Assembly (NCBI RefSeq): GCF_014201115.1
Contig: NZ_JACHDO010000001.1
Coordinates: forward strand, 7,254,001-7,318,000
Reading direction: 5' to 3'
Origin: Nocardiopsis metallicus
Lineage (GTDB): Bacteria > Actinomycetota > Actinomycetes > Streptosporangiales > Streptosporangiaceae
Length of the DNA: 64,000 nt
Below, one piece after another: positions 1-64,000 of the stretch. Position 1 is the first letter of the stretch; each line of letters begins with the position of its first letter. Both the position numbers and the translations under genes were made by a program. A model generated the notes under the pieces. The model was given only the letters and a program-made list of their open reading frames with translations, searched no databases and had not been told where the DNA came from.

Positions 1-230
1 TTCGGGAGCACGGGCCGGGCGCCTTCAGGGTCGGGGCCGTCGCCATCGGCGCCGCGTTGCAGGCCGCGGCGCTGGTCGCGGCGGACCGCGGGTTGGGAAC
101 CTTCCCGCTCTGCGCCTACGACGGCCCGGGGATCGAGGGGAACCTGGAATTGCCCGACGCTTCCACGATGTGCGTGGCGCCGATCGGTGTGGCCGCCCAC
201 GTGGGTGCCTCGCTGGAGGTACCGCTCTGA
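1..230 (+). CDS. Nitroreductase/SagB-type oxidoreductase-like protein, C-terminal fragment
   Basis: The window opens inside this frame; the last 75 codons are visible, ending at TGA 228-230. The translation has an Ala-rich helix (IGAALQAAALVAADRGLG), a short loop (TFPLCAYDG) and a last strand (MCVAPIGV). This is the pattern of the C-terminal part of the nitroreductase fold, including SagB-type dehydrogenases, where a helix ending in GLG packs near the FMN. The start, the FMN-binding N-terminus and the operon partners lie outside the window. SagB-like enzymes are common in RiPP clusters, which fits the adjacent daptide-like pair, but the link is inference. The family call rests on a short fragment. 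Confidence 0.4.
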   Translation, partial: REHGPGAFRVGAVAIGAALQAAALVAADRGLGTFPLCAYDGPGIEGNLELPDASTMCVAPIGVAAHVGASLEVPL

Positions 231-316
231 ATCGTTGACGGGAGCTTCTTCGGAACTCCTGCGCCCACGCCGGAGGGCGTCGGGGATCGGTGGGTGATGA
301 CCGACCCCGACGCCCC
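231..316 (+). mobile_element. Remnant of an IS982-type left end
   Basis: This segment aligns almost gap-free with the left end of the intact element at 25693: both begin ATCGTTGA-GGGAG and share GGAACTCCTGCGCCCA, AGGGCGTC, GGATCGGTG and a GACGCCC tail. By eye about four in five positions match. The transposase frame does not continue and no right end is nearby. It begins directly after the stop codon of the upstream gene, just as the intact copy does. Read as an old, truncated or MITE-like copy. Confidence 0.7.
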
Positions 317-333
317 GGCGGGCGCGGGGTGCG

Positions 334-1509
334 TCAGGCCCCCTCGAAGAGGCAGCGCACCTGCTCCCTGGTCCTCGGTTGCAGCGGCTCGGACCAGGCA
401 CGCCACGTCTGCTCGGTCAGTTCCTCGGCGGTGGCGTCCAGGCCCAGCTCCCCGAACTCGGTGGGGAATCCCCACCGGCGCAGCAGGCCGACCAGGGCGT
501 CGGCGGCCTCCGCCGGGGTGGCCGAGGCCCCGGTGAGGCCCAGCGCCCGGCCGCCCAGCTCCGCGAGCCGGTCCGCGTGCCCGGCCAGCTTGTCGCCGTC
601 GACGACCAGGCGCGCCCACCGGGTCAGCAGCACACCCAGGGCCGGGCCCTTGCGCAGGCCGTGCGCGGTGAGCGTGTTCGTCGGGTACCAGATCCAGAAC
701 GAGTGCTGGTGGCGGCCGATCTGGTGAACGGTGAACGTGCTGACGCTGGCCGCCAGCGCGATCGTGCCCCGGGCCTCCAGGTCGTCGCCGTCGGCCAGGG
801 CCCGGTCGGCGGCCGGGACCACCGCCCTGATCTGGCCGATCGCGACCTCGTCGGGCAGCGCCGTGGTGGGCGGGTCCGACACCATGGGGACCAGGAGCCG
901 GGCGACCGTCTCCAGGGCCCCCTCCGCGGTCAGGGCGGGCGGCAGTGAGGTGTGCAGCATCGGGTCGATCACCGCGACCCTGGGGAACAGGGACCAGTGG
1001 ACCAGGAAGCGGCGGTCCCCGCCGTCGGCCAGGCTCGCCTTGGCGTTGACCTCGCTACCGGTCGCCGCGGTGGTGGGTACCGCCACCACCGGCAGACCGC
1101 CTCGCGTCACGGGCTGGGGGAGGACGAATCCACCGCCGGGTTGCCACCCCGAGAGCAGCCCTGGCAGTGCGGCTGCGGCAGCGGCCGCCTTGGCCAGGTC
1201 CAGCACCGTTCCGCCGCCGATCGCGCAGACGGAGCGCACACCGGACTCCCGGAGGCGCTCGGAGAGTTCCTCCGCCTCCTGCCGGGTCGGCGTGCTGGCC
1301 GCGCGGCGGATGAGCAGTTCGGGTGAGAGACGCTGCAACAGCGGTGCGATCCCGGGAGCTGCCGCCTCGGCGCGCTCGTCGACGACGACCGCGACCGGGC
1401 GGCCGGCCCGCTCGACCTCCAACGGTACGTCGCGCAGGCGGCCGGCACCGAAGTCGATCCGGGTGGGCACCCACCAGTGCGGGTTGGTCCCCGAGTCCGT
1501 ACCGGTCAT
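334..1509 (-). CDS. Iron-type alcohol dehydrogenase, daptide-type RiPP dehydrogenase candidate
   Basis: A 391-aa group III (iron-containing) alcohol dehydrogenase-like protein. The N-terminus WWVPTRIDFGAGRLRDVP matches the start of the family, followed by a Rossmann-like region with VCAIGGGTVLDLAKAAA (NAD site) and VPTTAATGSEVN. The start ATG 1509 overlaps the aminotransferase stop (ATGA), so the two genes are translationally coupled; the open frame extends further upstream but without need. In daptide RiPP pathways (established for mpa-type clusters) an Fe-ADH homologue oxidises the C-terminal threonine, which decarboxylates to a ketone that an aminotransferase then aminates. The pairing here suggests the same chemistry. 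No precursor peptide, RRE protein or methyltransferase is visible. A small-molecule role is possible. Confidence 0.65.
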   Translation of the reverse strand: MTGTDSGTNPHWWVPTRIDFGAGRLRDVPLEVERAGRPVAVVVDERAEAAAPGIAPLLQRLSPELLIRRAASTPTRQEAEELSERLRESGVRSVCAIGGGTVLDLAKAAAAAAALPGLLSGWQPGGGFVLPQPVTRGGLPVVAVPTTAATGSEVNAKASLADGGDRRFLVHWSLFPRVAVIDPMLHTSLPPALTAEGALETVARLLVPMVSDPPTTALPDEVAIGQIRAVVPAADRALADGDDLEARGTIALAASVSTFTVHQIGRHQHSFWIWYPTNTLTAHGLRKGPALGVLLTRWARLVVDGDKLAGHADRLAELGGRALGLTGASATPAEAADALVGLLRRWGFPTEFGELGLDATAEELTEQTWRAWSEPLQPRTREQVRCLFEGA

Positions 1510-2846
1510 CGCGACCTCACCGCCTTCAGCGCTCCGGTCAGCCTGGCCGCGATCTCGTCCACCTCGGCGTCGGTGACCACGAGCGGGGGGAACAGCAGGA
1601 GGCAGCGGCGGCTCAGGTGGACCAGGAGGCCGTTGCGCTGGCACAGATGGCTGACCATCGCCATCTCCATCGGGGACAGCGGTTCCCGGCTCCGGGAGTC
1701 CCGCACCAGTTCCACGGCCAGGGCCAGACCCTCACCGCGAACCTCGCCGACGATGTCGAGCTGGAGGAGGGAGTCGAGGTGCTCGCGCAACCGGGCCCCG
1801 GCCTCGGCCGATCGCCGCACCAGGTTCTCCTTCTCCACGACCTCCAGCGTCGCGAGCGCGGCGGCGCAGGCGGCGGGGTTGCCGGACTGGGTCTCACCGT
1901 GGGTGAGGTAGGCCCCCGAGCTCTCGTAGGCCTCGTAGACGTCGGCGGGGAAGAGCGTGGCGGCCAACGGGAGGTAGCCGCTGTTGATCCCCTTGGACAT
2001 GGTGACCACGTCGGGCCGGATGCCGGTGTGCTCGGCCCCGAACATTCTTCCGGTGCGGCCGAAGCCCGTCGCCACCTCGTCGACGATCAGGTGGGCGCCC
2101 ATGCGTTCGGTGGCCGCGGCGACCTCCTCCAGGAAGCCCTCCGGCGGCATGAGCACGCCGCCCGAACAGAGGATCGGCTCGACGATGACCGCCGCCACCC
2201 GCTCGCCCTCGGTGCGTTCCAGTTCAGCCAGTGCCTCTCGGCAGGCCGCCTCGTCCGGTCCCAGCCCTCGCTCGGCGGCGAACGGGTCGGGGAAGGGGAG
2301 CAGCCGGTTCCAGCGGCGGTCGACCCCGTACTCCTCCTGGTCGAGCTCCTCGCCGGTCATGGCCATGGCGCCGATGCCGGTGCCGTGCCAGGAGTGGGTG
2401 TCGAAGGAGACGACCAGGCGTCGTTCGGGCTGGCCGATGAGGCTGCGGTAACGGCGCAGCACCTTGACCGCGGTCTCGTTGGCGGAGGACCCCGAGCTGG
2501 AGAAGTAGACCCGGTCGAAGCGGCCGGGGGCGATGTCCAGCAGTCGCGCCGCGAGGGTACGGGCGACGTCGTGGTCGTAACGGAACAGCGTCCCGTAGGA
2601 GAACCGGCGCAGCTGCTCGGTGACGGCGTCGACGATCACGGGGTGGTTCCAACCGCAGGTCACGTTCCACAGGCCCGAGGTCGCGGAGAGGTAGCTGTTG
2701 CCCGCGTCGTCCCGGACGCGCACTCCCTCACCGGACACGAGGGTGGTTCCTCCGCGTTCGAACATGTTCATCGAGGTCATCGGCAACCACAGGGGGGAGG
2801 GTGCCGATGTTTCTGGGGGAGCGGCGGGCCGCCCGTTAGCGTTCAT
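1506..2846 (-). CDS. Class-III PLP aminotransferase, daptide-type candidate
   Basis: A 446-aa fold-type I, class III (omega) aminotransferase. Visible features: the N-terminal MNMFERGGTTLVSGEGVRV and SGLWNVTCGWNHP; the PLP phosphate region YFSSSGSSANETAVK; LIVDEVATGFGRTGRMFG with the PLP-ring Asp; and VTMSKGINSGYLPLAA with the Schiff-base lysine. The SGLWNV segment and the partner Fe-ADH resemble enzymes annotated in daptide clusters, which aminate a C-terminal ketone. SD GGGAAG lies about 10 nt before ATG 2846. It is the first gene of the minus-strand pair and its stop overlaps the dehydrogenase start. Specificity for a peptide is inferred from context only; it could be a diamine or beta-alanine-type transaminase. 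Confidence 0.7.
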   Translation of the reverse strand: MNANGRPAAPPETSAPSPLWLPMTSMNMFERGGTTLVSGEGVRVRDDAGNSYLSATSGLWNVTCGWNHPVIVDAVTEQLRRFSYGTLFRYDHDVARTLAARLLDIAPGRFDRVYFSSSGSSANETAVKVLRRYRSLIGQPERRLVVSFDTHSWHGTGIGAMAMTGEELDQEEYGVDRRWNRLLPFPDPFAAERGLGPDEAACREALAELERTEGERVAAVIVEPILCSGGVLMPPEGFLEEVAAATERMGAHLIVDEVATGFGRTGRMFGAEHTGIRPDVVTMSKGINSGYLPLAATLFPADVYEAYESSGAYLTHGETQSGNPAACAAALATLEVVEKENLVRRSAEAGARLREHLDSLLQLDIVGEVRGEGLALAVELVRDSRSREPLSPMEMAMVSHLCQRNGLLVHLSRRCLLLFPPLVVTDAEVDEIAARLTGALKAVRSR

Positions 2847-2923
2847 CTCGCACTTTCTTCCCGGGATTCGGTCGGCGCTGCCCCAGCATGGGTGAAACCA
2901 CTTACACCTGGATTACTGCCCGG

Positions 2924-2953
2924 TTGCACTGTAAGGGGTATTCGCCATATTTT
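2924..2953 (+). promoter_or_regulatory. Candidate promoter of the SARP gene
   Basis: TTGCAC (2924-2929) is followed after 18 bp by TATTTT (2948-2953). It lies in the AT-richer gap between the divergent aminotransferase and SARP genes, about 115 bp before the SARP start. The same gap must hold the minus-strand promoter of the enzyme pair. Confidence 0.4.
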
Positions 2954-3065
2954 CTTCACGTGCAAAACGTCACCACCGGCGATGACTGGACATGGAAAGT
3001 GATAAGCAGGCTGGCCTGTTCCGGACACATGGAGTTGGGTAAAGCATCTCCCGACAGGAGGCGAC

Positions 3066-3859
3066 GTGATTGAGTTCGGCATTCTCGGCCCGCTCGTGAT
3101 TTATCGGGACGGCGTCCCGATTGACCTCCGAACCCCATGCTGCGGCGTTTGTTGGCGGTACTGCTGAGCCAGGGCGGCCACCGCCTCTCCCTGGACGAAC
3201 TGGCCGAGGCCCTCTGGGACGGGGACCCGCCGGGCGGCGCCCGCAGCACCCTGCAGGTGTACGTGCACCGGCTGCGCAAGGCCCTGGGCGACAGCGGACG
3301 TCTGGCGCGGGACGGCCTCGGTTACCGCATGGAGCTGTGCAGCGCCCAGGTCGACGCGAGGTATTTCGAGACCACCGTGGCCCTCGCCCTGAGGGCTCGA
3401 AGCCAGGGCGAGCTGCAGCAGGCCGCCGAACTGCACAGCCGGGCCATGGGGCTGTGGCGGGGCAGGCCCTACTCCGACGTTCCCAACAGCGGCATCGTGG
3501 GGAACGAGATCAGGCGGCTGGAGGAACTCAGGCTCATGGCCAGTCAGGAGCGGCTCGAAATCGACCTGGACAGAGGGCACCACGCCCGGCTGGTGCCCGA
3601 GCTCGCGGAGCTCGCCTCCGCCCACCCCTACCGTGAGCGGCTGCTGGCGCTGCTGATGCTCGCGCTGTACAGGTCGGGTCGTCAGGCCGAGGCGCTGGAG
3701 GTCTATCGTGCGGCCCGGATCCGGCTCGCCCGGGAACTGGGCATCGACCCCACCTCGGTCCTGCGGAGACTGCACGAGGCGATCCTGCGGGCTGACGGCC
3801 AGCTCCTGCTGATCACCTCCGACGCCCTCGACGGCCACTGGGAACCGAGTGCCGCCTAA
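3066..3859 (+). pseudogene. SARP-family (BTAD) transcription regulator, frameshifted
   Basis: GTG 3066 follows a strong SD (AGGAGG, 3057-3062) and opens IEFGILGPLVIYRDGVPIDL, the first strands of an OmpR-type winged helix of Streptomyces antibiotic regulatory proteins. The frame is lost at CGAACCCCATG (3129-3139) and stops soon after. The rest of the winged helix (LRRLLAVLL, RLSLDELAEALW, TLQVYVHRLRKAL) and the BTAD domain (HPYRERLLALLMLALYRSGR, RELGIDP) continue one frame over, to TAA 3859. One extra C in the CCCC run would restore a continuous 264-aa small SARP. It faces the enzyme pair and is its likely activator. It may be a real inactivating deletion, phase variation or an assembly error. 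The downstream ATG 3137 alone would lack the first beta-hairpin. Confidence 0.8.
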
Positions 3860-3960
3860 CGGACGCGACCCGTCGACCCGTGGGGCTGAGAGCGGCTCCG
3901 GCCCCACGGGCGAATGGTTTCTGAAAGGTTTCGAAAGATTCCGCTTCCCATTAACACGGT

Positions 3961-3982
3961 TCCTTTCCTCCGCGGGAAAGGA
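3961..3982. terminator. Hairpin after the SARP gene
   Basis: TCCTTTCC pairs with GGAAAGGA (8-bp perfect stem, 6-nt loop), followed by CTTTCTCG. It is the clearest structure in the 377-bp gap 3860-4236, which otherwise shows no convincing gene. Confidence 0.4.
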
Positions 3983-4224
3983 CTTTCTCGTCCGCTGTCA
4001 GGGGTGCGGGTTTTCTGCGCTGTTCCGCTCGGCCGCTGAGACCCCCGGGATGTCGACGGATCCGCCAGGCGGGACCGCCGCGCCCGGTGGCACGCGCACC
4101 CACCGGCAGCAGACTCCCAGGAAACCGCTGGCCGGGGCCTTGGTCCAGTGAGTGTGGCGAGAGGGGGCGGCGCGGGCCTCGGCCGACGAAGCTGCTCCGG
4201 GGGATACCCGGGGCACGCCTTGGG

Positions 4225-4230
4225 TACGGT
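4225..4230 (+). promoter_or_regulatory. -10 element TACGGT, leaderless type
   Basis: TACGGT lies exactly 6 nt before ATG 4237, and no SD is present. This spacing is typical of leaderless actinobacterial transcripts. No clear -35 is seen. Confidence 0.4.
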
Positions 4231-4236
4231 CCAGCC

Positions 4237-4596
4237 ATGGCCAAACCGTACAGCGACGCCCTGGTGGCCGACGGCCCGCTCCTGTTCGTCTCCGGACAGG
4301 TCCCGCAGGCCCCCGACGGCGGTGTCGTCGGTGACGCGGGCGGGCAGACCCGGCAGATCTTCCGGAACATGGAGGCCGTCCTGGCCCGCCACGGGGCCGA
4401 CCTGGGCCACGTGGTGAAACTGACCTACTACCTCCGGCACATCGCCGATCTGGACGAGTTCCGCTCCGCGCTCCTGGACTCCCTGCCCGACGGACACCGC
4501 CCCGCGGCCAGCCTGGTGGAGGTGAGCGGCCTGGTCGACCCGCGCTTCCTGGTGGAGATCGACGCCGTCGCCTGCCTGCCCAGGGAGAACGCTTGA
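4237..4596 (+). CDS. Rid (YjgF/YER057c/UK114) family protein
   Basis: A 119-aa single-domain Rid-family protein. Matching motifs: PYSDALVADGPLLFVSGQVP near the N-terminus, QTRQIFRNMEAVLARHGADL in the middle and RFLVEIDAVACLP at the end. True RidA enzymes hydrolyse reactive enamines/imines made by PLP enzymes and need an Arg in the (A)R-S/T-C-V-E-V strand. Here the aligned stretch reads PAASLVEV, so that Arg is replaced by Ala and imine deaminase activity is doubtful. The start is ATG 4237, chosen for the family length and the TACGGT-N6-ATG signature. The stop TGA overlaps the TTG start of xerC (TTGA), so both are probably co-translated. Confidence 0.8.
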   Translation: MAKPYSDALVADGPLLFVSGQVPQAPDGGVVGDAGGQTRQIFRNMEAVLARHGADLGHVVKLTYYLRHIADLDEFRSALLDSLPDGHRPAASLVEVSGLVDPRFLVEIDAVACLPRENA

Positions 4597-5489
4597 GCGC
4601 CCCCGAACCCTCCGTCGGGGTCCTGGAACGCTTCGCCGCGCACCTGTCCAGCGAGCTGGGCCGGTCCCCGCACACCGTGCGCGGCTACCTGGCCGACGTC
4701 AGGTCCCTCCTGCGTGATCTCGACTCCCGCGGCCACACCCCGGCCGACCTGGACGTCCCCCTCATCCGCGCCTGGCTCTCCCGGGCGAGGTCCACTGGGG
4801 CGAGCCGTTCCACCGTGGCCCGCCGGGTGGCGGCGGTGCGCGCCCTGACCCGCCTCCTGCACCGTGAGGGGGTCCTGGCCACCGACCCGGGCCCCCGCCT
4901 GGCCGCGCCCAGCCAGCAGCGCTCCCTGCCCGCCGTACTGGACGAGGAACAGGCGGCGGCCGCGCTGGAGGGCTTCGTGCCGCGGAGCCCGGTGGAGCTG
5001 CGCCGCCACGCGGTCGTTGAACTGCTCTACGCCACCGGTATCCGGGTCGCCGAGCTGTGCGCCCTGGACCTGGACGACCTCGACCGCTCCCGGAACACCG
5101 TCCGGGTACTGGGCAAGGGGGGCCGGGAGCGCACGGTTCCGGTCGGCGTCCCGGCCCTGGACGCCCTGGACGCCTGGACCGCCCGGGGCCGCCCGGAACT
5201 GGCCGCCGGTACCAGCGGATCCGCCCTCCTCCTGGGTGCCCGCGGCGGTCGCCTGGGTGTGCGCCAGGCCCGTGAGGACGTGCACGCCCACCTCCGGGCG
5301 GCGGGCCTGGACAGCGCCCCGCACGGCCTGCGCCACAGCGCCGCCACCCACCTGCTGAACGGCGGAGCGGACCTGCGCAGCGTCCAGGAGTTCCTGGGCC
5401 ACTCCAGCCCGCGGAGCACCCAGATCTACACCCACGTCTCCGTGGACCGCCTGCGCAGCGCCTACCAACAGGCCCACCCCCGCGCCTGA
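4593..5489 (+). CDS. xerC: Tyrosine recombinase XerC
   Basis: A 298-aa tyrosine recombinase. The N-terminal SAM-like core-binding domain (about 1-100) includes LSSELGRSPHTVRGYLADV. The catalytic domain shows the full set: Arg in YATGIRVAELCALDL, Lys in GKGGRERTVPV, HGLRH (His-x-x-Arg), LGHSS (His) and the nucleophilic Tyr in TQIYTHV. XerC, with XerD, resolves chromosome dimers at dif. TTG 4593 overlaps the upstream TGA. The position beside an M23 peptidase gene and rpsB-tsf is the usual actinobacterial context. The last ~730 bp are covered on the opposite strand by the open frame of the M23 gene. Confidence 0.9.
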   Translation: MSAPEPSVGVLERFAAHLSSELGRSPHTVRGYLADVRSLLRDLDSRGHTPADLDVPLIRAWLSRARSTGASRSTVARRVAAVRALTRLLHREGVLATDPGPRLAAPSQQRSLPAVLDEEQAAAALEGFVPRSPVELRRHAVVELLYATGIRVAELCALDLDDLDRSRNTVRVLGKGGRERTVPVGVPALDALDAWTARGRPELAAGTSGSALLLGARGGRLGVRQAREDVHAHLRAAGLDSAPHGLRHSAATHLLNGGADLRSVQEFLGHSSPRSTQIYTHVSVDRLRSAYQQAHPRA

Positions 5490-6024
5490 GCTGCTCCGGC
5501 GCCGCCCGCGTCAGCGGTGACGGGCCCAGCGGGAGCAGACGGACCTCCCCCTGGCCCACCAGGCCCAGGGGGTCGAGGTAGGTGGTGTCGCGGAGCAGGC
5601 CCCAGTGCAGGCAGGGGCGGTGCGGGCAGTGCCGCGGGGCGGCGGACAGGGTGCCCAGGGGCTGGTCGCCGACCGGGTCCCCCCGGCTGACGGCGGGGTC
5701 CACCGGGAGGTAGGTGGTGCGCAGGTCGCCGTGCGAGACGCTGACCACGCCCACACCGGCGACCCGTCCGGCGAAGCGGACCCGGCCCGGGCCCGCCGGA
5801 TGGACCGGCTGGCCGGGGCGGGCCGCCAGGTCCACGCCCAGGTGGCCCGGTAGCCAGCGCTGCGCGGGCGGGTCGAAGCGGCGCAGGACCTCCACGGGAG
5901 GGTCCACCGGCCAGCGCCAGGAGGGCTCGGGCGAGGTCGCCGCAAGCGCGGTTCGGTGAGGGAAAACGGGGAAGAGCAGGAGCGAGAGCGACAGCAGGAG
6001 GTGCCAGATGCGGCGGATTCCCAT
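4762..6024 (-). CDS. M23-family metallopeptidase with an antisense C-terminal extension
   Basis: ATG 6024 opens a signal peptide (MGIRRIWHLLLSLSLLLFPVFPHRTALAA), then a LytM-type domain: GHLGVDLAARPGQPV (H-x3-D zinc motif), VSVSHGDLRTTYLPV, and PCLHWGLLRDTTYLDPLGL. In the last motif the first His of HxH is Cys, as in many actinobacterial relatives. The domain is complete by about 5520, but the frame has no stop until 4762, so the predicted protein (420 aa) carries a ~250-aa Gly/Arg/Pro tail antisense to xerC. Homologues beside rpsB are normally about 200 aa, so the tail is probably a lost stop or a frameshift near 5510, where another frame ends. Likely secreted peptidoglycan hydrolase or a degenerate one. 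Confidence 0.7.
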   Translation of the reverse strand: MGIRRIWHLLLSLSLLLFPVFPHRTALAATSPEPSWRWPVDPPVEVLRRFDPPAQRWLPGHLGVDLAARPGQPVHPAGPGRVRFAGRVAGVGVVSVSHGDLRTTYLPVDPAVSRGDPVGDQPLGTLSAAPRHCPHRPCLHWGLLRDTTYLDPLGLVGQGEVRLLPLGPSPLTRAAPEQLRRGGGPVGRRCAGGPRRRGCRSGCSAGWSGPGTPGRCAGPLRRSAGGWRRCGAGRAGRCPGPPPGGGRARPHGPGAHPGDRRGHPGGGRIRWYRRPVPGGPGRSRRPGRPGPGRRPEPCAPGPPCPVPGRCSGSGRGRPGPGRTARRPGYRWRRAVQRPRGGAAPPGSAARSPPARPPPVPRPVRRAGSAAGWARPGGGPGRWPGPPHGAGGGSGRAPPPPGGPRWNGSPQWTSPGRARRG

Positions 6025-6145
6025 GAGTCCAGAATGCGCTCGCCGGGCGCCCTTCGCCAGAGGAGGACCGGGCCTGTGGACAACCCCCGCCCGAACCCTC
6101 CGGGCGGGTGTCGCGCTCTCGGAGATCTGCCTGGACACAAGGCTG

Positions 6146-6175
6146 TTCCGTGGTGTGTCCGGCGGAGGATAGAAT
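6146..6175 (+). promoter_or_regulatory. Candidate rpsB-tsf promoter
   Basis: TTCCGT (6146-6151), an 18-bp spacer and TAGAAT (6170-6175) lie about 165 bp before rpsB. The remaining leader contains a GGCCC-GTA-GGGCC hairpin (from 6182) and an SD AGGAGGA just before ATG 6342. The 317-bp gap 6025-6341 has no gene. Confidence 0.5.
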
Positions 6176-6341
6176 CATCCGTGGCCCGTAGGGCCAACCC
6201 ACAATACGCACGCCCACCCGCCTCCTCCGGGAGGGGCCGCACCCACGGTCCACACCGCTTCGGCGGGGTGGCGGTACGGCCGGGGCGTCAGGATCAACCG
6301 ACGGCGGAGAAAGCATCCGCCACCGCGAGGAGGACCAGGTC

Positions 6342-7289
6342 ATGGCCACAGTCGTGACAATTCGCCAGCTCCTGGAGAGCGGCGTCCACTTCGGGCACCA
6401 GACCCGTCGCTGGAACCCCAAGATGAAGCGCTTCATCTTCACCGAGCGCAACGGCATCTACATCATCGACCTCCAGAAGTCGCTGGCGTACATCGACCGC
6501 GCCTACGAGTTCGTCAAGCAGACGGTCGCCCACGGTGGCACCATCCTGTTCGTCGGTACGAAGAAGCAGGCGCAGGAGGCCATCGACGAGCAGGCCCGCC
6601 GCGTCGGCATGCCTTTCGTCAACCAGCGTTGGCTGGGCGGCATGCTCACCAACTTCTCCACCGTGCACAAGCGGCTCCAGCGCCTCAAGGAGCTGGAGGA
6701 GATCGACTTCGACGACGTCGCCGGCTCCGCGCTCACCAAGAAGGAGCTGCTGAACCTTCGCCGTGAGAAGGACAAGCTCGAGCGCACCCTCGGCGGTATC
6801 CGCGACATGTCCCGCGTGCCCAGCGCCGTGTGGATCGTGGACACCAAGAAGGAGCACATCGCGATCAGCGAGGCTCGCAAGCTGAACATCCCGGTCGTCG
6901 CGATCCTCGACACCAACTGCGACCCGGACGAGGTCGACTACCCGATCCCGGGTAACGACGACGCCATCCGCAGCGTCAGCCTGCTCACCCGCGTCGTCGC
7001 TGACGCCGTCGCCGACGGTCTGCTGGTCCGCTCCGGCGCCTCCGGCGCGACCGAGGAGAAGGCCGCCGAGGAGCCCCTGGCCGAGTGGGAGCGCGAGCTC
7101 CTCGAGGGCAAGAGCGAGACGGCTGCCGCCGAGGCCGCCGCCGAGCAGGCTCCGGCCGAGACCGCCACCCTGGCTCCGGCCGCCGAGGTCGCCGCTGAGG
7201 CTCCGGCCGAGGCCACCGCCGAGGACTCCCCGGTGGACGCCCCCGAGCAGGCCCCCGAGGCTCCGGCCGAGGACAAGGCCGCCGAGTAG
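6342..7289 (+). CDS. rpsB: 30S ribosomal protein S2
   Basis: A 315-aa S2 protein. It starts [20 protein letters not shown] and shows the family signatures [36 protein letters not shown] and [13 protein letters not shown]. The core ends near residue 245; the remaining ~65 residues are an acidic Ala/Pro/Glu tail typical of high-GC actinobacterial S2. SD AGGAGGA precedes ATG 6342 at good spacing. It heads the translation block rpsB-tsf-pyrH-frr. A strong hairpin between rpsB and tsf could lower read-through. Confidence 0.98.
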
Positions 7290-7340
7290 TCAGCGGTTCC
7301 TTCCGGGAACTCAGCGGCCCGGGAAGACCGTCGCCTGTGT

Positions 7341-7368
7341 GCCGCCCCGCCCCTGTGGGCGGGGCGGC
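7341..7368. terminator. rpsB-tsf intercistronic hairpin
   Basis: A perfect 12-bp GC stem (GCCGCCCCGCCC with GGGCGGGGCGGC) with a CTGT loop, and no T tract. It sits 50 bp after rpsB and 70 bp before tsf, so it is more likely an attenuator or RNA-stability element than a full terminator. Confidence 0.55.
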
Positions 7369-7438
7369 CCGCGCGGTACTCACCCGGGCCGTTCCACTGC
7401 CAGATCAGACTTCACTCCAAGGGAATCCGAGAACAGTC

Positions 7439-8275
7439 ATGGCGAACTTCACCGCCGCGGACGTCAAGAAGCTGCGCGACGCGACCGGCGCCGGCATGAT
7501 GGACTGCAAGAAGGCCCTGACCGAGGCCGACGGCGACTACGACAAGGCCGTCGAGGCCCTGCGGATCAAGGGCGCCAAGTCCGTCGACAAGCGCGCTGAC
7601 CGCACCGCCGCCCAGGGCATGGTCGTCCTCAAGCAGCAGAGCGAGGGCAAGGCCACCCTCATCGAGCTCAACTGCGAGACCGACTTCGTCGCCAAGAACG
7701 ACGGCTTCATCGCGCTGGCCAACGAGGTCGCCGACTTCGTCGTCGCCCAGGACAGCGACGACATCGCCGTCGTCGCCGCCGCCGAGATCGAGCCGGGCAA
7801 GAGCCTCCAGGCCTACATCGAGGGCAAGAGCGCGATCATCGGCGAGAAGCTCGAGTTCCGTCGCATCGCCAAGTTCGACGGCGCCTTCGTCGCGAGCTAC
7901 CTGCACAAGTCCGACCCGGACCTGCCCCCGACCATGGGCGTCCTGGTCGAGCTGGACAAGAAGGACGAAGAGGTCGGCAAGGACCTCGCCCAGCAGATCG
8001 CCGCTCTGGCTCCGCAGTACATCAGCAAGGACGACGTCCCCGCTGAGGTCGTGGCCAACGAGCGCCGCATCGCCGAGGAGACCACCCGCGAGGAGGGCAA
8101 GCCCGAGCAGGCCATCCCCAAGATCGTGGAAGGCCGTCTCAACGGTTACTTCAAGGACGTGACGCTGCTCGGCCAGCCGTTCGTCAAGGAGAACAAGAAG
8201 ACGGTCCAGAAGGTCGTCGACGAGGCCGGCGTCACCGTCAAGCGCTTCGTCCGCTTCAAGGTCGGCCAGGCCTAG
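7439..8275 (+). CDS. tsf: Translation elongation factor Ts
   Basis: A 278-aa EF-Ts. It has the N-terminal UBA-like domain ([39 protein letters not shown]) and the EF-Tu-contacting motif [10 protein letters not shown], followed by the dimerisation core. It catalyses GDP release from EF-Tu. ATG 7439 is chosen because MANFTAADV is the conserved N-terminus; the open frame extends 34 codons upstream with no family similarity. The SD is weak (AAGGGA, ~13 nt upstream). A strong terminator follows at 8293-8324. Confidence 0.98.
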
Positions 8276-8292
8276 GGGTTTTGACATGATGG

Positions 8293-8324
8293 AGGTGCCG
8301 GGGAGACTTCTCTCCCCGGCACCT
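8293..8324. terminator. Terminator after tsf
   Basis: A 14-bp perfect stem: AGGTGCCGGGGAGA pairs with TCTCCCCGGCACCT around a CTTC loop, followed by TCTGG. It separates rpsB-tsf from pyrH-frr-cdsA. Confidence 0.75.
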
Positions 8325-8431
8325 TCTGGTGGATATGGGCGGATTCGAGGCGCTGGATGCCTCGTCCGCCCGCAGCAGGAGTACTCGGGGGACCCTGTGC
8401 CACTCGGGGAGAACAAGGGAGGCCACAGGCC

Positions 8432-9193
8432 GTGTCGGAGAACGAAGCGTTGACCAGCCAACCCGCCATGCACGATTCCGGTTGGAAACGCGTCATGCTC
8501 AAGCTCTCGGGGGAGGCTTTCGCCGGTGGCGGCGGGCTCGGTATCGAGCCCGAGGTCGTCCAGTACGTGGCGGAGTCCATCGCGGAGGCGGTCTCCGAGG
8601 GGATCCAGGTCGCCGTCGTCGTCGGCGGCGGCAACATGTTCCGCGGAGCGCAGCTCACCGAAGGCGGGATCGAGCGCGGCCGTGCCGACTACATGGGGAT
8701 GCTCGGCACCGTCATCAACTGCCTGGCCCTCCAGGACTTCCTGGAGCGCCTGGGCGTGGACACCCGCGTGCAGACCGCGATCCACATGAGCCAGGTCGCG
8801 GAGGCCTACATCCCGCGCCGCGCCATCCGCCACCTGGAGAAGGGCCGCGTGGTCATCTTCGGCGCCGGTCTCGGAGCACCGTTCTTCTCCACCGACACCA
8901 CCGCCGCCCAGCGCGCGCTGGAGATCGGCGCCCAGGCGGTTCTCAAGGGCACCCAGGTCGACGGCGTCTACGACGCCGACCCGCAGCGCAACCCGGACGC
9001 GGTCAAGTTCGACAAGCTCAACTACAACGAGGTCCTCACCCGCGGCCTCAAGGTCATGGACGCCACGGCCGTCAGCCTGTGCATGGACAACGGGCTGCCC
9101 ATCGTCGTCTTCGACCTCATGAGCCAGGGCAACATCCTGCGCGCGGTCCGCGGTGAGAAGATCGGCACCATCGTCGGTCCGGCCCCCGCCTAG
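8432..9193 (+). CDS. pyrH: UMP kinase
   Basis: A 253-aa amino-acid-kinase-family UMP kinase that phosphorylates UMP to UDP with ATP. Motifs: [13 protein letters not shown] (ATP phosphate loop), [46 protein letters not shown] and [16 protein letters not shown] 8432 is preferred because AGGGAGG lies about 9 nt upstream; ATG 8468 (MHDSGWKRV) is a possible alternative. It is followed by frr after 65 bp, the standard actinobacterial order. Confidence 0.96.
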
Positions 9194-9258
9194 GCGGCGG
9201 ACCGGTCGGACGCGACAGTAAGCCACGAACACCCAGCCGAGAACCCGGGAGCGCCACA

Positions 9259-9816
9259 ATGATCGAAGAAACCCTCCTTGAGGCCGAGGAGAAGATGGAG
9301 AAGGCCGTGACCGTGGCGAAGGAGGACTTCGCGACGATTCGCACCGGCCGCCCCACCCCGGCCACCTTCAACAAGATCACCGTCGACTACTACGGTGCCC
9401 GCACGCCGATCAACCAGCTGGCCTCCTTCTCGGTGCCCGAGCCGCGGATGGTCGTCATCTCCCCGTTCGACGTCAACGCGCGCACCGAGATCATCAACGC
9501 GATCCGCAACAGCGACCTGGGCGTCAACCCCTCCGACGACGGCCAGGTCATCCGCGTGGTCTTCCCGGACCTGTCCGAGGAGCGCCGCAAGGAGTACGTG
9601 AAGGTCGCGCGCACCAAGGCCGAGGACAGCAAGGTCTCGATCCGCAACGTGCGCCGCCGTGCGAAGGACAGCTTCGAGAAGGGCGTCAAGGCGGGCGAGC
9701 TCGGCGAGGACGAGGCGCACCGCGCCCAGGCCGAGCTGGACGAGCTCTCCCAGAAGTACGTCGCCGCCATCGACGAGCTGTTGAAGCACAAGGAATCTGA
9801 TCTTCTCGAGGTTTAG
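9259..9816 (+). CDS. frr: Ribosome recycling factor
   Basis: A 185-aa RRF that splits post-termination ribosomes together with EF-G. The three-helix bundle has the family signatures [55 protein letters not shown] and [16 protein letters not shown] 9259 is preceded by GGGAG. Only 3 bp separate its stop from the GTG of cdsA. Confidence 0.98.
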
Positions 9817-9819
9817 CCG

Positions 9820-10773
9820 GTGAGCACACCTTCCAAGGGCTCTGGAGGCGATGACCACTCGCCGGAGCACAGACCCGACGACAATCCCCCGTCCGGGGCG
9901 GGCGACCCCGCCGCGGACACGGCCGCCGGGCAGCGCTTCGTGCTGCACAAGCCGGGGGGTGAACCGGTCAAGACCGGTCGCAACCTCCCGGTGGCCATCG
10001 CCAGCGGGTGCGCCCTGGGCGCACTCGTCTACTTCTCGATCTTTCCGTGGCCGCAGCTGTTCACGATCATCACCTCCCTGGGGGTGCTGATCGGGCTCCG
10101 CGAGCTCAACCGGGCGTTCGGCGGCAAGGGCATGACCCTGGCCGTGGCCCCGTTGGCCGTGGGCGGTGTGGCCATGCAGGCCGGGGCCTACTTCGGCGGG
10201 GCGGACTGGCTGGCGGGCATCACCGCCGCCACCGCCATCGCCTGCCTGGCCTGGCGGTTGAGGGGAGGGGCCGAGGGGTTCGTCGCCGACGCGTCGGCGA
10301 ACCTGTTCGTCCTGGTGTACCTGCCGTTCCTGCTCGCCACGTGGATGCTGCTCATCGCGCATCCCGAGGACGGTCAGTACCGGCTCGTGGTGTTCATCGT
10401 CGTGACGATCTCCAGCGACATCGGCGGTTACTTCGCCGGGATCCTGCTGGGTCGGCACAAGATGGCGCCGGTGATCAGCCCGAACAAGACCTGGGAGGGC
10501 TTCGGCGGCTCCGTGGTGGGCTGTGCGGTGGCGGGCGCGCTGTGCGTGACCCTGCTGCTGGACGGCCCCTGGTGGGTCGGCGTGGTCCTGGGTCTGGCCG
10601 TGGTCCTGGCGGCCACGGTCGGCGACCTCATCGAGTCGCTCTTCAAGCGCGACCTCGGGGTCAAGGACATGGGCCGGTTCATGCCGGGCCACGGCGGTCT
10701 GATGGACCGCATCGACTCGCTGCTCATCGCGGGTCCCGTGGTCTGGATCGTGCTGAGCCTCCTGCTGCCGTAG
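9820..10773 (+). CDS. cdsA: Phosphatidate cytidylyltransferase
   Basis: A 317-aa membrane enzyme that makes CDP-diacylglycerol from phosphatidate and CTP. After a ~50-residue hydrophilic N-terminus there are about eight hydrophobic segments. The C-terminal CdsA signature is intact: SLFKRDLGVKDMGRFMPGHG then GLMDRIDSLL. The internal SPNKTWEGFGGSV motif is also present. GTG 9820 starts 3 bp after frr and is probably translated by the same transcript. Confidence 0.96.
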   Translation: MSTPSKGSGGDDHSPEHRPDDNPPSGAGDPAADTAAGQRFVLHKPGGEPVKTGRNLPVAIASGCALGALVYFSIFPWPQLFTIITSLGVLIGLRELNRAFGGKGMTLAVAPLAVGGVAMQAGAYFGGADWLAGITAATAIACLAWRLRGGAEGFVADASANLFVLVYLPFLLATWMLLIAHPEDGQYRLVVFIVVTISSDIGGYFAGILLGRHKMAPVISPNKTWEGFGGSVVGCAVAGALCVTLLLDGPWWVGVVLGLAVVLAATVGDLIESLFKRDLGVKDMGRFMPGHGGLMDRIDSLLIAGPVVWIVLSLLLP

Positions 10774-10788
10774 GTAGTGACAAAGCCG

Positions 10789-10843
10789 GGCCCCCGGCCT
10801 CGTTGCACCCAGCGATGGACTGGGCGCCACGAGACCGGGGGCC
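10789..10843. terminator. Terminator after cdsA
   Basis: A long stem-loop: the outer arms GGCCCCCGGCCTCGT and ACGAGACCGGGGGCC pair with one mismatch, and an inner CCCAG/CTGGG stem closes the loop. It ends the pyrH-frr-cdsA unit. Confidence 0.7.
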
Positions 10844-10913
10844 TTCGCCGTGTCCGGCGCCTGAGCCCACCGGGAGCCGGGGTGCGGGGGATGCCCTCGC
10901 GCAGGCGTGTGGA

Positions 10914-10919
10914 TACGCT
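10914..10919 (+). promoter_or_regulatory. -10 element TACGCT, leaderless type
   Basis: TACGCT lies 6 nt before GTG 10926 with no SD between, the same arrangement as at 4225. Confidence 0.35.
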
Positions 10920-10925
10920 CGACGG

Positions 10926-12107
10926 GTGGAAGAACCGCTGATCGAGAGAATGCGCGAGTACGGCGAGACGATCTTCGCCGAGATGACTCGCCTGGCAGTC
11001 GAGACCGAATCCGTCAACCTCGGGCAGGGTTTCCCCGACACCGACGGGCCGCGCTCCCTCCTGGAAGGCGCGACCCGCAACATCATGGCGGGGGTGAACC
11101 AGTACCCGCCCGGCCCGGGGCGCCCCGAGCTTCGCCAGGCGGTGAGCCGCTACCGCTCCCGCCACTACGGGCTGGACTTCGACCCGGACTCCGAGGTCTA
11201 CGTGACCGTGGGCGCCACCGCCGGGATCGCCGCTTCGATGCTGGCACTGGTGGAGCGCGGGGACGAGGTGGTCGTCTTCGAGCCGATGTACGACTCCTAC
11301 GCCGCGATGATCTCCCTCGCGGGCGGGGTGCGCCGCCCCGTCGCGCTGCGTCGCGACCCGTCCAGCGGACGCTTCACCTTCGACCCCGCCGAACTCCGTG
11401 CCGCGATCACCCCGCGCACCCGGCTGATCATGGTCAACACCCCGCACAACCCCACCGGTACGGTCTTCACCGGGGCCGAGCTGGCGGAGATCGCCCGAGT
11501 CTGCCGGGAACACGACCTGATCGCGGTCACCGACGAGGTGTACGAGTTCCTCACCTTCGACGGCCGCCCGCACGTCCCGCTGGCCTCGCTGCCGGGCATG
11601 CGCGAGCGGACCCTGTCGATCTCCTCCGTGGGCAAGATGTTCGCGGTCACCGCCTGGAAGACCGGCTGGGTCACCGGCCCCGAGCCGCTGGTGCGCGCCG
11701 TGCGCACGGTCAACCAGTTCCTCACGTTCTCCGCCAACGGCGCCCTCCAGCTGGCCATCGCCGACGCGATGGACGACGAGTGGGAGTGGATCCAGCGACA
11801 GCGGCGTGCGCTCCAGGACAAGCGGGACCGCCTCGCCGAGGGGTTGACCGCGACCGGGTTCGACGTGAACGTGTGCGAGGGCACCTACTTCCTGATGGCC
11901 GACATCCGGCCGCTGGGCTACCTGGACGGCGAGGAGGTCGCCCGCGCCCTGCCCCGCGAGGCCGGGGTGGCGGCGGTTCCGGCCAAGGTGTTCTACGACC
12001 ACCAGGAGGAGGGCCGGCACCTGCTGCGCTTCGCCTTCTGCAAGAAGGACGAGGTCCTCGACGAGGCGGTCCGCCGCCTGACCACCTGGCACAAGCGCGA
12101 GAACTAG
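10926..12107 (+). CDS. PLP-dependent class I/II aminotransferase
   Basis: A 393-aa fold-type I aminotransferase. Visible features: NLGQGFPDTDGPRSLL, NQYPPGPGRPELRQAVS, the cofactor segments VNTPHNPTGTVF and AVTDEVYEFLTF (Asp and Tyr of the PLP ring site), SSVGKMFAVTAWKTGWV (PLP lysine) and RHLLRFAFCK (carboxylate Arg). This pattern fits the kynurenine/methionine/glutamine-type transaminase group, where the actinobacterial DapC (N-succinyl-diaminopimelate aminotransferase) is also found. The sequence alone does not settle the substrate. GTG 10926 gives the family length. Convergent with metG, with a shared terminator. Confidence 0.85.
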   Translation: MEEPLIERMREYGETIFAEMTRLAVETESVNLGQGFPDTDGPRSLLEGATRNIMAGVNQYPPGPGRPELRQAVSRYRSRHYGLDFDPDSEVYVTVGATAGIAASMLALVERGDEVVVFEPMYDSYAAMISLAGGVRRPVALRRDPSSGRFTFDPAELRAAITPRTRLIMVNTPHNPTGTVFTGAELAEIARVCREHDLIAVTDEVYEFLTFDGRPHVPLASLPGMRERTLSISSVGKMFAVTAWKTGWVTGPEPLVRAVRTVNQFLTFSANGALQLAIADAMDDEWEWIQRQRRALQDKRDRLAEGLTATGFDVNVCEGTYFLMADIRPLGYLDGEEVARALPREAGVAAVPAKVFYDHQEEGRHLLRFAFCKKDEVLDEAVRRLTTWHKREN

Positions 12108-12140
12108 ACCGGCCGGGCGGGGACGACCCGCCCGGCCGGT
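12108..12140. terminator. Bidirectional terminator between aminotransferase and metG
   Basis: A perfect 14-bp stem, ACCGGCCGGGCGGG with CCCGCCCGGCCGGT, around a 5-nt loop. It begins just after the aminotransferase TAG and overlaps the first base of the metG stop codon. Confidence 0.75.
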
Positions 12141-13639
12141 CAGCCGAGCCTGCCGAACACCGGTGCGGCCGGGGGCAGCCGGTCGCCGTCCCCGCCCAGC
12201 TGCGCGGTGAGCCGTGCGGCGGCGCCGGGCAGGAAGGGCCGCAGCAGCCGGGCCAGTTCCCGGCAGGTGGCCACCAGCTCGCCGAGCACCGTGTCCAGAG
12301 CCTCGGGACCGGCCTGTCCGGTGCGCTCGGCGCGGGCCAGTACCCACGGCTCGTGGTCGGCCACGTACCGGTTGCCCTCGTCGGCCAGGGCGACGACGGC
12401 GCCGGTGGCCGCCCGCAGGTCGAAGGCGCGCACGGCCGCGTCCACCTGTTCGGCAGCGGCGGCCCGGGCCTTGGCAAGCGAGGGCTCCCCGGTCCGGGAG
12501 TCCGCCCCGGGGACCACCCCGGAGCGGTACTTGGCGACCATGGTCACGGTCCGGTTGACGAGGTTGCCGATGGTGTTGGCCAGGTCCTCGTCGTGCCGGG
12601 TGACCAGGCGGGCCTCGGTGTAGTCGGTGTCCCCGGAGCGGCCGACGTCGCGCAGCAGCCACCAGCGCAGCGCGTCCGTGCCGTGGCTTTCGGTGATGGC
12701 GACGGGGTCGACGGAGCGGCCCGCCGACTTGCTGATCTTCTCGCCGTCGGCGGTGAGGTACTCGTGCACCAGCACCGTGGTGGGCAGGGCGAGCCCGGCC
12801 GAGAGCAGCAGGGCGGGCCAGTAGACCGCGTGGAAGCGCAGGATGCCCTTGCCGATCACATGCACCCGCTGGTCGGCGCGGGTCCACCAGTGGTCGTGTC
12901 CCTCGGGGTCGGTGCCGTAGCCGGGGCCGGTGATGTAGTTGGCCAGCGCGTCGTACCAGACATAGATGACCTGGCCGGGGTCGCCGGGGACCGGGATGCC
13001 CCAGCCGCGTGCGCGCTCCACGCTGCGGGAGACGCTGAAGTCCTCCAGCCCGGACTCGATGAAGGAGAGTACCTCCCGGCGGCGGAAGTCGGGTTCGACG
13101 AGCAGCTCACCGGAGGAGATCAGCTCCCGGAGCCGGTCCTGGTAGCGGCTGAGCCGGAAGAACCAGTTCTCCTCCGCGACCTCCTCCGGGGCGGTCCGGT
13201 GCTCCGGGCACAGACCGTCGGGGAGTTCGTCGGGAGAGTAGAACTGCTCGCAGCCGGTGCAGTAGAGCCCGGTGTAGCTCCGGCGGTACAGGTCGCCGCG
13301 CTCCAGACAGGCGTTCCAGAGCTTCTCGACCCCGGGCCGGTGCCGCGGGTCGAAGGCGGTGCGTACGGAGTCGTCGAACGAGAGCCCGAGCGGCCCGGCC
13401 AGATCAAGGAAGCGCCGGGAGACCAGGTCCACGTACTCGGCGGTCTCCAGACCGGCCGCACGGGCGCTGAGCACGTTCTTCAAAGCGTTGTCGTCGGTAC
13501 CGGTCTGAGCCCGTACCTCGTCGCCGGCCTCCCGGTGGTACCGGGCTAGTGTGTCGGCCTGTACGAGCTCCAGGGCGTACCCGACGTGCGGCGCGCCGTT
13601 CACGTAAGGGATGGCGGTGGTGACGTAGTAACGATCCAT
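12140..13639 (-). CDS. metG: Methionine-tRNA ligase
   Basis: A 499-aa class I aminoacyl-tRNA synthetase that charges tRNA-Met. The N-terminus MDRYYVTTAIPYVNGAPHVG carries the HIGH-type motif (HVGY, His18), and KISKS lies near residue 301. The zinc-finger-like insert has YCTGCEQFYSPDELPDGLCP. Also present are VYVWYDALANYI-like (VIYVWYDALANYITG) and HVIGKGILRFHAVYWPA. There is no C-terminal tRNA-binding extension, so it is the short actinobacterial form. ATG 13639 is fixed by the conserved N-terminus and by GGAAAAGG 8 nt upstream. A Met-rich leader ORF and alternative hairpins precede it. Confidence 0.95.
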   Translation of the reverse strand: MDRYYVTTAIPYVNGAPHVGYALELVQADTLARYHREAGDEVRAQTGTDDNALKNVLSARAAGLETAEYVDLVSRRFLDLAGPLGLSFDDSVRTAFDPRHRPGVEKLWNACLERGDLYRRSYTGLYCTGCEQFYSPDELPDGLCPEHRTAPEEVAEENWFFRLSRYQDRLRELISSGELLVEPDFRRREVLSFIESGLEDFSVSRSVERARGWGIPVPGDPGQVIYVWYDALANYITGPGYGTDPEGHDHWWTRADQRVHVIGKGILRFHAVYWPALLLSAGLALPTTVLVHEYLTADGEKISKSAGRSVDPVAITESHGTDALRWWLLRDVGRSGDTDYTEARLVTRHDEDLANTIGNLVNRTVTMVAKYRSGVVPGADSRTGEPSLAKARAAAAEQVDAAVRAFDLRAATGAVVALADEGNRYVADHEPWVLARAERTGQAGPEALDTVLGELVATCRELARLLRPFLPGAAARLTAQLGGDGDRLPPAAPVFGRLG

Positions 13640-13647
13640 GGCGGGAA

Positions 13648-13737
13648 CCTTTTCCGGCCCCGCCGGGAACCCTCCGCCGGGAAGGCCCAGTGGGGCCTTT
13701 CCGCGGACAGGGTTGGTCAGAGCACGCGGGGAAGGCC
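13648..13737 (-). promoter_or_regulatory. Attenuator-like alternative hairpins before metG
   Basis: Four segments in mRNA order. Segment 1 GGCCUUCCCCGCG (13737-13725) can pair with segment 2 (13705-13692, CGCGGAAAGGCCCC). Segment 2 can instead pair with segment 3 GGGCCUUCCCGGC (13688-13676): 9 bp, one mismatch, loop CACU. Segment 3 can pair with segment 4 GCCGGAAAAGG (13658-13648), which contains the metG SD. Thus 2:3 and 3:4 exclude each other, and only 3:4 hides the SD. Read by eye; no folding energies were computed. Confidence 0.6.
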
Positions 13738-13785
13738 GGACGACATCATCATCCGGCTCATCATGGTGAAGCACACCCGCGTCAT
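13717..13785 (-). CDS. Met-rich leader peptide upstream of metG
   Basis: ATG 13785 encodes 22 residues, MTRVCFTMMSRMMMSSGLPR then VL, ending at TGA 13719-13717. Six of 22 codons are ATG, including a pair and a triplet. An in-frame ATG at 13794 would add MRG. The hexamer TAGCAT (13798-13793) lies 7 nt before ATG 13785 and would give a leaderless leader mRNA. Because the gene downstream charges tRNA-Met, ribosome stalling at the Met run would sense methionyl-tRNA, as Trp or Leu codons do in classical leaders. The ORF lies 78 nt upstream of metG. The function is inference, but the coding pattern is plain in the sequence. Confidence 0.65.
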   Translation of the reverse strand: MTRVCFTMMSRMMMSSGLPRVL

Positions 13786-13792
13786 GCCCCGC

Positions 13793-13798
13793 ATGCTA
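13793..13798 (-). promoter_or_regulatory. -10 element TAGCAT upstream of the Met leader ORF
   Basis: On the minus strand TAGCAT lies 7 nt before ATG 13785. No -35 match is visible at the usual distance. Confidence 0.35.
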
Positions 13799-13877
13799 CC
13801 GAACCCCGCCCCGCCCGCGCCGGCCTTTCCCACGGGGAACCGTTCGGCCGCCCGCTACTCGGTGGCGGGCCTACGTA

Positions 13878-14634
13878 TCACTGCTTCTCCCAGACACCGC
13901 AGCCCCGACTGGTGAAGGTGTGGTCGGAGGCCTGGATGGTCACCTCGACGCGCGTGGCCGAAGCGGAGAAGTGATTGTCGATCGTTCCACCGTCGGCGTC
14001 GGTGCGTTCCCAGTAACAGTTTCTGAAGGGTCGGTCGCCGCTCTCGGTGACGTAGGTTCCGGCCTCGATGTCTTCACCGACCCGGTAGGTGCCGTTGCCC
14101 AGGGGAAGCGGAGGCGGGTTGTCCAGGTGGTTCTGGGCGGTCTCTGACAGCGTTTCGGCGTCGGGGTGCTCCGGGCAGATCAAGAAGGCGCCGAGGACCT
14201 CCTTTGCGTGCGCCTCAGTGGTGATCTCGTGCTCGCTCAGGTCCCGAAGGCAGAACAGGTAGAGGTCGCTGTAATCCTGGGTGCCGGAGTACTCGGCCAC
14301 CTTGGCGGCTTCCTCCTCCAGCTTGTTCGCGCGTGGCGGGTTGATGACCTCACGGGTTCCGATCCGGACATGGGGAACCGGACGCCAGGCTTCTTCCCAG
14401 GCGAGCACCCGGGTACGACCGCTGCCCCTGGTAGAGCAATTGATGTTGATTCCGGCGGGGATGAGCACACCCTCAGGCTCGGGCTCCCCGCTTGGTGAGG
14501 GAGAAGCTGAAGGAGGGGCTGGGTGCCTCAGCCGCCTGGGCCGGTTCCTCGGCCGGTTCCGCTTCGGAGGGCGCTTCACAGGCGGAGGCCAACAAGAACA
14601 GGGGAAGGAATAGCGGCGCGGCGATTCTGCGCAT
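13878..14634 (-). pseudogene. Secreted lipoprotein, frameshifted
   Basis: ATG 14634 opens a lipoprotein signal peptide (MRRIAAPLFLPLFLLASAC, lipobox LASAC) and an acidic Pro/Ala/Glu linker. That frame runs into a stop at 14473. The rest of the protein continues in another frame through SPSGEPEPEGVLIPAGINI to the C-terminal domain GTYRVGEDIEAGTYVTES, RNCYWERTDADGG, HTFTSRGCGVWEK. That C-terminal module recurs in actinobacterial lipoproteins of unknown role. The switch must lie in the overlap 14473-14579, within the Pro/Ser-rich linker. The parts fit together as one ~250-aa lipoprotein, so this is a recent indel or an assembly error. The function is unknown. Confidence 0.7.
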
Positions 14635-14763
14635 GGGGGAGTTTGTCCTCTCAGGGCTAGGCCTCATGGGTGGGCCTGGGTATCAGGACGCACGAGGAGC
14701 TGAAGAAGCTGCTCTGAGACTGGGCCGGAAAGGCCCTGACGAATCCGGTTGGACCTGTGTTGC

Positions 14764-14814
14764 GGGGCTTGCGAAAGCCCCGGGGCGTTGCCTGTGGACA
14801 ACGTCCCGGGGCCT
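14764..14814. terminator. Double hairpin terminating glgB
   Basis: GGGGCTT-GCGA-AAGCCCC (14764-14781) is followed by a second stem in which CGTTG and CAACG extend the CCCGGGG/CCCGGGG arms (to 14814). It lies just after the glgB stop on the minus strand. The gap to the lipoprotein gene (14635-14838) has no gene. Confidence 0.65.
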
Positions 14815-14838
14815 CTCAGATCAGGGCCTGTGCCCAGT

Positions 14839-17280
14839 TCAGCGTTCGGGTTCGAACCAGACCGCGCCCAGCGGGGGCAGGGTGATCTCCGCGGAGAACG
14901 GCTGTCCGTGCCACTCCTGCGGCTGGGCCTCGACCGCGGTCGGCGCCTCGTACCCGGATCCGCCGAAACGGGGGTCGTCGGAGTTGAGCACCGACGTCCA
15001 CCGGCCCTCGGCGGGCAGGCCCACGCGCCAGTTCGGGCGGGGCACCGGTGAGAAGTTCACCGCGCAGGCCAGGACCGAGCCGTCCTCGCCCCGGCGCAGG
15101 TAGCTGAGCGTGTTCCCCTCGTGGTCGCCGCCGTCCAGCCAACTGAAGCCAGCCGGCTCGGTGTCCAGGGACCACAGCGCCGAGCGGGGCCGGTAGGCGT
15201 CGTTGAGCGCCTTGACCAGCCTCTGGGTCCCCGCGTGGTGCTCGAACTGCAGCAACCACCATGGCACCCCGGCCTCGTGCGACCACTCGTCGCCCTGGGC
15301 GATCTCGCCACCCATGAACAGCAGCTGCTTGCCAGGGTGCGACCACATGAACGACAGCAGCGCCCGCAGCGTGGCGGCACGCTGCCACTCGTCGCCGGGC
15401 GGCTTGTTGAACAGCGACTGCTTGCCGTGTACCACCTCGTCGTGGGACAGCGGCAGCACGTAGTTCTCGCTGTACGCGTAGACCATCGAGAACGTGATGT
15501 CGTTGTGGTGGTACTTGCGGTGGACCGGCTCCTTCTTCACGTACTCCAGCGAGTCGTGCATCCAGCCCATGTTCCACTTCAGCCCGAAGCCGAGCCCGCC
15601 GTGGTCCACCGGGCTGGTCACGCCCGTGTACGCCGTGGACTCCTCGGCGATCATCGCCACGTTCGGGTTGCGCCGGTAGACCGTGGTGTTGAGCTCCTTG
15701 AGGAAGTCGATCGCCTCCAGGTTCTCCCGGCCGCCGAACAGGTTCGGCTCCCACTGCCCGGAGTCCCGGGAGTAGTCCAGGTAGATCATCGAGGCCACGG
15801 CGTCCACCCGCAGGCCGTCGATGTGGAACTCCTCCAACCAGTACAGGGCGTTGGCCACGAGGAAGTTGCGCACCTCGGTCCGCCCGTAGTTGAAGATCAG
15901 CGTCCCCCAGTCCGGGTGCTCACCGCGCCGCGGGTCCGGATGCTCGTACAGCGCCGTGCCGTCGAACCGCGCCAGCGCCCACTCGTCCTTGGGGAAGTGC
16001 GCGGGCACCCAGTCCAGGAAGACCCCGATCCCGGCCCGGTGCAGCGAGTCCACCAGGTGCCGGAACTCGTCGGGTGAACCGAAGCGAGGGGTCGGCGCGT
16101 AGTACGACGTGACCTGGTAGCCCCACGAACCGTCGAAGGGGTGGCCCGCCACCGGGAGGAACTCCACGTGCGTGAAGCCCATGTCGCTGACGTACTCCAC
16201 CAGCTGGTCGGCCAGCTCGCGGTAGTCCAGCCCCGGCCGCCAGGAACCCAGGTGCACCTCGTAGACGCTCATCGGCGCGCGGTGCGGCTCCGAGCCCTTG
16301 CGATCGGTCATCCACTGCTCGTCCGACCACACGTGCTCGGAGGTGGTGACGACGGAGGCCGTCGCCGGTGGCATCTGGGTGCGCCGCGCCATCGGGTCGG
16401 CCTTGTCCCGCCAGTGCCCGTCGGCGCCCAGGACCTGGAACTTGTACAGGTCGCCGTCGCCCACGCCGGGCACGAACAGCTCCCACACGCCGCTGGAACC
16501 CAGGCTGCGCATGGGGTGCGCGATTCCGTTCCAGTAGTTGAAGTCGCCGATCACCCGCACCCCCCGGGCGTCCGGGGCCCAGACCGCGAAGCCCGTGCCC
16601 GAGACCTCGCCCATGGGCCCCTCGACGGTCGTGGTGTGCGCACCCAGAGCCCGCCACAGCTCCTCGTGGCGTCCTTCGCCGATCAGGTGCAGGTCCAACT
16701 CGCCCACGGTGGGCGCCGCCCGGTAGGCGTCGGCCTCGATCAGTTCGGGCCCGCCCTCCTCGTAGCGGACGGCGATCCGGTAGTCCTCGGTCTTCTGCGG
16801 GAGCCGGGCGGCGAACACGCCGCGGTGGCGGTGGGTGAGCCCGACACGGGTGCTGTCCGGCAGCACGGCGTCCACCTCGACCGCGCCGGGCCGCAGGACG
16901 CGCAGGTCGCGGCCGTGCAGACCCAGCACGGAGTGCGGGTCGTGGTGCCAGCCGTCCACCACCCGGTCGAGCTCGGCGACCAGGCCCGCGGAGAGCCCGG
17001 CGGGCGTGCGGGTCCGCCTGGGAGCCGCCTTCGCGGTCGTGGCGGTCGTCGTCTTCTTCGCGGCCGCCTTCTTCGGGGCCGTCTTCTTGGGCGCCGTCTT
17101 CGCGGTCGCTGTCTCGGCGGTGGCTGTCTTGGCGGCCGAAGCCTTGGCCGCGGGCTTCTGTTCGGCTGGCTTCTTCCGGGCGGGCTGCTTCCGGGTGGGC
17201 GCCTTCTTCGCCGCCGCGGGCTCCGCTGCCGCCGGTTGCTCGTCGGCTGTCGCGGACTTGTTGGTCGTGCGCGGTGACAA
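14839..17280 (-). CDS. glgB: 1,4-alpha-glucan branching enzyme
   Basis: An 813-aa GH13 branching enzyme that introduces alpha-1,6 branches into the glucan made by GlgE. The first ~75 residues are a Lys/Ala/Thr/Pro-rich tail (APKKTAPKKAAAKKTTT) resembling histone-H1-like tails. Then come CBM48-type N-domains (DPHSVLGLHGRDLRVLRPGA, GTGFAVWAPDARGVRVIGDF) and the GH13 barrel. Catalytic residues: nucleophile Asp in GLRVDAVASM, acid Glu in MIAEES, Asp in LPLSHDEVVHG. TTG 17280 is chosen because GGAG lies about 8 nt upstream and the family N-domain follows; the frame is open further upstream without similarity. It is the last gene of the glgE-treS-mak-glgB operon. Confidence 0.93.
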   Translation of the reverse strand: MSPRTTNKSATADEQPAAAEPAAAKKAPTRKQPARKKPAEQKPAAKASAAKTATAETATAKTAPKKTAPKKAAAKKTTTATTAKAAPRRTRTPAGLSAGLVAELDRVVDGWHHDPHSVLGLHGRDLRVLRPGAVEVDAVLPDSTRVGLTHRHRGVFAARLPQKTEDYRIAVRYEEGGPELIEADAYRAAPTVGELDLHLIGEGRHEELWRALGAHTTTVEGPMGEVSGTGFAVWAPDARGVRVIGDFNYWNGIAHPMRSLGSSGVWELFVPGVGDGDLYKFQVLGADGHWRDKADPMARRTQMPPATASVVTTSEHVWSDEQWMTDRKGSEPHRAPMSVYEVHLGSWRPGLDYRELADQLVEYVSDMGFTHVEFLPVAGHPFDGSWGYQVTSYYAPTPRFGSPDEFRHLVDSLHRAGIGVFLDWVPAHFPKDEWALARFDGTALYEHPDPRRGEHPDWGTLIFNYGRTEVRNFLVANALYWLEEFHIDGLRVDAVASMIYLDYSRDSGQWEPNLFGGRENLEAIDFLKELNTTVYRRNPNVAMIAEESTAYTGVTSPVDHGGLGFGLKWNMGWMHDSLEYVKKEPVHRKYHHNDITFSMVYAYSENYVLPLSHDEVVHGKQSLFNKPPGDEWQRAATLRALLSFMWSHPGKQLLFMGGEIAQGDEWSHEAGVPWWLLQFEHHAGTQRLVKALNDAYRPRSALWSLDTEPAGFSWLDGGDHEGNTLSYLRRGEDGSVLACAVNFSPVPRPNWRVGLPAEGRWTSVLNSDDPRFGGSGYEAPTAVEAQPQEWHGQPFSAEITLPPLGAVWFEPER

Positions 17281-17345
17281 TTCGACTCCGTGGTTGTGGT
17301 GTGCGGATGGCGGGGAGGGCGGTGGTCGAGCAGGGGGACGCGGAA

Positions 17346-17375
17346 GGCGGCCGCCGTGCGCGAACGGCGGCCGCC
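17346..17375 (-). terminator. mak-glgB intercistronic hairpin
   Basis: A perfect 12-bp stem (GGCGGCCGCCGT with ACGGCGGCCGCC) and a 6-nt loop in the 101-bp gap between mak and glgB. There is no T tract on the minus strand, so it could partly attenuate glgB or protect upstream mRNA. Confidence 0.45.
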
Positions 17376-17381
17376 CCGGAC

Positions 17382-18797
17382 TCAGCCGGGCACCCGGGGT
17401 GCGCCGGCCGCTGTGGTTCCTGATCCGGCGGTGACGCCGCTGGCCGCCGTGGCGATGGACTCCAGCGGAACCCGGAGCCAGTTGGGTCGGTTGCGCGCCT
17501 CGTACAGGACCTCGTAGACGGCCTTGTCGAACTCGAAGGCGCGCAGCACGGTCAGGTGCTTCTCCGGGTCGGCCCCGCCGCCGTCGGCGTAGCCCCGGCA
17601 GAACGCGTCCCGGTTGCGCCGGGCCCAGGACCGCGCGGCCCACGACAGCTCAGGGTCCTCGTCCTGCCCGACCAACAGGTACCCGGCCGCGTAGTCGAAG
17701 GAGCGCAGCATCCCGGCCACGTCCCGCAGCGGGCTCGACAGCCGCTGGCGCTCACGCACCGGGACGGTCGGCTCACCCTCGAAGTCCAGCAGCACCCACC
17801 CGGACTCGGGCCGGATGACCTGCCCAAGGTGGTAGTCGCCGTGGATGCGTTGGATGGGCAGCGGCTCGTCCACCCGGGCGAAGTCGGCGTAGGCCTCCAT
17901 CACCCGGGGCGCGTGCTCGGCCAGTTCGGGCACCTCCGCGCTGGCCATGGCCAGGCGTTCCACCATGGCGTCGGCCAGCTCGGCCGCCGCCGAGGGCGAG
18001 AGCACGTCCGTGGGCAGTGCCCGCGCCAGTGAACTGTGCACCTCGGCGGTGGTCCGCCCGAGCCGGGCGGCCTCCTCGCTGAAGTCGGCCTCCGCCCCCT
18101 CCAACAGGGTCCGGACGTTCTCCGTGGCCAGCACCCACCCGTCCGTGGCGTCCGGGACGAAGGTCTGCAGCAGGGCCAGCGTGGTCGGTGCGCGATGGCC
18201 GGACAGGTCCGCCTCGATCCACCCGCACGGGCGCGCCACGTACGGCGAACCGGACAGCGCCATGTTCAGCTCCAGGTCCGGGTTGTGGCCGGGCCAGAGC
18301 CTGCGGAAGGTCTTGAGGACGTAGTCGCGTCCGTAGACCAGCGAGGTGTTGGACTGCTCACCGGTCAGCAGGCGCCCCGGACCGCAGGCGGTGATGGTGG
18401 TGCCCGGCAGAGTGCGGAACCGTACCCGGCCGCGTCGGCCGGTGGTCTCCTGTGTGGTGAACCGTTCCAGCAGCAGCGCCGTGAGCTGCGGGTCGTGCGC
18501 GGCGTCGTAGACCACCCGGGGGCGGCCGCCCGCGACCTGGCACACGCCGATGGCGGTGCGGGCCAGGTTCGGGGGCAGGGACCGGGGCGGGCGCGAGCCG
18601 AGCAGCACCTGGTAACGGGAGCTGAGGCCGCGCTGCCCCGCCTGGATGACGAGCATGTTCAGGTCGGGTCCGCCGGGGCCGGCCGAGACCAGGGTGTACC
18701 TGCTTTCGATCCGGACCTGCCGGATCGGGATCCCCTTACCGGAGAACCATCGTTGACGGGGTAGCCAGACTGCCAGGAGTTCTTCGAGCTGTGACAT
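17382..18797 (-). CDS. mak: Maltokinase
   Basis: A 471-aa maltokinase (Pep2/Mak) that makes maltose-1-phosphate from maltose and ATP, feeding GlgE. Motifs: LAVWLPRQRWFSGKG at the N-terminus; RLLTGEQSNTSLVYGRDYVLKTFRRL; the aminoglycoside-phosphotransferase-like Brenner motif RIHGDYHLGQVI; and VLLDFEGEP with the Mg-binding Asp. ATG 18797 starts one base after the treS TGA (TGAGATG), so translation is probably coupled; no independent SD is visible. In some actinobacteria treS and mak are fused; here they are separate genes. Confidence 0.94.
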   Translation of the reverse strand: MSQLEELLAVWLPRQRWFSGKGIPIRQVRIESRYTLVSAGPGGPDLNMLVIQAGQRGLSSRYQVLLGSRPPRSLPPNLARTAIGVCQVAGGRPRVVYDAAHDPQLTALLLERFTTQETTGRRGRVRFRTLPGTTITACGPGRLLTGEQSNTSLVYGRDYVLKTFRRLWPGHNPDLELNMALSGSPYVARPCGWIEADLSGHRAPTTLALLQTFVPDATDGWVLATENVRTLLEGAEADFSEEAARLGRTTAEVHSSLARALPTDVLSPSAAAELADAMVERLAMASAEVPELAEHAPRVMEAYADFARVDEPLPIQRIHGDYHLGQVIRPESGWVLLDFEGEPTVPVRERQRLSSPLRDVAGMLRSFDYAAGYLLVGQDEDPELSWAARSWARRNRDAFCRGYADGGGADPEKHLTVLRAFEFDKAVYEVLYEARNRPNWLRVPLESIATAASGVTAGSGTTAAGAPRVPG

Positions 18798-18798
18798 C

Positions 18799-20715
<1,917 letters not shown>

Positions 20716-20816
20716 CTACTTCTCCCCACCAAGAATGTTCGACGTCGGATCCACAGGCTTCGCGGGCGGGGGAGAGGGGCGGCGCTCCGGCCGGGCCCCC
20801 TCCTCGCCCGAGCCCG

Positions 20817-22784
20817 TCATCTGCCGTGGACGGTGAACACGTGCGCGGGTCCGGTCGCCGGGTCGAGGCGGACGTAGTTGTCCGCTCGCCAGGTGTATTC
20901 GCGGCCGGTCAACTCGTCGGTCACCCTGAGGTCCTCCTCCCACGTGCGGCCGATCGACGGCAGGTCCAGGTGCACCGTCGCCTCGCGGGCGTGGTGCGGG
21001 TCGAGGTTGACGACGGCGATGACGGCGTCGTCGGGCTCACCGGGGGCTCCGGGGCGGTGCTTGGAGAAGCAGATCAGCTCCGGCCGGTCCACGCGGTGGA
21101 AGCGCAGGTTGCGCAGCTCGTGCAGGGCCGGGTGGGCTCGGCGCAGCTCGTTCAGCCTGGTGATCAGCGGTGCGATGGTCTCGCCGGCGGTGTCGGCGGC
21201 GGCCCAGTCGCGCGGCCGGTACTCGAACTTCTCCGAGTGCAGGTACTCCTCGCTGCCCGGTGCGGCGGGTGTGTTCTCGCACAGTTCGAAGCCCGAGTAG
21301 ATCCCCCAGGTGGGTGAGAGCAGCGCGGCGAGCACCGCGCGCGCCTCGAAGGCGGGGCGGCCGCCCTCCTGGAGGTAGGCGTTGAGGATGTCCGGGGTGT
21401 TGGCGAAGAAGTTCGGCCGCAGCACGTGCGCCGTCTCCCGGCTGAGCTCGGTGAGGTACTCGGTGAGCTCGTCCTTGCCGTTGCGCCAGGTGAAGTAGGT
21501 GTACGACTGGTGGAAACCGATCTGTCCCAGGGCGCGCATCATCGCGGGGCGGGTGAAGGCCTCGGCGAGGAAGAGCACGTCGGGGTCGCGCTTGGCGACG
21601 TCGGCGAGCAGGCGCTGCCAGAAGGCGACCGGCTTGGTGTGCGGGTTGTCGACGCGGAAGATCCGCACGCCGTGGTCGATCCAGTGCCGGACCACCCTCA
21701 GGCACTCCTTGTAGAGGCCCTCGAAGTCGTTGTCGAAGCAGAGCGGGTAGATGTCCTGGTACTTCTTGGGCGGGTTCTCGGCGTAGGCGATGGAGCCGTC
21801 CGCGCGCTTGCTGAACCACTCGGGGTGCTCGGCCACCCAGGGGTGGTCGGGGGAGCACTGGAGCGCCAGATCGAGTGCGATCTCCAGGCCGTGCTCGGCG
21901 GCCTCGGAGACGAAGGCGTCGAAGTCGGCGAGGGTGCCCAGTTCCGGGTGGACGGCGTCGTGGCCTCCGTCGGCCGAACCGATCGCCCATACCGAGCCGG
22001 GGTCGCCCGGTCCGGCCTGGAGCGTGTTGTCGCGACCCTTGCGGTGGGTCTTTCCGACCGGGTGGATCGGTGGCAGGTAGACGACGTCGAAGCCCATGTC
22101 GGCGATGGCCGGAAGGCGTTTGGCGGCGGTGGCGAAGGTGCCGGAGACCTCTTGGCCGGGGGCGGTGTCGATCTGGGCGCCCTCCGAGCGGGGGAAGAAC
22201 TCGTACCAGGAGCCGAAGAGGGCGCGTTCGCGGTGGACCGCGACCTTGGTGCGCCTGGACCTGGTGACCAGCTCGCGCAGCGGTTTGTCTTCCATCGCCG
22301 CCAGGACCTCATCGGTGACGGCGGCCGCGAAGCGTTCCAGGGGGGTACGGGAGGTGTCGCGCAGCGTCTTGGCCGCGCTGGTCAGGGCGGGGGTGCGGGG
22401 GACGCGGCGACCGGCGCGGGCCAGCAGCCGGGCGCCCTCCTCCAGCACGAGTTCGGTGTCGGTGTCCAGGGGCAGTTTCACCCGGGCGACGCGGAGCCAG
22501 GTGGTGAAGGGATCGCTCCAGGACTCGACCGAGAACGACCAGTCCCCCTCGCGGGGCAGGCTGATCTCGGCCTCGTAGCGGTCGGTTCCGGGGGCCTTCT
22601 CGCGCATGCGGACCAGGGCCTCGCGGCGGCCCTTGGGGGAGTGCAGGACCACGCCCGCGGCGAGGGAGTCATGGCCTTCGCGGATCACGGTGGCGCCCAC
22701 GGTGAAGCGTTCTCCGGGAACGGCTTTCACCGGGCCTAGGTCGTTGTCTGGAGAGATATCGAGGATGGGCAGTCGTCCGATCAC
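20817..22784 (-). CDS. glgE: Alpha-1,4-glucan:maltose-1-phosphate maltosyltransferase
   Basis: A 655-aa GH13_3 enzyme that extends alpha-1,4-glucans with maltosyl units from maltose-1-phosphate. The N-terminus IGRLPILDISPDNDLGPVKA and the S-domain helices are typical. Catalytic residues: nucleophile Asp in RIFRVDNPHTKP, Glu in LFLAEAFTRP, Asp in FFANTPDIL. YLPPIHPVGKTHRKGRDN is also diagnostic. GTG 22784 is chosen for the conserved N-terminus and has no SD; TACGGT lies 7 nt upstream. It is the first gene of the operon and so sets expression of the whole trehalose-to-glycogen route. Confidence 0.96.
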   Translation of the reverse strand: MIGRLPILDISPDNDLGPVKAVPGERFTVGATVIREGHDSLAAGVVLHSPKGRREALVRMREKAPGTDRYEAEISLPREGDWSFSVESWSDPFTTWLRVARVKLPLDTDTELVLEEGARLLARAGRRVPRTPALTSAAKTLRDTSRTPLERFAAAVTDEVLAAMEDKPLRELVTRSRRTKVAVHRERALFGSWYEFFPRSEGAQIDTAPGQEVSGTFATAAKRLPAIADMGFDVVYLPPIHPVGKTHRKGRDNTLQAGPGDPGSVWAIGSADGGHDAVHPELGTLADFDAFVSEAAEHGLEIALDLALQCSPDHPWVAEHPEWFSKRADGSIAYAENPPKKYQDIYPLCFDNDFEGLYKECLRVVRHWIDHGVRIFRVDNPHTKPVAFWQRLLADVAKRDPDVLFLAEAFTRPAMMRALGQIGFHQSYTYFTWRNGKDELTEYLTELSRETAHVLRPNFFANTPDILNAYLQEGGRPAFEARAVLAALLSPTWGIYSGFELCENTPAAPGSEEYLHSEKFEYRPRDWAAADTAGETIAPLITRLNELRRAHPALHELRNLRFHRVDRPELICFSKHRPGAPGEPDDAVIAVVNLDPHHAREATVHLDLPSIGRTWEEDLRVTDELTGREYTWRADNYVRLDPATGPAHVFTVHGR

Positions 22785-22791
22785 TGGCTAC

Positions 22792-22797
22792 ACCGTA
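22792..22797 (-). promoter_or_regulatory. glgE: -10 element TACGGT of glgE, leaderless type
   Basis: On the minus strand TACGGT lies 7 nt before GTG 22784, with no SD between. Confidence 0.4.
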
Positions 22798-22991
22798 ATT
22801 GTCGTGGTTCGGGCGTTATGAGGTAACACGCGGTGAGGCGCGTGCGGAAATAATCGGAAGTTAATCCAACGCAAGGCGGAGTTAACGGAGAGCTGGAACA
22901 GAAACTGTCCAGATTGCGGCTTCGGTGCCCTCCACTGTCTATCGTCAGGCCTCTAGTGGGGTTTGGCGGAGTGCCGGGGCCGGATAATTAA

Positions 22992-23007
22992 TGTGATCCT
23001 CATCACA
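22992..23007. promoter_or_regulatory. CRP/FNR-type operator
   Basis: TGTGATCCTCATCACA matches the TGTGA-N6-TCACA consensus bound by cAMP-receptor-type regulators, including actinobacterial Crp/GlxR. It is about 210 bp before glgE and about 520 bp before the pbp gene. Carbon control of the glycogen operon would be logical. Confidence 0.6.
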
Positions 23008-23479
23008 CTAGGCGCGAGTGCAAAGACCTGGTATTTGCCTGGATTCTCCCTATCGAACCTCTCAAAACGGGCATAAGGCAACACCTGATTCTGGGGGCTC
23101 TGTAGTTGTTTTGGGATTGCCCTTCATGAAAAGTCGGAAAATTCCACTCGGATGTTGGTGGGGATGCCGGGGTGGGTAGGGATGAACGAATGCACCCCGT
23201 GGGTGCGGGGCCGTATTCCGGACATCCCCTTGTGTCCGATGACACCGCGTGCGTTGCATTGGCCCCAAAATCGGTCGCTCTGTCGCCGGGGTTGCCGAGT
23301 TCGTTGGGAAGCTCATCTTGATGTCAAGAAATGAGTCGGTGGATTTAGGGCGATGCGTCCGTTCGTGCGGTGCTTGGGCGATCTGAGAGCTTTGCCGTGG
23401 ATTGAGGAAGCTTTTCGGTGACACGCCCGATTTGACGGAGTTCCCTTTGCGTGCGTCCTGCGAGGGTGGTCGATGGAGT

Positions 23480-23500
23480 GGCCGCCCCCGTGGGGCGGCC
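23480..23500 (+). other. Hairpin in the pbp leader
   Basis: A perfect 9-bp stem, GGCCGCCCC with GGGGCGGCC, loop CGT, ending 23 nt before GTG 23524. It leaves the SD (AGGGGGA) free. Confidence 0.4.
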
Positions 23501-23523
23501 CGCGCACGACGTAGGGGGACGAC

Positions 23524-25692
23524 GTGAGCGAAGCGAGCCAGGGAGGCCCGGGAGGGTTCTCCGCGAAGGGGTTCCGGGGCTGGTTCCGCGGGATGCTGGA
23601 AGAAGTCGACCGCAAACGCGACGCACGCGGCACGGTTCTGCGGCTGTCGGGGCTCGGGGTCGTGGCCGGGCTCCTGTCGGCGGCCCTGGTCATGCCCTGG
23701 GCGGGCAGCACCGGACTGGTCGCCAGGGACGCGGCGGCCAGCTTCATGGCTCTGCCCGGCGACATCGAGGTACCGCACCTGTCCTCGCGCATCCTGCTCA
23801 CCACCGACGACGGGACGCCCTTCGCGGAGGTCGCCGAACGCGAACGCGAGGTCGTGGGCCTCGACGAGATCAGCCCGTGGGCGACCAAGGCCCTCATGGC
23901 GATCGAGGACGACCGTTTCTACGAACACAGCGGCCTGGACCTGCGCGGTGTGCTGCGCGCCGCGGCCCGGACCGCCCAGGGCGACATGCAGGGCGGTTCG
24001 ACCATCACCCAGCAGTACGTGAAGAACCTGCTCATCGAGACCGCCGAGAACGAGGAACAGGTCGAGGAGGCCAGCGCCCGGACCATGAGCCGCAAGCTCA
24101 CCGAGCTGCGCTACGCCATCGACATCGAGGAACGCCTCACCAAGGACGAGATCCTGGAGGGCTACCTCAACCTGTCCTACTTCGGCGCGGGCGCGCACGG
24201 GATCGAGGTCGCGGCCAAGCGGTACTTCTCCGTCTCCGCCGCCGATCTGGACCCCGGGCAGGCCGCACTGCTGGCCGGGCTGGTGCGCGGGCCCTCGTTC
24301 TACGACCCGCTCAACAACCCCGAGGACGCGCTGGAGCGCCGCAACCTCGTGCTGGACCGGATGGCCGCCACCGAGATGCTCAGCGCCGAGGAGGCAGCCG
24401 AGCACAAGGAGAAGGACCTGGGCATCGACGCCACCCCGCGCGGCGGCAGCTGTTCCGAGAGCGACTACCCGTTCTACTGCGACTACGTCATGCGCTGGCT
24501 GCGCAGCTCGGACCTGCTCGGCCAGACACTCGACGAGCGCGACCAGCGCCTGGTCCAGGGCGGGTTCACCGTGCGGACCGCGCTCGACGCCGCCGCCCAG
24601 GACGCCGCCCAGGAGGCCATCGACAAGCGGGTCCCGCACGAGGACTCCACGAAGTTCGCGGCCCAGGCGCTGGTCGAGCCCGGCTCCGGCCGGGTGCGCG
24701 GCCTGGCGCAGAACCTGCGCTACGGGTTCGACGACGAACAGGTCGGCACGACCTCCATCAACCTGTCCGTGGACCGGGCCGACGGCGGCTCCACCGGTTT
24801 CCAGGCCGGGTCCACCTTCAAGACCTACACGCTGGCCGCGGCCCTGGAGAGGGGCATGGGGTACGGCACCAGCTTCAACTCCCCCAAGAGCACGTCGGTC
24901 AGCGGCATGGCCAACTGCGAGGGCGGCACGATGGCCTCGTGGAACGTCCGCAACGCCGGGGAGAGCGACGAGGGCAGCCACAACATGATCAGCGCGACCA
25001 AGGGGTCGGTGAACACCTACTTCGCCCAGCTCCAGAAGCGCGTGGGCCTGTGCGCCACCGCGAGGATGGCCGAGAAGGCCGGGGTGCACCGCGCCGACGG
25101 TGAGGAGCTGGGGGTGTGGAGCTCCTTCACCCTCGGTGACCAGGAGGTGTCCCCGCTGAACGTGGCCGCCTCCTACGCGACCTTCGCCGCGCGCGGCGAG
25201 TACTGCGAGCCCCACCCGGTCCGTACGGTGACCGACGACGACAGCGGTGAGGAGCTCGAGGCCAGCACCCAGTGCGAGCAGACCGTCGAGCGGGAGGCAG
25301 CGGACGGGGTCAACCACCTGCTGCAGCAGACCTTCGACGGCGGTACCGCCAACGGCCTGGGGCTGGGCCGTCCGGCCGCGGGCAAGACCGGCACCACCGA
25401 CGGCGCCGCCTACGCCTGGTTCGCCGGGTACACGCCCAACCTGGCCTCGGCCGTGGTGGTGGGCGACGTGCGCGGTGGTGAGCAGAACCCGCTGCAGGGC
25501 GTGACGATCGGCGGCCGCTACTACGGCATCGTCTACGGCGGCACCCTGCCCGGCCCGATCTGGCAGGAGACCATGCGCGGAGCCACCGCGGGGCTGGAGG
25601 CCGAGGGCTTCGCCGGGTCGCCGAAGGCCTTCGGAGACCCGGACGCCGCACCGCCCAAGGAGAAGGAGGAGGACTCCGACTCCGACGCCTAG
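23524..25692 (+). CDS. Class A penicillin-binding protein
   Basis: A 722-aa bifunctional peptidoglycan synthase. A cytoplasmic N-terminus (~40 aa) is followed by one membrane anchor (SGLGVVAGLLSAALVMPWAG). The GT51 glycosyltransferase domain has AIEDDRFYEHSGLDLRG (catalytic Glu128) and GGSTITQQYVKNLL. The transpeptidase domain has SxxK in AGSTFKTYTLA (Ser430), SxN in KGSVNTYFAQ and KTGT near 621. The C-terminal ~35 residues are acidic (EKEEDSDSDA). SD AGGGGGA precedes GTG 23524. The TAG stop is the last base triplet before an IS982-family insertion, and the original downstream sequence resumes at 26682. Confidence 0.95.
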   Translation: MSEASQGGPGGFSAKGFRGWFRGMLEEVDRKRDARGTVLRLSGLGVVAGLLSAALVMPWAGSTGLVARDAAASFMALPGDIEVPHLSSRILLTTDDGTPFAEVAEREREVVGLDEISPWATKALMAIEDDRFYEHSGLDLRGVLRAAARTAQGDMQGGSTITQQYVKNLLIETAENEEQVEEASARTMSRKLTELRYAIDIEERLTKDEILEGYLNLSYFGAGAHGIEVAAKRYFSVSAADLDPGQAALLAGLVRGPSFYDPLNNPEDALERRNLVLDRMAATEMLSAEEAAEHKEKDLGIDATPRGGSCSESDYPFYCDYVMRWLRSSDLLGQTLDERDQRLVQGGFTVRTALDAAAQDAAQEAIDKRVPHEDSTKFAAQALVEPGSGRVRGLAQNLRYGFDDEQVGTTSINLSVDRADGGSTGFQAGSTFKTYTLAAALERGMGYGTSFNSPKSTSVSGMANCEGGTMASWNVRNAGESDEGSHNMISATKGSVNTYFAQLQKRVGLCATARMAEKAGVHRADGEELGVWSSFTLGDQEVSPLNVAASYATFAARGEYCEPHPVRTVTDDDSGEELEASTQCEQTVEREAADGVNHLLQQTFDGGTANGLGLGRPAAGKTGTTDGAAYAWFAGYTPNLASAVVVGDVRGGEQNPLQGVTIGGRYYGIVYGGTLPGPIWQETMRGATAGLEAEGFAGSPKAFGDPDAAPPKEKEEDSDSDA

Positions 25693-26681
25693 ATCGTTGA
25701 TGGGAGTTTTCTGGAACTCCTGCGCCCATGACGAAGGGCGTCAAGGATCGGTGTGTGACGACCAACCTTGACGCCCTTCTGACCGCACTCTACGTCCATC
25801 TGGACGACCACGTCCTGCCTTCGCGTGAACAACCCCGCAAACGCGGCCCCAAAAGGCTGCTCACCGACGCAGAACTCGTGTGCGTGGCCATCGCGCAAGT
25901 CCTGCTGCGCCATGACTCAGAGCGCCACTGGCTGCGCGCCGCACCGGCCCGGATCGGCCACCTCTTCCCCCGCCTGCCCGGCCAGTCCGAGTACAACCGC
26001 CACCTGCGTGATCTGGCACCGGCCCTGTTCACAGCAGCGATGTGGTTGGCCAGGGCCGTGCCTACCTGGTGGGAGCGGCTGCGGTTGATGGACGGCACCC
26101 CGCTGCGCTGCGGTGCTTCGCGCACCACGGTCAACCGCTCGATGCTGGGCGAGATCGCCGGATATGGACGCGATGTCTCCCACCACGCTTTCTACTGGGG
26201 CGCCAAGCTCATGCTCATCACCACTACCGAGGGAGCGGTGTGCGCGTTCAGCCTGGCTCATCCCAAAGAGCTGGACGAGCGTGCTCAGGCCCTGCACCTG
26301 CTGCACGTTCAGGCCTGCGCTCCCGGGCCGGGCCCGATCGTGTGTGACAAGGGCTTCGCCGGAGCCAAGATCGAGGCTGATGCGGCTGAGCTGGGTTATC
26401 TACTCATCCGCCCGATCCGCGAGGATGAGCCCGAACCCGAGGTGGAGGTGTTCCCGTCCTGGCTGCGTCAACGCGTTGAGGCGGTGATCTGGACGTTGAA
26501 GAACCAGCTGGGGTTGGAGCGCCACGCGGCCCGCACCACGGAAGGGTTGTGGGCGCGCACCTGTCAGAGGATTTGCGCGCTCAACGCCGCGATCTGGCAC
26601 AACTGGTTGATCGGTGCCCCGGTCAAGCGGTCCCTGATCGCCTACGACCACTGACCAGGACACCAAACCCCCATCAACGAT
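25693..26681 (+). mobile_element. Intact IS982-family insertion sequence
   Basis: A 989-bp element bounded by inverted ends: ATCGTTGATGGG at 25693 and CCCATCAACGAT ending at 26681, with partial similarity further in. CTAG flanks both sides (25689-25692 and 26682-26685), the likely target duplication. It carries one intact transposase gene. Right of the element a CCCCGC-AA-GCGGGG hairpin probably belonged to the pbp terminator region. A diverged left end lies at 231-316. Confidence 0.85.
25755..26654 (+). CDS. IS982-family transposase
   Basis: A 299-aa DDE transposase (308 aa if ATG 25728 is used). It has the IS982 order: an N-terminal TNLDALLTALYVHLDDH, LLTDAELVCVAIAQVLL, first Asp in LMDGTPLRCG, YGRDVSHHAFYWGAKLML, second Asp in IVCDKGFAGAK, and Glu in NQLGLERHAARTTEGLWAR, ending IWHNWLIGAPVKRSLIAYDH. 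All three catalytic acids are present and the frame is intact, so the element may be active. GTG 25755 is favoured because family similarity starts there. Third-position GC is lower than in neighbouring genes. Confidence 0.9.
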   Translation: MTTNLDALLTALYVHLDDHVLPSREQPRKRGPKRLLTDAELVCVAIAQVLLRHDSERHWLRAAPARIGHLFPRLPGQSEYNRHLRDLAPALFTAAMWLARAVPTWWERLRLMDGTPLRCGASRTTVNRSMLGEIAGYGRDVSHHAFYWGAKLMLITTTEGAVCAFSLAHPKELDERAQALHLLHVQACAPGPGPIVCDKGFAGAKIEADAAELGYLLIRPIREDEPEPEVEVFPSWLRQRVEAVIWTLKNQLGLERHAARTTEGLWARTCQRICALNAAIWHNWLIGAPVKRSLIAYDH

Positions 26682-26775
26682 CTAGGCGGCTGTTCCCCGC
26701 AAGCGGGGCAGGGGCGGCCCCTGGAGCCCGGGTCGCCCCGTAACCGTTTTCAGTAACCCGTGTCTGGGGACCTTG

Positions 26776-26791
26776 ACAGGTCTAGACCACT
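26776..26791. promoter_or_regulatory. DasR operator (dre)
   Basis: ACAGGTCTAGACCACT matches the 16-bp DasR consensus ACTGGTCTAGACCACT at 15 positions. It overlaps a TTGACA -35-like hexamer (26773-26778) and lies 72 bp before the chitinase start. DasR (GntR family) represses chitin genes and is released by glucosamine-6-phosphate-type effectors. Confidence 0.85.
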
Positions 26792-26798
26792 CTTGCTT

Positions 26799-26812
26799 GG
26801 GTGACGTCACCC
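26799..26812. promoter_or_regulatory. Palindrome GGGTGACGTCACCC
   Basis: A perfect 14-bp inverted repeat 7 bp after the dre site and 50 bp before the chitinase start. It is likely a second operator for an unidentified regulator. Confidence 0.45.
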
Positions 26813-26862
26813 CCTCGCGGCGCGCGATCGAGCGCGACGCCGCACCCTAGGAGTGTGTTCCC

Positions 26863-27750
26863 GTGATCCGACGCCTGCTGAGCCAGCTGACCGCGATCGG
26901 CGTGATCGCCGCTGTGCTCGTCACCCTGCCCACGGCCGTCGCGCAGGCCGCTTCCTGCGCTGGCGTCTGGAACCCTGACACCGTCTACACCGGCGGCGGT
27001 CAGGCCTCCTACGAGGGCCGCAACTACACCGCCCAATGGTGGACCCAGAACGAGCGCCCCGGTACCTCGGACGTCTGGGCCGACCAGGGGCCCTGCGGCA
27101 CTGACGGAGGCGGCGAGCAGCCGGGGCCGGGCGACTTCCTCGTCAGCGAGGCCCAGTTCGACCAGATGTTCCCGAACCGGAACCCCTTCTGCACCTACGG
27201 CGGACTCGTCGACGCCCTGAGCTCCTACCCGGGCTTCACCAATACCGGGAGCGTCGAGGTGCAGCGCCGTGAGGCCGCCGCGTTCCTGGCCAACGTCAGC
27301 CACGAGACCGGCGGTCTGGTGTACATCAGGGAGATCAACGAGGACAACTACCCGCACTACTGCGACTGGAGCCAGCCCTTCGGCTGCCCGGCCGGTCAGG
27401 ACGCCTACTACGGCAAGGGCCCGATCCAGCTGAGCTGGAACTACAACTACAAGGCCGCAGGTGACGCCCTCGGCGTCGACCTGCTGAACAACCCCTACCT
27501 GGTCGAACAGGACTCGGCCATCGCCTGGCGAACCGGTCTCTGGTTCTGGAACACCCAGTCCGGTGCCGGGACGATGTCGGGGCACACCGCCATCGTCGAC
27601 GGTCACGGCTTCGGCGAGACGATCCGCTCCATCAACGGCTCGATCGAGTGCAACGGCGGCAATCCCGGTCAGGTGCAGAGCCGCGTCGACACGTTCACGC
27701 AGTTCACCCAGATCCTCGGCACCACCACGGGATCGAACCTGAGCTGCTGA
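26863..27750 (+). CDS. Secreted family 19 chitinase
   Basis: A 295-aa endochitinase that hydrolyses beta-1,4 GlcNAc bonds with inversion. A signal peptide (~29 aa, ending TAVAQA) precedes a CBM5/12 chitin-binding module (about 32-79: CAGVWNPDTVYTGGGQASYE, NYTAQWWTQNERPG). A short Gly/Glu/Pro linker leads to the GH19 domain. The catalytic Glu is in NVSHETGGL and the second Glu is in YIREIN; YYGKGPIQLSWNYNYKAAG is the family signature. It is close to the bacterial ChiC type. GTG 26863 follows AGGAG by 10 nt. The DasR operator indicates induction by chitin breakdown products. Confidence 0.95.
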   Translation: MIRRLLSQLTAIGVIAAVLVTLPTAVAQAASCAGVWNPDTVYTGGGQASYEGRNYTAQWWTQNERPGTSDVWADQGPCGTDGGGEQPGPGDFLVSEAQFDQMFPNRNPFCTYGGLVDALSSYPGFTNTGSVEVQRREAAAFLANVSHETGGLVYIREINEDNYPHYCDWSQPFGCPAGQDAYYGKGPIQLSWNYNYKAAGDALGVDLLNNPYLVEQDSAIAWRTGLWFWNTQSGAGTMSGHTAIVDGHGFGETIRSINGSIECNGGNPGQVQSRVDTFTQFTQILGTTTGSNLSC

Positions 27751-27801
27751 CCCGGTGACGACCGCGCGCAGGTCACTGGGCGGAACCTCCAAGTAAGGAC
27801 A

Positions 27802-27839
27802 AGGAGGGCTGTGGGTTGGAAACACCCCACAGCCCTCCT
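27802..27839. terminator. Chitinase terminator
   Basis: A 14-bp perfect stem, AGGAGGGCTGTGGG pairing with CCCACAGCCCTCCT, around a short loop, 50 bp after the chitinase stop. It insulates the TPP riboswitch transcript. Confidence 0.75.
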
Positions 27840-27860
27840 CGTTGCCTCATAATGGAGTCA

Positions 27861-27955
27861 TTCCGACAGGGGAGCGCGTGAGCGCTGAGAGTGCGGCACC
27901 CGGCCGCAGACCCTTACACACCTGATCTGGGTCATGCCAGCGAAGGAAGTCGTAG
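27861..27955 (+). promoter_or_regulatory. TPP riboswitch (THI element)
   Basis: Conserved blocks in order: ACAGGGGAGCGC at the entry stem, GCGCTGAGAGTGCGGC (CUGAGA box), GCAGACCCTTACACACCTG and ATCTGGGTCATGCCAGCG (the pyrophosphate-sensing helix), then GAAGGAAG. This is the thi-box order. The following ~90 nt hold a GTGCGC/GCGCAC stem before the transporter start; repression could act on transcription or on access to the SD AAGGGA. It indicates that the downstream ECF genes carry thiamine or its pyrimidine precursor. Confidence 0.92.
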
Positions 27956-28047
27956 GAAACCGTCACCGTGCGCGCGTCCCCGTGCGCACAGGTGGCGCTC
28001 TTGGCCACATGGGCCCTCGTCACCTCCGACGAAGGGACTTGACCAGC

Positions 28048-28677
28048 ATGAGTACCGAAAGCGGTCGCGAGACCGGCCCCGAGCGGATCGGGTTCGTCCA
28101 GGGCGTCCAGGCCGGACTGCGGAGCTGGCGCACCGTCGACATCGTCGTGGCCGCCGTGATCGGCGTCGCCGTGGGCGTCGTCTTCTGGCTGTGGAACATC
28201 GTCTGGTCGGTCACCACGCCGCTGTTCGTCGCCTTCCCGCCCGGGCAGGCCGTCGTCTACGGCATGTGGCTGATCTCCGGCGTGCTCGGCGGCCTCGTCA
28301 TCCGCAAGCCCGGGGCCGCCCTGCTCACCTCGATCGCGGCCGCCTCGGTCTCCGCGGTCCTGGGCACCCAGTGGGGCATGCAGGTCATCCTGGACGGTGC
28401 CCTCCAGGGCATCCTGCCCGAGCTGGTCTTCCTCGCCTTCGCCTACAAGCGCTGGAACATGGGCGTGGCCGTACTCGCGGCCGCTGTCGCCGGTCTGTCC
28501 CCGGCCCTGCGCGACAACATCGTCTACAACGTCACCTGGCCGCTGCACTACCAGCTGACCTACGGGGTGATCGTGGTGATCAGCGCCGCGCTCATCGCGG
28601 GTGTGGGCGCGCGCCTGCTCACCACCGCGCTGGCCAAGTCCGGTGCGCTGGCCCCCTTCCCGTCGGCCAAGGGCTGA
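28048..28677 (+). CDS. ykoE: ECF transporter S component, YkoE family
   Basis: A 209-aa integral membrane substrate-binding (S) component with five to six hydrophobic segments, including VDIVVAAVIGVAVGVVFWLW, GMWLISGVLGGLVIRKPGAA and the C-terminal YGVIVVISAALIAGVGARLL. The ELVFLAFAYKRWNM segment is typical of YkoE, the S component of thiamine/HMP ECF transporters. ATG 28048 is chosen for AAGGGA upstream and for the family N-terminus GFVQGVQAGLRSWRTVDIVV. It is the first gene after the TPP riboswitch and is followed after 3 bp by the ATPase gene. Confidence 0.9.
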   Translation: MSTESGRETGPERIGFVQGVQAGLRSWRTVDIVVAAVIGVAVGVVFWLWNIVWSVTTPLFVAFPPGQAVVYGMWLISGVLGGLVIRKPGAALLTSIAAASVSAVLGTQWGMQVILDGALQGILPELVFLAFAYKRWNMGVAVLAAAVAGLSPALRDNIVYNVTWPLHYQLTYGVIVVISAALIAGVGARLLTTALAKSGALAPFPSAKG

Positions 28678-28680
28678 CCC

Positions 28681-30273
28681 GTGGCCGCACCGAACGCGCG
28701 CGGCGGGAGCAGCGCGAGCCCGGGGAGCGGAGCACGGGTGGAGCTGTCCGGCTGGGGCTGGAAGCACTCCGGCCGCGACACCCACGCCCTGCGCGGGGTG
28801 GACCTGACCCTCGAACCCGGGGAACGGGTGCTGCTGCTCGGCGCCTCGGGCGCGGGCAAGTCCACCCTGCTGCATTCCCTGGCCGGGCTCACCGGTGAGG
28901 ACGCCGCCATCAGCGGCGACCACGAGGGCTCGCTGCTGGTGGACGGTGAGCCCGCGAACCGGAGCCGGGGCGGGGTCGGGCTGGTCAGCCAGGACCCCGA
29001 GACCCAGCTCGTGATGGCCCGGGCCGGGGACGACGTCGCCTTCGGCCTGGAGAACCTGGGCGTGGACCCGGAGCTGATCTGGCCGCGGGTCGAGGCGTCC
29101 CTGGACGAGGTCGGTTTCCCCTACGGGCTCCGGCACTCCACCGGGGCCCTGTCCGGCGGCGAGAAGCAGCGCCTGGTCATCGCGGGGGCGCTGGCCATGC
29201 GACCGCGCCTGCTGCTGCTGGACGAGCCCACCGCCAACCTCGACCCGGCCGGGGCCGAGCTGGTCCGCGCGCTGCTCGCCCGGCTGCTCGCCGAGACCGA
29301 GGCGACGCTGGTACTGGTCGAGCACCGGGTCGCCGAGGTCGTGGAGCTGGTGGACCGGGTCGTGGTGGTCGAGCCCGGCGGCGGCGTGATCGCCGACGGC
29401 ACCCCGGGAGCGGTGTTCGCCGAGCACGGCCGTTCGCTGGCCGCCCAGGGCGTGTGGATCCCCGGGAACGAACCCGAACCCGGGCTCCCGCCCGCCCCCG
29501 GCGGGGCGCCCCTGGTGGAGGCCGTGGACGTCAGCGCGCGCACCCCCTTCCAGGTGGGCGTGCGGGCCGCGCCCCGCAGGGTGGTCCTCGAGGACGTGAA
29601 CGTGGCGCCGGCCGCCGGGACGGCCACCGCCCTGACCGGCCCCAACGGCGCGGGCAAGTCCACACTGCTCACCATGCTGGCCGGGCTGGGCAAGCCGTAC
29701 CGGGGCCGGGTGCTGCCGCGCGGACCGCTGGCCCAGGCGGACCGGAGACCGCTCGTGCGCTGGCCCGCCCGCCGCCTGGCCCGGCACGTGGGCACGGTCT
29801 TCCAGCACGCGGAGGACCAGTTCGTCACCCCCACCGTGCGCGACGAACTCCGCTTCGCGCCGTTGCGCGCGGGGATGGGCGAGCACGCGACCGACGCCTG
29901 GGTGGGCGAGCTGATGGAGCGGCTGCGGCTGACCCGGCTGGCCGACGTGCACCCCTACACGCTCTCCGGCGGGGAGAAGCGGCGCCTGTCCGTGGCCACC
30001 GCGCTGAGTTCGGGCCCCTCGCACGCCCCGGACGTGCTGGTCCTGGACGAGCCGACCTTCGGTCAGGACACCCGCACCTGGACGGAGCTGGTGGAGCTGC
30101 TGGGCGCGCTGCGGGCCGAGGGCCGTGCCGTGGTCATGGCCACCCACGACCAACTGCTCCTGCGCCATCTGACGGACGTACGCGTGCGGGTGGCGGACGG
30201 GCGGGCGGTCCAGTACGACCAGGGTTCGGGCAAGCGGGCCGCCTCCGACGCGGTACGAGAGGGGAAGGCGTGA
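28681..30273 (+). CDS. ykoD: ECF transporter duplicated ATPase, YkoD type
   Basis: A 530-aa protein with two fused ABC ATPase domains. Domain 1: Walker A GASGAGKST, signature LSGGEKQR, Walker B LLLLDEPTANLD. Domain 2: GPNGAGKST, LSGGEKRR, VLVLDEPTFGQD. Both end with switch His segments (LVEHRVAEV and ATHDQLLL). Together they form the energising pair of the ECF complex. GTG 28681 starts 3 bp after ykoE. Its TGA overlaps the GTG of the permease gene. Confidence 0.93.
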   Translation: MAAPNARGGSSASPGSGARVELSGWGWKHSGRDTHALRGVDLTLEPGERVLLLGASGAGKSTLLHSLAGLTGEDAAISGDHEGSLLVDGEPANRSRGGVGLVSQDPETQLVMARAGDDVAFGLENLGVDPELIWPRVEASLDEVGFPYGLRHSTGALSGGEKQRLVIAGALAMRPRLLLLDEPTANLDPAGAELVRALLARLLAETEATLVLVEHRVAEVVELVDRVVVVEPGGGVIADGTPGAVFAEHGRSLAAQGVWIPGNEPEPGLPPAPGGAPLVEAVDVSARTPFQVGVRAAPRRVVLEDVNVAPAAGTATALTGPNGAGKSTLLTMLAGLGKPYRGRVLPRGPLAQADRRPLVRWPARRLARHVGTVFQHAEDQFVTPTVRDELRFAPLRAGMGEHATDAWVGELMERLRLTRLADVHPYTLSGGEKRRLSVATALSSGPSHAPDVLVLDEPTFGQDTRTWTELVELLGALRAEGRAVVMATHDQLLLRHLTDVRVRVADGRAVQYDQGSGKRAASDAVREGKA

Positions 30274-31061
30274 GGGCGGCACACGACACTCGCGGGACGA
30301 GCGGGGACACGCTCACCCTGGACGTGCCCGAGGACGGGGGAGCCCGCTACTGGCTGACCGGTCTGAACCCGGCGGCCAAGCTGCTGGCCGCGCTGGCGAT
30401 CGGGATCGGGCTGATCCCGGCGGTGGACGCCGTCACGGGCGGCGTGGTGCTCTTCGTGGTGCTGCTGACCGTACCGTTCAGCGGCGTGGACCGGCGCACC
30501 CTGCTCGTGCTGGGCGGGCCCTTCCTGCTGATGGGGCTCAGCAGCGGAGCGGTCAACTACCTGTACGGCGAGCACGGGCTGGAGGGTGCGGTGGGCGCCG
30601 CGGTGCGCCTGCTGGCCATCGCCCTGCCCGGGCTGCTCGCGGCGGTCAGCAGCGACCCCACGGAGGTGTCCGACGGGCTCGTGCAGCGGCTCAGGGTGCC
30701 CGAACGCCCCGCCATGGGCGTCCTCGCGGCGCTGCGGCTCATTCCGCTGCTCGCCGACCAGTGGCGGACCATCACGCTCGCCCGCCGGGCCCGCGGGCTG
30801 GAGGCCGGACGCAACCCGTTCCGGATCGTCTCGCTGTTCTTCGGGCGGCTGTTCGCGCTGCTGGTGCGCTCCATCCGCACCGGAACCCTGCTGGCCACGG
30901 CGATGGACGCGCGCGCCTTCGGCACCGGGAAGCGTACCCACGCCCGGTACAGCCACTGGCGCGGGGCCGACACCCTGCTGCTCGCGGGCACCGCCCTGCT
31001 GCTGGTCGGCGCCTACGCGCTGTCCGCGCGGCTGGGGACCCTGGTGCTGCTGTTCGGCTGA
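30270..31061 (+). CDS. ykoC: ECF transporter T component, CbiQ/YkoC family
   Basis: A 263-aa transmembrane coupling protein. Hydrophobic segments begin at LNPAAKLLAALAIGIGLIPA. The cytoplasmic coupling motifs occur as LARRARGLEAGRNP and ATAMDARAFGTGKRTHARY, the two Ala-Arg-Gly/Ala-Phe-Gly coupling helices of EcfT proteins. GTG 30270 overlaps the ATPase stop (GTGA). The frame is open far upstream but only this start gives the family length. The EDC gene order matches ykoEDC. Confidence 0.92.
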   Translation: MRAAHDTRGTSGDTLTLDVPEDGGARYWLTGLNPAAKLLAALAIGIGLIPAVDAVTGGVVLFVVLLTVPFSGVDRRTLLVLGGPFLLMGLSSGAVNYLYGEHGLEGAVGAAVRLLAIALPGLLAAVSSDPTEVSDGLVQRLRVPERPAMGVLAALRLIPLLADQWRTITLARRARGLEAGRNPFRIVSLFFGRLFALLVRSIRTGTLLATAMDARAFGTGKRTHARYSHWRGADTLLLAGTALLLVGAYALSARLGTLVLLFG

Positions 31062-31116
31062 CCCGGGTGATAGGTAAGCAACTGACACTGACGTCGAAGT
31101 GAAGAAGGTGTGCAAC

Positions 31117-31908
31117 GTGGGCGAGTTCGTGCGCGTCGAGGCCGACCCGGAGAACCCCGGTGTGGCCGTCATCCGGATCGACCGGCCCAAGGCGCTGAAC
31201 GCGCTGAACGGCCAGGTCACCCAGGAGATCGCGGAGGCGGCCGCGGCCGTGTCCGCCGACCCTGCCGTGCGCGCGGTGGTGCTCTACGGCGGTGAGCGGG
31301 CGTTCGTGGCCGGGGCCGACATCAAGGAGATGGCCGACCTCACCCACGCGCGGATGCTGGAGTACTCGCGGTCGCTGCAGAACGCCCTGACGGCGGTCGC
31401 CCGCATCCCCAAGCCGGTGGTCGCGGCGATCAGCGGCTACGCGCTGGGCGGCGGCTGCGAGCTGGCGCTGTGCGCGGACTTCCGGGTCGCGGGCACCAAG
31501 GCCAAGCTCGGCCAGCCCGAGATCCAGCTGGGCGTCATCCCGGGCGCGGGCGGTACCCAGCGCCTGCCGCGCCTGGTGGGCCCGGCCAAGGCCAAGGACC
31601 TGGTGTTCAGCGGTCGGCACGTGCGTTCGGAGGAGGCCAGGCAGATCGGCCTCGTGGACGAGGTCGTGGCCGACGAGGAGGTCTACTCGGCCGCCGTCGC
31701 CCTGGTCGCCAAGTACGTCGACGGCCCGGCCGTGGCGCTGGCCGCCGCCAAGGAGGCCATCGACCGCGGGATGGAGACCGACCTGGACACCGGTCTGGAG
31801 ATCGAGCGCCTGCACTTCTCCGGGCTGTTCTCGACCGAGGACCAGAAGGCCGGGATGCGCAGCTTCGTGGAGCAGGGGCCGGGCAAGGCCACCTTCAACG
31901 GCCGCTGA
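31117..31908 (+). CDS. Enoyl-CoA hydratase
   Basis: A 263-aa crotonase-family hydratase adding water to trans-2-enoyl-CoA in beta-oxidation. It has RAVVLYGGERAFVAGADIKEM (first oxyanion strand), AISGYALGGGCELALCADF with catalytic Glu in GGCEL, and LGQPEIQLGVIPGAGGTQRL with the second catalytic Glu. Both Glu residues are kept, which favours hydratase over other crotonases. GTG 31117 is favoured because GAAGAAGG lies 8 nt upstream; GTG 31099 is possible. A monocistronic gene 55 bp after the ECF operon. The 435-bp gap after it (31909-32343) holds a terminator and promoters only. Confidence 0.9.
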   Translation: MGEFVRVEADPENPGVAVIRIDRPKALNALNGQVTQEIAEAAAAVSADPAVRAVVLYGGERAFVAGADIKEMADLTHARMLEYSRSLQNALTAVARIPKPVVAAISGYALGGGCELALCADFRVAGTKAKLGQPEIQLGVIPGAGGTQRLPRLVGPAKAKDLVFSGRHVRSEEARQIGLVDEVVADEEVYSAAVALVAKYVDGPAVALAAAKEAIDRGMETDLDTGLEIERLHFSGLFSTEDQKAGMRSFVEQGPGKATFNGR

Positions 31909-32123
31909 GGCCGGTCGGCCCACAGCGTCCCCGAGGAGGCTCGTGACGGCCGTTCACGCAGTTCGAGGCGGGTAGTGTCGGGACGTTCGCCCCGGCGCCC
32001 CGCCTCGTTCTTCCGTTGCGGTTTGCTGTCCTTTGTTATCGCTTTGACTTTTTGTCGCGTTAAGTGGTGATACGGGACACTGGGAAGACGTCCGGAACCG
32101 GCCAGCCAGGACGAGGAGCGGGG

Positions 32124-32142
32124 AACCGCTCGCGCGGTTTTT
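32124..32142 (+). terminator. Intrinsic terminator upstream of the kinase gene
   Basis: AACCGC-TCGC-GCGGTT followed by TTT. It lies in the 435-bp gap after the enoyl-CoA hydratase gene. TTGAC-type hexamers (TTGACT near 32045, TTGACC near 32278) lie in the same gap and could serve the kinase gene. Confidence 0.5.
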
Positions 32143-32343
32143 CCGTCATACTCGACACTGGTCGTCCGAGAACGGACGGTTCGCTCGGAGCCCCCGGTGG
32201 CGTGCGTCGCGCCCACTCTCTCCGGCGGGACCGAACAGACCACACGGGCCCCTCGGAGGGGCCACACAAGCCAATGTTGACCCATCCCCCGGCCGATAAG
32301 CTGGACGTGGTGGTATGTGGTCTTTTGAGGGGATGAGTTCTCG

Positions 32344-34794
32344 ATGGCAATGTCGGCAGGTTTCCCCACGGGTGAAGAGCTGCCGGAGCGCATCGGCCAC
32401 TACGTGATCCGTCGTCGCATCGGTGCCGGCGGGATGGGCGTGGTGTACCAGGCCGAGGACCCCCGGACCGAACAGTTCGTCGCGGTGAAGGTCCTCAAGC
32501 CCGAGGTCGCCGGAGACCACATCGCACGCGCCCGGCTCGCCCGCGAGGTCGAGACGATGCGCCGTGTGCAGAGCCCCAACGTGGCCGAGGTCATCGACGC
32601 GGACACCCAGGCCGAGCTGCCCTGGGTGGTCACCGAGTACATCCCCGGGCCCACCCTGGACGCCACCGTCACCGACCACGGACCCCTGCGCGGCCGCGCT
32701 CTGACCCGCTTCGTCACCGGTATGGCCCGAGCGATCAAGGACATCCACGCGGTAGAGGTGATCCACCGCGACCTCAAGCCCGGCAACGTGATCATCTCCA
32801 ACGGCGAGCCGATCGTCATCGACTTCGGCATCGCGCACGCCGTGGACGGCGCCAAGCTGACCCAGACCGGCACGTTCGTCGGCACGCCCAGCTACCTGTC
32901 CCCGGAGGTCATCGAGGGCACGGACCTGGGCCCGGCCACCGACGTGCACGCCTGGGGCGGCACCGTCGCCTTCGCCTCGACCGGGCGCCCGCCCTACGGG
33001 GCCGGTTCGTTCGAGGTCATCTTCTTCCGGATCCTCAACGGCGAGATCGACATGGACGGGATGCACGAGGCCCTGCGCCCGCTCGTCAACCGCGCCGTCT
33101 CCCGGGACATGTCGGCCCGTCCGAGCGCCGCGGAGCTGGTGGTCGAGACCGGACGCCTCAACCTCGACCTGCCCTGGACCGAGACCCCCGGCACGCCGCC
33201 GTCCACCGGGGAGACCGGCAAGCACACCATGCAGGCCCCCGCTCCGACTCAGAGCCCCGCCGCCTCGGGCGGCCGCGGCGGCGGCCCCGGTCGGGGCGGA
33301 GCCGCCGCGGCGGGTGCCGCGGGCGCCGTGCTCGGCGGTGCGGGGGGCTACCTCGCGGGCAGGGCCTCCGAAGGCTGGGGTCCCGCGCACACGCGTGGCG
33401 GTGTCCCCAACACCTCGAGCGCCTGGGGCAGCCCCTCGGCTCCCCAGACCAGCCACGCCCAGTCCGGGGGGCACACCAGCCACGCCCGGTCCGGTGGCTG
33501 GGGTTCGGTCGACGACGAGGCCACCGATGACCTGAGCGGCGGGCGCGCCACCGGCTGGGGATCCGCCGACGAGGACGCCACGGACGACCTCAGCGGAGCG
33601 CGTTCCACCGGATACGGCCAGCCCTCGGGCGGCGCGAACGTCACCGGCGGGGGTCGCCGGGCCACCGGCTGGGGGCAGGACGACGAGGCCACCGATGACC
33701 TGAGCGGCGGGCGCGCCACCGGCTGGGGCCACGACGACGAGGCCACCGACGACCTGTCCAACATGGCCGGGACCGAGCGGATCACCCCCGGCTCCCCGAG
33801 CGACCTCGACGACCCCCAGGGCACTCAGCGGATCCAGCCCGTCCAGGACGACGTGCGGGGTACCCAGCGGATCAACCCGGGCGACCTGGCCCGGCAGGAC
33901 CCGGCCGGGACCATGATGATGGGACCCGCCGAGACCGGACGCCACCAGCGCGACCAGGGTGAGCCGGAGGGCCCCGCGCACACCCAGTTCTTCAACTCCC
34001 CGCTGGACCCGAACGCCTTCCAGGACATCCTGACCCCGGTCGGCCGGGACAACCGGTCGAACAACACGCAGGAGTTCGACGAGGACGACTACCAGGAGCG
34101 CGGCGGCCTGCTCGGACGCTTCAGGCGCGGTAGTACCGACAAGTTCGGCGACTACTTCCGCGGCGACGGCCACGGCGGCGAGTACGACGAGTACGAGGAC
34201 GACGAGTACTACGACGAGTACTGGCGGATGCACCCGCTGGTGCTCATCCCGATCATGCTCGCCCTGGCCGGTGTGGCCCTGTGGTTCCCGTGGATCGGTA
34301 TCTTCCTCGGCATCGTCGTCATCGCCGGTCTGAGCGCGCTGGACGTGGTCAAGTCCGAGCACGCGCGACGCCTCCAGACGCGGGGCCCGAAGAGCTCCGA
34401 CAACATGGTGGTGGTGCTCAGCTTCCCCTGGGCCTTCGGCCGGATGGCGCTGCGCACGGTCGGGTTCGGACTGATCTACCTGCTGGGCGGCATCCTCATC
34501 GGGATGGTCTACGCGACGATCGTGGACGCGCCGGGGGAGGGCGCCAACTACACGGCTGCCTTCGCGGTGTTCGTGATGATCCTGCTGAGCTACATCATGC
34601 CCAGCGGGCGTGAGGCTCGTCACCAGGCGGTCTGGATGGTGGAGCGGATCAAGTTCACCAACCTGTACGTGTACGCGGGCGTGGTGATCGCCGTCATCCT
34701 GTTCATGATGCTGATCCTGTCGACGGGTCTCACCTCGGCGCCGATCTGGACCACGGGCGGGCCCGGCGGCCCGTCGGACTGGCTCAACAACTAG
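32344..34794 (+). CDS. Membrane serine/threonine protein kinase with repeat linker
   Basis: An 816-aa protein. The Hanks-type kinase domain (about 18-275) is complete: G-loop IGAGGMGVV, VAVKVLK (Lys49), IHRDLKPGNV (Asp143), VIDFGIAH (Asp160), GTPSYLSPE. A long linker (290-620) is Gly/Ser-rich, with repeats built on DDEATDDLSGGRATGWG and GTQRI-(Q/N)-P and a very acidic stretch (EYDEYEDDEYYDEY). Three to five hydrophobic segments follow: MLALAGVALWFPWIGIFLGI, VGFGLIYLLGGILIGMVYAT, FAVFVMILLSYIM and GVVIAVILFMMLILS. The multi-pass C-terminus in place of a single TM plus PASTA sensor is unusual. The Thr/Ser repeats are plausible phosphorylation or FHA-docking sites (inference). Confidence 0.88.
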   Translation: MAMSAGFPTGEELPERIGHYVIRRRIGAGGMGVVYQAEDPRTEQFVAVKVLKPEVAGDHIARARLAREVETMRRVQSPNVAEVIDADTQAELPWVVTEYIPGPTLDATVTDHGPLRGRALTRFVTGMARAIKDIHAVEVIHRDLKPGNVIISNGEPIVIDFGIAHAVDGAKLTQTGTFVGTPSYLSPEVIEGTDLGPATDVHAWGGTVAFASTGRPPYGAGSFEVIFFRILNGEIDMDGMHEALRPLVNRAVSRDMSARPSAAELVVETGRLNLDLPWTETPGTPPSTGETGKHTMQAPAPTQSPAASGGRGGGPGRGGAAAAGAAGAVLGGAGGYLAGRASEGWGPAHTRGGVPNTSSAWGSPSAPQTSHAQSGGHTSHARSGGWGSVDDEATDDLSGGRATGWGSADEDATDDLSGARSTGYGQPSGGANVTGGGRRATGWGQDDEATDDLSGGRATGWGHDDEATDDLSNMAGTERITPGSPSDLDDPQGTQRIQPVQDDVRGTQRINPGDLARQDPAGTMMMGPAETGRHQRDQGEPEGPAHTQFFNSPLDPNAFQDILTPVGRDNRSNNTQEFDEDDYQERGGLLGRFRRGSTDKFGDYFRGDGHGGEYDEYEDDEYYDEYWRMHPLVLIPIMLALAGVALWFPWIGIFLGIVVIAGLSALDVVKSEHARRLQTRGPKSSDNMVVVLSFPWAFGRMALRTVGFGLIYLLGGILIGMVYATIVDAPGEGANYTAAFAVFVMILLSYIMPSGREARHQAVWMVERIKFTNLYVYAGVVIAVILFMMLILSTGLTSAPIWTTGGPGGPSDWLNN

Positions 34795-34826
34795 GCAGGG
34801 ACTCGGCCACCGGGCGCGAGCTGCGC

Positions 34827-34861
34827 GGACGCTCCTTCTCCCGCCGGGAGGGGGAGCGTCC
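34827..34861. terminator. Kinase gene terminator
   Basis: GGACGCTCC pairs with GGAGCGTCC, enclosing a second CTCCC-GCC-GGGAG stem. It begins about 30 bp after the kinase stop. It lies in the 437-bp gap 34795-35231, which has no gene. Confidence 0.65.
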
Positions 34862-35043
34862 GGCGTTTGGGGGCGGTGCGCCAGCGAACGGCGTGTGTCC
34901 TGTCACTAAAGTGGGAGGCGGGGGCACCGCGCCCCGGCCGGTCGACGGCTGGTAGTACCTGGTTGTCGCCGTAGCGGCGGCCCGGCGACGGCCGCCGAGC
35001 ACGTTTTGGTTAGGGTTTCCTAAGTTGAATGTGGGGGCGCGGG

Positions 35044-35072
35044 TTGGCCTTCAAGCTACTTGTGAGTAACAT
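35044..35072 (+). promoter_or_regulatory. etfBA promoter
   Basis: TTGGCC (35044-35049), a 17-bp spacer and TAACAT (35067-35072), about 160 bp before etfB. A palindrome overlaps the -10. Confidence 0.55.
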
Positions 35073-35082
35073 AAGTGTTATG
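35070..35082. promoter_or_regulatory. Operator-like palindrome at the etfBA start site
   Basis: CATAA-GTG-TTATG is a perfect inverted repeat overlapping the -10 hexamer and the expected transcription start. A repressor bound here would block transcription; the regulator is not identified. Confidence 0.4.
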
Positions 35083-35231
35083 AGCACATGAGCGGGGCGG
35101 CTGTAGACGTGTACACCGGACCCGCCGTCGGATGGCCGAACGGCATTCGGCATTGTTGGCAGTAACGGGGCGCGCCAGCGCCCACCCGCCTGACGGCGGC
35201 TATGGGAGTGCAGGGAGGTCGGCCACCGGCC

Positions 35232-36011
35232 ATGAATATTGTCGTTTTGGTCAAGCAGGTCCCGGACACGGCGACCGAACGGAAGCTCAACGCCGATGAC
35301 AAGACGCTGGACCGCGCAGCGTCCGACGGCGTCATCAACGAGCTCTGCGAGTACGCCATCGAAGAGGCGCTCCTTCTCAAGGAGAAGCACGGCGGCGAGG
35401 TCACCATCCTGACGATGGGCCCGGACCAGGCCACGGACTCGATCCGCAAGGCCCTGTCCATGGGTGCCGACAAGGCCGTCTTCGTCAACGACGACGCGCT
35501 GCACGGCTCCGACGCCGTCCAGTCCGCCTACGCGCTCGCGCAGGCCCTGGGCACGCTCGAGTTCGACCTGGTCGTCCTCGGCTCGGAGTCCACCGACGCC
35601 CGCACCGGTGTCATGGGTGCCGCGCTCGCCGAGTACCTCGGCCTGCCCCAGCTCACGCTGGCCGGCAAGGTCGACGTCGACGGCAGCGCCATCAAGATCC
35701 AGCGTCAGACCGACTACGGTTACGACGTGGTCGAGGCTCAGCTCCCGGCGGTCGTCTCCGTCGTGGAAAAGATCAACGAGCCGCGCTACCCGTCCTTCAA
35801 GCTGATCATGCAGGCGAAGAAGAAGCCGGTCGACAAGAAGTCCGCGGCCGACGCGGGCATCGACACCGGCAAGGTCGGTCTGGCCAACGCCACCACCGAG
35901 ACCGTCGACTTCGCCGCCGCGCCGCCGCGCGCCGCGGGCACGATCGTCAAGGACGAGGGCGACGGCGGCACCAAGGCCGCCGACTTCCTCGCCGAGAAGA
36001 AGTTCGTGTAG
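35232..36011 (+). CDS. etfB: Electron transfer flavoprotein beta subunit
   Basis: A 259-aa EtfB. MNIVVLVKQVPDTATERKLN is the conserved N-terminus; ALSMGADKAVFVNDDA, LGSESTDARTGVMGAALAEY (AMP/FAD-side loop) and LPAVVSVVEKINEPRYPSF are family segments. With EtfA it passes electrons from acyl-CoA dehydrogenases to the quinone pool. ATG 35232 is chosen for the conserved N-terminus; ATG 35202 is an in-frame alternative. etfA follows after 33 bp. Confidence 0.96.
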   Translation: MNIVVLVKQVPDTATERKLNADDKTLDRAASDGVINELCEYAIEEALLLKEKHGGEVTILTMGPDQATDSIRKALSMGADKAVFVNDDALHGSDAVQSAYALAQALGTLEFDLVVLGSESTDARTGVMGAALAEYLGLPQLTLAGKVDVDGSAIKIQRQTDYGYDVVEAQLPAVVSVVEKINEPRYPSFKLIMQAKKKPVDKKSAADAGIDTGKVGLANATTETVDFAAAPPRAAGTIVKDEGDGGTKAADFLAEKKFV

Positions 36012-36044
36012 GTCAGGCGAGAGACTCAGGAAGGTTCAAGGATT

Positions 36045-36989
36045 ATGGCTGAGGTCCTCGTCCTCGTCGACCACGTCGACGGACAGGTCAAGAAGGTCAC
36101 CACCGAGCTGCTGACCGCTGCGCGCCGCATCGGCGAGCCCGCCGCGGTGTGGGTCGGCGAAGGTGTGGAGTCGGGCAAGGCCGCGCTGGCCGAGTTCGGC
36201 GCCGAGAAGGTCTACGTGGCTCCGGCCGAGGTGAACGACTACGTCGTTGCCCCCAAGGCCGAGCTGCTCACCAAGCTCGCCCAGGACAAGGGCGCCGCCG
36301 CCATCCTCGTCTCGGCCACCGCCGAGAACAAGGAGATCGCCGGCCGCACCGCCGTGAAGCTGGGCTCCGGTGTGCTCACCGACGTCGTCGACGTCAACGC
36401 CGAGCTCGTCACCGAGCACAGCATCTTCGGTGGCGCCACCGTCACCCACGCCCGCGTGCGCACCGGTGTGCCGGTCATCGCGGTTCGCCCGAACTCCGTC
36501 GTCCCGGAGGCCGCCGCCGGCGCCGCCGCCGAGGAGGCCGTCTCGGTCGAGATCTCCGACGCCGCCAAGACCGCCAAGGTCGTCGAGCGCGTCGTCCAGG
36601 AGAAGGGCGAGCGCCCCGAGCTCACCGAGGCCGCCATCGTGGTCTCCGGTGGCCGCGGCGTGGGCTCCGACGACTTCGCCGTCGTCGAGAACCTGGCCGA
36701 CTCCCTCGGCGCCGCCGTCGGTGCCTCGCGCGCCGTCGTCGACTCCGGCTGGTACCCGAACCAGTTCCAGGTCGGCCAGACCGGTAAGACGGTCAGCCCG
36801 AACCTGTACATCGCCCTGGGCATCTCCGGCGCGATCCAGCACCGGGCGGGTATGCAGACCTCGAAGAACATCGTCGCGGTCAACAAGGACCCCGAGGCGC
36901 CGATCTTCGAGCTCGCCGACTTCGGCGTCGTGGGTGACCTGCACACGGTCGCCCCGCAGCTGACCGAGGAGATCAACAAGCGCAAGTAG
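36045..36989 (+). CDS. etfA: Electron transfer flavoprotein alpha subunit
   Basis: A 314-aa EtfA. The N-terminal domain starts [19 protein letters not shown]. The C-terminal FAD domain has [61 protein letters not shown] and the [20 protein letters not shown] signature, all intact. SD AGGAAGG precedes ATG 36045. A very strong terminator (37011-37052) ends the operon. Confidence 0.97.
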
Positions 36990-37010
36990 TACGAGCGCTT
37001 CGCGTATCCA

Positions 37011-37052
37011 AGCCAACGCCCGACCGGAGGAGACTCCGGTCGGGCGTTGGCT
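37011..37052. terminator. etfBA terminator
   Basis: A perfect 19-bp stem (AGCCAACGCCCGACCGGAG with its complement) around a GAGA loop, followed by CTTCGCTC. It also faces the convergent STAND gene, so it may serve both strands. Confidence 0.85.
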
Positions 37053-37058
37053 CTTCGC

Positions 37059-38759
37059 TCATCGCCGCCGGTGCTCCGCGAGAAGTGAGCTGATGTCCTC
37101 GGCCAGGGGCGATCCCGTTCCCTCAACGAGAGCCAGTGCCCTCTTGAAGGCAGGAATGATCTTTCGCTGCTCACCGGTCCTGGTGAAGAGCTGGGCAAGG
37201 TCCGCCCACACGATGGCCTGGCCGAACCTGTCCTTGTCCTTTTTGAAGAGCCTCAGCGCGTGCCGGAGGTTCACTTCGGCACTATCGGCTTCTAGCCAGG
37301 CTGCGGGATGGGAACCGAGAAGCAGTGAAGCCTGAGCTTCACCACGCCGGTCACTCGTTCTGCTGGCGTTGTCCCGGGCGATAGAGAGCATGGCCTCGCC
37401 CGGCCTGATGCCACAGTGAGGGAAGAGGGCCTCGCCTAGTTCGAGAGGCAGGTCTATCGCGATGTCGGTGCGTCCGAGAGCATCTGCCAAGCGCACCATT
37501 TCGGCAAGGTTGTCGACCTCTTCGAAGAACCAGGAACCGGTTCGGGACCGTAGATCCCGTGAGTGGCGGTCCTCATCCACCGGAGCGCGCTCGCGGGCAG
37601 TGTCCGCGTAGTACTCCATGAGCCTGATCAACGCGGCGAGGACTTCCTCTACCGGGGGCTGGGCAACCCTGAGCCGAACGTAGTCAGAGGTCAGCGTGTG
37701 AAGGGACCAACGCTCCTTCAAGGATCGCTGGAGGAGTTGGGCATCAGCCAATTCGGTGGCTAGTGACCGGACCTTGTCCTCGGTGAGATCGGCCAGCGCT
37801 GCCGCCGCCCCGAGACAGACACTCTCGACGGGGGCAACGTTCATCAGGGTGAGCAACCGTACCTGTTCGGGTCCGAGTCGCGCGACCGTGAGATCGAGCA
37901 TCCGGTTGATTGACCGGTGCCCGTCGTCGAGGGTCTCCAGACGCCGCGCAGAGCTGAGCGACGCTGCGATCCCGGTCAGGTCGAGGTCTGGGAAGGGCAC
38001 AGAGCGGATCAGCGCCGCACAGGTGCTGAGAGCCAGTGGTAGGCCTGCGCAGGCTCGGGCGATCGACCGTGCCGCCTCTGGCTCGTGTTCCAAGGGCGAG
38101 CCGTCGTCCAGTTCGTTCAGCAGTGAGGCCAGCACCTCTAACGACTTCGCCTCGCTGAGCGGTCGGAGCTCAAGACGCCGGGCTGATAGAGCGGACAGGC
38201 CCGAGCGCGAGGTCACCAGGACGCGGTGCCCACCCGGACCGGGAAGGAGTGGTTCCAGTTGGGCCGCTGAACCGGCGTTGTCGGTCAATACGAGTATCGG
38301 GCCGCCGAGTTCTGAAGCGGCACGGGTGAGTTCTTGACGGTAGACAGACCCAGCGTCCACCACATCTCTGTCGCGCTTCCCGAGGGAGTGCAGCAACGAC
38401 GACAGCGCCTGTTCGGGGGAGAGCGGCTCGGGATCGTAACCGCGCAGGTTGACGAAGAGGGCACCGGAGAACCAGCCGCGTTCCAGGGCGGTGTTCGCGG
38501 CGCTCACGGCCAGGGCGCTCTTGCCCACGCCGCCCATGCCGGAGACGACCGAGACCATGACCCCGCCGGAGGCTTTCGGAGCGGAGGGATCGAGAAGGGC
38601 CAGGAGCTCGTCGATTTCCCTCTTGCGGCCGGTGAAGCCGGCGGGCGGGGCGGGCAGGGAGTTCAGCGGCGCTGGCGGAGGTCCCAAGTACTGGTTGAAC
38701 TGCTTGGCGATGACGTCCCGGCCCGCACGGCTGTGGCTGATGTCGTAGCGCTCGGGCAT
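37059..38759 (-). CDS. NB-ARC STAND ATPase with TPR-like C-terminus
   Basis: A 566-aa signal-transduction ATPase without a SARP DNA-binding domain. After a ~40-residue N-terminus come FTGRKREIDELLALL and Walker A GMGGVGKSALA (Lys80), then ILVLTDNAGS, RVLVTSRSGL (sensor Arg), ACAGLPLAL (GxP motif) and a winged-helix region. The C-terminal part (about 360-566) is helical and TPR-like (SAEVNLRHALRLFKKDKD, RTGEQRKIIPAFKRALAL). The N-terminus RAGRDVIAKQFNQYLG resembles short tags on actinobacterial NLR-like proteins. Third-position GC is clearly lower than in neighbours, suggesting transfer. Possible roles: regulation or anti-phage defence; not decided by the sequence. Confidence 0.8.
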   Translation of the reverse strand: MPERYDISHSRAGRDVIAKQFNQYLGPPPAPLNSLPAPPAGFTGRKREIDELLALLDPSAPKASGGVMVSVVSGMGGVGKSALAVSAANTALERGWFSGALFVNLRGYDPEPLSPEQALSSLLHSLGKRDRDVVDAGSVYRQELTRAASELGGPILVLTDNAGSAAQLEPLLPGPGGHRVLVTSRSGLSALSARRLELRPLSEAKSLEVLASLLNELDDGSPLEHEPEAARSIARACAGLPLALSTCAALIRSVPFPDLDLTGIAASLSSARRLETLDDGHRSINRMLDLTVARLGPEQVRLLTLMNVAPVESVCLGAAAALADLTEDKVRSLATELADAQLLQRSLKERWSLHTLTSDYVRLRVAQPPVEEVLAALIRLMEYYADTARERAPVDEDRHSRDLRSRTGSWFFEEVDNLAEMVRLADALGRTDIAIDLPLELGEALFPHCGIRPGEAMLSIARDNASRTSDRRGEAQASLLLGSHPAAWLEADSAEVNLRHALRLFKKDKDRFGQAIVWADLAQLFTRTGEQRKIIPAFKRALALVEGTGSPLAEDISSLLAEHRRR

Positions 38760-38934
38760 GGGACTCCTTGGGGCAGGGGTTCTGGCTACTCCTTTCGACG
38801 CTCCTGGCGCCGGAACCGTTCACCGGGCATCACAGCAGGTGGTTTGCACTATATGAAACGTTAGGTGTGGTTTTCAGGGCATGCGTCCGGGTAGATCCGG
38901 CGCACGAAGACCCAGACCGGAGGAGGTTCGGTTG

Positions 38935-39852
38935 ATGCGGACGACGGTGCGGGCGGGGCGGCGCAAGGTGGAGGTCAGGCACGCCGACAAGCCTCTCTTC
39001 GGGTCCGGCGGGGCGACCAAGGCCGATCTGGCCGACTACTACGCGAGGATCGCGCCTCTGATGCTGCCGCTGGTCCGGGGGCGTCCGGTGGCGCTGGAGC
39101 GTTACGTGGAGGGCATCGGCTCCCCGGGGTTCCTGGTCCAGCACCCCTCGCACCCCAAGTGGATCCGCACGGTGTGGACCTCCTCGGGACGGATGATGGA
39201 GTGCCAGGAGGCGGCCGCCCTGGTGTGGTGCGCCGACCAGGACGCCATCACCCTGCACACCTGGTCCTCGCGCACCCCGCGCCTGGGGCTGCCGGACCGG
39301 ATGGTGCTGGACCTCGACCCGGTGGACTCGGGGGAGGACTCCTTCGAGTCCTGCCGTGACGCGGCCTGGAACGTACGCGAGGTCCTGGGCGAGCTCGGCC
39401 TGGCCGCGTACGTGATGACCACCGGCTCCCGCGGCCTGCACATCCACTCGCCGCTCCGACCGGAGGTGGACGACCAGGACGTGCGAAGGCTCGCCAAGGC
39501 CGTCGCCGACCGAGTGGCCGCCCGCGCCCCCGACGAGTGGACCACCCGCGTGCGCAAGGCCGCCCGTCACGGCCGAATGTTCGTGGACTACCTGCGCAAC
39601 GGCCCCACCCAACTCGCCGTCGCGCCCTACTCGGTCCGAGCCAGACCCGGCGCCCCAGTGGCCACCCCGGTGACCTGGGAGGAACTGGACCAGCTCACCT
39701 CCTCCCAGGACTTCGGCATCGACCTGGAACGCCAGGAGTGCCCCTTCGCCGGAATGCGCAGGCACGCCAGATCCCCGCGCCGCGCGCTCTCCCTCCTGGA
39801 CGACAGAGAGGGCGGCGTGGTCCCCCGGCCCCGCCCCGAGAAAGGGAAGTAG
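38935..39852 (+). CDS. LigD polymerase-domain protein (NHEJ primase-polymerase)
   Basis: A 305-aa archaeo-eukaryotic primase-like domain. Motifs: TKADLADYYARIAPLMLPLV; RPVALERYVEGIGSPGFLVQ; metal-binding DxD in MVLDLDPVD; TTGSRGLHIHSPL with the catalytic His; VDYLRNGPTQLAVAPYSVRA. It is a stand-alone PolDom, without ligase or phosphoesterase domains, as in many actinobacteria that split LigD. It would fill gaps or add ribonucleotides at DNA ends with Ku and a separate ligase; no ku gene is in the window. ATG 38935 follows GGAGGAGG by 8 nt. Confidence 0.9.
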   Translation: MRTTVRAGRRKVEVRHADKPLFGSGGATKADLADYYARIAPLMLPLVRGRPVALERYVEGIGSPGFLVQHPSHPKWIRTVWTSSGRMMECQEAAALVWCADQDAITLHTWSSRTPRLGLPDRMVLDLDPVDSGEDSFESCRDAAWNVREVLGELGLAAYVMTTGSRGLHIHSPLRPEVDDQDVRRLAKAVADRVAARAPDEWTTRVRKAARHGRMFVDYLRNGPTQLAVAPYSVRARPGAPVATPVTWEELDQLTSSQDFGIDLERQECPFAGMRRHARSPRRALSLLDDREGGVVPRPRPEKGK

Positions 39853-40051
39853 CGGAGAGCGAGACTGTCACGTAGGGGTCTGTGCGGGCCGGGGGTGAGA
39901 TTGCCTCCGGTCACTCGGCGGGGGAGGTGGGGTCCGGGGTGGTAGGCGGGCCCCGAAGGGGCTCAGGAGGCCCAGGAGCCCAGCGGCAACTGCCAACCGC
40001 CAACTGTCTCGGCCTTCGGCCGTTGCCTTCCCCAGACCCGCGCGGATCGTT

Positions 40052-40074
40052 TCGCGTGTCGCGGCCGGTCAAGG
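40052..40074 (+). repeat. Left copy of the 23-bp inverted repeat core
   Basis: TCGCGTGTCGCGGCCGG followed by TCAAGG; its exact reverse complement is at 40548-40570. Flanking sequence is also related over about 130 bp. Confidence 0.8.
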
Positions 40075-40136
40075 AGAGCGACGCAACAGCGGTGGTGATG
40101 GTGTCCGGGTGCCTGTTTCGGTCCTGGGTTTGAAGA

Positions 40137-40192
40137 TGATCTTGCTACCAGGGGCGAGTTCGGCGCCGAACTCGCCCCTGGTAGCAAGATCA
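40137..40192. repeat. 56-bp perfect palindrome
   Basis: Two 28-bp arms with no spacer, centred on GGCGCC (40162-40167): the left arm begins TGATCTTGCTACCAGGGGCG and the right arm mirrors it exactly. A related copy lies at 50800-50876. Both occur between convergent genes. Confidence 0.9.
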
Positions 40193-40547
40193 CCGGGGGT
40201 GTAGGGGTTTCGGGCGCAGCGGACAGTCCTGGGAGCGGGTTTCGGGTGCGGGGTGCAGGGTGCGGGGGCGGGTCACCCGTACCCGGGTGAGGGGAAGGTC
40301 CGGGGTGAGCAGTGCGGGTGGGGGCGGGTACGGGCCTGGACTCCGGAGCGCTTTCCCGGGGAGAAGCGAGCCCGGTTGCCAAAGTGGAGGGGCCGCCCGT
40401 GAGCACCCCCGTTGGAAGCACCCTCATCGCCCCGAGTGGTTCCGGCACGGGGGCTCGGCCGGCCTCCACCCCCACCACCACGACAGCAGGACCGGTTCCC
40501 GCCAGCCCCGGCCTCCTGCTGCCTTCGCCGCAGCCTTTCGTCAGCGG

Positions 40548-40570
40548 CCTTGACCGGCCGCGACACGCGA
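40548..40570 (-). repeat. Right copy of the 23-bp inverted repeat core
   Basis: Exact reverse complement of 40052-40074, 473 bp apart. Confidence 0.8.
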
Positions 40571-40887
40571 CCCGGTGCGCGCAGGCCTGGGGAAGGCTCC
40601 GGCCGAAGGCCGCGCGGTCGGTAGCTGCCGTTGGGCCCCTTCGGGGCCCGGCCCCGTCTGCCACCCGACCGCACCTGCCCCGTTTCCCGACAGCCGCCCA
40701 CCGCCGTCGTAGCGAAGCGGGTCAAGGTGGAGCGCCCGGAGCCAAGCGAGGACGTACGACCCTGACGCGCGCAGCGCAGACGGCAACCATCAAGCGGCGG
40801 GAAACGGGGGATCGGACCGTAGAGAGCCGGTGATACCCGGCTTGGCGCTGCTTGGCGGTCCCCGCGTTTTGGGGCTTGGCGCCGGGG

Positions 40888-41190
40888 CTACCAGAGACCT
40901 GAGCGGTCGGGGACGAGCATCGCGTCGTGGACCGCGTCCCAGCGGACGAAGCGCATGCCGGCTCCCTCGTTGAGGTCCTGCACGACGGCGTCGATGGATT
41001 GGCGGTCGAACTCGTCGGTCAGCTCCTGGTCGCCGTCGCGGTAGTCGGCGATGAGGCCGGTCACGTACTGGCGCAGGGGAGTGATGCCGAGGCGGGCCGC
41101 TGCCCGTGCCTGCTGTCCCCAGCGGGCGTCGTGGGGGATCCACGCCGCGATCACTTCGGTGGGGGTGGGGACGTACTCAGATGCGGCCAT
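40888..41190 (-). CDS. Hypothetical protein
   Basis: A 100-aa protein with no family I recognise. It is soluble, mixed helical, acidic in the centre (DYRDGDQELTDEFDRQSID) and ends RFVRWDAVHDAMLVPDRSGLW. There is no signal peptide or membrane segment. ATG 41190 has no SD, but TACGGT lies 6 nt upstream, the same leaderless signature as ridA and glgE, which supports it being expressed. It stands alone between the palindrome region and the methyltransferase pair. Confidence 0.55.
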   Translation of the reverse strand: MAASEYVPTPTEVIAAWIPHDARWGQQARAAARLGITPLRQYVTGLIADYRDGDQELTDEFDRQSIDAVVQDLNEGAGMRFVRWDAVHDAMLVPDRSGLW

Positions 41191-41196
41191 GCGGCC

Positions 41197-41202
41197 ACCG
41201 TA
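41197..41202 (-). promoter_or_regulatory. -10 element TACGGT, leaderless type
   Basis: Minus-strand TACGGT-GGCCGC-ATG: hexamer 6 nt before ATG 41190. Confidence 0.4.
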
Positions 41203-41278
41203 GAACGAAAGGTGATGGCGGGCACACGGATTCGCGAGTTGGCCGATCGGCCAGCCCGTACGGCGCCGGGGACCGGGG

Positions 41279-42040
41279 TCAGTGTTTGCGGAGGACGATC
41301 AGCAGGTTCCAGGTGACGATCTCGCGCAGCAGGGGCACGTGCACGATGGGTTTCATCCAGGTGGGCAGGTAGCGCGGTCGGAGGTCGACGACGTCGACGT
41401 CGGTCTGGGCGCGGGCCCAGCGGATCATTTCCTTGGCGTGGGCGGCGTACATGGTGCGGCCGAAGTCGTTCTTGGGGCGGCGGCCGTTCTTGCGGGTGAA
41501 GCGTTCGGCCGCGTAGGCACCGCCCAGGTAGTGCCAGGGGGAGGTCTCGTGGCCGCCCCACGGGGAGAGCCAGAGGGTGTAGGAGAGGTAGACGAGCCCG
41601 CCGGGGCGGGTCACGCGGACCATCTCGTCGGCCATGCGGGTCCGGTCGGGCACGTGCTCCAGGACATTGGAGGAGAAGCACACGTCCACGGTGCCGGTCT
41701 GGAGGGGCAGGTCGAGGGCGCTGCCCTGGACGGCGTTGGCGTCGGCCTCGCGGCCGTGCAGGGTCATCTCGTGCGCGTCCGAGTCCACGCACAGGCAGCG
41801 GGCTCCGGAGGCGCGCAGGGCGTCGGCGAAGTAGCCCGGACCGCCGCCCACGTCCACGACCAGTTTTCCGTCCAGGGGCGTGTAGGAGCGCAGCTGGTCG
41901 ACGGTGTCGCGGGCCAGCTCGCCGTAGAAGAACGCCGGGTCGGTCTGTTCCTTGCGGAAGGCCGAGAACAGCCCCACGGAGCGTGCGAGGGTCGCCCGGA
42001 ACGCAATGGTGCCGTCGGGGCCGGGCCTGGTGGCGGTCAT
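41279..42040 (-). CDS. SAM-dependent methyltransferase (type 11 fold)
   Basis: A 253-aa class I methyltransferase. SAM motif I is KLVVDVGGGPGYFADAL, motif II acidic Asp is in RCLCVDSDAHEM, then VQGSALDLPL and VDVCFSSNVLEHVPDR, followed by VTRPGGLVYLSYTLW. The WLSPWGGHETSPWHYLGG segment and the C-terminal IVTWNLLIVLRKH are seen in actinobacterial enzymes near cell-wall sugar genes. The substrate is not known. ATG 42040 overlaps the stop of the upstream methyltransferase gene (ATGA), so the two are co-translated. Confidence 0.85.
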   Translation of the reverse strand: MTATRPGPDGTIAFRATLARSVGLFSAFRKEQTDPAFFYGELARDTVDQLRSYTPLDGKLVVDVGGGPGYFADALRASGARCLCVDSDAHEMTLHGREADANAVQGSALDLPLQTGTVDVCFSSNVLEHVPDRTRMADEMVRVTRPGGLVYLSYTLWLSPWGGHETSPWHYLGGAYAAERFTRKNGRRPKNDFGRTMYAAHAKEMIRWARAQTDVDVVDLRPRYLPTWMKPIVHVPLLREIVTWNLLIVLRKH

Positions 42041-42780
42041 GCAGGCACCTCGGTCACCTCGATGTAGTGCCGCAGGTGCCGCCAGTGGTCGCCGCCCCAG
42101 TACTCGTCGGAGGCGGTGATCCGCGCGTTGGGGAGGAGTTCGGCGACGCGCTCGGTGCGCAGGGTGTGCATCCGCATCGGTGCCGGGTAGCGCAGGATCA
42201 CCCGCTGGGCGAGGGCGACCAGCGGCCAGGGCGCGTACTTGAAGACGAGGCCCTTGAAGGTGCGCCGCTCGGACTCGGGCACGCCGACCACCAGGGCGCC
42301 GCCGGGCCGCACCACGCGGGCGAACTCGCGCAGGTAGCCCTCGGCGAGGTCGGTGGGCAGGTGCTGGAGGACGAGGTCGGTGTAGACCAGGTCGAAGGAG
42401 TCGGAGTCGAACATCGACAGGTCCGGGCGCTCGTTCAGGACGAAGTCGATCCGACCCCCGGAGCGGTCCAGGCGGCGCGCCTCCTCGAGCATGGGCGCGG
42501 AGATGTCCACGCCCACCACCCGGTCGAAGTGCGCGGCCAGGGCGTTGGAGAGCCGCCCGGCACCGCAGCCGAAGTCCAGGACGCGGCCGCGCCGGGCGGC
42601 GAGGCCGAGCTCGTCCAGGCGGGCGATGGCCGGGTCGATGTCCGAGCGGCCGGAGGCGAGGAAGTCGTCGTCGTCCCACCCGCCGTCACGCTTGGCCGGA
42701 TCCACGCAGACCGCCCACAGCGGCTCGGTGGAACCCAGTCGGGTCCAGTCTCGGCGGACTTGTTCCAGACCCACCGACAT
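42037..42780 (-). CDS. SAM-dependent methyltransferase
   Basis: A 247-aa class I methyltransferase. Motif I RVLDFGCGAGRLSNAL, motif II VVGVDISAPMLEEAR, LVYTDLVLQHLP and VVRPGGALVVGVP are intact. The N-terminus includes PLWAVCVDPAKRDGGWDDDD, seen in a subgroup of actinobacterial methyltransferases. The start is uncertain: ATG 42780 is used, but GTG codons at 42783, 42789 and 42804 are in frame and GGGGGTG sits directly before the ATG. It is the first gene of the coupled pair and is divergent from the large membrane protein gene. Confidence 0.82.
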   Translation of the reverse strand: MSVGLEQVRRDWTRLGSTEPLWAVCVDPAKRDGGWDDDDFLASGRSDIDPAIARLDELGLAARRGRVLDFGCGAGRLSNALAAHFDRVVGVDISAPMLEEARRLDRSGGRIDFVLNERPDLSMFDSDSFDLVYTDLVLQHLPTDLAEGYLREFARVVRPGGALVVGVPESERRTFKGLVFKYAPWPLVALAQRVILRYPAPMRMHTLRTERVAELLPNARITASDEYWGGDHWRHLRHYIEVTEVPA

Positions 42781-42899
42781 CACCCCCACAATGCTTGTGA
42801 CCACCCGTTGCTCACCACTTCGAACAGCCCTGACTGGAGCTTGTTCCTGTTCTGGGTGCGCGGGCCATCAGGACCTGCGACAACGGTCAAGGAAGAAAG

Positions 42900-42913
42900 T
42901 GGAACGTGTTGTA
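42900..42913. promoter_or_regulatory. KstR-type operator (TnnAACnnGTTnnA)
   Basis: TGGAACGTGTTGTA fits the 14-bp consensus TnnAACnnGTTnnA bound by KstR-like TetR regulators. It is 51 bp before ATG 42964. Confidence 0.5.
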
Positions 42914-42963
42914 TTCTGGCACCCATTTTCCGGGTTGGCCAACCTATGGCGGGGAGAGTACCC

Positions 42964-45033
42964 ATGTCGCCTGATTCCCCCACGGCGCCAGATGTGGACG
43001 GCGGGGCGGCCCCCAGCGTACGCCGGGCGCTCGACGAGACGGACGACCAGGGCCCCACCTACGGCGACGTGCTGGCCGCCTCCCTCGCCTCGTTGCGCGG
43101 ACTGTGGCGGGACCGGATCTTCCAGATCGGGCTGGGGATCGTGCTCGCCGCGCTCCTGCTCAAGGTCTACGTGCTGAGCCAGTCGTACTTCGTCGAGGAC
43201 GACTTCCTCTTCTTCGCCGCCGCGAACGCGGGCGACCTCTCCCCCGAGTACCTGCTGGAACTGCACAAGGGCCACTTCATGCCCGGCGCCCTGTTCCTGG
43301 TGTACGTCCAGACCGCCTTCGGCCCCTACCACTGGCTGTCCGCCGCGGGCACCATGCTCATCCTGCAGGGCACCGCGATCCTGGCCTTCTTCCGGCTGGT
43401 ATGGGAACTGTTCGGCCGCCGCTGGGCCCTGCTCGTGCCGCTGACGGTGTACGCGCTGGCCCCGCTGACCATCCCGGTCCTGGGCTGGTGGTCGGCCGCG
43501 CTCAACGCCGTGCCCTTCCAGCTGGCGATCGTCCTGGCGCTGCTGTGGACCGTGCGCTACCTGCGCACCGACAACTCCCTCTTCGCCTGGTGGGCGACGG
43601 GCGCGGTCGTGTTCGGGATGCTGTTCTCGGTCAAGGCCGTGTTCCTGCCGCCGCTGCTGCTCGCGGTCGCGGTCGCCTTCCTCTACCCGGGTGGGCTCCT
43701 CTCGGCGGCGCGGTACGCCTTCTGGCGGCACCGGGCCTTCTGGCTGGCGATGGTCGCGGTCAGCGCGGGCTACCTCCTCCTCTACCTGTCAAGGCAGAAC
43801 GCCTCCACCACCGGTGAAGGGGCCTCGGTCCCGGTGTCCGAGGTGGCCGGGCAGCTGGTGCGGCGGATGATCGGCGAGGTGTTCCCCACCGTCGCCCTCG
43901 GCGGACCCTTCCAGTGGGGGCCGGTCACCCCGGCCGGCGGCCTGGTGGACCCCATCGGATTCGTGCTGCTCGGCGCGTGGATCGTGCTCGTCGCGATCGT
44001 GATCGCGAGCCTGCGGGTACGCCGCGCGGCCTGGCGGGCCTGGGCGATCCTGCTCGGCTACCTGGTGTTCGCGGACGTCGTCCCCACCATCATCGCCCGG
44101 GGCGCCGTGTACGGCGAGGTCGGTTCGGATCCCCGCTATGTCGCCGACGCCGCGGTGGTGTTCGCCCTGGTCCTGGCGCTGGCCTTCCTCGCGACCCGGG
44201 AGGAGCGCGCCCGAGAATGGGTGGGCAACGCGGGGGAGGAGCGTCGTCGCCGCGGTCGGATACAGCTCCTGCGGCCGCCTCGGAACGTGTGGGCGGCCGC
44301 GATCGCCGTCACGCTGGTCTACGCGGGTTCGGCGTCCTACTCCACCTACACCTACGCGCAGACCCTCAGCGGGGACCGGCAGCGCGAGTACCTGGCCAAT
44401 GTCCGGGCGTCCCTGGAGGACGTGCCCAGGGGTGCGGGCCTGTACAGCCGGGCGGTCCCCGACGACATCGTCCTGGACTGGAACGGGCCCCGCCGACTCA
44501 GCTCCTACGTCCTGTCCCCGCTGGCCGACCGCGGTGTCGCCGCGCGGATGTACTCGCCGCAGGAGTCCGACAGCGCCTATGTCTTCGACGAGGAGGGACA
44601 CCTCGTGGAGGCCGCGCCGACCGCTCGCGCCAATGCCTTCCGGCCCTCGGAGGACGAGGACTGCATGGAGAGCTGGGACGGCCTGATGTCCTGGAGGGTG
44701 TGGGAGGTCGGTGGGATCGAGCAGGTCGCGACCATCGGCTACACCTCGGAGGAGGACGCCAACCTGGTGGTGGTCGTGGGTGAGGCGGAGATCGAGACCG
44801 AGCTCCCCGCAGCGCCCGACGGCGGGTTCTGGTACGTGCCGGTCAGTGAGCGGGACAACCAGTTCACCCTGTTCACCGACGCCGAGAAGACGTGCGTGAC
44901 TTGGGCCTCGCTCGGCCACCTGTTCCCGGCCGAGCAGGTCGCGGAGGAGGACGAGGAGGCCCAGGAGGGTTCCGAGTCCGAGGAACCTGAGGACGAGGGC
45001 ACCGAGGACACCGAAGCCCCTGGGGAGGGCTGA
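42964..45033 (+). CDS. Large polytopic membrane protein
   Basis: A 689-aa protein. After ~45 soluble residues it has about ten hydrophobic segments between 50 and 465, the first being IFQIGLGIVLAALLLKVYVL. SYFVEDDFLFFAAANAG directly after the first helix resembles the acidic loop of GT-C-type lipid-linked glycosyltransferases (Asp/Glu pair). A ~200-aa exported C-terminal domain and an acidic tail (EEDEEAQEGSESEEPEDEG) follow. I do not recognise a named family. The location in the arabinan-precursor locus and a KstR-type site upstream suggest a cell-envelope role. SD GGGGAGAG precedes ATG 42964. Confidence 0.65.
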   Translation: MSPDSPTAPDVDGGAAPSVRRALDETDDQGPTYGDVLAASLASLRGLWRDRIFQIGLGIVLAALLLKVYVLSQSYFVEDDFLFFAAANAGDLSPEYLLELHKGHFMPGALFLVYVQTAFGPYHWLSAAGTMLILQGTAILAFFRLVWELFGRRWALLVPLTVYALAPLTIPVLGWWSAALNAVPFQLAIVLALLWTVRYLRTDNSLFAWWATGAVVFGMLFSVKAVFLPPLLLAVAVAFLYPGGLLSAARYAFWRHRAFWLAMVAVSAGYLLLYLSRQNASTTGEGASVPVSEVAGQLVRRMIGEVFPTVALGGPFQWGPVTPAGGLVDPIGFVLLGAWIVLVAIVIASLRVRRAAWRAWAILLGYLVFADVVPTIIARGAVYGEVGSDPRYVADAAVVFALVLALAFLATREERAREWVGNAGEERRRRGRIQLLRPPRNVWAAAIAVTLVYAGSASYSTYTYAQTLSGDRQREYLANVRASLEDVPRGAGLYSRAVPDDIVLDWNGPRRLSSYVLSPLADRGVAARMYSPQESDSAYVFDEEGHLVEAAPTARANAFRPSEDEDCMESWDGLMSWRVWEVGGIEQVATIGYTSEEDANLVVVVGEAEIETELPAAPDGGFWYVPVSERDNQFTLFTDAEKTCVTWASLGHLFPAEQVAEEDEEAQEGSESEEPEDEGTEDTEAPGEG

Positions 45034-45071
45034 GGAGGGCCGAGGGGGCTGGGACCCGCCGCCCTCAGCCC
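45027..45071. terminator. Shared terminator between convergent genes
   Basis: GGGCTGAGG (45027-45035) pairs with CCTCAGCCC (45063-45071). The arms overlap the stop codons of both converging genes (45033 and 45065). Confidence 0.55.
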
Positions 45072-46375
45072 TTCCCCGCGCTGAAGAACCTCCGCGACCA
45101 CTTCCGGCTGGGTTCCTCCACCAGGTGGTAGGTCAGCTTGCCCAGGATGACGCTGCCGATCAGCACCGGGATGACGTCCAGCCAGAACGAACCGGTGAAG
45201 ATCTCCTGCCCGGTGAAGTCGCGCCACAGGTACAGGACGATGAACTGCCACAGGAACACGCCGTAGCTGATCGGCGCGAAGTACACCATCACGGGGTGCC
45301 GCATCAGCCCGTCCAGCCAGGCGCCGTCGGTCCAGGTGGCGACGGAGCGCAGGCGGCGGCGCGCGCCGTCCGGGGCGGGCGGGGCCAGAGCGACGGGGGC
45401 GACGACGAAGAACGCGAAACCGATGCTCGTGGTCGCCTCGACGACGGACACCCACAGGTTGCCGGGCTCGAAGAACCGGCCGCCCGCGGCGGGTGTGGCC
45501 TCCAGAACGTAGAACGCGGCGGCGACCAGCCAGCACAGCGCCGGTGAGGTGCCGATGGTGCGGCAGAACCGGCGGACCGGACCGTCGGGGCCGCTCTCCC
45601 GCCAGGCCCACTCCGAGAGGGTGGCCAGCGCCATCCCGACCGCGAACATCCCCATGCAGCGCGGCAGCCACGAGTGCATGAGTTCGCGCGGCTCCGGATG
45701 GTACTGGGGGACCAGCGCCAGGTAGGACAGCGCCGTGATCACCACCAGTCCGCCGATGATCCTGCGGCCGCGCGCGTCCACCGTCCTTCCGCCCCTGGCC
45801 CACAGGCTGAGGAAGACCGCGAACAGCGGGAGCGTGAGGTAGAAGGCGACCTCGACCGACAGGCTCCACATCTGCCCGAGGCCCTCGGGTCCCGGACCGG
45901 CCCAGTGCGGGCTGGTGTTGAACGGGAACGTCAGGGTGAGGACCTCTACCCAGTGCCGGACCGAGGTCAGGTGCTCGCCCGCGTACAGCAGCAGGGCGGC
46001 CACGGCCACGACCCAGTAGGCCGGGAAGACGCGCATGACGCGGCGCCACAGGTAGGCGCGGGTGTCCGGCCCCCGGGTGCCGTCCAGCGCGGCCCGCGCC
46101 CAGGGGCGGTACAGCAGCACACCCGACAGCGCGAAGAACAGCGGTACCGCCAGGGCGGAGGCGCTGAGCAGGGCGCCGACCGGTCCGGGGGCGAGGGCGT
46201 CGCCGGTCTCAGTGGACACGTGGACCACCAGGACCATGAGGCAGGCCAGGGCGCGGATCCCGTCGAGGGCGTGGTGCCGTCCGCTCACCTGCGGAAGCAG
46301 GCGAGTGGGGTCGACGGCGGGTGTTCGGGTGCTGGCCGAGGCGGGGTCCTCGGGCGCGGCGGGAGTGGGCGCCAT
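45065..46375 (-). CDS. Membrane acyltransferase, family 3
   Basis: A 436-aa acyltransferase-3 protein that acylates surface glycans or lipids. After a soluble N-terminus (~34 aa) it has about ten TM segments. HHALDGIRALACLMVLVVHV carries the family R-A-L motif and the catalytic-type His; FFALSGVLLYRPW, RVFPAYWVVAVAALLLY and MWSLSVEVAFYLTLPLF (Glu motif) follow, ending with a VEEPSRKW tail. Two AACnnGTT palindromes lie just upstream, shared with the divergent DUF3068 gene. ATG 46375 follows CCGTCCTGGAAGG-like sequence with an AGG-containing SD. Confidence 0.9.
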   Translation of the reverse strand: MAPTPAAPEDPASASTRTPAVDPTRLLPQVSGRHHALDGIRALACLMVLVVHVSTETGDALAPGPVGALLSASALAVPLFFALSGVLLYRPWARAALDGTRGPDTRAYLWRRVMRVFPAYWVVAVAALLLYAGEHLTSVRHWVEVLTLTFPFNTSPHWAGPGPEGLGQMWSLSVEVAFYLTLPLFAVFLSLWARGGRTVDARGRRIIGGLVVITALSYLALVPQYHPEPRELMHSWLPRCMGMFAVGMALATLSEWAWRESGPDGPVRRFCRTIGTSPALCWLVAAAFYVLEATPAAGGRFFEPGNLWVSVVEATTSIGFAFFVVAPVALAPPAPDGARRRLRSVATWTDGAWLDGLMRHPVMVYFAPISYGVFLWQFIVLYLWRDFTGQEIFTGSFWLDVIPVLIGSVILGKLTYHLVEEPSRKWSRRFFSAGKG

Positions 46376-46400
46376 GGGGCCTTCCAGGACGGGAGGGAAC

Positions 46401-46414
46401 CGAAACGCGTTCTA
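46401..46414. promoter_or_regulatory. KstR-type operator, first of two
   Basis: CGAAACGCGTTCTA fits TnnAACnnGTTnnA with one mismatch. It lies 26 bp upstream of the acyltransferase start. Confidence 0.4.
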
Positions 46415-46415
46415 C

Positions 46416-46429
46416 TAGAACGTGTTATA
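46416..46429. promoter_or_regulatory. KstR-type operator, second of two
   Basis: TAGAACGTGTTATA is a full match to TnnAACnnGTTnnA, adjacent to the first site, between the divergent acyltransferase and DUF3068 genes. Confidence 0.55.
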
Positions 46430-46531
46430 AAAATTCAGACACGCCCAGGTGACGTCGTTCACTACTGGGCAGTACTCTACCCGGAACTGAACCTAGTTCC
46501 AGATCTGACTCTCATCCGCCCAGGAGGGCAC

Positions 46532-47452
46532 ATGCGCCGTACCGTTGCGGTTGTTCTCATCGCGTTGGGGGTCTTCTGTCTCGCCCTGGCACCCATGATG
46601 CGTACGTGGGTGTCCAGTTCCCTGATGAAGACTCCGCTCGACTACTACAACCCCACCGTCAACGTCGGAGAGGTCACCTACTTCAACATCGAGGACGTCG
46701 AGCTCGTCGAGGACGCCGACGTGGAAGCGCACTCGACCATCCGGGCCGACGTGGCCTCCAGCAGCGACGACGTGGTGGTGTGGGACCAGTTCACCTGGAT
46801 CAAGGACGCTGACACCGACTTCGGCATCAGCTCCACCAACCGCCGGGCCGGACACGACCGGGTCACCGGGGAACTCGTCGACTGCTGCGACGCCATGATC
46901 AACGACCAGTCCGTCACCCAGACCGGGCAGGGCTGGAAGTTCCCCTTCTTCACCGAACAGCGTGACTACGACTTCTTCGAGACCACCGTCCAGGAGAACG
47001 TCCCCATGGTGTTCGAGGGCGTCGAGGAGATCGACGGCGTCGAGGCCTACAAGTTCGTCCAGACCGTCGAGCCGACCGCGATCGACGAGCGCGAGCTCCC
47101 GCGCGAGGTCGCCGGGCTCGAGGGCGAGGGCGACGTGGTCGGCGACGAGATGTTCTCGATCGTCCGGACCTACTGGGTCGAGCCGGTCAGCGGTTCGCCC
47201 ATCAACATCAGCGAGGAGCACCACCGTGCCGTCGTCGTTGACGGCGAGGAGGTCCTGACCCTGCTCAGCGGTGAACTCAAGTTCGACGACGCCACCCGCG
47301 CCGCCGCCATCGAGAACACCGCGCAGGCTCGCGCGGTCCTGCCGCTGCTGCAAACCACCCTGCCGATCGGAGCGCTGATCGTGGGTGTCGGGCTCATCGG
47401 TATCGCGGTCGTCCTGCTGGTCACCGGTCGCCGTCCCGAGCACCACGACTAG
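46532..47452 (+). CDS. DUF3068 (porin PorA-like) family membrane protein
   Basis: A 306-aa protein with an N-terminal membrane anchor (VAVVLIALGVFCLALAPMM), a ~240-aa exported domain and a C-terminal membrane helix (IGALIVGVGLIGIAVVLLVT). The exported part shows DUF3068 features such as YYNPT-VNVGEVTYFNI, WDQFTWIKDADT and FPFFTEQRDYDFF. Members are found in actinobacteria with complex envelopes; the function is not established. SD AGGAGGG sits just before ATG 46532. It heads the strand carrying the DprE genes, and tandem KstR-type operators lie ~105 bp upstream. Confidence 0.85.
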   Translation: MRRTVAVVLIALGVFCLALAPMMRTWVSSSLMKTPLDYYNPTVNVGEVTYFNIEDVELVEDADVEAHSTIRADVASSSDDVVVWDQFTWIKDADTDFGISSTNRRAGHDRVTGELVDCCDAMINDQSVTQTGQGWKFPFFTEQRDYDFFETTVQENVPMVFEGVEEIDGVEAYKFVQTVEPTAIDERELPREVAGLEGEGDVVGDEMFSIVRTYWVEPVSGSPINISEEHHRAVVVDGEEVLTLLSGELKFDDATRAAAIENTAQARAVLPLLQTTLPIGALIVGVGLIGIAVVLLVTGRRPEHHD

Positions 47453-47638
47453 AACCACCACCGAGGCCTTCGCCCGCTGTTCGCGGACCGGTCTCCGCGA
47501 ACGCGAAGCGCCTTCCCCGCACCTTCCCCCATCCACCCCCGAACCCGGAACCCACCCCGTCCGGGCCGCCCGACACCCCCGCGGGCGGCCCGGCCGCACA
47601 CACGGACACGAACCAGGGCACACACGGAGGGGGTGCGC

Positions 47639-48631
47639 ATGACCCCGATCACGAGCTCCGCCAACGAGACCGAGAACGGGTCCGGGCGGAGCGCCACCGC
47701 GGGACCGCGACACCTCCTCCGGGTCGGGGAACTGAGCCGCGCGCTGGTGCGGGCCTGCCGTCCCCGCCAGTGGCTGAAGAACCTGCTGGTGTTCGCCGCC
47801 CCCGCCACCGCCGGGGCGTTCGGGGACCCCCGCACCCTGCTGTTGTGCGCCGCCGCCTTCGCGCTGTTCTGCGTCGCCGCCAGTGGCACCTACCTGCTCA
47901 ACGACGTCCGCGACGTGCACCGTGACCGCGAGCACCCCCGCAAACGACGTCGGCCCGTCGCCTCGGGCGACCTTCCGGTCCCCTTCGCGGTGGTCACGGG
48001 CGTGCTGTTCGTGACCACCGCCCCGCTGGCCTCGCTGGCCCTGGGCGACTGGCGGCTGACCCTGCTGTTCGCCGGGTACGTGTTGCTCACCCTGGCGTAC
48101 ACGCACTATCTCAAGGACGTCGTCATCTGCGACCTGGTCGCGGTGGCCTCCTGCCACATGCTCCGGGCGATGGCGGGCGGGTACGCGGCGGGGGTGGAGC
48201 TGACCTCGTGGTTCGTCATCGTGGTCGCACTGGCCGCCCTGCTGGTGGTGGTCGGCAAACGCGAGGCCGAGCTCCGGACCGCCAGGCCGGATGGCCCTGC
48301 CGAGCCCGGGGCCCCCGCCGGACACTCCGTCTGCCGCACTCGCGCGGCCCTGCACGGGTACACCGTCGGCTACCTCTCGCAGATGCGCGTGATGGCCTCC
48401 GGCGCCATGGTCGTCACCTACTGCCTGTGGGCGCTGGATCAGGGCGGCGGTCCGCAGTCGGTGTTCCACGCGGCCAGTATCGTTCCGTTCATCATGTTCG
48501 TCCTCCGCTACAACCTGCTCGTGGACCGGGGTGCGGGCGAGGAGCCCGAGGAGATCGCGCTGCGGGACCGCCCGCTCCAGCTCGTCCTCGTCGCCCTCGG
48601 CCTCCTGGTCGGACTGGGGATCTACCTGTGA
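47639..48631 (+). CDS. ubiA: Decaprenyl-phosphate phosphoribosyltransferase (UbiA family)
   Basis: A 330-aa intramembrane prenyltransferase that makes decaprenyl-phosphoryl-5-phosphoribose, the first step of DPA synthesis. ACRPRQWLKNLLVFAAP is typical, and the two Asp-rich motifs are NDVRDVHRDREHPRKRRRP (NDxxDxxxDxxHPxKRxRP) and YLKDVVICDLV. About eight to nine TM segments follow. ATG 47639 is preceded by GGAGGGGG; GTG 47633 is in frame but too close to the SD. Its TGA overlaps the GTG of dprE1 (GTGA). Confidence 0.9.
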   Translation: MTPITSSANETENGSGRSATAGPRHLLRVGELSRALVRACRPRQWLKNLLVFAAPATAGAFGDPRTLLLCAAAFALFCVAASGTYLLNDVRDVHRDREHPRKRRRPVASGDLPVPFAVVTGVLFVTTAPLASLALGDWRLTLLFAGYVLLTLAYTHYLKDVVICDLVAVASCHMLRAMAGGYAAGVELTSWFVIVVALAALLVVVGKREAELRTARPDGPAEPGAPAGHSVCRTRAALHGYTVGYLSQMRVMASGAMVVTYCLWALDQGGGPQSVFHAASIVPFIMFVLRYNLLVDRGAGEEPEEIALRDRPLQLVLVALGLLVGLGIYL

Positions 48632-49986
48632 GCCGCCGTACCCTTCTCAGCGGTTGGGGCCGCACCGCCCCCACCGTCGCCCACGTCACGCACCCGCGCT
48701 CCGCCGAACAGGTCGCCGAGGCACTGTCCCAGGCCGGACCGCGCGGAGTCCTCGCCCGAGGTCTGGGCCGCTCCTACGGCGACGCCGCCCAGGCCGCGGG
48801 CGGGCTCGTGCTCGACTGCACCGAACTCACCGGACGGCCCCGCCTGGACACCGAACGCCAGGAGGTCACCGCGCCCGCCGGGACCAGCATGGAACGGATC
48901 ATCGCGCACCTGCTGCGCCGCGGACACTTCGTCTCCGTCACGCCCGGGACCAGCCACGTCACCCTGGGCGGGGCGATAGCCGCGGACGTGCACGGCAAGA
49001 ACCACCACGCGGACTCCTCCATCGGCGCCCACGTGCGCTCCCTGACCCTGATCACCCCCGACGGCCGGACGCGCCGACTCGGCCCGGACCACGGCGACAC
49101 CGAACTCTTCTGGGCGACCGTCGGCGGGATGGGCCTGACCGGTGTCATCACCGAGGCCACCGTCGGCGTGCACCCGGTGGAGACCGCCTACGCCCGCGTG
49201 GACACCGACCGCACCCGCGACCTGGACTCCACCCTGGAGCTCATGGCGCGCACCGACCACGCCTACCGGTACACGGTCTGCTGGGTGGACCTGCTCGCCA
49301 AGGGTGCCTCCCTGGGCCGCGGGGTACTGACCCGCGCCCACCACGCCCGGCTCACCGACCTGCCCCTACCGCAGCGCCGCGACCCCCTGCGGCATCGGAC
49401 CGCAACCTCGATGACGGTTCCGCCCGGAGTACCGTCGGGGATGCTCAACCGGTACACGGTGGGCGCGTTCAACACCGCCTACTACAACGCCGCTCCGCAC
49501 CGCAGACGTGGCCAGGCCCAGCCGATCGGCGGTTTCCTCCACCCGCTGGACGCGGTGTCCGGATGGAACCGGGTGTACGGGCGCAGCGGGTTCGTGCAGT
49601 ACCAGTTCGTGGTGCCCCTCGGCGCGGAGGACACCCTGCGGGCGGTGGTGGAGGGGCTCTCCCGTGCTGGGGCGCCCTCGTTCCTGGCCGTGCTCAAACG
49701 GATGGGCGAGTCCACCCCGGGGCCGCTGTCCTTCCCGCGCCCGGGTTGGACCCTCGCCCTGGACCTGCCCGCTGACCTGCCCGGCCTGGCGCGGTTGCTG
49801 AACGGGTTCGACGAGCGCGTGATCGAGGCGGGCGGTCGCCTCTACCTGGCCAAGGACAGCCGGGCCCGGCCCGAGACCGTGCACGCCATGTATCCCGGAC
49901 TCGCTGCGTGGCGGGCCACGCGCGCACGTGCGGACCCCGACGGCGTGCTGATCTCCGACCTCGCCCGCCGCCTCGAACTCGCCTGA
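48628..49986 (+). CDS. dprE1: Decaprenylphospho-beta-D-ribofuranose 2-oxidase (DprE1)
   Basis: A 452-aa FAD-dependent oxidase that, with DprE2, epimerises decaprenyl-phosphoryl-ribose to arabinose. FAD domain: RGLGRSYGDAAQAAGGLVLD, TPGTSHVTLGGAIAADVHGK and NHHADSSIGAHVRSLTLITP. Substrate domain: SGFVQYQFVVP, LSFPRPGWTLALDLP and LYLAKDSRARPETVHAMYP, ending ARRLELA. The position equivalent to Mycobacterium tuberculosis Cys387 (GWNICVDFP) is Ala377. Normally the benzothiazinone-reactive Cys sits there. GTG 48628 overlaps the ubiA stop. Confidence 0.93.
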   Translation: MSRRTLLSGWGRTAPTVAHVTHPRSAEQVAEALSQAGPRGVLARGLGRSYGDAAQAAGGLVLDCTELTGRPRLDTERQEVTAPAGTSMERIIAHLLRRGHFVSVTPGTSHVTLGGAIAADVHGKNHHADSSIGAHVRSLTLITPDGRTRRLGPDHGDTELFWATVGGMGLTGVITEATVGVHPVETAYARVDTDRTRDLDSTLELMARTDHAYRYTVCWVDLLAKGASLGRGVLTRAHHARLTDLPLPQRRDPLRHRTATSMTVPPGVPSGMLNRYTVGAFNTAYYNAAPHRRRGQAQPIGGFLHPLDAVSGWNRVYGRSGFVQYQFVVPLGAEDTLRAVVEGLSRAGAPSFLAVLKRMGESTPGPLSFPRPGWTLALDLPADLPGLARLLNGFDERVIEAGGRLYLAKDSRARPETVHAMYPGLAAWRATRARADPDGVLISDLARRLELA

Positions 49987-50034
49987 CCCCCGCTGACTCC
50001 GTCCCGGACACCTCCAACCCCTAAGGACCCCGCC

Positions 50035-50787
50035 ATGCGTGACTCGCTGGGAAGCGTGCGAACCGTCCTGCTGCTCGGCGGACGCAGCGAGATCGGACTG
50101 GCCGTCGCCGAACGGCTGGTGCGTGAGGGCGCCCGCGAGGTGGTGCTCGCCGCCCGGGGCGGGGCGGGCGACGCCCCGAGCGTGTTCAAGGCGCTCGGTG
50201 CGACCACCCACTCGCTGGACTTCGACGCCGAGGCCTCCGGCACCCACGCCGCCACGGTGACCGCCGCGGTGGAGCTGGTCGGCGACCTGGACGTGGTGGT
50301 GGACGCCTTCGGGGTGCTGGGGGAACAGGCCGAGTACGAGGCCGACCCGCTCGCCGCCGCCCGCGCGGCCGCGGTGAACTACACCGGGCACGTGTCCGTG
50401 GGCCTGGCAGTCGCCGCCCGCCTGCGCGAGCAGGGACACGGGGCCCTGGTGGTGCTGTCGTCGGTGGCCGGGGTCCGGGTGCGCCGGGCCAACTTCGTGT
50501 ACGGCTCGGCCAAGGCCGGGCTGGACGGGTTCGCCCAGGGCCTGGCCGACTCCCTGCACGGCAGCGGGGCCCGGGTCCTGGTGGTCCGGCCGGGCTACGT
50601 CGCCACCCAGATGTCCCGGCACGTGGACCCCGCCCCGTTCCCGGCCACCCCCGGCCAGGTGGCCGAGGCGGTCTCCAAGGGCCTGCGCGGTAGAGCGACC
50701 ACGGTCTGGGCCCCGCGCGTCCTCCAGCCGGTCTTCGCCGGGATGCGCATGCTGCCCCGGCCCCTGTGGCGCCGCCTCGGCCGCTAG
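50035..50787 (+). CDS. dprE2: Decaprenylphospho-2-keto-ribose reductase (DprE2), SDR family
   Basis: A 250-aa short-chain dehydrogenase that reduces the DprE1 ketone to decaprenyl-phosphoryl-arabinose with NADH. TVLLLGGRSEIGLAVAERLV is the cofactor motif of the DprE2 subgroup, LVVLSSVAGVRVRRANFVYG has the catalytic Ser, and YGSAKAGLDGFAQGL has Tyr-x3-Lys. The C-terminal RVLQPVFAGMRMLPRPLWRR is typical. SD AAGGA precedes ATG 50035, 48 bp after dprE1. Last gene of the unit; a palindromic repeat follows. Confidence 0.92.
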   Translation: MRDSLGSVRTVLLLGGRSEIGLAVAERLVREGAREVVLAARGGAGDAPSVFKALGATTHSLDFDAEASGTHAATVTAAVELVGDLDVVVDAFGVLGEQAEYEADPLAAARAAAVNYTGHVSVGLAVAARLREQGHGALVVLSSVAGVRVRRANFVYGSAKAGLDGFAQGLADSLHGSGARVLVVRPGYVATQMSRHVDPAPFPATPGQVAEAVSKGLRGRATTVWAPRVLQPVFAGMRMLPRPLWRRLGR

Positions 50788-50799
50788 CCCCGCCACCCC

Positions 50800-50876
50800 G
50801 TGACGCTTCTTGCCACCAGAAGCGCGGTACCACCGCAAACCGAGGGCGCCGAACCTGCCTCCGGCAGCAAGGTCAC
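50800..50876. repeat. Second copy of the palindromic intergenic repeat
   Basis: The reverse complement starts GTGACCTTGCTGCCGGAGGC and continues through GTTCGGCGCC, matching 25 of 31 bases of the 40137 palindrome arm, all differences being transitions. The other arm ends TGGTGGCAAGAAGCGTCAC. The palindrome is imperfect. It lies between the convergent dprE2 and MFS genes and may act as a terminator. Confidence 0.7.
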
Positions 50877-50890
50877 GCTGAGGAGCGGGG

Positions 50891-52363
50891 TCAGTCGAGG
50901 TCGGGGCGGGTGCTCGGCAGGAACATCGCGGGGACCACCGCCGCGGCGGTCAGGCCGGTCATCCACCAGAAGGTGGCCTGGAAGGCGGTCTCGGGCTGCG
51001 CGTTCCCGGCCAGCAGGGAGGACAGCAGCAGGGCCAGGGCGGCGGTGCCGATGGCGGCACCGAGCCGCTGGGTGACGTTCAGGGCGCTGCTGGCCCGGGG
51101 CACCTGGTCCGAGGGCAGCCGCCGGTAGGCGGTGGCCAGCATCGGCACCATCGCCGCGCCCAGCCCCAGACCGCGGACGAACATCGCGCCGGCCAGCAGG
51201 GCGGGGGAGGTGTCCGGCCCGGCGAAGGCGAACGGGGCGGTGGCGGCCGCGCCCACCAGGAGGCCGACCACCACCAGGTAGCGCGGTCCCACCCGGTCCG
51301 TGACCGAACCCATGAACAGGTTCACCAGCGCCACCCCGGCCGCCATCGGGGCCATCAGCAGCCCGGCGGTCATCGCCGAGGTTCCCTGGATCTGCTGGAA
51401 GAAGAGCGGGAGCAGGAACATGCCCGCCCAGATGCAGATCCCGAACACGAACATCAGCAGCGCGCCCAGCCGGAACAGCAGCTCCCGGAACAGACGCAGG
51501 TCGATCACCGGTGCCGGGCCCCTGGGGCGCTCGCGCAGCGCGTGCACCACGAAACCGATGATCAGCAGCAGGCCCGCGGCCGCGAACACCAGGGCGTAGG
51601 GGGAGTCGCCCAGCACGGACAGGCCGTAGAGGAGGGTGGCGATTCCGGGGGAGAGCAGGAGCAGCCCGACGACGTCGAGCCGTTCGGTGGCCCGCGGGTC
51701 GCCCTTGGGTACCCCGCGCACGGCCAGGGCCATGGCGAGCAGGATCATGGGCACCGACACCACGAAGATCCAGCGCCACCCCAGGGTGTCCAGGACCATC
51801 CCGCCCAGAACCGGGCCCAGCGCGGGCGCCAGCTGGATGGGCACGCTGATCAGGCCGATCGCCCGGCCCAGGCGCTGCGGCCCGGCGGCCTGTACGAGGA
51901 TCGTCATGACCAGGGGCAGGACCATGCCGCTGCCCAGACCGGTGACCACGCGGAAGGCGATCAGGCTCTCGATCGACCAGGCCGCGGTGCACAGCAGCGA
52001 ACCCGCGCCGAACAGCGCGAGCGCGGTCATCCAGGTGGCGCGCTGGCCGAAGCGGTCGATCGCCCAGCCGGTCACCGGGATCACCGACGCGGTGGAGAGC
52101 AGGTAGGCGCTGGCCACCCACTGCGCGGTCGAGACGGGGGCGTCCAGGGACCGGGAGAGGTGGTCCACGGCCACGTTGACGATCGTGGTGTCCAGCAGGG
52201 CGGCCATGGCGCCGACCAGCAGGACGGCGGCGAGCTTGAGCAGCGGACCGTCGAGCTTGTGTGGTGCGGGGTTCTGCGCCGGCACCGTGGCCGGAGCCGG
52301 GGGAAGGGCGGGTTCCAGAGGCCGGGGAGTGGCGGATGGAGAGGTGGGGTCTTGCTTCGCCAT
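50891..52363 (-). CDS. MFS drug exporter, DHA2 (EmrB/QacA) family
   Basis: A 490-aa exporter with 14 predicted TM segments. The DHA2 signature LLDTTIVNVAVDHLSRSL occurs in TM1; motif A occurs as GWAIDRFGQRATWM; antiporter motif C as GPVLGGMVLDTLGWRWIF. It would export drugs or lipids by H+ antiport. ATG 52363 has no SD: TAGTTT lies 7 nt upstream, inside a TetR operator, so repression by the divergent TetR gene is direct. Repressor-transporter pairs of this kind respond to the exported compound. Confidence 0.93.
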   Translation of the reverse strand: MAKQDPTSPSATPRPLEPALPPAPATVPAQNPAPHKLDGPLLKLAAVLLVGAMAALLDTTIVNVAVDHLSRSLDAPVSTAQWVASAYLLSTASVIPVTGWAIDRFGQRATWMTALALFGAGSLLCTAAWSIESLIAFRVVTGLGSGMVLPLVMTILVQAAGPQRLGRAIGLISVPIQLAPALGPVLGGMVLDTLGWRWIFVVSVPMILLAMALAVRGVPKGDPRATERLDVVGLLLLSPGIATLLYGLSVLGDSPYALVFAAAGLLLIIGFVVHALRERPRGPAPVIDLRLFRELLFRLGALLMFVFGICIWAGMFLLPLFFQQIQGTSAMTAGLLMAPMAAGVALVNLFMGSVTDRVGPRYLVVVGLLVGAAATAPFAFAGPDTSPALLAGAMFVRGLGLGAAMVPMLATAYRRLPSDQVPRASSALNVTQRLGAAIGTAALALLLSSLLAGNAQPETAFQATFWWMTGLTAAAVVPAMFLPSTRPDLD

Positions 52364-52370
52364 AGTAAGT

Positions 52371-52389
52371 AAACTACACGGTGCAGTTT
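52371..52389. promoter_or_regulatory. TetR operator over the MFS -10 element
   Basis: AAACTACACGGTGCAGTTT is a near-perfect 19-bp inverted repeat (arms AAACT/AGTTT and CAC/GTG). Its first six bases are the minus-strand hexamer TAGTTT, 7 nt before the exporter ATG. It lies between the divergent MFS and TetR genes. Confidence 0.75.
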
Positions 52390-52480
52390 CCTATGGGAAC
52401 CGGGTTCTCCCAGGATGACGGGCACGGGATGATGGAACCCGGCAGGGTTCCCGACGACAGAGCGACGGCAGGGCGAATTC

Positions 52481-53134
52481 ATGACCGATACGTGCGGGGA
52501 CGGGCGTGACCGCAGGTCGGCGGCCAAACGCGAGGCCATCGCGGACGCCGCGCTGCGGGTGTTCCTGAGCGAGGGCTACGCGCGGGCCAGCGTCGACGCG
52601 ATCGCCGCCGGCGCGGGAGTCTCCAAGCGCACCATCTACAACCACTTCGAGGACAAGCGGGCGCTGTTCCTCACGATCGTCTCCCGGTGCAGCGCCGCCC
52701 TGGCCGCGGACCACGCCGCGATCGCCGCCCGCCATTTCGGGGACGCGCGGGACGCCCGGGAGGCGCTGGTGGGGTTCGGGGACGAGTGGCTGTCGCGGAA
52801 GGGCCGCCGCGCCGACCACGCGGCCCTGGTCCGGCTGCTGATCGGGGAGGCCGCGCACTTCCCCGACGCCGCGCGGGCGTGGTCGGACAACGGTTCCGAG
52901 CTGGTCCTCAAGGATCTGGCCGCGCACCTGCGCACCCTGGCCGACCGGGGACTGCTGGAGATCGGTCCGGGCGCCGAGGAGACCGCCGCCGGGCACTACG
53001 TGGCACTGGTGCGCAGTCCGGCCAACGGCCTGACCTTCTTCGGGGCGCTCCCGCTGCCCGACGAGCAGCGTCTCGCGGTGGTCCGTTCCGGGGTGGACGC
53101 CTTCCTGCGCATCCACGGCCCGGGCCGGGGCTGA
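52481..53134 (+). CDS. TetR/AcrR-family regulator of the MFS exporter
   Basis: A 217-aa TetR-type repressor. The N-terminal HTH is canonical: REAIADAALRVFLSEGYARA, SVDAIAAGAGVSKRTIYNHF, EDKRALFLTIVSR. The C-terminal domain is of the AefR type (RLLIGEAAHFPDAARAWSD, LRTLADRGLLEIG). It is divergent from the MFS exporter and separated by the palindromic operator. ATG 52481 has only a weak upstream AGGG. The ligand is unknown. Confidence 0.9.
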   Translation: MTDTCGDGRDRRSAAKREAIADAALRVFLSEGYARASVDAIAAGAGVSKRTIYNHFEDKRALFLTIVSRCSAALAADHAAIAARHFGDARDAREALVGFGDEWLSRKGRRADHAALVRLLIGEAAHFPDAARAWSDNGSELVLKDLAAHLRTLADRGLLEIGPGAEETAAGHYVALVRSPANGLTFFGALPLPDEQRLAVVRSGVDAFLRIHGPGRG

Positions 53135-53181
53135 GCAGGAGGGGCGGGGTCCTCACCACGGCCCCGCCCCGCACTCAGCCC
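53128..53181. terminator. Shared terminator after TetR and MFS_2 genes
   Basis: GGGCTGAG (53128-53135) pairs with CTCAGCCC (53174-53181), enclosing an inner GGGGCGGGG/CCCCGCCCC stem. It is placed between convergent stop codons. Confidence 0.7.
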
Positions 53182-53184
53182 AGC

Positions 53185-54570
53185 TCACTTCCTCGGACCC
53201 GCTCCCGGGTCCCGGAGCCGGTAGAACATCAGCGGCACCAGGCAGCACACCATCACCGCGGCGGGCAGCAGAGTGCTCCCGATCAGCATGCCGCGCAGCG
53301 CCGTCCCGCTCTGCTGGACGACCTCGCCCGCGCCGGACTCCACGTAGCCGCTCAGGGCCAGGGAGAGCGAGAGCAGGCCGGTGCCCACCGCCTGGGCCAT
53401 CGCCTCGCCCGACGTCCACACGCCCGACAGCACCCCGCCCTGGCGGCGGCCGGAGCCGTCCTCGGCGGCCATGCAGTCCGCCAGCATGGAGGCGGGCAGC
53501 ATCATGGTCCCGGACAGGCCCACGCCCACCAGCACCGACGAGAACACCGCGCCGGGTACGCCCCACAGCGGGATGAGCAGCAGCCCCAGGCCGCCGAGCG
53601 CGAAGACCGCGGCGGAGCAGGCCGCCGCGCGCTTCTTGTCCACCCGCAGCGAGAGCCACTTCCACAGCGGGGCCGCCGCCATCAGCGGGACCAGTACGCA
53701 CACCATCAGGATGCTCGTGTACGCGGGCTCGCCCATGATGTTGGCCGTCACGTACGGCACGCCCGCCACCATGGTGCCGCTGGCCACCGCCATCAAGAGG
53801 TTGGCCGGGAACAGTACCCGGAAGTGCCGGTGGGCGAAGGCCACCCGCAGCTGGGCGAGCAGCCCTTCGGACCGCGGCCGGAAGGCCGGGCGCGGCGCGC
53901 GCCGGGTGCCGACCACCGTCCCCAGCATGGACAGCACCAGCACCGCGCCCATGAACAGCCCCATGAGGCGGTAGCCCGTCACCGGGTCCTCGGGGACGTT
54001 CTGGATGACCGGGGCCAGCGCACCGCCCAGCAGCAGGGCCAGGCCCGCGAAGGCGGTCCGCCAGGTGTTGAAGGTGGAGCGCTCGTGGTAGTCGGAGGTG
54101 ATCTCACCCGGCATCGCCGTGTAGGGCACGACGAACATGGACGAGGCCAGCGCGGCCAGCACGAACAGCGCCGCCACGTAGGCGGCGGCGCCCGCGCCCT
54201 GGAGCGGAGGACCGGCGAACACCGCCGCGAACAGCAGGGGGAGGGTGAGCGCCCCGGCCAGCATCCAGGGGCGCCGGGGACCCCAGGAGGACCTCGTCCT
54301 ATCGGACCAGATACCGATATACGGACTGACCAGAAGGTCGATCAGCTTGGGGAGGAAGATCACCGCACCGGCCAGGGCGGGGCTCACCGCCAGGGTGTCG
54401 GTCAGGTAGATCAGGAGCAGCAGGCCGGGGACCGTGTTGAAGACCCCCAGGGCTACCGCGCCGGTGCCGTACCAGGCGTGCACCGAACGGGGGAGCGGCC
54501 GGGGGCCCGCTTCGGAGCCGGGCACACGAGGGGCCCCGTCCTCGGACGGGGCCCGGTGGGTCGTGGTCAC
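53185..54570 (-). CDS. MFS_2 (GPH/MelB-like) cation symporter
   Basis: A 461-aa, 12-TM transporter of the glycoside-pentoside-hexuronide group. Features: AVIFLPKLIDLLVSPYIGIW with the Asp of the cation site, SDRTRSSWGPRRPWML (family loop motif RxxxGRRRPW), FVVPYTAMPGEITSDYHERS, and YVTANIMGEPAYTSIL in the second half. In actinobacteria such proteins often accompany DUF2236 oxygenases, as here. ATG 54570 overlaps the stop of the upstream oxygenase gene (ATGA), so the two are co-translated. The substrate is unknown; a lipid or isoprenoid is conceivable from context. Confidence 0.85.
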   Translation of the reverse strand: MTTTHRAPSEDGAPRVPGSEAGPRPLPRSVHAWYGTGAVALGVFNTVPGLLLLIYLTDTLAVSPALAGAVIFLPKLIDLLVSPYIGIWSDRTRSSWGPRRPWMLAGALTLPLLFAAVFAGPPLQGAGAAAYVAALFVLAALASSMFVVPYTAMPGEITSDYHERSTFNTWRTAFAGLALLLGGALAPVIQNVPEDPVTGYRLMGLFMGAVLVLSMLGTVVGTRRAPRPAFRPRSEGLLAQLRVAFAHRHFRVLFPANLLMAVASGTMVAGVPYVTANIMGEPAYTSILMVCVLVPLMAAAPLWKWLSLRVDKKRAAACSAAVFALGGLGLLLIPLWGVPGAVFSSVLVGVGLSGTMMLPASMLADCMAAEDGSGRRQGGVLSGVWTSGEAMAQAVGTGLLSLSLALSGYVESGAGEVVQQSGTALRGMLIGSTLLPAAVMVCCLVPLMFYRLRDPGAGPRK

Positions 54571-55643
54571 GCGCGCTCGTCCACGGGGGTCTTGCCGGTC
54601 TCGGCCGTCCCGGCCTCAGCAGACCCGGCGTCGGCGGGACAGGACCCGGCCGGAGCCTTCTCGGCCGCCTCGGCCTCGGTGGGCCCAGTGCCGACGGGGC
54701 AGGACTCCGCGGCGGCCTCGGCGGGTCGGTCGCCCTCCTTGCCGTACAGCTCCTCGTGGGCCACCGGGTCCACGTTGTGCTGGACCGGGCAGGTCGCGGG
54801 GAACGTGCCGAGCTGATCCACGTCGTACCCCTTGGGGTAGCTGCGGATGTTCGGGTTCATGTCCGCCCACAGCGGCTCCTCGCGCGGCTTCATCCGCCGT
54901 ACGACCTTGGCGCGCAGCTTCAGCGCGATGTCCGCGGACTTGCGCATCGCCTTGCTCGGCGGGTCGTACCGGAAGGTCGTGATCAGCGACTCGTCCAGGA
55001 TCGCCATCGAGAACTTGCGGGCCAGCCCGGCCACGCGCGGCGGGTAGAACGTCACCATGAGGTCGAGGGTGGCGTCGGAGACCCTGCGGCCGCCCTCGGT
55101 GTAGGCGAAGTGGTCGCGCTCGTAGTTGTCGAGCAGCTCGCGGAAGCCCTCGTAGGTCTCGGGGATGTCCTTGATCCCCATGTACTTGCCGAGCTTGCGG
55201 TAGTAGTGCGTGATCGCGCTGATCTCGTGGTCGCTCAGCTTGCGCCAGCCGTAGCCGTAGTCGTTGAGCCAGCGCACCGGCATGATCACGAAGGTGCTGA
55301 GCACGTACCGGTAGTCGTCGTTGCTGATGTCGTAGGACCGGTGCATCTGGTTCATCCGGCGCAGGGAGTCACGGCCCTTACCCGGCTCGAAGCCGTGCCG
55401 GATCATGTTGCCCAGGATGAGCGCGGTGTCGTCGTAGCGCTTCTGGGTCTTGCCGGTGAACTGGTCGGTGTCGCCCAGCAGCTCGCCGATGGAGGGGACG
55501 GCGTAGGTGCGGTACAGCGCGATGCCCAGGGCCCGGCCCATGTCCCATGGGAATTCGTGGGAGTTGAGGATCTGCATGATCCGCACGCAGTCCGCCTCGG
55601 CGTCCAGGCGGTGGATCTCGTCGCGCCAGTCGAAGCGCTTCAT
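54567..55643 (-). CDS. Oxygenase MpaB-family (DUF2236) protein, copy 2
   Basis: A 358-aa protein of the DUF2236 family, which includes the latex-clearing protein and MpaB, haem-dependent oxygenases acting on isoprenoid or lipid C=C bonds. Motifs: AEADCVRIMQILNSHEFPWD, RTYAVPSIGELL, RYDDTALILGNMIRHGFE, RMNQMHRSYDISNDDYRYVL (candidate haem His), MPVRWLNDYGYGWRKL. The C-terminal ~60 residues are a Pro/Ala/Glu/Cys-containing tail. ATG 55643 is preceded by a GGAACC-type weak SD. It is a close tandem paralogue of the next gene and is coupled to the MFS_2 transporter. Confidence 0.85.
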   Translation of the reverse strand: MKRFDWRDEIHRLDAEADCVRIMQILNSHEFPWDMGRALGIALYRTYAVPSIGELLGDTDQFTGKTQKRYDDTALILGNMIRHGFEPGKGRDSLRRMNQMHRSYDISNDDYRYVLSTFVIMPVRWLNDYGYGWRKLSDHEISAITHYYRKLGKYMGIKDIPETYEGFRELLDNYERDHFAYTEGGRRVSDATLDLMVTFYPPRVAGLARKFSMAILDESLITTFRYDPPSKAMRKSADIALKLRAKVVRRMKPREEPLWADMNPNIRSYPKGYDVDQLGTFPATCPVQHNVDPVAHEELYGKEGDRPAEAAAESCPVGTGPTEAEAAEKAPAGSCPADAGSAEAGTAETGKTPVDERA

Positions 55644-55742
55644 TCGCGGTTCCTTCAGGGGAAGTGGGGATGGTGAACAACGGGGGATTCGGGGGGCAGG
55701 GTTCGGCGGGGGCTCCGGTGCGGGGTGCGGGGTCGGGACGCG

Positions 55743-55774
55743 GGCTCAGTTCTCGCTCGGCTCAGTTCTCGCTC
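55743..55774. repeat. 16-bp tandem direct repeat at the paralogue stop codon
   Basis: Two adjacent copies of GGCTCAGTTCTCGCTC, with a partial third, span the last codons and stop (55762) of the upstream oxygenase gene. It may reflect slippage. Confidence 0.6.
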
Positions 55775-56760
55775 GGCTCGGTTCCGGCCGACTCTGTCCC
55801 AGCCGGCCCTGTGCCGACGGAACCGGGGGCGACGGCCTGCCCCGGGGCGGGAACCCTGGCGCCGGTCCCGGGGACGCCCCGGGTACGCAGGTCGTGCGGG
55901 ACCGGGCAGCCCTGCGGGAAGGTACCGATGCGGTCCGGAGCGTAACCGTCCGGGTAGCTGCGGATGTTGGGGCTCATCCGGGCCCAGCGCGGCTCCTCGC
56001 GCGGCTTCATCCGCCGTACGACCTTGGCGCGCAGCTTCAGCGCCGCATCACCCGACTTGCGCCAGAACGCCGAGGGCTCCGGGTACTTGAAGGCCTTGAT
56101 CAGCGGGTCGTCCAGCAGCCCCTGGGTGAAGGGGCGCACGAGGGGGCGCTGCCAGGCCGGGTAGAAGCCGACCATCAGTTCGAGGGTGGCGTCGGAGACG
56201 GCGCGGCCGCCCTCGGAGTAGGCGAAGTGCTCGGCCTCGTAGGAGTCCATGAGCTCGCGGAACTCCTCGTAGGTCTCGGGGATGTCCTTGATCCCCATGT
56301 GCTGGCCGAGCTTGCGGTAGTAGTTGGTGCTGGCCGCGATCTCGTGGTCGCTCAGTTCGCGCCAGCCGTAGCCGTAGTCGTTGAGCCAGCGCACCGGCAT
56401 GACCACGAAGGTGCTGAGCACGTACCGGTAGTCGTCGTTGCTGATGTCGTAGGACCGGTGCATCTGGTTCATCCGGCGCAGCGCGTCGCGCCCGCGGCCG
56501 GGACCGAAGCCGTGCTCCAGGATGTCGTTCAGGATGAGCGCGGTGTCGTCGTAGCGGTGCTGGGTGCGCTCGGTGAACTCGAGGGTGTGCCCGAGCAGCT
56601 CGCCGATGGAGGGGACGGCGTAGGTGCGGTACAGCGCGAGCCCCAGGGCCTGCTCGATGTCCCAGGGGAATTCGTGCGTGCCCAGGATCTGGACGATCCG
56701 CTCGCAGTCGGCCTCGGCGTCAAGGCTGTGGATCCTGTCGCGCCACTCGAAACGCCTCAT
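55762..56760 (-). CDS. Oxygenase MpaB-family (DUF2236) protein, copy 1
   Basis: A 332-aa paralogue of the downstream gene, roughly two-thirds identical by eye. The same blocks are kept: AEADCERIVQILGTHEFPWD, RTYAVPSIGELLGHT, RYDDTALILNDILEHGFG, RMNQMHRSYDISNDDYRYVL, MPVRWLNDYGYGWRELSDHE. It differs in a Gly/Pro/Thr-rich tail. ATG 56760 has GGTGGAG about 7 nt upstream. A poly-A/hairpin terminator at 56935 separates it from the conservon, so it starts its own operon with copy 2 and the MFS_2 transporter. Likely oxidises a lipid or isoprenoid; the substrate is unknown. Confidence 0.85.
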   Translation of the reverse strand: MRRFEWRDRIHSLDAEADCERIVQILGTHEFPWDIEQALGLALYRTYAVPSIGELLGHTLEFTERTQHRYDDTALILNDILEHGFGPGRGRDALRRMNQMHRSYDISNDDYRYVLSTFVVMPVRWLNDYGYGWRELSDHEIAASTNYYRKLGQHMGIKDIPETYEEFRELMDSYEAEHFAYSEGGRAVSDATLELMVGFYPAWQRPLVRPFTQGLLDDPLIKAFKYPEPSAFWRKSGDAALKLRAKVVRRMKPREEPRWARMSPNIRSYPDGYAPDRIGTFPQGCPVPHDLRTRGVPGTGARVPAPGQAVAPGSVGTGPAGTESAGTEPSEN

Positions 56761-56934
56761 CTGAACTCCACCTCGTCCGGGCCCGCCCGAGACGGGTCCA
56801 TGGTCGTCGGTACCGCGAAACGCCCGCCGGGAAGACGTTTCACCGCCTGGCACTTTACCTGGACGCTTCGTGTGTACAGCTGATGGAGGGGCGCTGTCCT
56901 GCCCCGGGCACCGAACCGTGTCCGGAATGTTCCC

Positions 56935-56987
56935 AAAAAACACGGAAAGGCGGGCGAGGAGAGGCTCCGGAACCCTCCTCACCCGCC
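56935..56987 (-). terminator. Terminator of the cvn operon
   Basis: On the minus strand GGCGGGTGAGGAG pairs with CTCCTCGCCCGCC (one mismatch), followed by TTTCCGTGTTTTTT. It is a full intrinsic terminator with a U tract, ~60 bp after cvnD. Confidence 0.85.
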
Positions 56988-57045
56988 CATGCCCGCACAC
57001 CTGCGCGGTGACACGTTCCGCCGAGCGGTGACGCCTTCCGCGTTC

Positions 57046-57630
57046 CTACGCGGTCACGCGCTCCGCGACCCGGTTCACCAGGGTCAGCAGCACCTGCTTG
57101 GCGGACTCGCGTTGGCGTGCGTCGCACAGCGCCACCGGGATGTCGGGGCTCAGGCTCAGAGCCTCACGCACCTCGTCCGCCTCGTACTGGTGGGCGCCCT
57201 CGAAGCAGTTCACCGCGACCACGAACGGCACCCCGCGCCGCTCGAAGAAGTCCACCGCGGCGAAGCAGGTCTCCAGGCGTCGGGTGTCGGCGATCACGAT
57301 CGCGCCCAGGGCGCCCTCGGACAGCTCCTCCCACATGAACCAGAAGCGCTCCTGCCCGGGCGTGCCGAACAGGTACAGCACCAGGCTCTCGCTGATGGTG
57401 ATGCGGCCGAAGTCCAGCGCCACGGTCGTGGTGGTCTTGGACTCCACGCCGGACAGGTCGTCGACCCCGTAGCTGGCCTCGGTCATCACCTCCTCGGTGC
57501 TCAGCGGGGCGATCTCGCTCACCGCGCCGACCAGAGTGGTCTTGCCTGCGCCGAAACCACCGGCCACCAGGATCTTCAGTGCCGAGGGGACGGGGGCCTC
57601 GGGGCCCGGTTCAGAGTCTCTGGATGCCAT
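57046..57630 (-). CDS. cvnD: Conservon GTPase CvnD
   Basis: A 194-aa small Ras/MglA-like GTPase. G1 is VAGGFGAGKTTLVGAV, the switch/G3 is LFGTPGQERFWFMW (GTPGQ in place of DxxGQ), and the fourth motif is degenerate (VVAVNCFEGA). Conservon GTPases relay signals from CvnA via CvnB/CvnC at the membrane. ATG 57630 overlaps the cvnC stop (57611) by 20 nt. Last gene of the operon; a terminator follows. Confidence 0.95.
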   Translation of the reverse strand: MASRDSEPGPEAPVPSALKILVAGGFGAGKTTLVGAVSEIAPLSTEEVMTEASYGVDDLSGVESKTTTTVALDFGRITISESLVLYLFGTPGQERFWFMWEELSEGALGAIVIADTRRLETCFAAVDFFERRGVPFVVAVNCFEGAHQYEADEVREALSLSPDIPVALCDARQRESAKQVLLTLVNRVAERVTA

Positions 57631-58051
57631 CGAGAACCGCCTGGAGTACGTCCCGGCTGACCGGGCTCTTTGCTGTGTAGGGGGCGCGGGCCAGGGCCAG
57701 GCCGCGGTTGAGCAGGTCGCTGAGCAGGACCTTGACGACGGCGACCGGGATGTCCAGGTGGGCGGACACCTCAGCCACCGACTGGGGGCGGCGGCACAGT
57801 TCCAGGATGCGGAGCTGCTCCGGTTCGAGCGCCATCTCGTCGACCTCGGCGCGCTTGGCCGCGATCACCACACTGATCATGTCCAGCTGGATGGCGTCGG
57901 CGTGGTCGCGGCCCTGCGCGATCACGTACGGCCGGACCAGCGGTCCCGCCTCCTCGGCTCCCGGGGCGTCGTCGCCGTAGCCGCCGATCGCGTCGCGATG
58001 CGGCAGGCCGTGCGACGGTATGCCCGGATCGAACTCGTTGTGCGCTTGCAT
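57611..58051 (-). CDS. cvnC: Conservon protein CvnC (DUF742)
   Basis: A 146-aa DUF742 protein. PLVRPYVIAQGRDH is the family opening, and the C-terminal winged-helix-like part has LEPEQLRILELCRRPQSVAE, VSAHLDIPVAVVKVLLSDL and LLNRGLALARAP. It acts as an adaptor between CvnB and the GTPase. ATG 58051 starts 8 bp after cvnB. Confidence 0.95.
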   Translation of the reverse strand: MQAHNEFDPGIPSHGLPHRDAIGGYGDDAPGAEEAGPLVRPYVIAQGRDHADAIQLDMISVVIAAKRAEVDEMALEPEQLRILELCRRPQSVAEVSAHLDIPVAVVKVLLSDLLNRGLALARAPYTAKSPVSRDVLQAVLDGIQRL

Positions 58052-58059
58052 ACCGACCC

Positions 58060-58512
58060 CTAACGCGTGGCTTCCCCGGAAGCGCCCTCGTGGCGGGGCG
58101 CGGCGTCGAGATAACGGCCGACCTGCTCGACCAGGACGTTCATCTCGTAGGCGATGAGGCCGACGTCGGAGCTCTCCTCGGCCAGGACGGCCAGGCAGGC
58201 ACCGCGGCCGGCGCCGGTGACGAAGAGGTAGGCGCTCTCCATCTCCACGACGGTCTGCAGGACCTCGCCGCCGCCGAAGTGGCGGCCGGTGCCCCGGGCC
58301 AGGCTCTGGAAGGCGGAGGCCACCGCGGACAGGTGCTCGGCGTCCTCCTTGACCAGTTCGCGGGAGCGGCCGATGAGCAGGCCGTCAGCGGAGAGGACGA
58401 TCGCGTGGCGGGATCCCACGGCGCGGTCGAGCAACTCGTCGAGCAGCCAGTCGATGTCCTTCTTGCCCGCGGCGTTTCCGCTGCCGCGCTCGGCGCTTTC
58501 GGTACTCGTCAC
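58060..58512 (-). CDS. cvnB: Conservon roadblock/LC7 protein CvnB
   Basis: A 150-aa Roadblock/LC7-domain protein. DIDWLLDELLDRAVGSRHAI, LSADGLLIGRSREL, EDAEHLSAVASAFQSLARGT and VLAEESSDVGLIAYEMNVLV are the family strands and helices. It likely modulates the CvnD GTPase. ATG 58512 starts 2 bp after the cvnA stop; SD not obvious. Confidence 0.95.
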   Translation of the reverse strand: MTSTESAERGSGNAAGKKDIDWLLDELLDRAVGSRHAIVLSADGLLIGRSRELVKEDAEHLSAVASAFQSLARGTGRHFGGGEVLQTVVEMESAYLFVTGAGRGACLAVLAEESSDVGLIAYEMNVLVEQVGRYLDAAPRHEGASGEATR

Positions 58513-58514
58513 GG

Positions 58515-61157
58515 TTACGCGTCCTTGTCGGTGTCGTTGGTGTTCTGCTGGCCGTCGCGCCGTCCGCGGTCCGTCCCCTGCTGGAACGCGGACATGTTCC
58601 GGCGCAGCCGGGCCAGCCGTTCCTTGCCGTCGAGGGTCGGCTCGGAGGAGGGACCGCCACCGGCCGCGGGTCCGAAGTTCCCCGTGTCGGAGGGATCGGT
58701 CGCCAGCTGGGGGGCCAGGTTCTCCTGCGGACGACGCTTGGGCAGCGCGGGGCGGCCGCCGCCGGCCTGGACCTTCTCGGCCGGCTCGGGGTCCTCGGCC
58801 GGGGACCCCGCGGGGGAGTCCGGAACCGCGCTGATCCGGGAGTTGCGGGTGGGCAGGGAGGGACGGCGGTCGTCGTCCTTGGCGGGGGTGCTGAGCAGGT
58901 CGCTCTCGGGCGCCTCGGCCGGGGCGGGGGACGGTGCGGGGGTCTGGGACGCTGCCTCGGGCGCGGTCGAAGCCTGGGACGGCGCCTTGGCGCCGTCGCC
59001 CCTGTCAGCGTCAGCCCTGTCTTCGCCGGTCCGGTCGCCCTCGGGCGTCGGCGACGTGGAAACCGAGGTCAGCAGCGGCTTCCCGGGCCGCTTGGTGCGG
59101 CTCGCCTCCAGTGCGGCGCCGGGGGTGCGGTCGACGATCTCGCGCACCTCCCAGATGTCCTCGCCGGTGTCCTCACCCGCGGGTAGCGGGGTGCGGTCAC
59201 CCGAGATGAGGCCCTGCGGGAGCAGCACGATGGCCTGCACGCCGCCGTACGGCGACGAACGCAGGTGTACGCGGATGCCGTGGCGGTGCGCCAGGTGCGA
59301 GACCACGAAGAGGCCGAGGCGCATCTTCTCGTTGAGGCGCATCACGTCGAACTCGGGCGGGTCCGCCAACAGGGCGTTGGCCGAGGCGAGCTCGCCGTCG
59401 GTCATGCCCAGGCCCCGGTCCTCGATCTCGATGGTCACACCGTTGGGCACGTCCTCGCTGCTCAGGCGTACCTGGGTGTGCGGCGGCGAGAACATGGCGG
59501 CGTTGTCGACCAGCTCGGCGACCAGGTGGATGACGTCGGCGACGGCCGGGCCGTTGAGGTTCACCCGGGCGATGCGCTCGCGCTTGACCCGGGTGTAGTC
59601 GCCGGACTCGGAGATCGCGCCGCGCAGGACGTCGATCAGCGGCATGGGGCGGTGCCAGGTGCGGCCCGGGGCCTCACCGCCGAGGATCAGCAGGTTCTCG
59701 GCGTTACGGCGGGAGCGTGTCGCGAGGTGGTCCAGTTTGAACAGCTGGGCGAGCTGGTCCGGGTCCTCCTGCTCGCGCTCCATCTTGTCCAGCAGGCGCA
59801 GCTGGCGGTGGACCAGCGTCTGGCTGCGGTGGGCGATGTTGAGGAAGACGCGGTTGACGCCCTGGCGCAGCTCGGTCTGCTGGACGGCCTCCTCGATGGC
59901 TGCGCGCTGGGCGGTGTTGAACGCCTGCGCGACGTCACCGATCTCGTCGTCCCCGGCCTTGAGCTCGGGCAGCGCGGTGGAGGTGTCCACGCGCTCGCCG
60001 CGGTGCAGGCGGTCCATGATCTCCGGCAGCCGCTTCTCGGCCATGTCCTGGGACTCCGTGCGCAGCGTGAGCAGGCGCTCGGTGAGGTTCCGGGAGGAAC
60101 GGCGGGCCAGGAAGAACGCCACCGCGATGACGGCGGCGACACCGAGGCTGCCGCCGACAGCGAGGGCCACGGCGCTGTTGGCGTCCTCACGGCTCATCTG
60201 CGCCGAGTGCAGTGCCTCGTCCGCGCCCAGAGCGGTGAGTTCGGTGAGCACGTGGTCGTAGGCGGCGTCCCACTCGGCCTTGTCCACCGGCATGGTCAGG
60301 TCGTCGACGGTCTCCGGGGCCAGCGTGATCGGGTCGGTGACCGTGGTGGACTCGATCTCGCGCTCGACGATCTCGTCCGAGAGCCGGGTCAGGGTGGCGA
60401 ACTCGGGGCTCTCCATCACGGCGTCGTAGCGCTCCAGGTGGCCCTCGCCCGCGAGGTAGGGGGCGTTGGCGTCCAGGAGGGTCTCGAAGGCGCCCAGCAG
60501 GGCGGTGAACTCGCGCTGGTCCTCGAGGGAGAGGTCGCCGGTGGCGAAGGCGCGGGCGATCTGTGCGTCCAGCTTGGCGCCCACGTCCACTGTGCGGAAC
60601 ATGTACACCGCGGTGAAGCCGGGGCTGACGGCGTCACCCTCGTTGCCTTCACGGCCCTGGCTGTCGAAGCTGTCGGCGCCGTGCAGGACGAGCTCGTTGT
60701 AGTAGTCCAGGACGTCGGCGCGGCCGGCGTCACCGTTGTCCACGGCTTCGCGGAACTCGCCGATCTCCTGGTACATGCCGTGCAGCATCTCGATGTGCAT
60801 GCCGGCGTCGCCGGGGGCGAGGTCGGCGAACCCGATGAGGTCCTCGACGACGGCGCCCAGGGAGTCGTCGGTGGCCTGCCGGGTCTGCTCCAGCTGCTGG
60901 ACGAGGTCGGCGTCGTCGGGGTTCTCGATGTAGGCGATCGTCGCGGACCGCTCCGTCATCGCGTCCACGAGGCCGACGGCGGCCGGGGTGACCAGTTCGT
61001 CGGTGGCCTTGGACCGGATCAGTTTCAGGGCCGCGTCGCCGCCGAGGGCGAAGGTGAGGATCAGCCACAGCGCGACCAGCGCGGTGGTGGGGATCATGAC
61101 CATGGCGCGGATACGGGCGGTGATCGTCCGCCCACGTTTCTTCGGTACTGCCTGCAC
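58515..61157 (-). CDS. cvnA: Conservon sensor histidine-kinase-like protein CvnA
   Basis: An 880-aa nitrate/nitrite-sensor-type histidine kinase-like protein. TM1 (MVMIPTTALVALWLILTFAL) is followed by a ~320-aa extracellular NIT-like sensor, TM2 (ALAVGGSLGVAAVIAVAFFL), a HAMP region (ERVDTSTALPELKAGDDEIG), a helical dimerisation part (NIAHRSQTLVHRQLRLLDKM) and an ATPase domain with ELVDNAAMFSPP (N box) and DRGLGMTDGEL (G box). The C-terminal ~200 residues are disordered. GTG 61157 is preferred because AGGAG is 5 nt upstream; ATG 61292 would add 45 basic residues. First gene of cvnABCD. Confidence 0.93.
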   Translation of the reverse strand: MQAVPKKRGRTITARIRAMVMIPTTALVALWLILTFALGGDAALKLIRSKATDELVTPAAVGLVDAMTERSATIAYIENPDDADLVQQLEQTRQATDDSLGAVVEDLIGFADLAPGDAGMHIEMLHGMYQEIGEFREAVDNGDAGRADVLDYYNELVLHGADSFDSQGREGNEGDAVSPGFTAVYMFRTVDVGAKLDAQIARAFATGDLSLEDQREFTALLGAFETLLDANAPYLAGEGHLERYDAVMESPEFATLTRLSDEIVEREIESTTVTDPITLAPETVDDLTMPVDKAEWDAAYDHVLTELTALGADEALHSAQMSREDANSAVALAVGGSLGVAAVIAVAFFLARRSSRNLTERLLTLRTESQDMAEKRLPEIMDRLHRGERVDTSTALPELKAGDDEIGDVAQAFNTAQRAAIEEAVQQTELRQGVNRVFLNIAHRSQTLVHRQLRLLDKMEREQEDPDQLAQLFKLDHLATRSRRNAENLLILGGEAPGRTWHRPMPLIDVLRGAISESGDYTRVKRERIARVNLNGPAVADVIHLVAELVDNAAMFSPPHTQVRLSSEDVPNGVTIEIEDRGLGMTDGELASANALLADPPEFDVMRLNEKMRLGLFVVSHLAHRHGIRVHLRSSPYGGVQAIVLLPQGLISGDRTPLPAGEDTGEDIWEVREIVDRTPGAALEASRTKRPGKPLLTSVSTSPTPEGDRTGEDRADADRGDGAKAPSQASTAPEAASQTPAPSPAPAEAPESDLLSTPAKDDDRRPSLPTRNSRISAVPDSPAGSPAEDPEPAEKVQAGGGRPALPKRRPQENLAPQLATDPSDTGNFGPAAGGGPSSEPTLDGKERLARLRRNMSAFQQGTDRGRRDGQQNTNDTDKDA

Positions 61158-61643
61158 GGTTCTCCTGTCGATCCGCGTCAAAGTCTTCTCGGGGTGGTTG
61201 CGGTGCCGCGTGGCCGCCAGTTTCCGCTTCTTGGGCGGTCGGCGCGCTCGCACGTGGGGGCTCCACCCCGCGGGCCGTGCTCGTCCCGTCATGGGGTGGT
61301 CGAGGCCGGGCCTACCGCAGAGTAACCATAAACGGGGGTTTCGGCGTTGGGGGTGGTATCTCGCCTGGGAAACAGCGGATTATCCGGGTACCGCTGGCAG
61401 TCTGCCATGAAGTTGCGAAATGTTCATCCAAGGGCGCGTATGACGTTTGTGGGGACGGTGTTCCAGGAGAGGCCCGTGTCCTATAGGGCAAACGTCACAC
61501 GTGGTTCCCGGTTCCGCTTTGCGAGGCGCTACCGGATACCCGCCGAACTGCTCTTGGGAGGTGATGTCGCCGTTCCCTCCCCACACCGGCGCGGGGCGTA
61601 CTAGCCTGGCGCCCCGGGAACGAGCAAGGGGAACGCACACGCC
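61158..61643. other. 486-bp divergent promoter region of cvnA and the RDD gene
   Basis: No gene is seen except a possible N-terminal extension of cvnA. It contains a 9-bp inverted repeat pair, TGACGTTTG (61441-61449) and CAAACGTCA (61489-61497), 39 bp apart with CCTATAGG between, and a GGAAC-N15-GTC pattern on the minus strand (within 61436-61470) that resembles an ECF-sigma promoter. Confidence 0.4.
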
Positions 61644-62723
61644 ATGGGGCAACCGTTCGGCGGAGGTCAGGCCGCCATCGAGGTGGCGGTCGCCGCCATA
61701 CCGCTGTTGATGGTCATCGGATCCGCGCTCTACCTGCGCGGTCAGCACCGGCGCTACGGGCGCCTGGTGGGCTGGCCCGGACAGCTCACCCTCGCCACCC
61801 TGCTTGCCGGGCTCGGCCTGGCGGTGTACGCGGTGTGGCCGCTGCCCGCCTCGGCCGACGGGCTCTGCCCCGTCGAACCCGCCCCCGCCCCGCCACTGGA
61901 ACTCCGTGACGCCGCCCTGGCCCTGGGGATCTTCCTGCCGGTGGGGATCTTGGCCCGTTCCAGGTTCCGTCGCGGAGTGTTCACCACGGTGGCCATCGGC
62001 ACCGGCCTCGCCGTGGCGGTGCACGCCGTCCGCGCCACCGGTGTGCTCGGCCTCTACCCGTGCGCCTACAACGCCGCCGCCCTCGAGATCGCCGGGATCG
62101 CCGCGGCCGGGACCCTCCTGGGTTGGCTGCTCGCCCGCTGGGTGCCCGCCCTCTGGCCGTTCGGCCCGCACCGCTCCTGGCCCGTGGCCGTCCCCGACCG
62201 GGTCGCCCCGGACCTGGCCCGGCGCATGTTCGGCACCCTGATCGACCTGGGCCTGTGGTGGTTCGGCGCGGCCACGCTCGTCGCCCTGCTGAACGCCTAC
62301 GGGATCATCCGCCCGGGTACCCAGGAACAGGTCCTCACCGGCACCCTCCTGGGGTTGTCCCTGCTCTTCGGCCTCTTCCTGCCCCTGCTGCGCCGCGACC
62401 GCAGCACCCTGGGCCGCGCCGCCGTCCACCTGGCCCTGACCGAGTGGAGCCTGCCCCGCCCGGCCGTCCGCCGCCGCGTCCTGGCCCGCGCGGCACTGCT
62501 CTACGCCCCGGTCACCGCGCTGGTCGCGTTCGGCCTGCCGTGGTTCGCCCTCGCGGTGGCCGTTCTGCACGCCTGCACCGCGGTGGTCCGCCCGGACGGC
62601 GCAGGCCTGGCCGACCTCATCTGCCGCACCCGCGTCCGCACCCGCTCCAGCCTGACCGGGTCCCTTCCCCAGCGCCTGGTTCGTTACGTCCCGCCCAAGG
62701 AGGACGTCCCCGCTCCGTCCTGA
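61644..62723 (+). CDS. VanZ/RDD-like integral membrane protein
   Basis: A 359-aa protein with nine to ten hydrophobic segments. The first half (IPLLMVIGSALYLRGQHRRY, ALALGIFLPVGILARSRFRR, AALEIAGIAAAGTLLGWLLA) resembles VanZ-like proteins. The second half (MFGTLIDLGLWWFGAATLVA, and the Arg-rich cytoplasmic loop, VHLALTEW) resembles RDD domains. Members are found with cell-wall or antibiotic-resistance functions, but no role can be assigned. ATG 61644 follows AAGGGGA by about 11 nt. It is divergent from cvnA. Confidence 0.55.
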   Translation: MGQPFGGGQAAIEVAVAAIPLLMVIGSALYLRGQHRRYGRLVGWPGQLTLATLLAGLGLAVYAVWPLPASADGLCPVEPAPAPPLELRDAALALGIFLPVGILARSRFRRGVFTTVAIGTGLAVAVHAVRATGVLGLYPCAYNAAALEIAGIAAAGTLLGWLLARWVPALWPFGPHRSWPVAVPDRVAPDLARRMFGTLIDLGLWWFGAATLVALLNAYGIIRPGTQEQVLTGTLLGLSLLFGLFLPLLRRDRSTLGRAAVHLALTEWSLPRPAVRRRVLARAALLYAPVTALVAFGLPWFALAVAVLHACTAVVRPDGAGLADLICRTRVRTRSSLTGSLPQRLVRYVPPKEDVPAPS

Positions 62724-62883
62724 GCCACAGGGGGCCCTTCCGTTCGTGCGCCGGGGCGGCCGATCCTCCGGAACACAGCGCGAGACGAGACAAGCCGCTA
62801 GCGAGGAACGAGCTGGAGCAAGGGCCGCGCCGAAGGCTTCTGTTGAGGGTGGTGGCGGGCGACGGGCGGGCGCAGGCGCGAGG

Positions 62884-63282
62884 TTACACGGTCCAGTGGA
62901 GGTAGCCCAGGAACGCTCCGATGAGGACCAGGAGCAGGCCGAGGGAGCCGAACATGCCGCGGACCCAGTGGCTGAGCCAGGGCGCGGAGACGATGCGGGC
63001 GTGTTCGGGGACCTCGGGGTCGTAGGAGACGGTGACGATCTCTCCGGCGCGGGAGGCCATCCAGCCGGTGTTCTCGTGTTCAGCGTGGATCTCCTTGCCG
63101 TCCTCGGTCTGGAACTGCACGATCATCCGGGAGGCCACCGACGTCTCGTGGTAGCCGATGACCCTTCCCTTGGCGCGGACGCCGTTGCGGACCAGGCGCA
63201 GTTCCATCCGGGTGTCGCGGGTGACCATCCACAGCAGGACGGCACCGACGATCACCGGCAGCAGCGGGTAAAGGTCAGCCAT
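62884..63282 (-). CDS. DUF3592-domain membrane protein
   Basis: A 132-aa protein: an N-terminal membrane helix (LYPLLPVIVGAVLLWMVT), a short beta-rich exported domain (GVRAKGRVIGYHETS, RMIVQFQTEDGKEI, VTVSYDPEVPEHARI) and a C-terminal helix (MFGSLGLLLVLIGAFLGYLH). This is the DUF3592 layout; the function is unknown. ATG 63282 lies inside the 3' end of the TetR gene (8-nt overlap), so it is probably co-translated and controlled with it. Confidence 0.8.
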   Translation of the reverse strand: MADLYPLLPVIVGAVLLWMVTRDTRMELRLVRNGVRAKGRVIGYHETSVASRMIVQFQTEDGKEIHAEHENTGWMASRAGEIVTVSYDPEVPEHARIVSAPWLSHWVRGMFGSLGLLLVLIGAFLGYLHWTV

Positions 63283-63952
63283 GGCGGGGGAGTCCTCTCC
63301 GGGGTTCTTCGTGCGGGGGATCAGCGCGGGGAGGCTGGCCGATGAGACCGTCGGCCATGTGCGCCAGGGTGGTGTGGATGTCCTCCACGGGACGCTCTGG
63401 CTGGAGGGTACGCCAGTCCAGAGCCACTGTGACCACCATGCCGAAGAGAGCGGATCCCGCAAGGGAGGTGTCCAGGTCCGGCCGGGTCAGGCCGCGTTCG
63501 ACCATGGCGTCGAGCTGGTCCGTGATGACCCCGATCGCCTCGGTGCGGATCTGTCGGACCGCCTCGTACCAGGCCCGGTTGGTGCGCCAGGCCTCGGCGA
63601 TGAGCAGCCGGGCCAGCGCCTCGTGGGTGCTGATGAACACCACCCCGGCCCGCAGTACCTCGGCCAGGGCTTCGCGGGGCGCGGCGCCCTGGCCGGGGTC
63701 GGGCACGGAGTCCCGAAGCGTGTCGGCCAGGCGGGTCACGCCCCACTCCATCAGGGCCGCGTACAGCTCGTTCTTGCCCCCGAAGTTGTAGTAGACGGTG
63801 CCCTTGGCGACGCCGGCCCGTTCGGCGATCTCGTCGACGGTGGTGGCGCCGTACCCCTGTTCCGAGATCAGGGTGACGGCCGCTTCGAAGAGTTTGCGCC
63901 GGGTGGCTTCACGGCGGCCGCTGAGGGGCCGCCCCGGTTCGGGGGTGCTCAC
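63275..63952 (-). CDS. TetR/AcrR-family regulator
   Basis: A 225-aa TetR-type regulator. HTH: RREATRRKLFEAAVTLISEQ, GYGATTVDEIAERAGVAKGT, VYYNFGGKNELYAALMEWG. The C-terminal domain has IAEAWRTNRAWYEAVRQIRT and SALFGMVVTVALDWRTLQPE, as in AcrR-like regulators controlling efflux or lipid genes. GTG 63952 is preferred because GGGAGGA lies 6 nt upstream; ATG 63958 and 63967 overlap that SD. A GTGACC-G-GGTCAC palindrome upstream suggests autoregulation. It is coupled to the DUF3592 gene. Confidence 0.9.
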   Translation of the reverse strand: MSTPEPGRPLSGRREATRRKLFEAAVTLISEQGYGATTVDEIAERAGVAKGTVYYNFGGKNELYAALMEWGVTRLADTLRDSVPDPGQGAAPREALAEVLRAGVVFISTHEALARLLIAEAWRTNRAWYEAVRQIRTEAIGVITDQLDAMVERGLTRPDLDTSLAGSALFGMVVTVALDWRTLQPERPVEDIHTTLAHMADGLIGQPPRADPPHEEPRRGLPRHG

Positions 63953-63974
63953 GTTCATTCCTCCCATTGTGCCC

Positions 63975-63987
63975 GTGACCGGGTCAC
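63975..63987. promoter_or_regulatory. TetR-type operator palindrome
   Basis: GTGACCGGGTCAC is a perfect inverted repeat (6-bp arms, 1-bp centre) 22 bp upstream of the TetR start. Confidence 0.55.
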
Positions 63988-64000
63988 CCGTCAGATCTTC

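Follow-up and report, generated by a model that had tools for sequence, protein, structure and literature searches.

The Met-rich leader ORF upstream of a methionyl-tRNA synthetase (MetRS) gene, metG, in Nocardiopsis metallicus very probably belongs to a ribosome-mediated attenuator of this gene, which encodes a type-1 enzyme; the attenuator would respond to the level of charged elongator Met-tRNA. The leader lies in a 64,000-nt stretch of contig NZ_JACHDO010000001.1 that we analyzed as a whole (hereafter the window, to which all coordinates refer). In the upstream sequences of relatives the leader, a promoter-like box in front of it, its Met codons, and a chain of alternative stems are recurrent. 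We consider premature termination a more plausible read-out than occlusion of the Shine-Dalgarno (SD) sequence, and the read-out may differ between lineages.

The leader ORF and its promoter-like box

As the initial annotation had described, the leader ORF (Table 1) has 22 codons, six of them ATG: the start codon, a pair, and a triplet. It begins at 13785 and ends with a stop codon at 13719-13717, leaving 77 nt, rather than the 78 nt given earlier, to the metG ATG at 13639. By sequence it contains several codons of the regulated amino acid, as leader ORFs of ribosome-mediated attenuators do. The ATG follows a TANNNT hexamer of the -10 type at the 6-7 nt spacing of leaderless mRNAs, and the leader is, judged by its sequence, probably leaderless. 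This box was absent from the initial annotation, as were the arm within the Met codons and the status of the gene as a second MetRS.

A consensus scan of 13500-14000 returned neither a sigma-70-type promoter site nor an intrinsic terminator. Rfam gave no match at the leader (window positions 10000-20000, E up to 5), and in eight loci it matched only tRNAs, in L139, with nothing at the leader; a T-box or known riboswitch was rejected on these grounds. Searching the same genome with the Met motif gave one further site, with 3 mismatches, and the reversed-pattern control gave two. With the pattern used, no Met leader was found 5′ of metN in six genomes, this one included.

The gene 5′ of the leader (13878-14579, minus strand) encodes a product with an Rv1352/Rv1906c domain (NF053833). 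An apparent inverted repeat at 14771-14827, by the stop of a branching-enzyme gene (14839-17643, minus strand), has sub-threshold Rfam matches to F6 and rdlD on both strands and is perhaps a terminator.

Table 1. Features of the metG leader region, in window coordinates
Feature	Position	Strand	Reading	Basis
TAGCAT, -10-type hexamer (TANNNT)	13793..13798	-	7 nt 5′ of leader ATG	sequence
Leader ORF MTRVCFTMMSRMMMSSGLPRVL	13717..13785	-	Met-rich, probably leaderless	sequence; Met leaders recurrent in relatives
Met codon pair	13759..13764	-		sequence
Met codon triplet	13744..13752	-	putative stalling site	sequence; Met most enriched leader residue
Arm 1 GCCGGAUGAU	13748..13757	-	contains Met codons; pairs with arm 2; would be masked by a ribosome stalled at Met	
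Arm 2, GUCGUCCGGC (13744-13735) overlapping GGCCUUCCCCGCG (13737-13725)	13725..13744	-	first part pairs with arm 1, second with arm 3	
Arm 3 CGCGGAAAGGCCCC	13692..13705	-	pairs with arm 2 or arm 4	
Arm 4 GGGCCUUCCCGGC	13676..13688	-	with arm 3 forms the putative attenuator hairpin 3:4, which lacks a U tract in the window	
metG SD region GCCGGAAAAGG	13648..13658	-	pairing with arm 4 unsupported	
metG	12140..13639	-	type-1 MetRS, 499 aa, the genome's second MetRS	domain and structure matches

The type-1 MetRS and its distribution

The 499-aa protein is identified as a MetRS, the kind of gene expected downstream of an attenuator (metabolism of an amino acid or its tRNA). Its best solved-structure matches are type-1 enzymes, and those of a 605-aa MetRS elsewhere in the same genome (G000) are type-2 enzymes, by what we take to be the organism and type of each matched entry. 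The two-type scheme itself is that of PMC9071491, in the part dealing with MetRS types. Across residues 125-486 of the 499-aa enzyme, the two proteins share 33% identity. The window's genome shows the arrangement of auxiliary aminoacyl-tRNA synthetases (aaRS), in which the housekeeping enzyme is accompanied by an extra copy of another type.

Within the genus, the type-1 gene is present in 5 of the 40 genomes (this one among them), and every one of the 40 has a match of the other kind with 32-36% identity. Matches occur in 61 of 200 genomes of the family sample (E≤1e-90; 14 of these only to a distant clade, at 38-42%) and, at E≤1e-110, in 39 of 394 of the class sample and 50 of 396 of the phylum sample, 46 of the 50 at 40-45% only. 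A further MetRS clade of about 40% identity in the same family (L095-L107, L111, L112) lacks Met leaders by a test for MM or MxM.

Among 51 genomes carrying the type-1 gene, 29 also have a type-2 MetRS at E≤1e-60. In G051, G067, and G191 the type-2 match contains one internal TGA, perhaps an alignment running past the natural stop. A MetRS-domain scan of 27 chosen genomes, 22 of them picked for having no type-2 MetRS at E≤1e-60, left the type-1 gene as the only MetRS found in nine (G041, G081, G082, G098, G207, G264, G342, G395, and G441); G311 yielded an additional 1167-aa frame and is ambiguous for this count. In the window's genome, then, the type-1 gene is a second copy, but in some others it is apparently the sole MetRS.

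Conservation of the leader among relatives

For each of 85 distinct loci, the window's own included, we took up to 600 nt of upstream sequence; all have at least 46.5% MetRS identity. This limit was set after seeing the data, between L139 (47.2%, with a leader) and L047 (45.5%, with none). Dropped as duplicates with identical upstream sequence were L003, L034, L035, L036, L050, and L051; left out were G313, G324, G344, and G427 (56-58%) and G234, G237, and G248 (42-43%) from the class search, and 21 of the 47 matches at 40-45% from the phylum search. Controls were 25 type-2 loci, namely those fetched whose N-terminal part was located (the genus has 40), and 44 other MetRS genes at 37-46.5% identity.

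In 72 of the 85 loci the gene is preceded by a short ORF with MM or MxM, which in 66 also has TANNNT 4-9 nt upstream. Shuffled upstream regions contain the ORF in 2.3% and the ORF with the box in 0.1% of cases (1700 shuffles). None of the type-2 controls and 3 of the 44 other MetRS genes have the ORF; neither set has a case with the box. A search blind to Met, for an ORF starting 6-7 nt behind TANNNT, found one in 73 of the 85 loci (ATG in 54, GTG in 19) and in none of the 25 and 44 controls. All 73 of these ORFs contain an internal Met, and 63 contain MM or MxM. Met is enriched 4.2-fold over shuffled codons, more than any other residue. Examples are MASHAAQAMMPR (L066), MTAQVMMTR (L067), MTTCLVMMSS (L084), MTQCTQPMMRPVQGPLRVR (L127), and MSTARVTAEAASPRMMLMSMPSGLFRAS (L115). 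The Met codons that the initial annotation expected to be conserved in relatives are thus recovered by both searches, and its suggestion of a leaderless leader mRNA stands as probable, given the box 6-7 nt before the start in most loci.

The remainder of the peptide drifts between groups. That all the leaders of the Met-blind search keep an internal Met while the rest drifts speaks against a translated uORF that senses no amino acid and, for example, delivers ribosomes to metG by reinitiation. Reinitiation after leader peptides has been proposed for bacteria (PMC4833913, in its passage on this point), yet we regard such a role for this ORF as very improbable.

Two Chloroflexota MAGs (L043, L045) have a Met-containing short ORF before the gene, no TANNNT box, and then T-tailed hairpins. 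No Met leader was found at L054, L060, or L089; the genomes of L054 and L089 showed no other MetRS. A quick tree was built from 114 MetRS proteins (46 of 160 were left out as type-2, other rows below 37%, duplicates, or near copies), and on it the leader label changes 4 times, compared to 33.6 times with shuffled labels, so that leaders cluster; the label was taken from the chained-stem search described below, and L044, which has a Met-containing short ORF, was counted as without. It would seem that the leader is an ancient trait of a single type-1 MetRS clade, one that spread together with the gene.

Alternative stems behind the Met codons

The four mutually pairing segments that the initial annotation described are present, at 13737-13725, 13705-13692, 13688-13676, and 13658-13648. 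In our numbering, which adds arm 1 within the Met codons, the first of them is part of arm 2, the next two are arms 3 and 4, and the last is the SD region. The 1:2 pairing in the window is GCCGGAUGAU:GUCGUCCGGC; the 2:3 pairing contains GGCCUU:AAGGCC and the 3:4 pairing AAGGCCC:GGGCCUU. Of 200 dinucleotide shuffles of the window's leader RNA, only 1 folds as well or better (z -3.1). In the largest group of relatives, the sequence at the Met codons and behind them reads ATGATG-CCCCGC-stop-GCGGGGCC ... GAGGCCCC..GGGGCCUC, and the stems of L066 are CCCCG:CGGGG (1:2), GGGGCC:GGCCCC (2:3), and GAGGCCCC:GGGGCCUC (3:4).

Mutually exclusive 1:2, 2:3, and 3:4 pairings with the regulatory codons at arm 1, as in attenuators, exceeded shuffles at p≤0.05 in 60 of the 82 leaders (60 shuffles per leader; the median p was 0.017). 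Because the search sometimes settled one step downstream of the intended set (e.g., L005, L008, L041, L131), these p values test chained stems generally and no fixed set. The window alone is within chance (p 0.12, 60 shuffles), and L008 has p 0.27; the weight of the case therefore rests on the relatives. Before that, 2:3 energy had been tested more crudely, and 16 of 85 leaders had p≤0.05 (0.92 for the window). That test scored only the top hairpin of each leader, by the energy with which its 5′ arm pairs with the preceding stretch; the hairpins were badly chosen, and because neighboring stems were merged we replaced it with a search for contiguous stems.

Alternative stems are common in GC-rich DNA, and those of the window do not by themselves exceed chance, as would be expected if a Met-rich ORF and GC-rich complementary segments had come together without function. 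We give this reading next to no probability: conservation across families refutes it, and the rarity of the box with a Met leader in shuffled regions, together with its absence from all 69 controls, contrasts with its presence in most loci.

The 3:4 stem, the 2:3 stem of the initial annotation, shows the compensatory changes that were to be looked for there: the window's group has 14 compensatory cells at 4 positions, compared to a permuted mean of 6.3 (P 0.0015; 16 distinct arm pairs from 23 sequences, with a permutation that ignores kinship). In the consensus folds of two alignments, 4 of 15 and 4 of 13 pairs show a double change; covariation is slight in these folds because the arms are nearly invariant within groups. 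The consensus fold of the first group prefers arm 3 paired with GGGGC adjoining the SD over 3:4.

A hairpin ending with at least 5 T in 8 nt occurs in 13 of 81 loci, and one with at least 6 T in 7 (L040, L043, L045, L046, L090, L094, L139); L040 and L094 have runs of eight T. In some distant relatives the T-tailed hairpin lies at the position of the window's 3:4 hairpin. The latter has no U tract and no site in the consensus scan, which would suit Rho-dependent attenuation, with the translation state of the leader exposing or hiding Rho loading sites and the hairpins secondary. Rho has been considered for mycobacterial cys leaders (Seliverstov 2005, PMC1262725, in its section on these leaders). 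The recurrence of the chained stems and the T-tailed hairpins of some relatives argue against this mechanism, and we find it quite improbable here.

Computed effect of a stalled ribosome

We modeled co-transcriptional folding with 13 nt masked from the A-site codon and the RNA folded as far as the loop after arm 3. A ribosome placed at the initial Met codon of the last cluster gives arm 3 a mean predicted probability of 0.80 of being paired upstream; the value is 0.50 without a ribosome and 0.21 when the ribosome stands at the stop codon. The stalled state exceeds the stop state by more than 0.2 in 74 of 80 loci, with the reverse in 1, a contrast that is partly built in, as the mask used for the stop state itself hides most of arm 2. 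The contrast between stalled and no ribosome is weaker (greater by more than 0.2 in 52 of 80 loci, the reverse in 3).

For the window (L001), arm 3 is predicted to be paired upstream with probability 0.84 at the second Met of the pair and 0.83, 0.69, and 0.06 at the three Mets of the triplet. A stalled ribosome was initially thought to cover the segment at 13737-13725, letting arms 3 and 4 pair. At the first two triplet codons that segment is instead largely free and pairs with arm 3; it is covered only at the third. The switch as first drawn is thus off by one register, and the 2:3 pairing opposes the very hairpin that stalling was supposed to allow.

At equilibrium, 3:4 is favored even when the ribosome is stalled (mean 0.84 over 80 loci, compared to 0.96 at stop over 64). 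It drops by more than 0.2 on stalling in only 14 of 64 loci, and the states are hardly separated. Attenuation here therefore depends on kinetics: arm 2 would have to capture arm 3 before arm 4 has been transcribed, an order of events usually assumed for ribosome-mediated attenuators. Before arm 4 exists, the modeled effect of the stalled ribosome has the right sign for attenuation, although this is partly built in.

The Shine-Dalgarno region

The complementarity between 13688-13676 and 13658-13648 is real and could serve translational attenuation, which would be off when arm 4 holds the SD and on when stalling lets 3:4 form and the SD is released. Such a read-out is also favored by a double change in L005 that keeps an SD hairpin and by a stem over the SD in L132. 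The pairing of arm 4 with the SD region is, however, no better than that of shuffled arm 4 (p 0.26-0.81; 23 rows tested and the five closest loci; GC-rich DNA makes this test weak). Nor does predicted SD accessibility rise on stalling: compared to the stop state it goes up in 6 and down in 23 loci, and compared to no ribosome up in 10 and down in 9 (the 79-locus count lacks the window's locus and has L005 with a wrong SD). When we recomputed the five closest loci, the window's SD was predicted to be 0.68-0.75 open in every state, none of the five opened its SD on stalling, and L006 and L007 closed somewhat. The earlier idea that arm 4 pairs with the SD during smooth translation thus finds no support. 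Moreover, with the ribosome at either of the first two triplet Met codons, most of arm 2 remains available to arm 3 and pairs with it. On the shuffled-arm comparison and the failure of the SD to open, we rejected a switch through SD pairing, and we consider translational attenuation unlikely.

Around 13665-13640, the SD hairpin GGCGGG:CCCGCC of the window (L001) is kept in its closest relative, L005, as GGUGGG:CCCACC; L006 has one mismatch in it. In L132 (family f19), a perfect 10-bp stem, CUCCUCCGCC:GGCGGAGGAG, lies over the SD just 5′ of the metG start. Its 5′ arm can pair with arm 4 instead, a possible further translational switch in that family.

Proposed mechanism

The central claim of the initial annotation, Met-codon ribosome-mediated attenuation of a MetRS gene, is supported by the Met leaders of relatives and the chained stems. 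In the attenuator that we propose, transcription would start at the leader ATG. With Met-tRNA plentiful, the ribosome would reach the stop codon and cover or release arm 2, arms 3 and 4 would form the attenuator hairpin, and most transcripts would end before metG. With Met-tRNA scarce, the ribosome would stall at the Met codons and mask arm 1; arm 2 could then capture the emerging arm 3, the 3:4 hairpin would come late, and MetRS would be made.

Methionine is a special case, as one synthetase serves both the codons that sense and the codon that starts translation. Because this enzyme also charges the initiator tRNA, translation of the leader itself should stop in severe Met-tRNA shortage, which counts against the model. 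The switch might accordingly be biphasic, turning on at moderate shortage and off when leader initiation fails.

Where the gene is the only copy, the arrangement looks like feedback control of an essential enzyme. As a second copy, it may point to stress or inhibitors that put the resident MetRS out of action. Leader and type-1 MetRS could conceivably form a self-contained module that moves between lineages and provides a spare MetRS for use when the resident type-2 enzyme fails, although we regard this as a tentative and rather doubtful idea; the trigger might hypothetically be a natural inhibitor of the type-2 enzyme.

Comparison with known systems

Eight leader peptides of Streptomyces lividans, before alaS, thrS, trpS, leuS, leuA, ilvBHC, trpE, and metNIQ, are presented in the relevant part of PMC8079986, where all but that of alaS are called leaderless and those of trpS, thrS, and metNIQ are described without a U tract. 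The leuL2-leuS, trpL2-trpS, alaL-alaS, and thrL-thrS arrangements resemble the one here in having a short ORF of cognate codons before an aaRS gene, with hairpins downstream, and metL-metNIQ resembles it in its Met short ORF, with metL preceding a methionine transporter (PMC8079986, same part). A MetRS gene follows none of these eight (PMC8079986), unlike the leader described here. In contrast to the S. lividans set, the Nocardiopsis-type MetRS leader recurs across families and has candidates in Chloroflexota MAGs. The auxiliary indolmycin-resistant TrpRS of Streptomyces coelicolor, likewise a second aaRS copy, is reportedly under ribosome-mediated attenuation by its cognate codons (Vecchione and Sello), which are Trp there and Met here.

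Classical attenuators of trpS and leuS are predicted in Streptomyces and likened to gamma-proteobacterial pheST in the corresponding section of PMC1262725; as here, an aaRS gene would be attenuated via codons of its own amino acid. Unlike our results, that survey, aaRS operons included, saw no conserved RNA structures for methionine operons, as far as the same section goes (PMC1262725). In bacilli, His leader peptides precede hisZ and a hisS paralog (PMC2965389, in its account of these genes). These too are leader peptides before a duplicated aaRS gene, but they belong to Firmicutes, concern histidine, and were found via a search for intrinsic terminators (PMC2965389). The Cys-rich uORFs of mycobacteria (PMC4633059, in the portion describing them) share with our leader an actinobacterial, leaderless uORF and a cluster of one residue near its end; unlike it, they precede cysteine-related genes. 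No conserved terminator hairpins were seen for the mycobacterial cys leaders in the relevant passage of PMC1262725.

The initial annotation had called a Met-codon leader before MetRS unusual. In the parts of the open-access literature covered by our search we found no report of a leader peptide before a MetRS gene, a weak negative that agrees with this; the remark is too strong for the wider mechanism, as leaders of aaRS genes, several of them leaderless, and of metNIQ are in print (PMC8079986, in the part cited above). MetRS thus probably joins the aaRS genes already known to be under leader-peptide attenuation, and it brings a conserved family large enough for testing.
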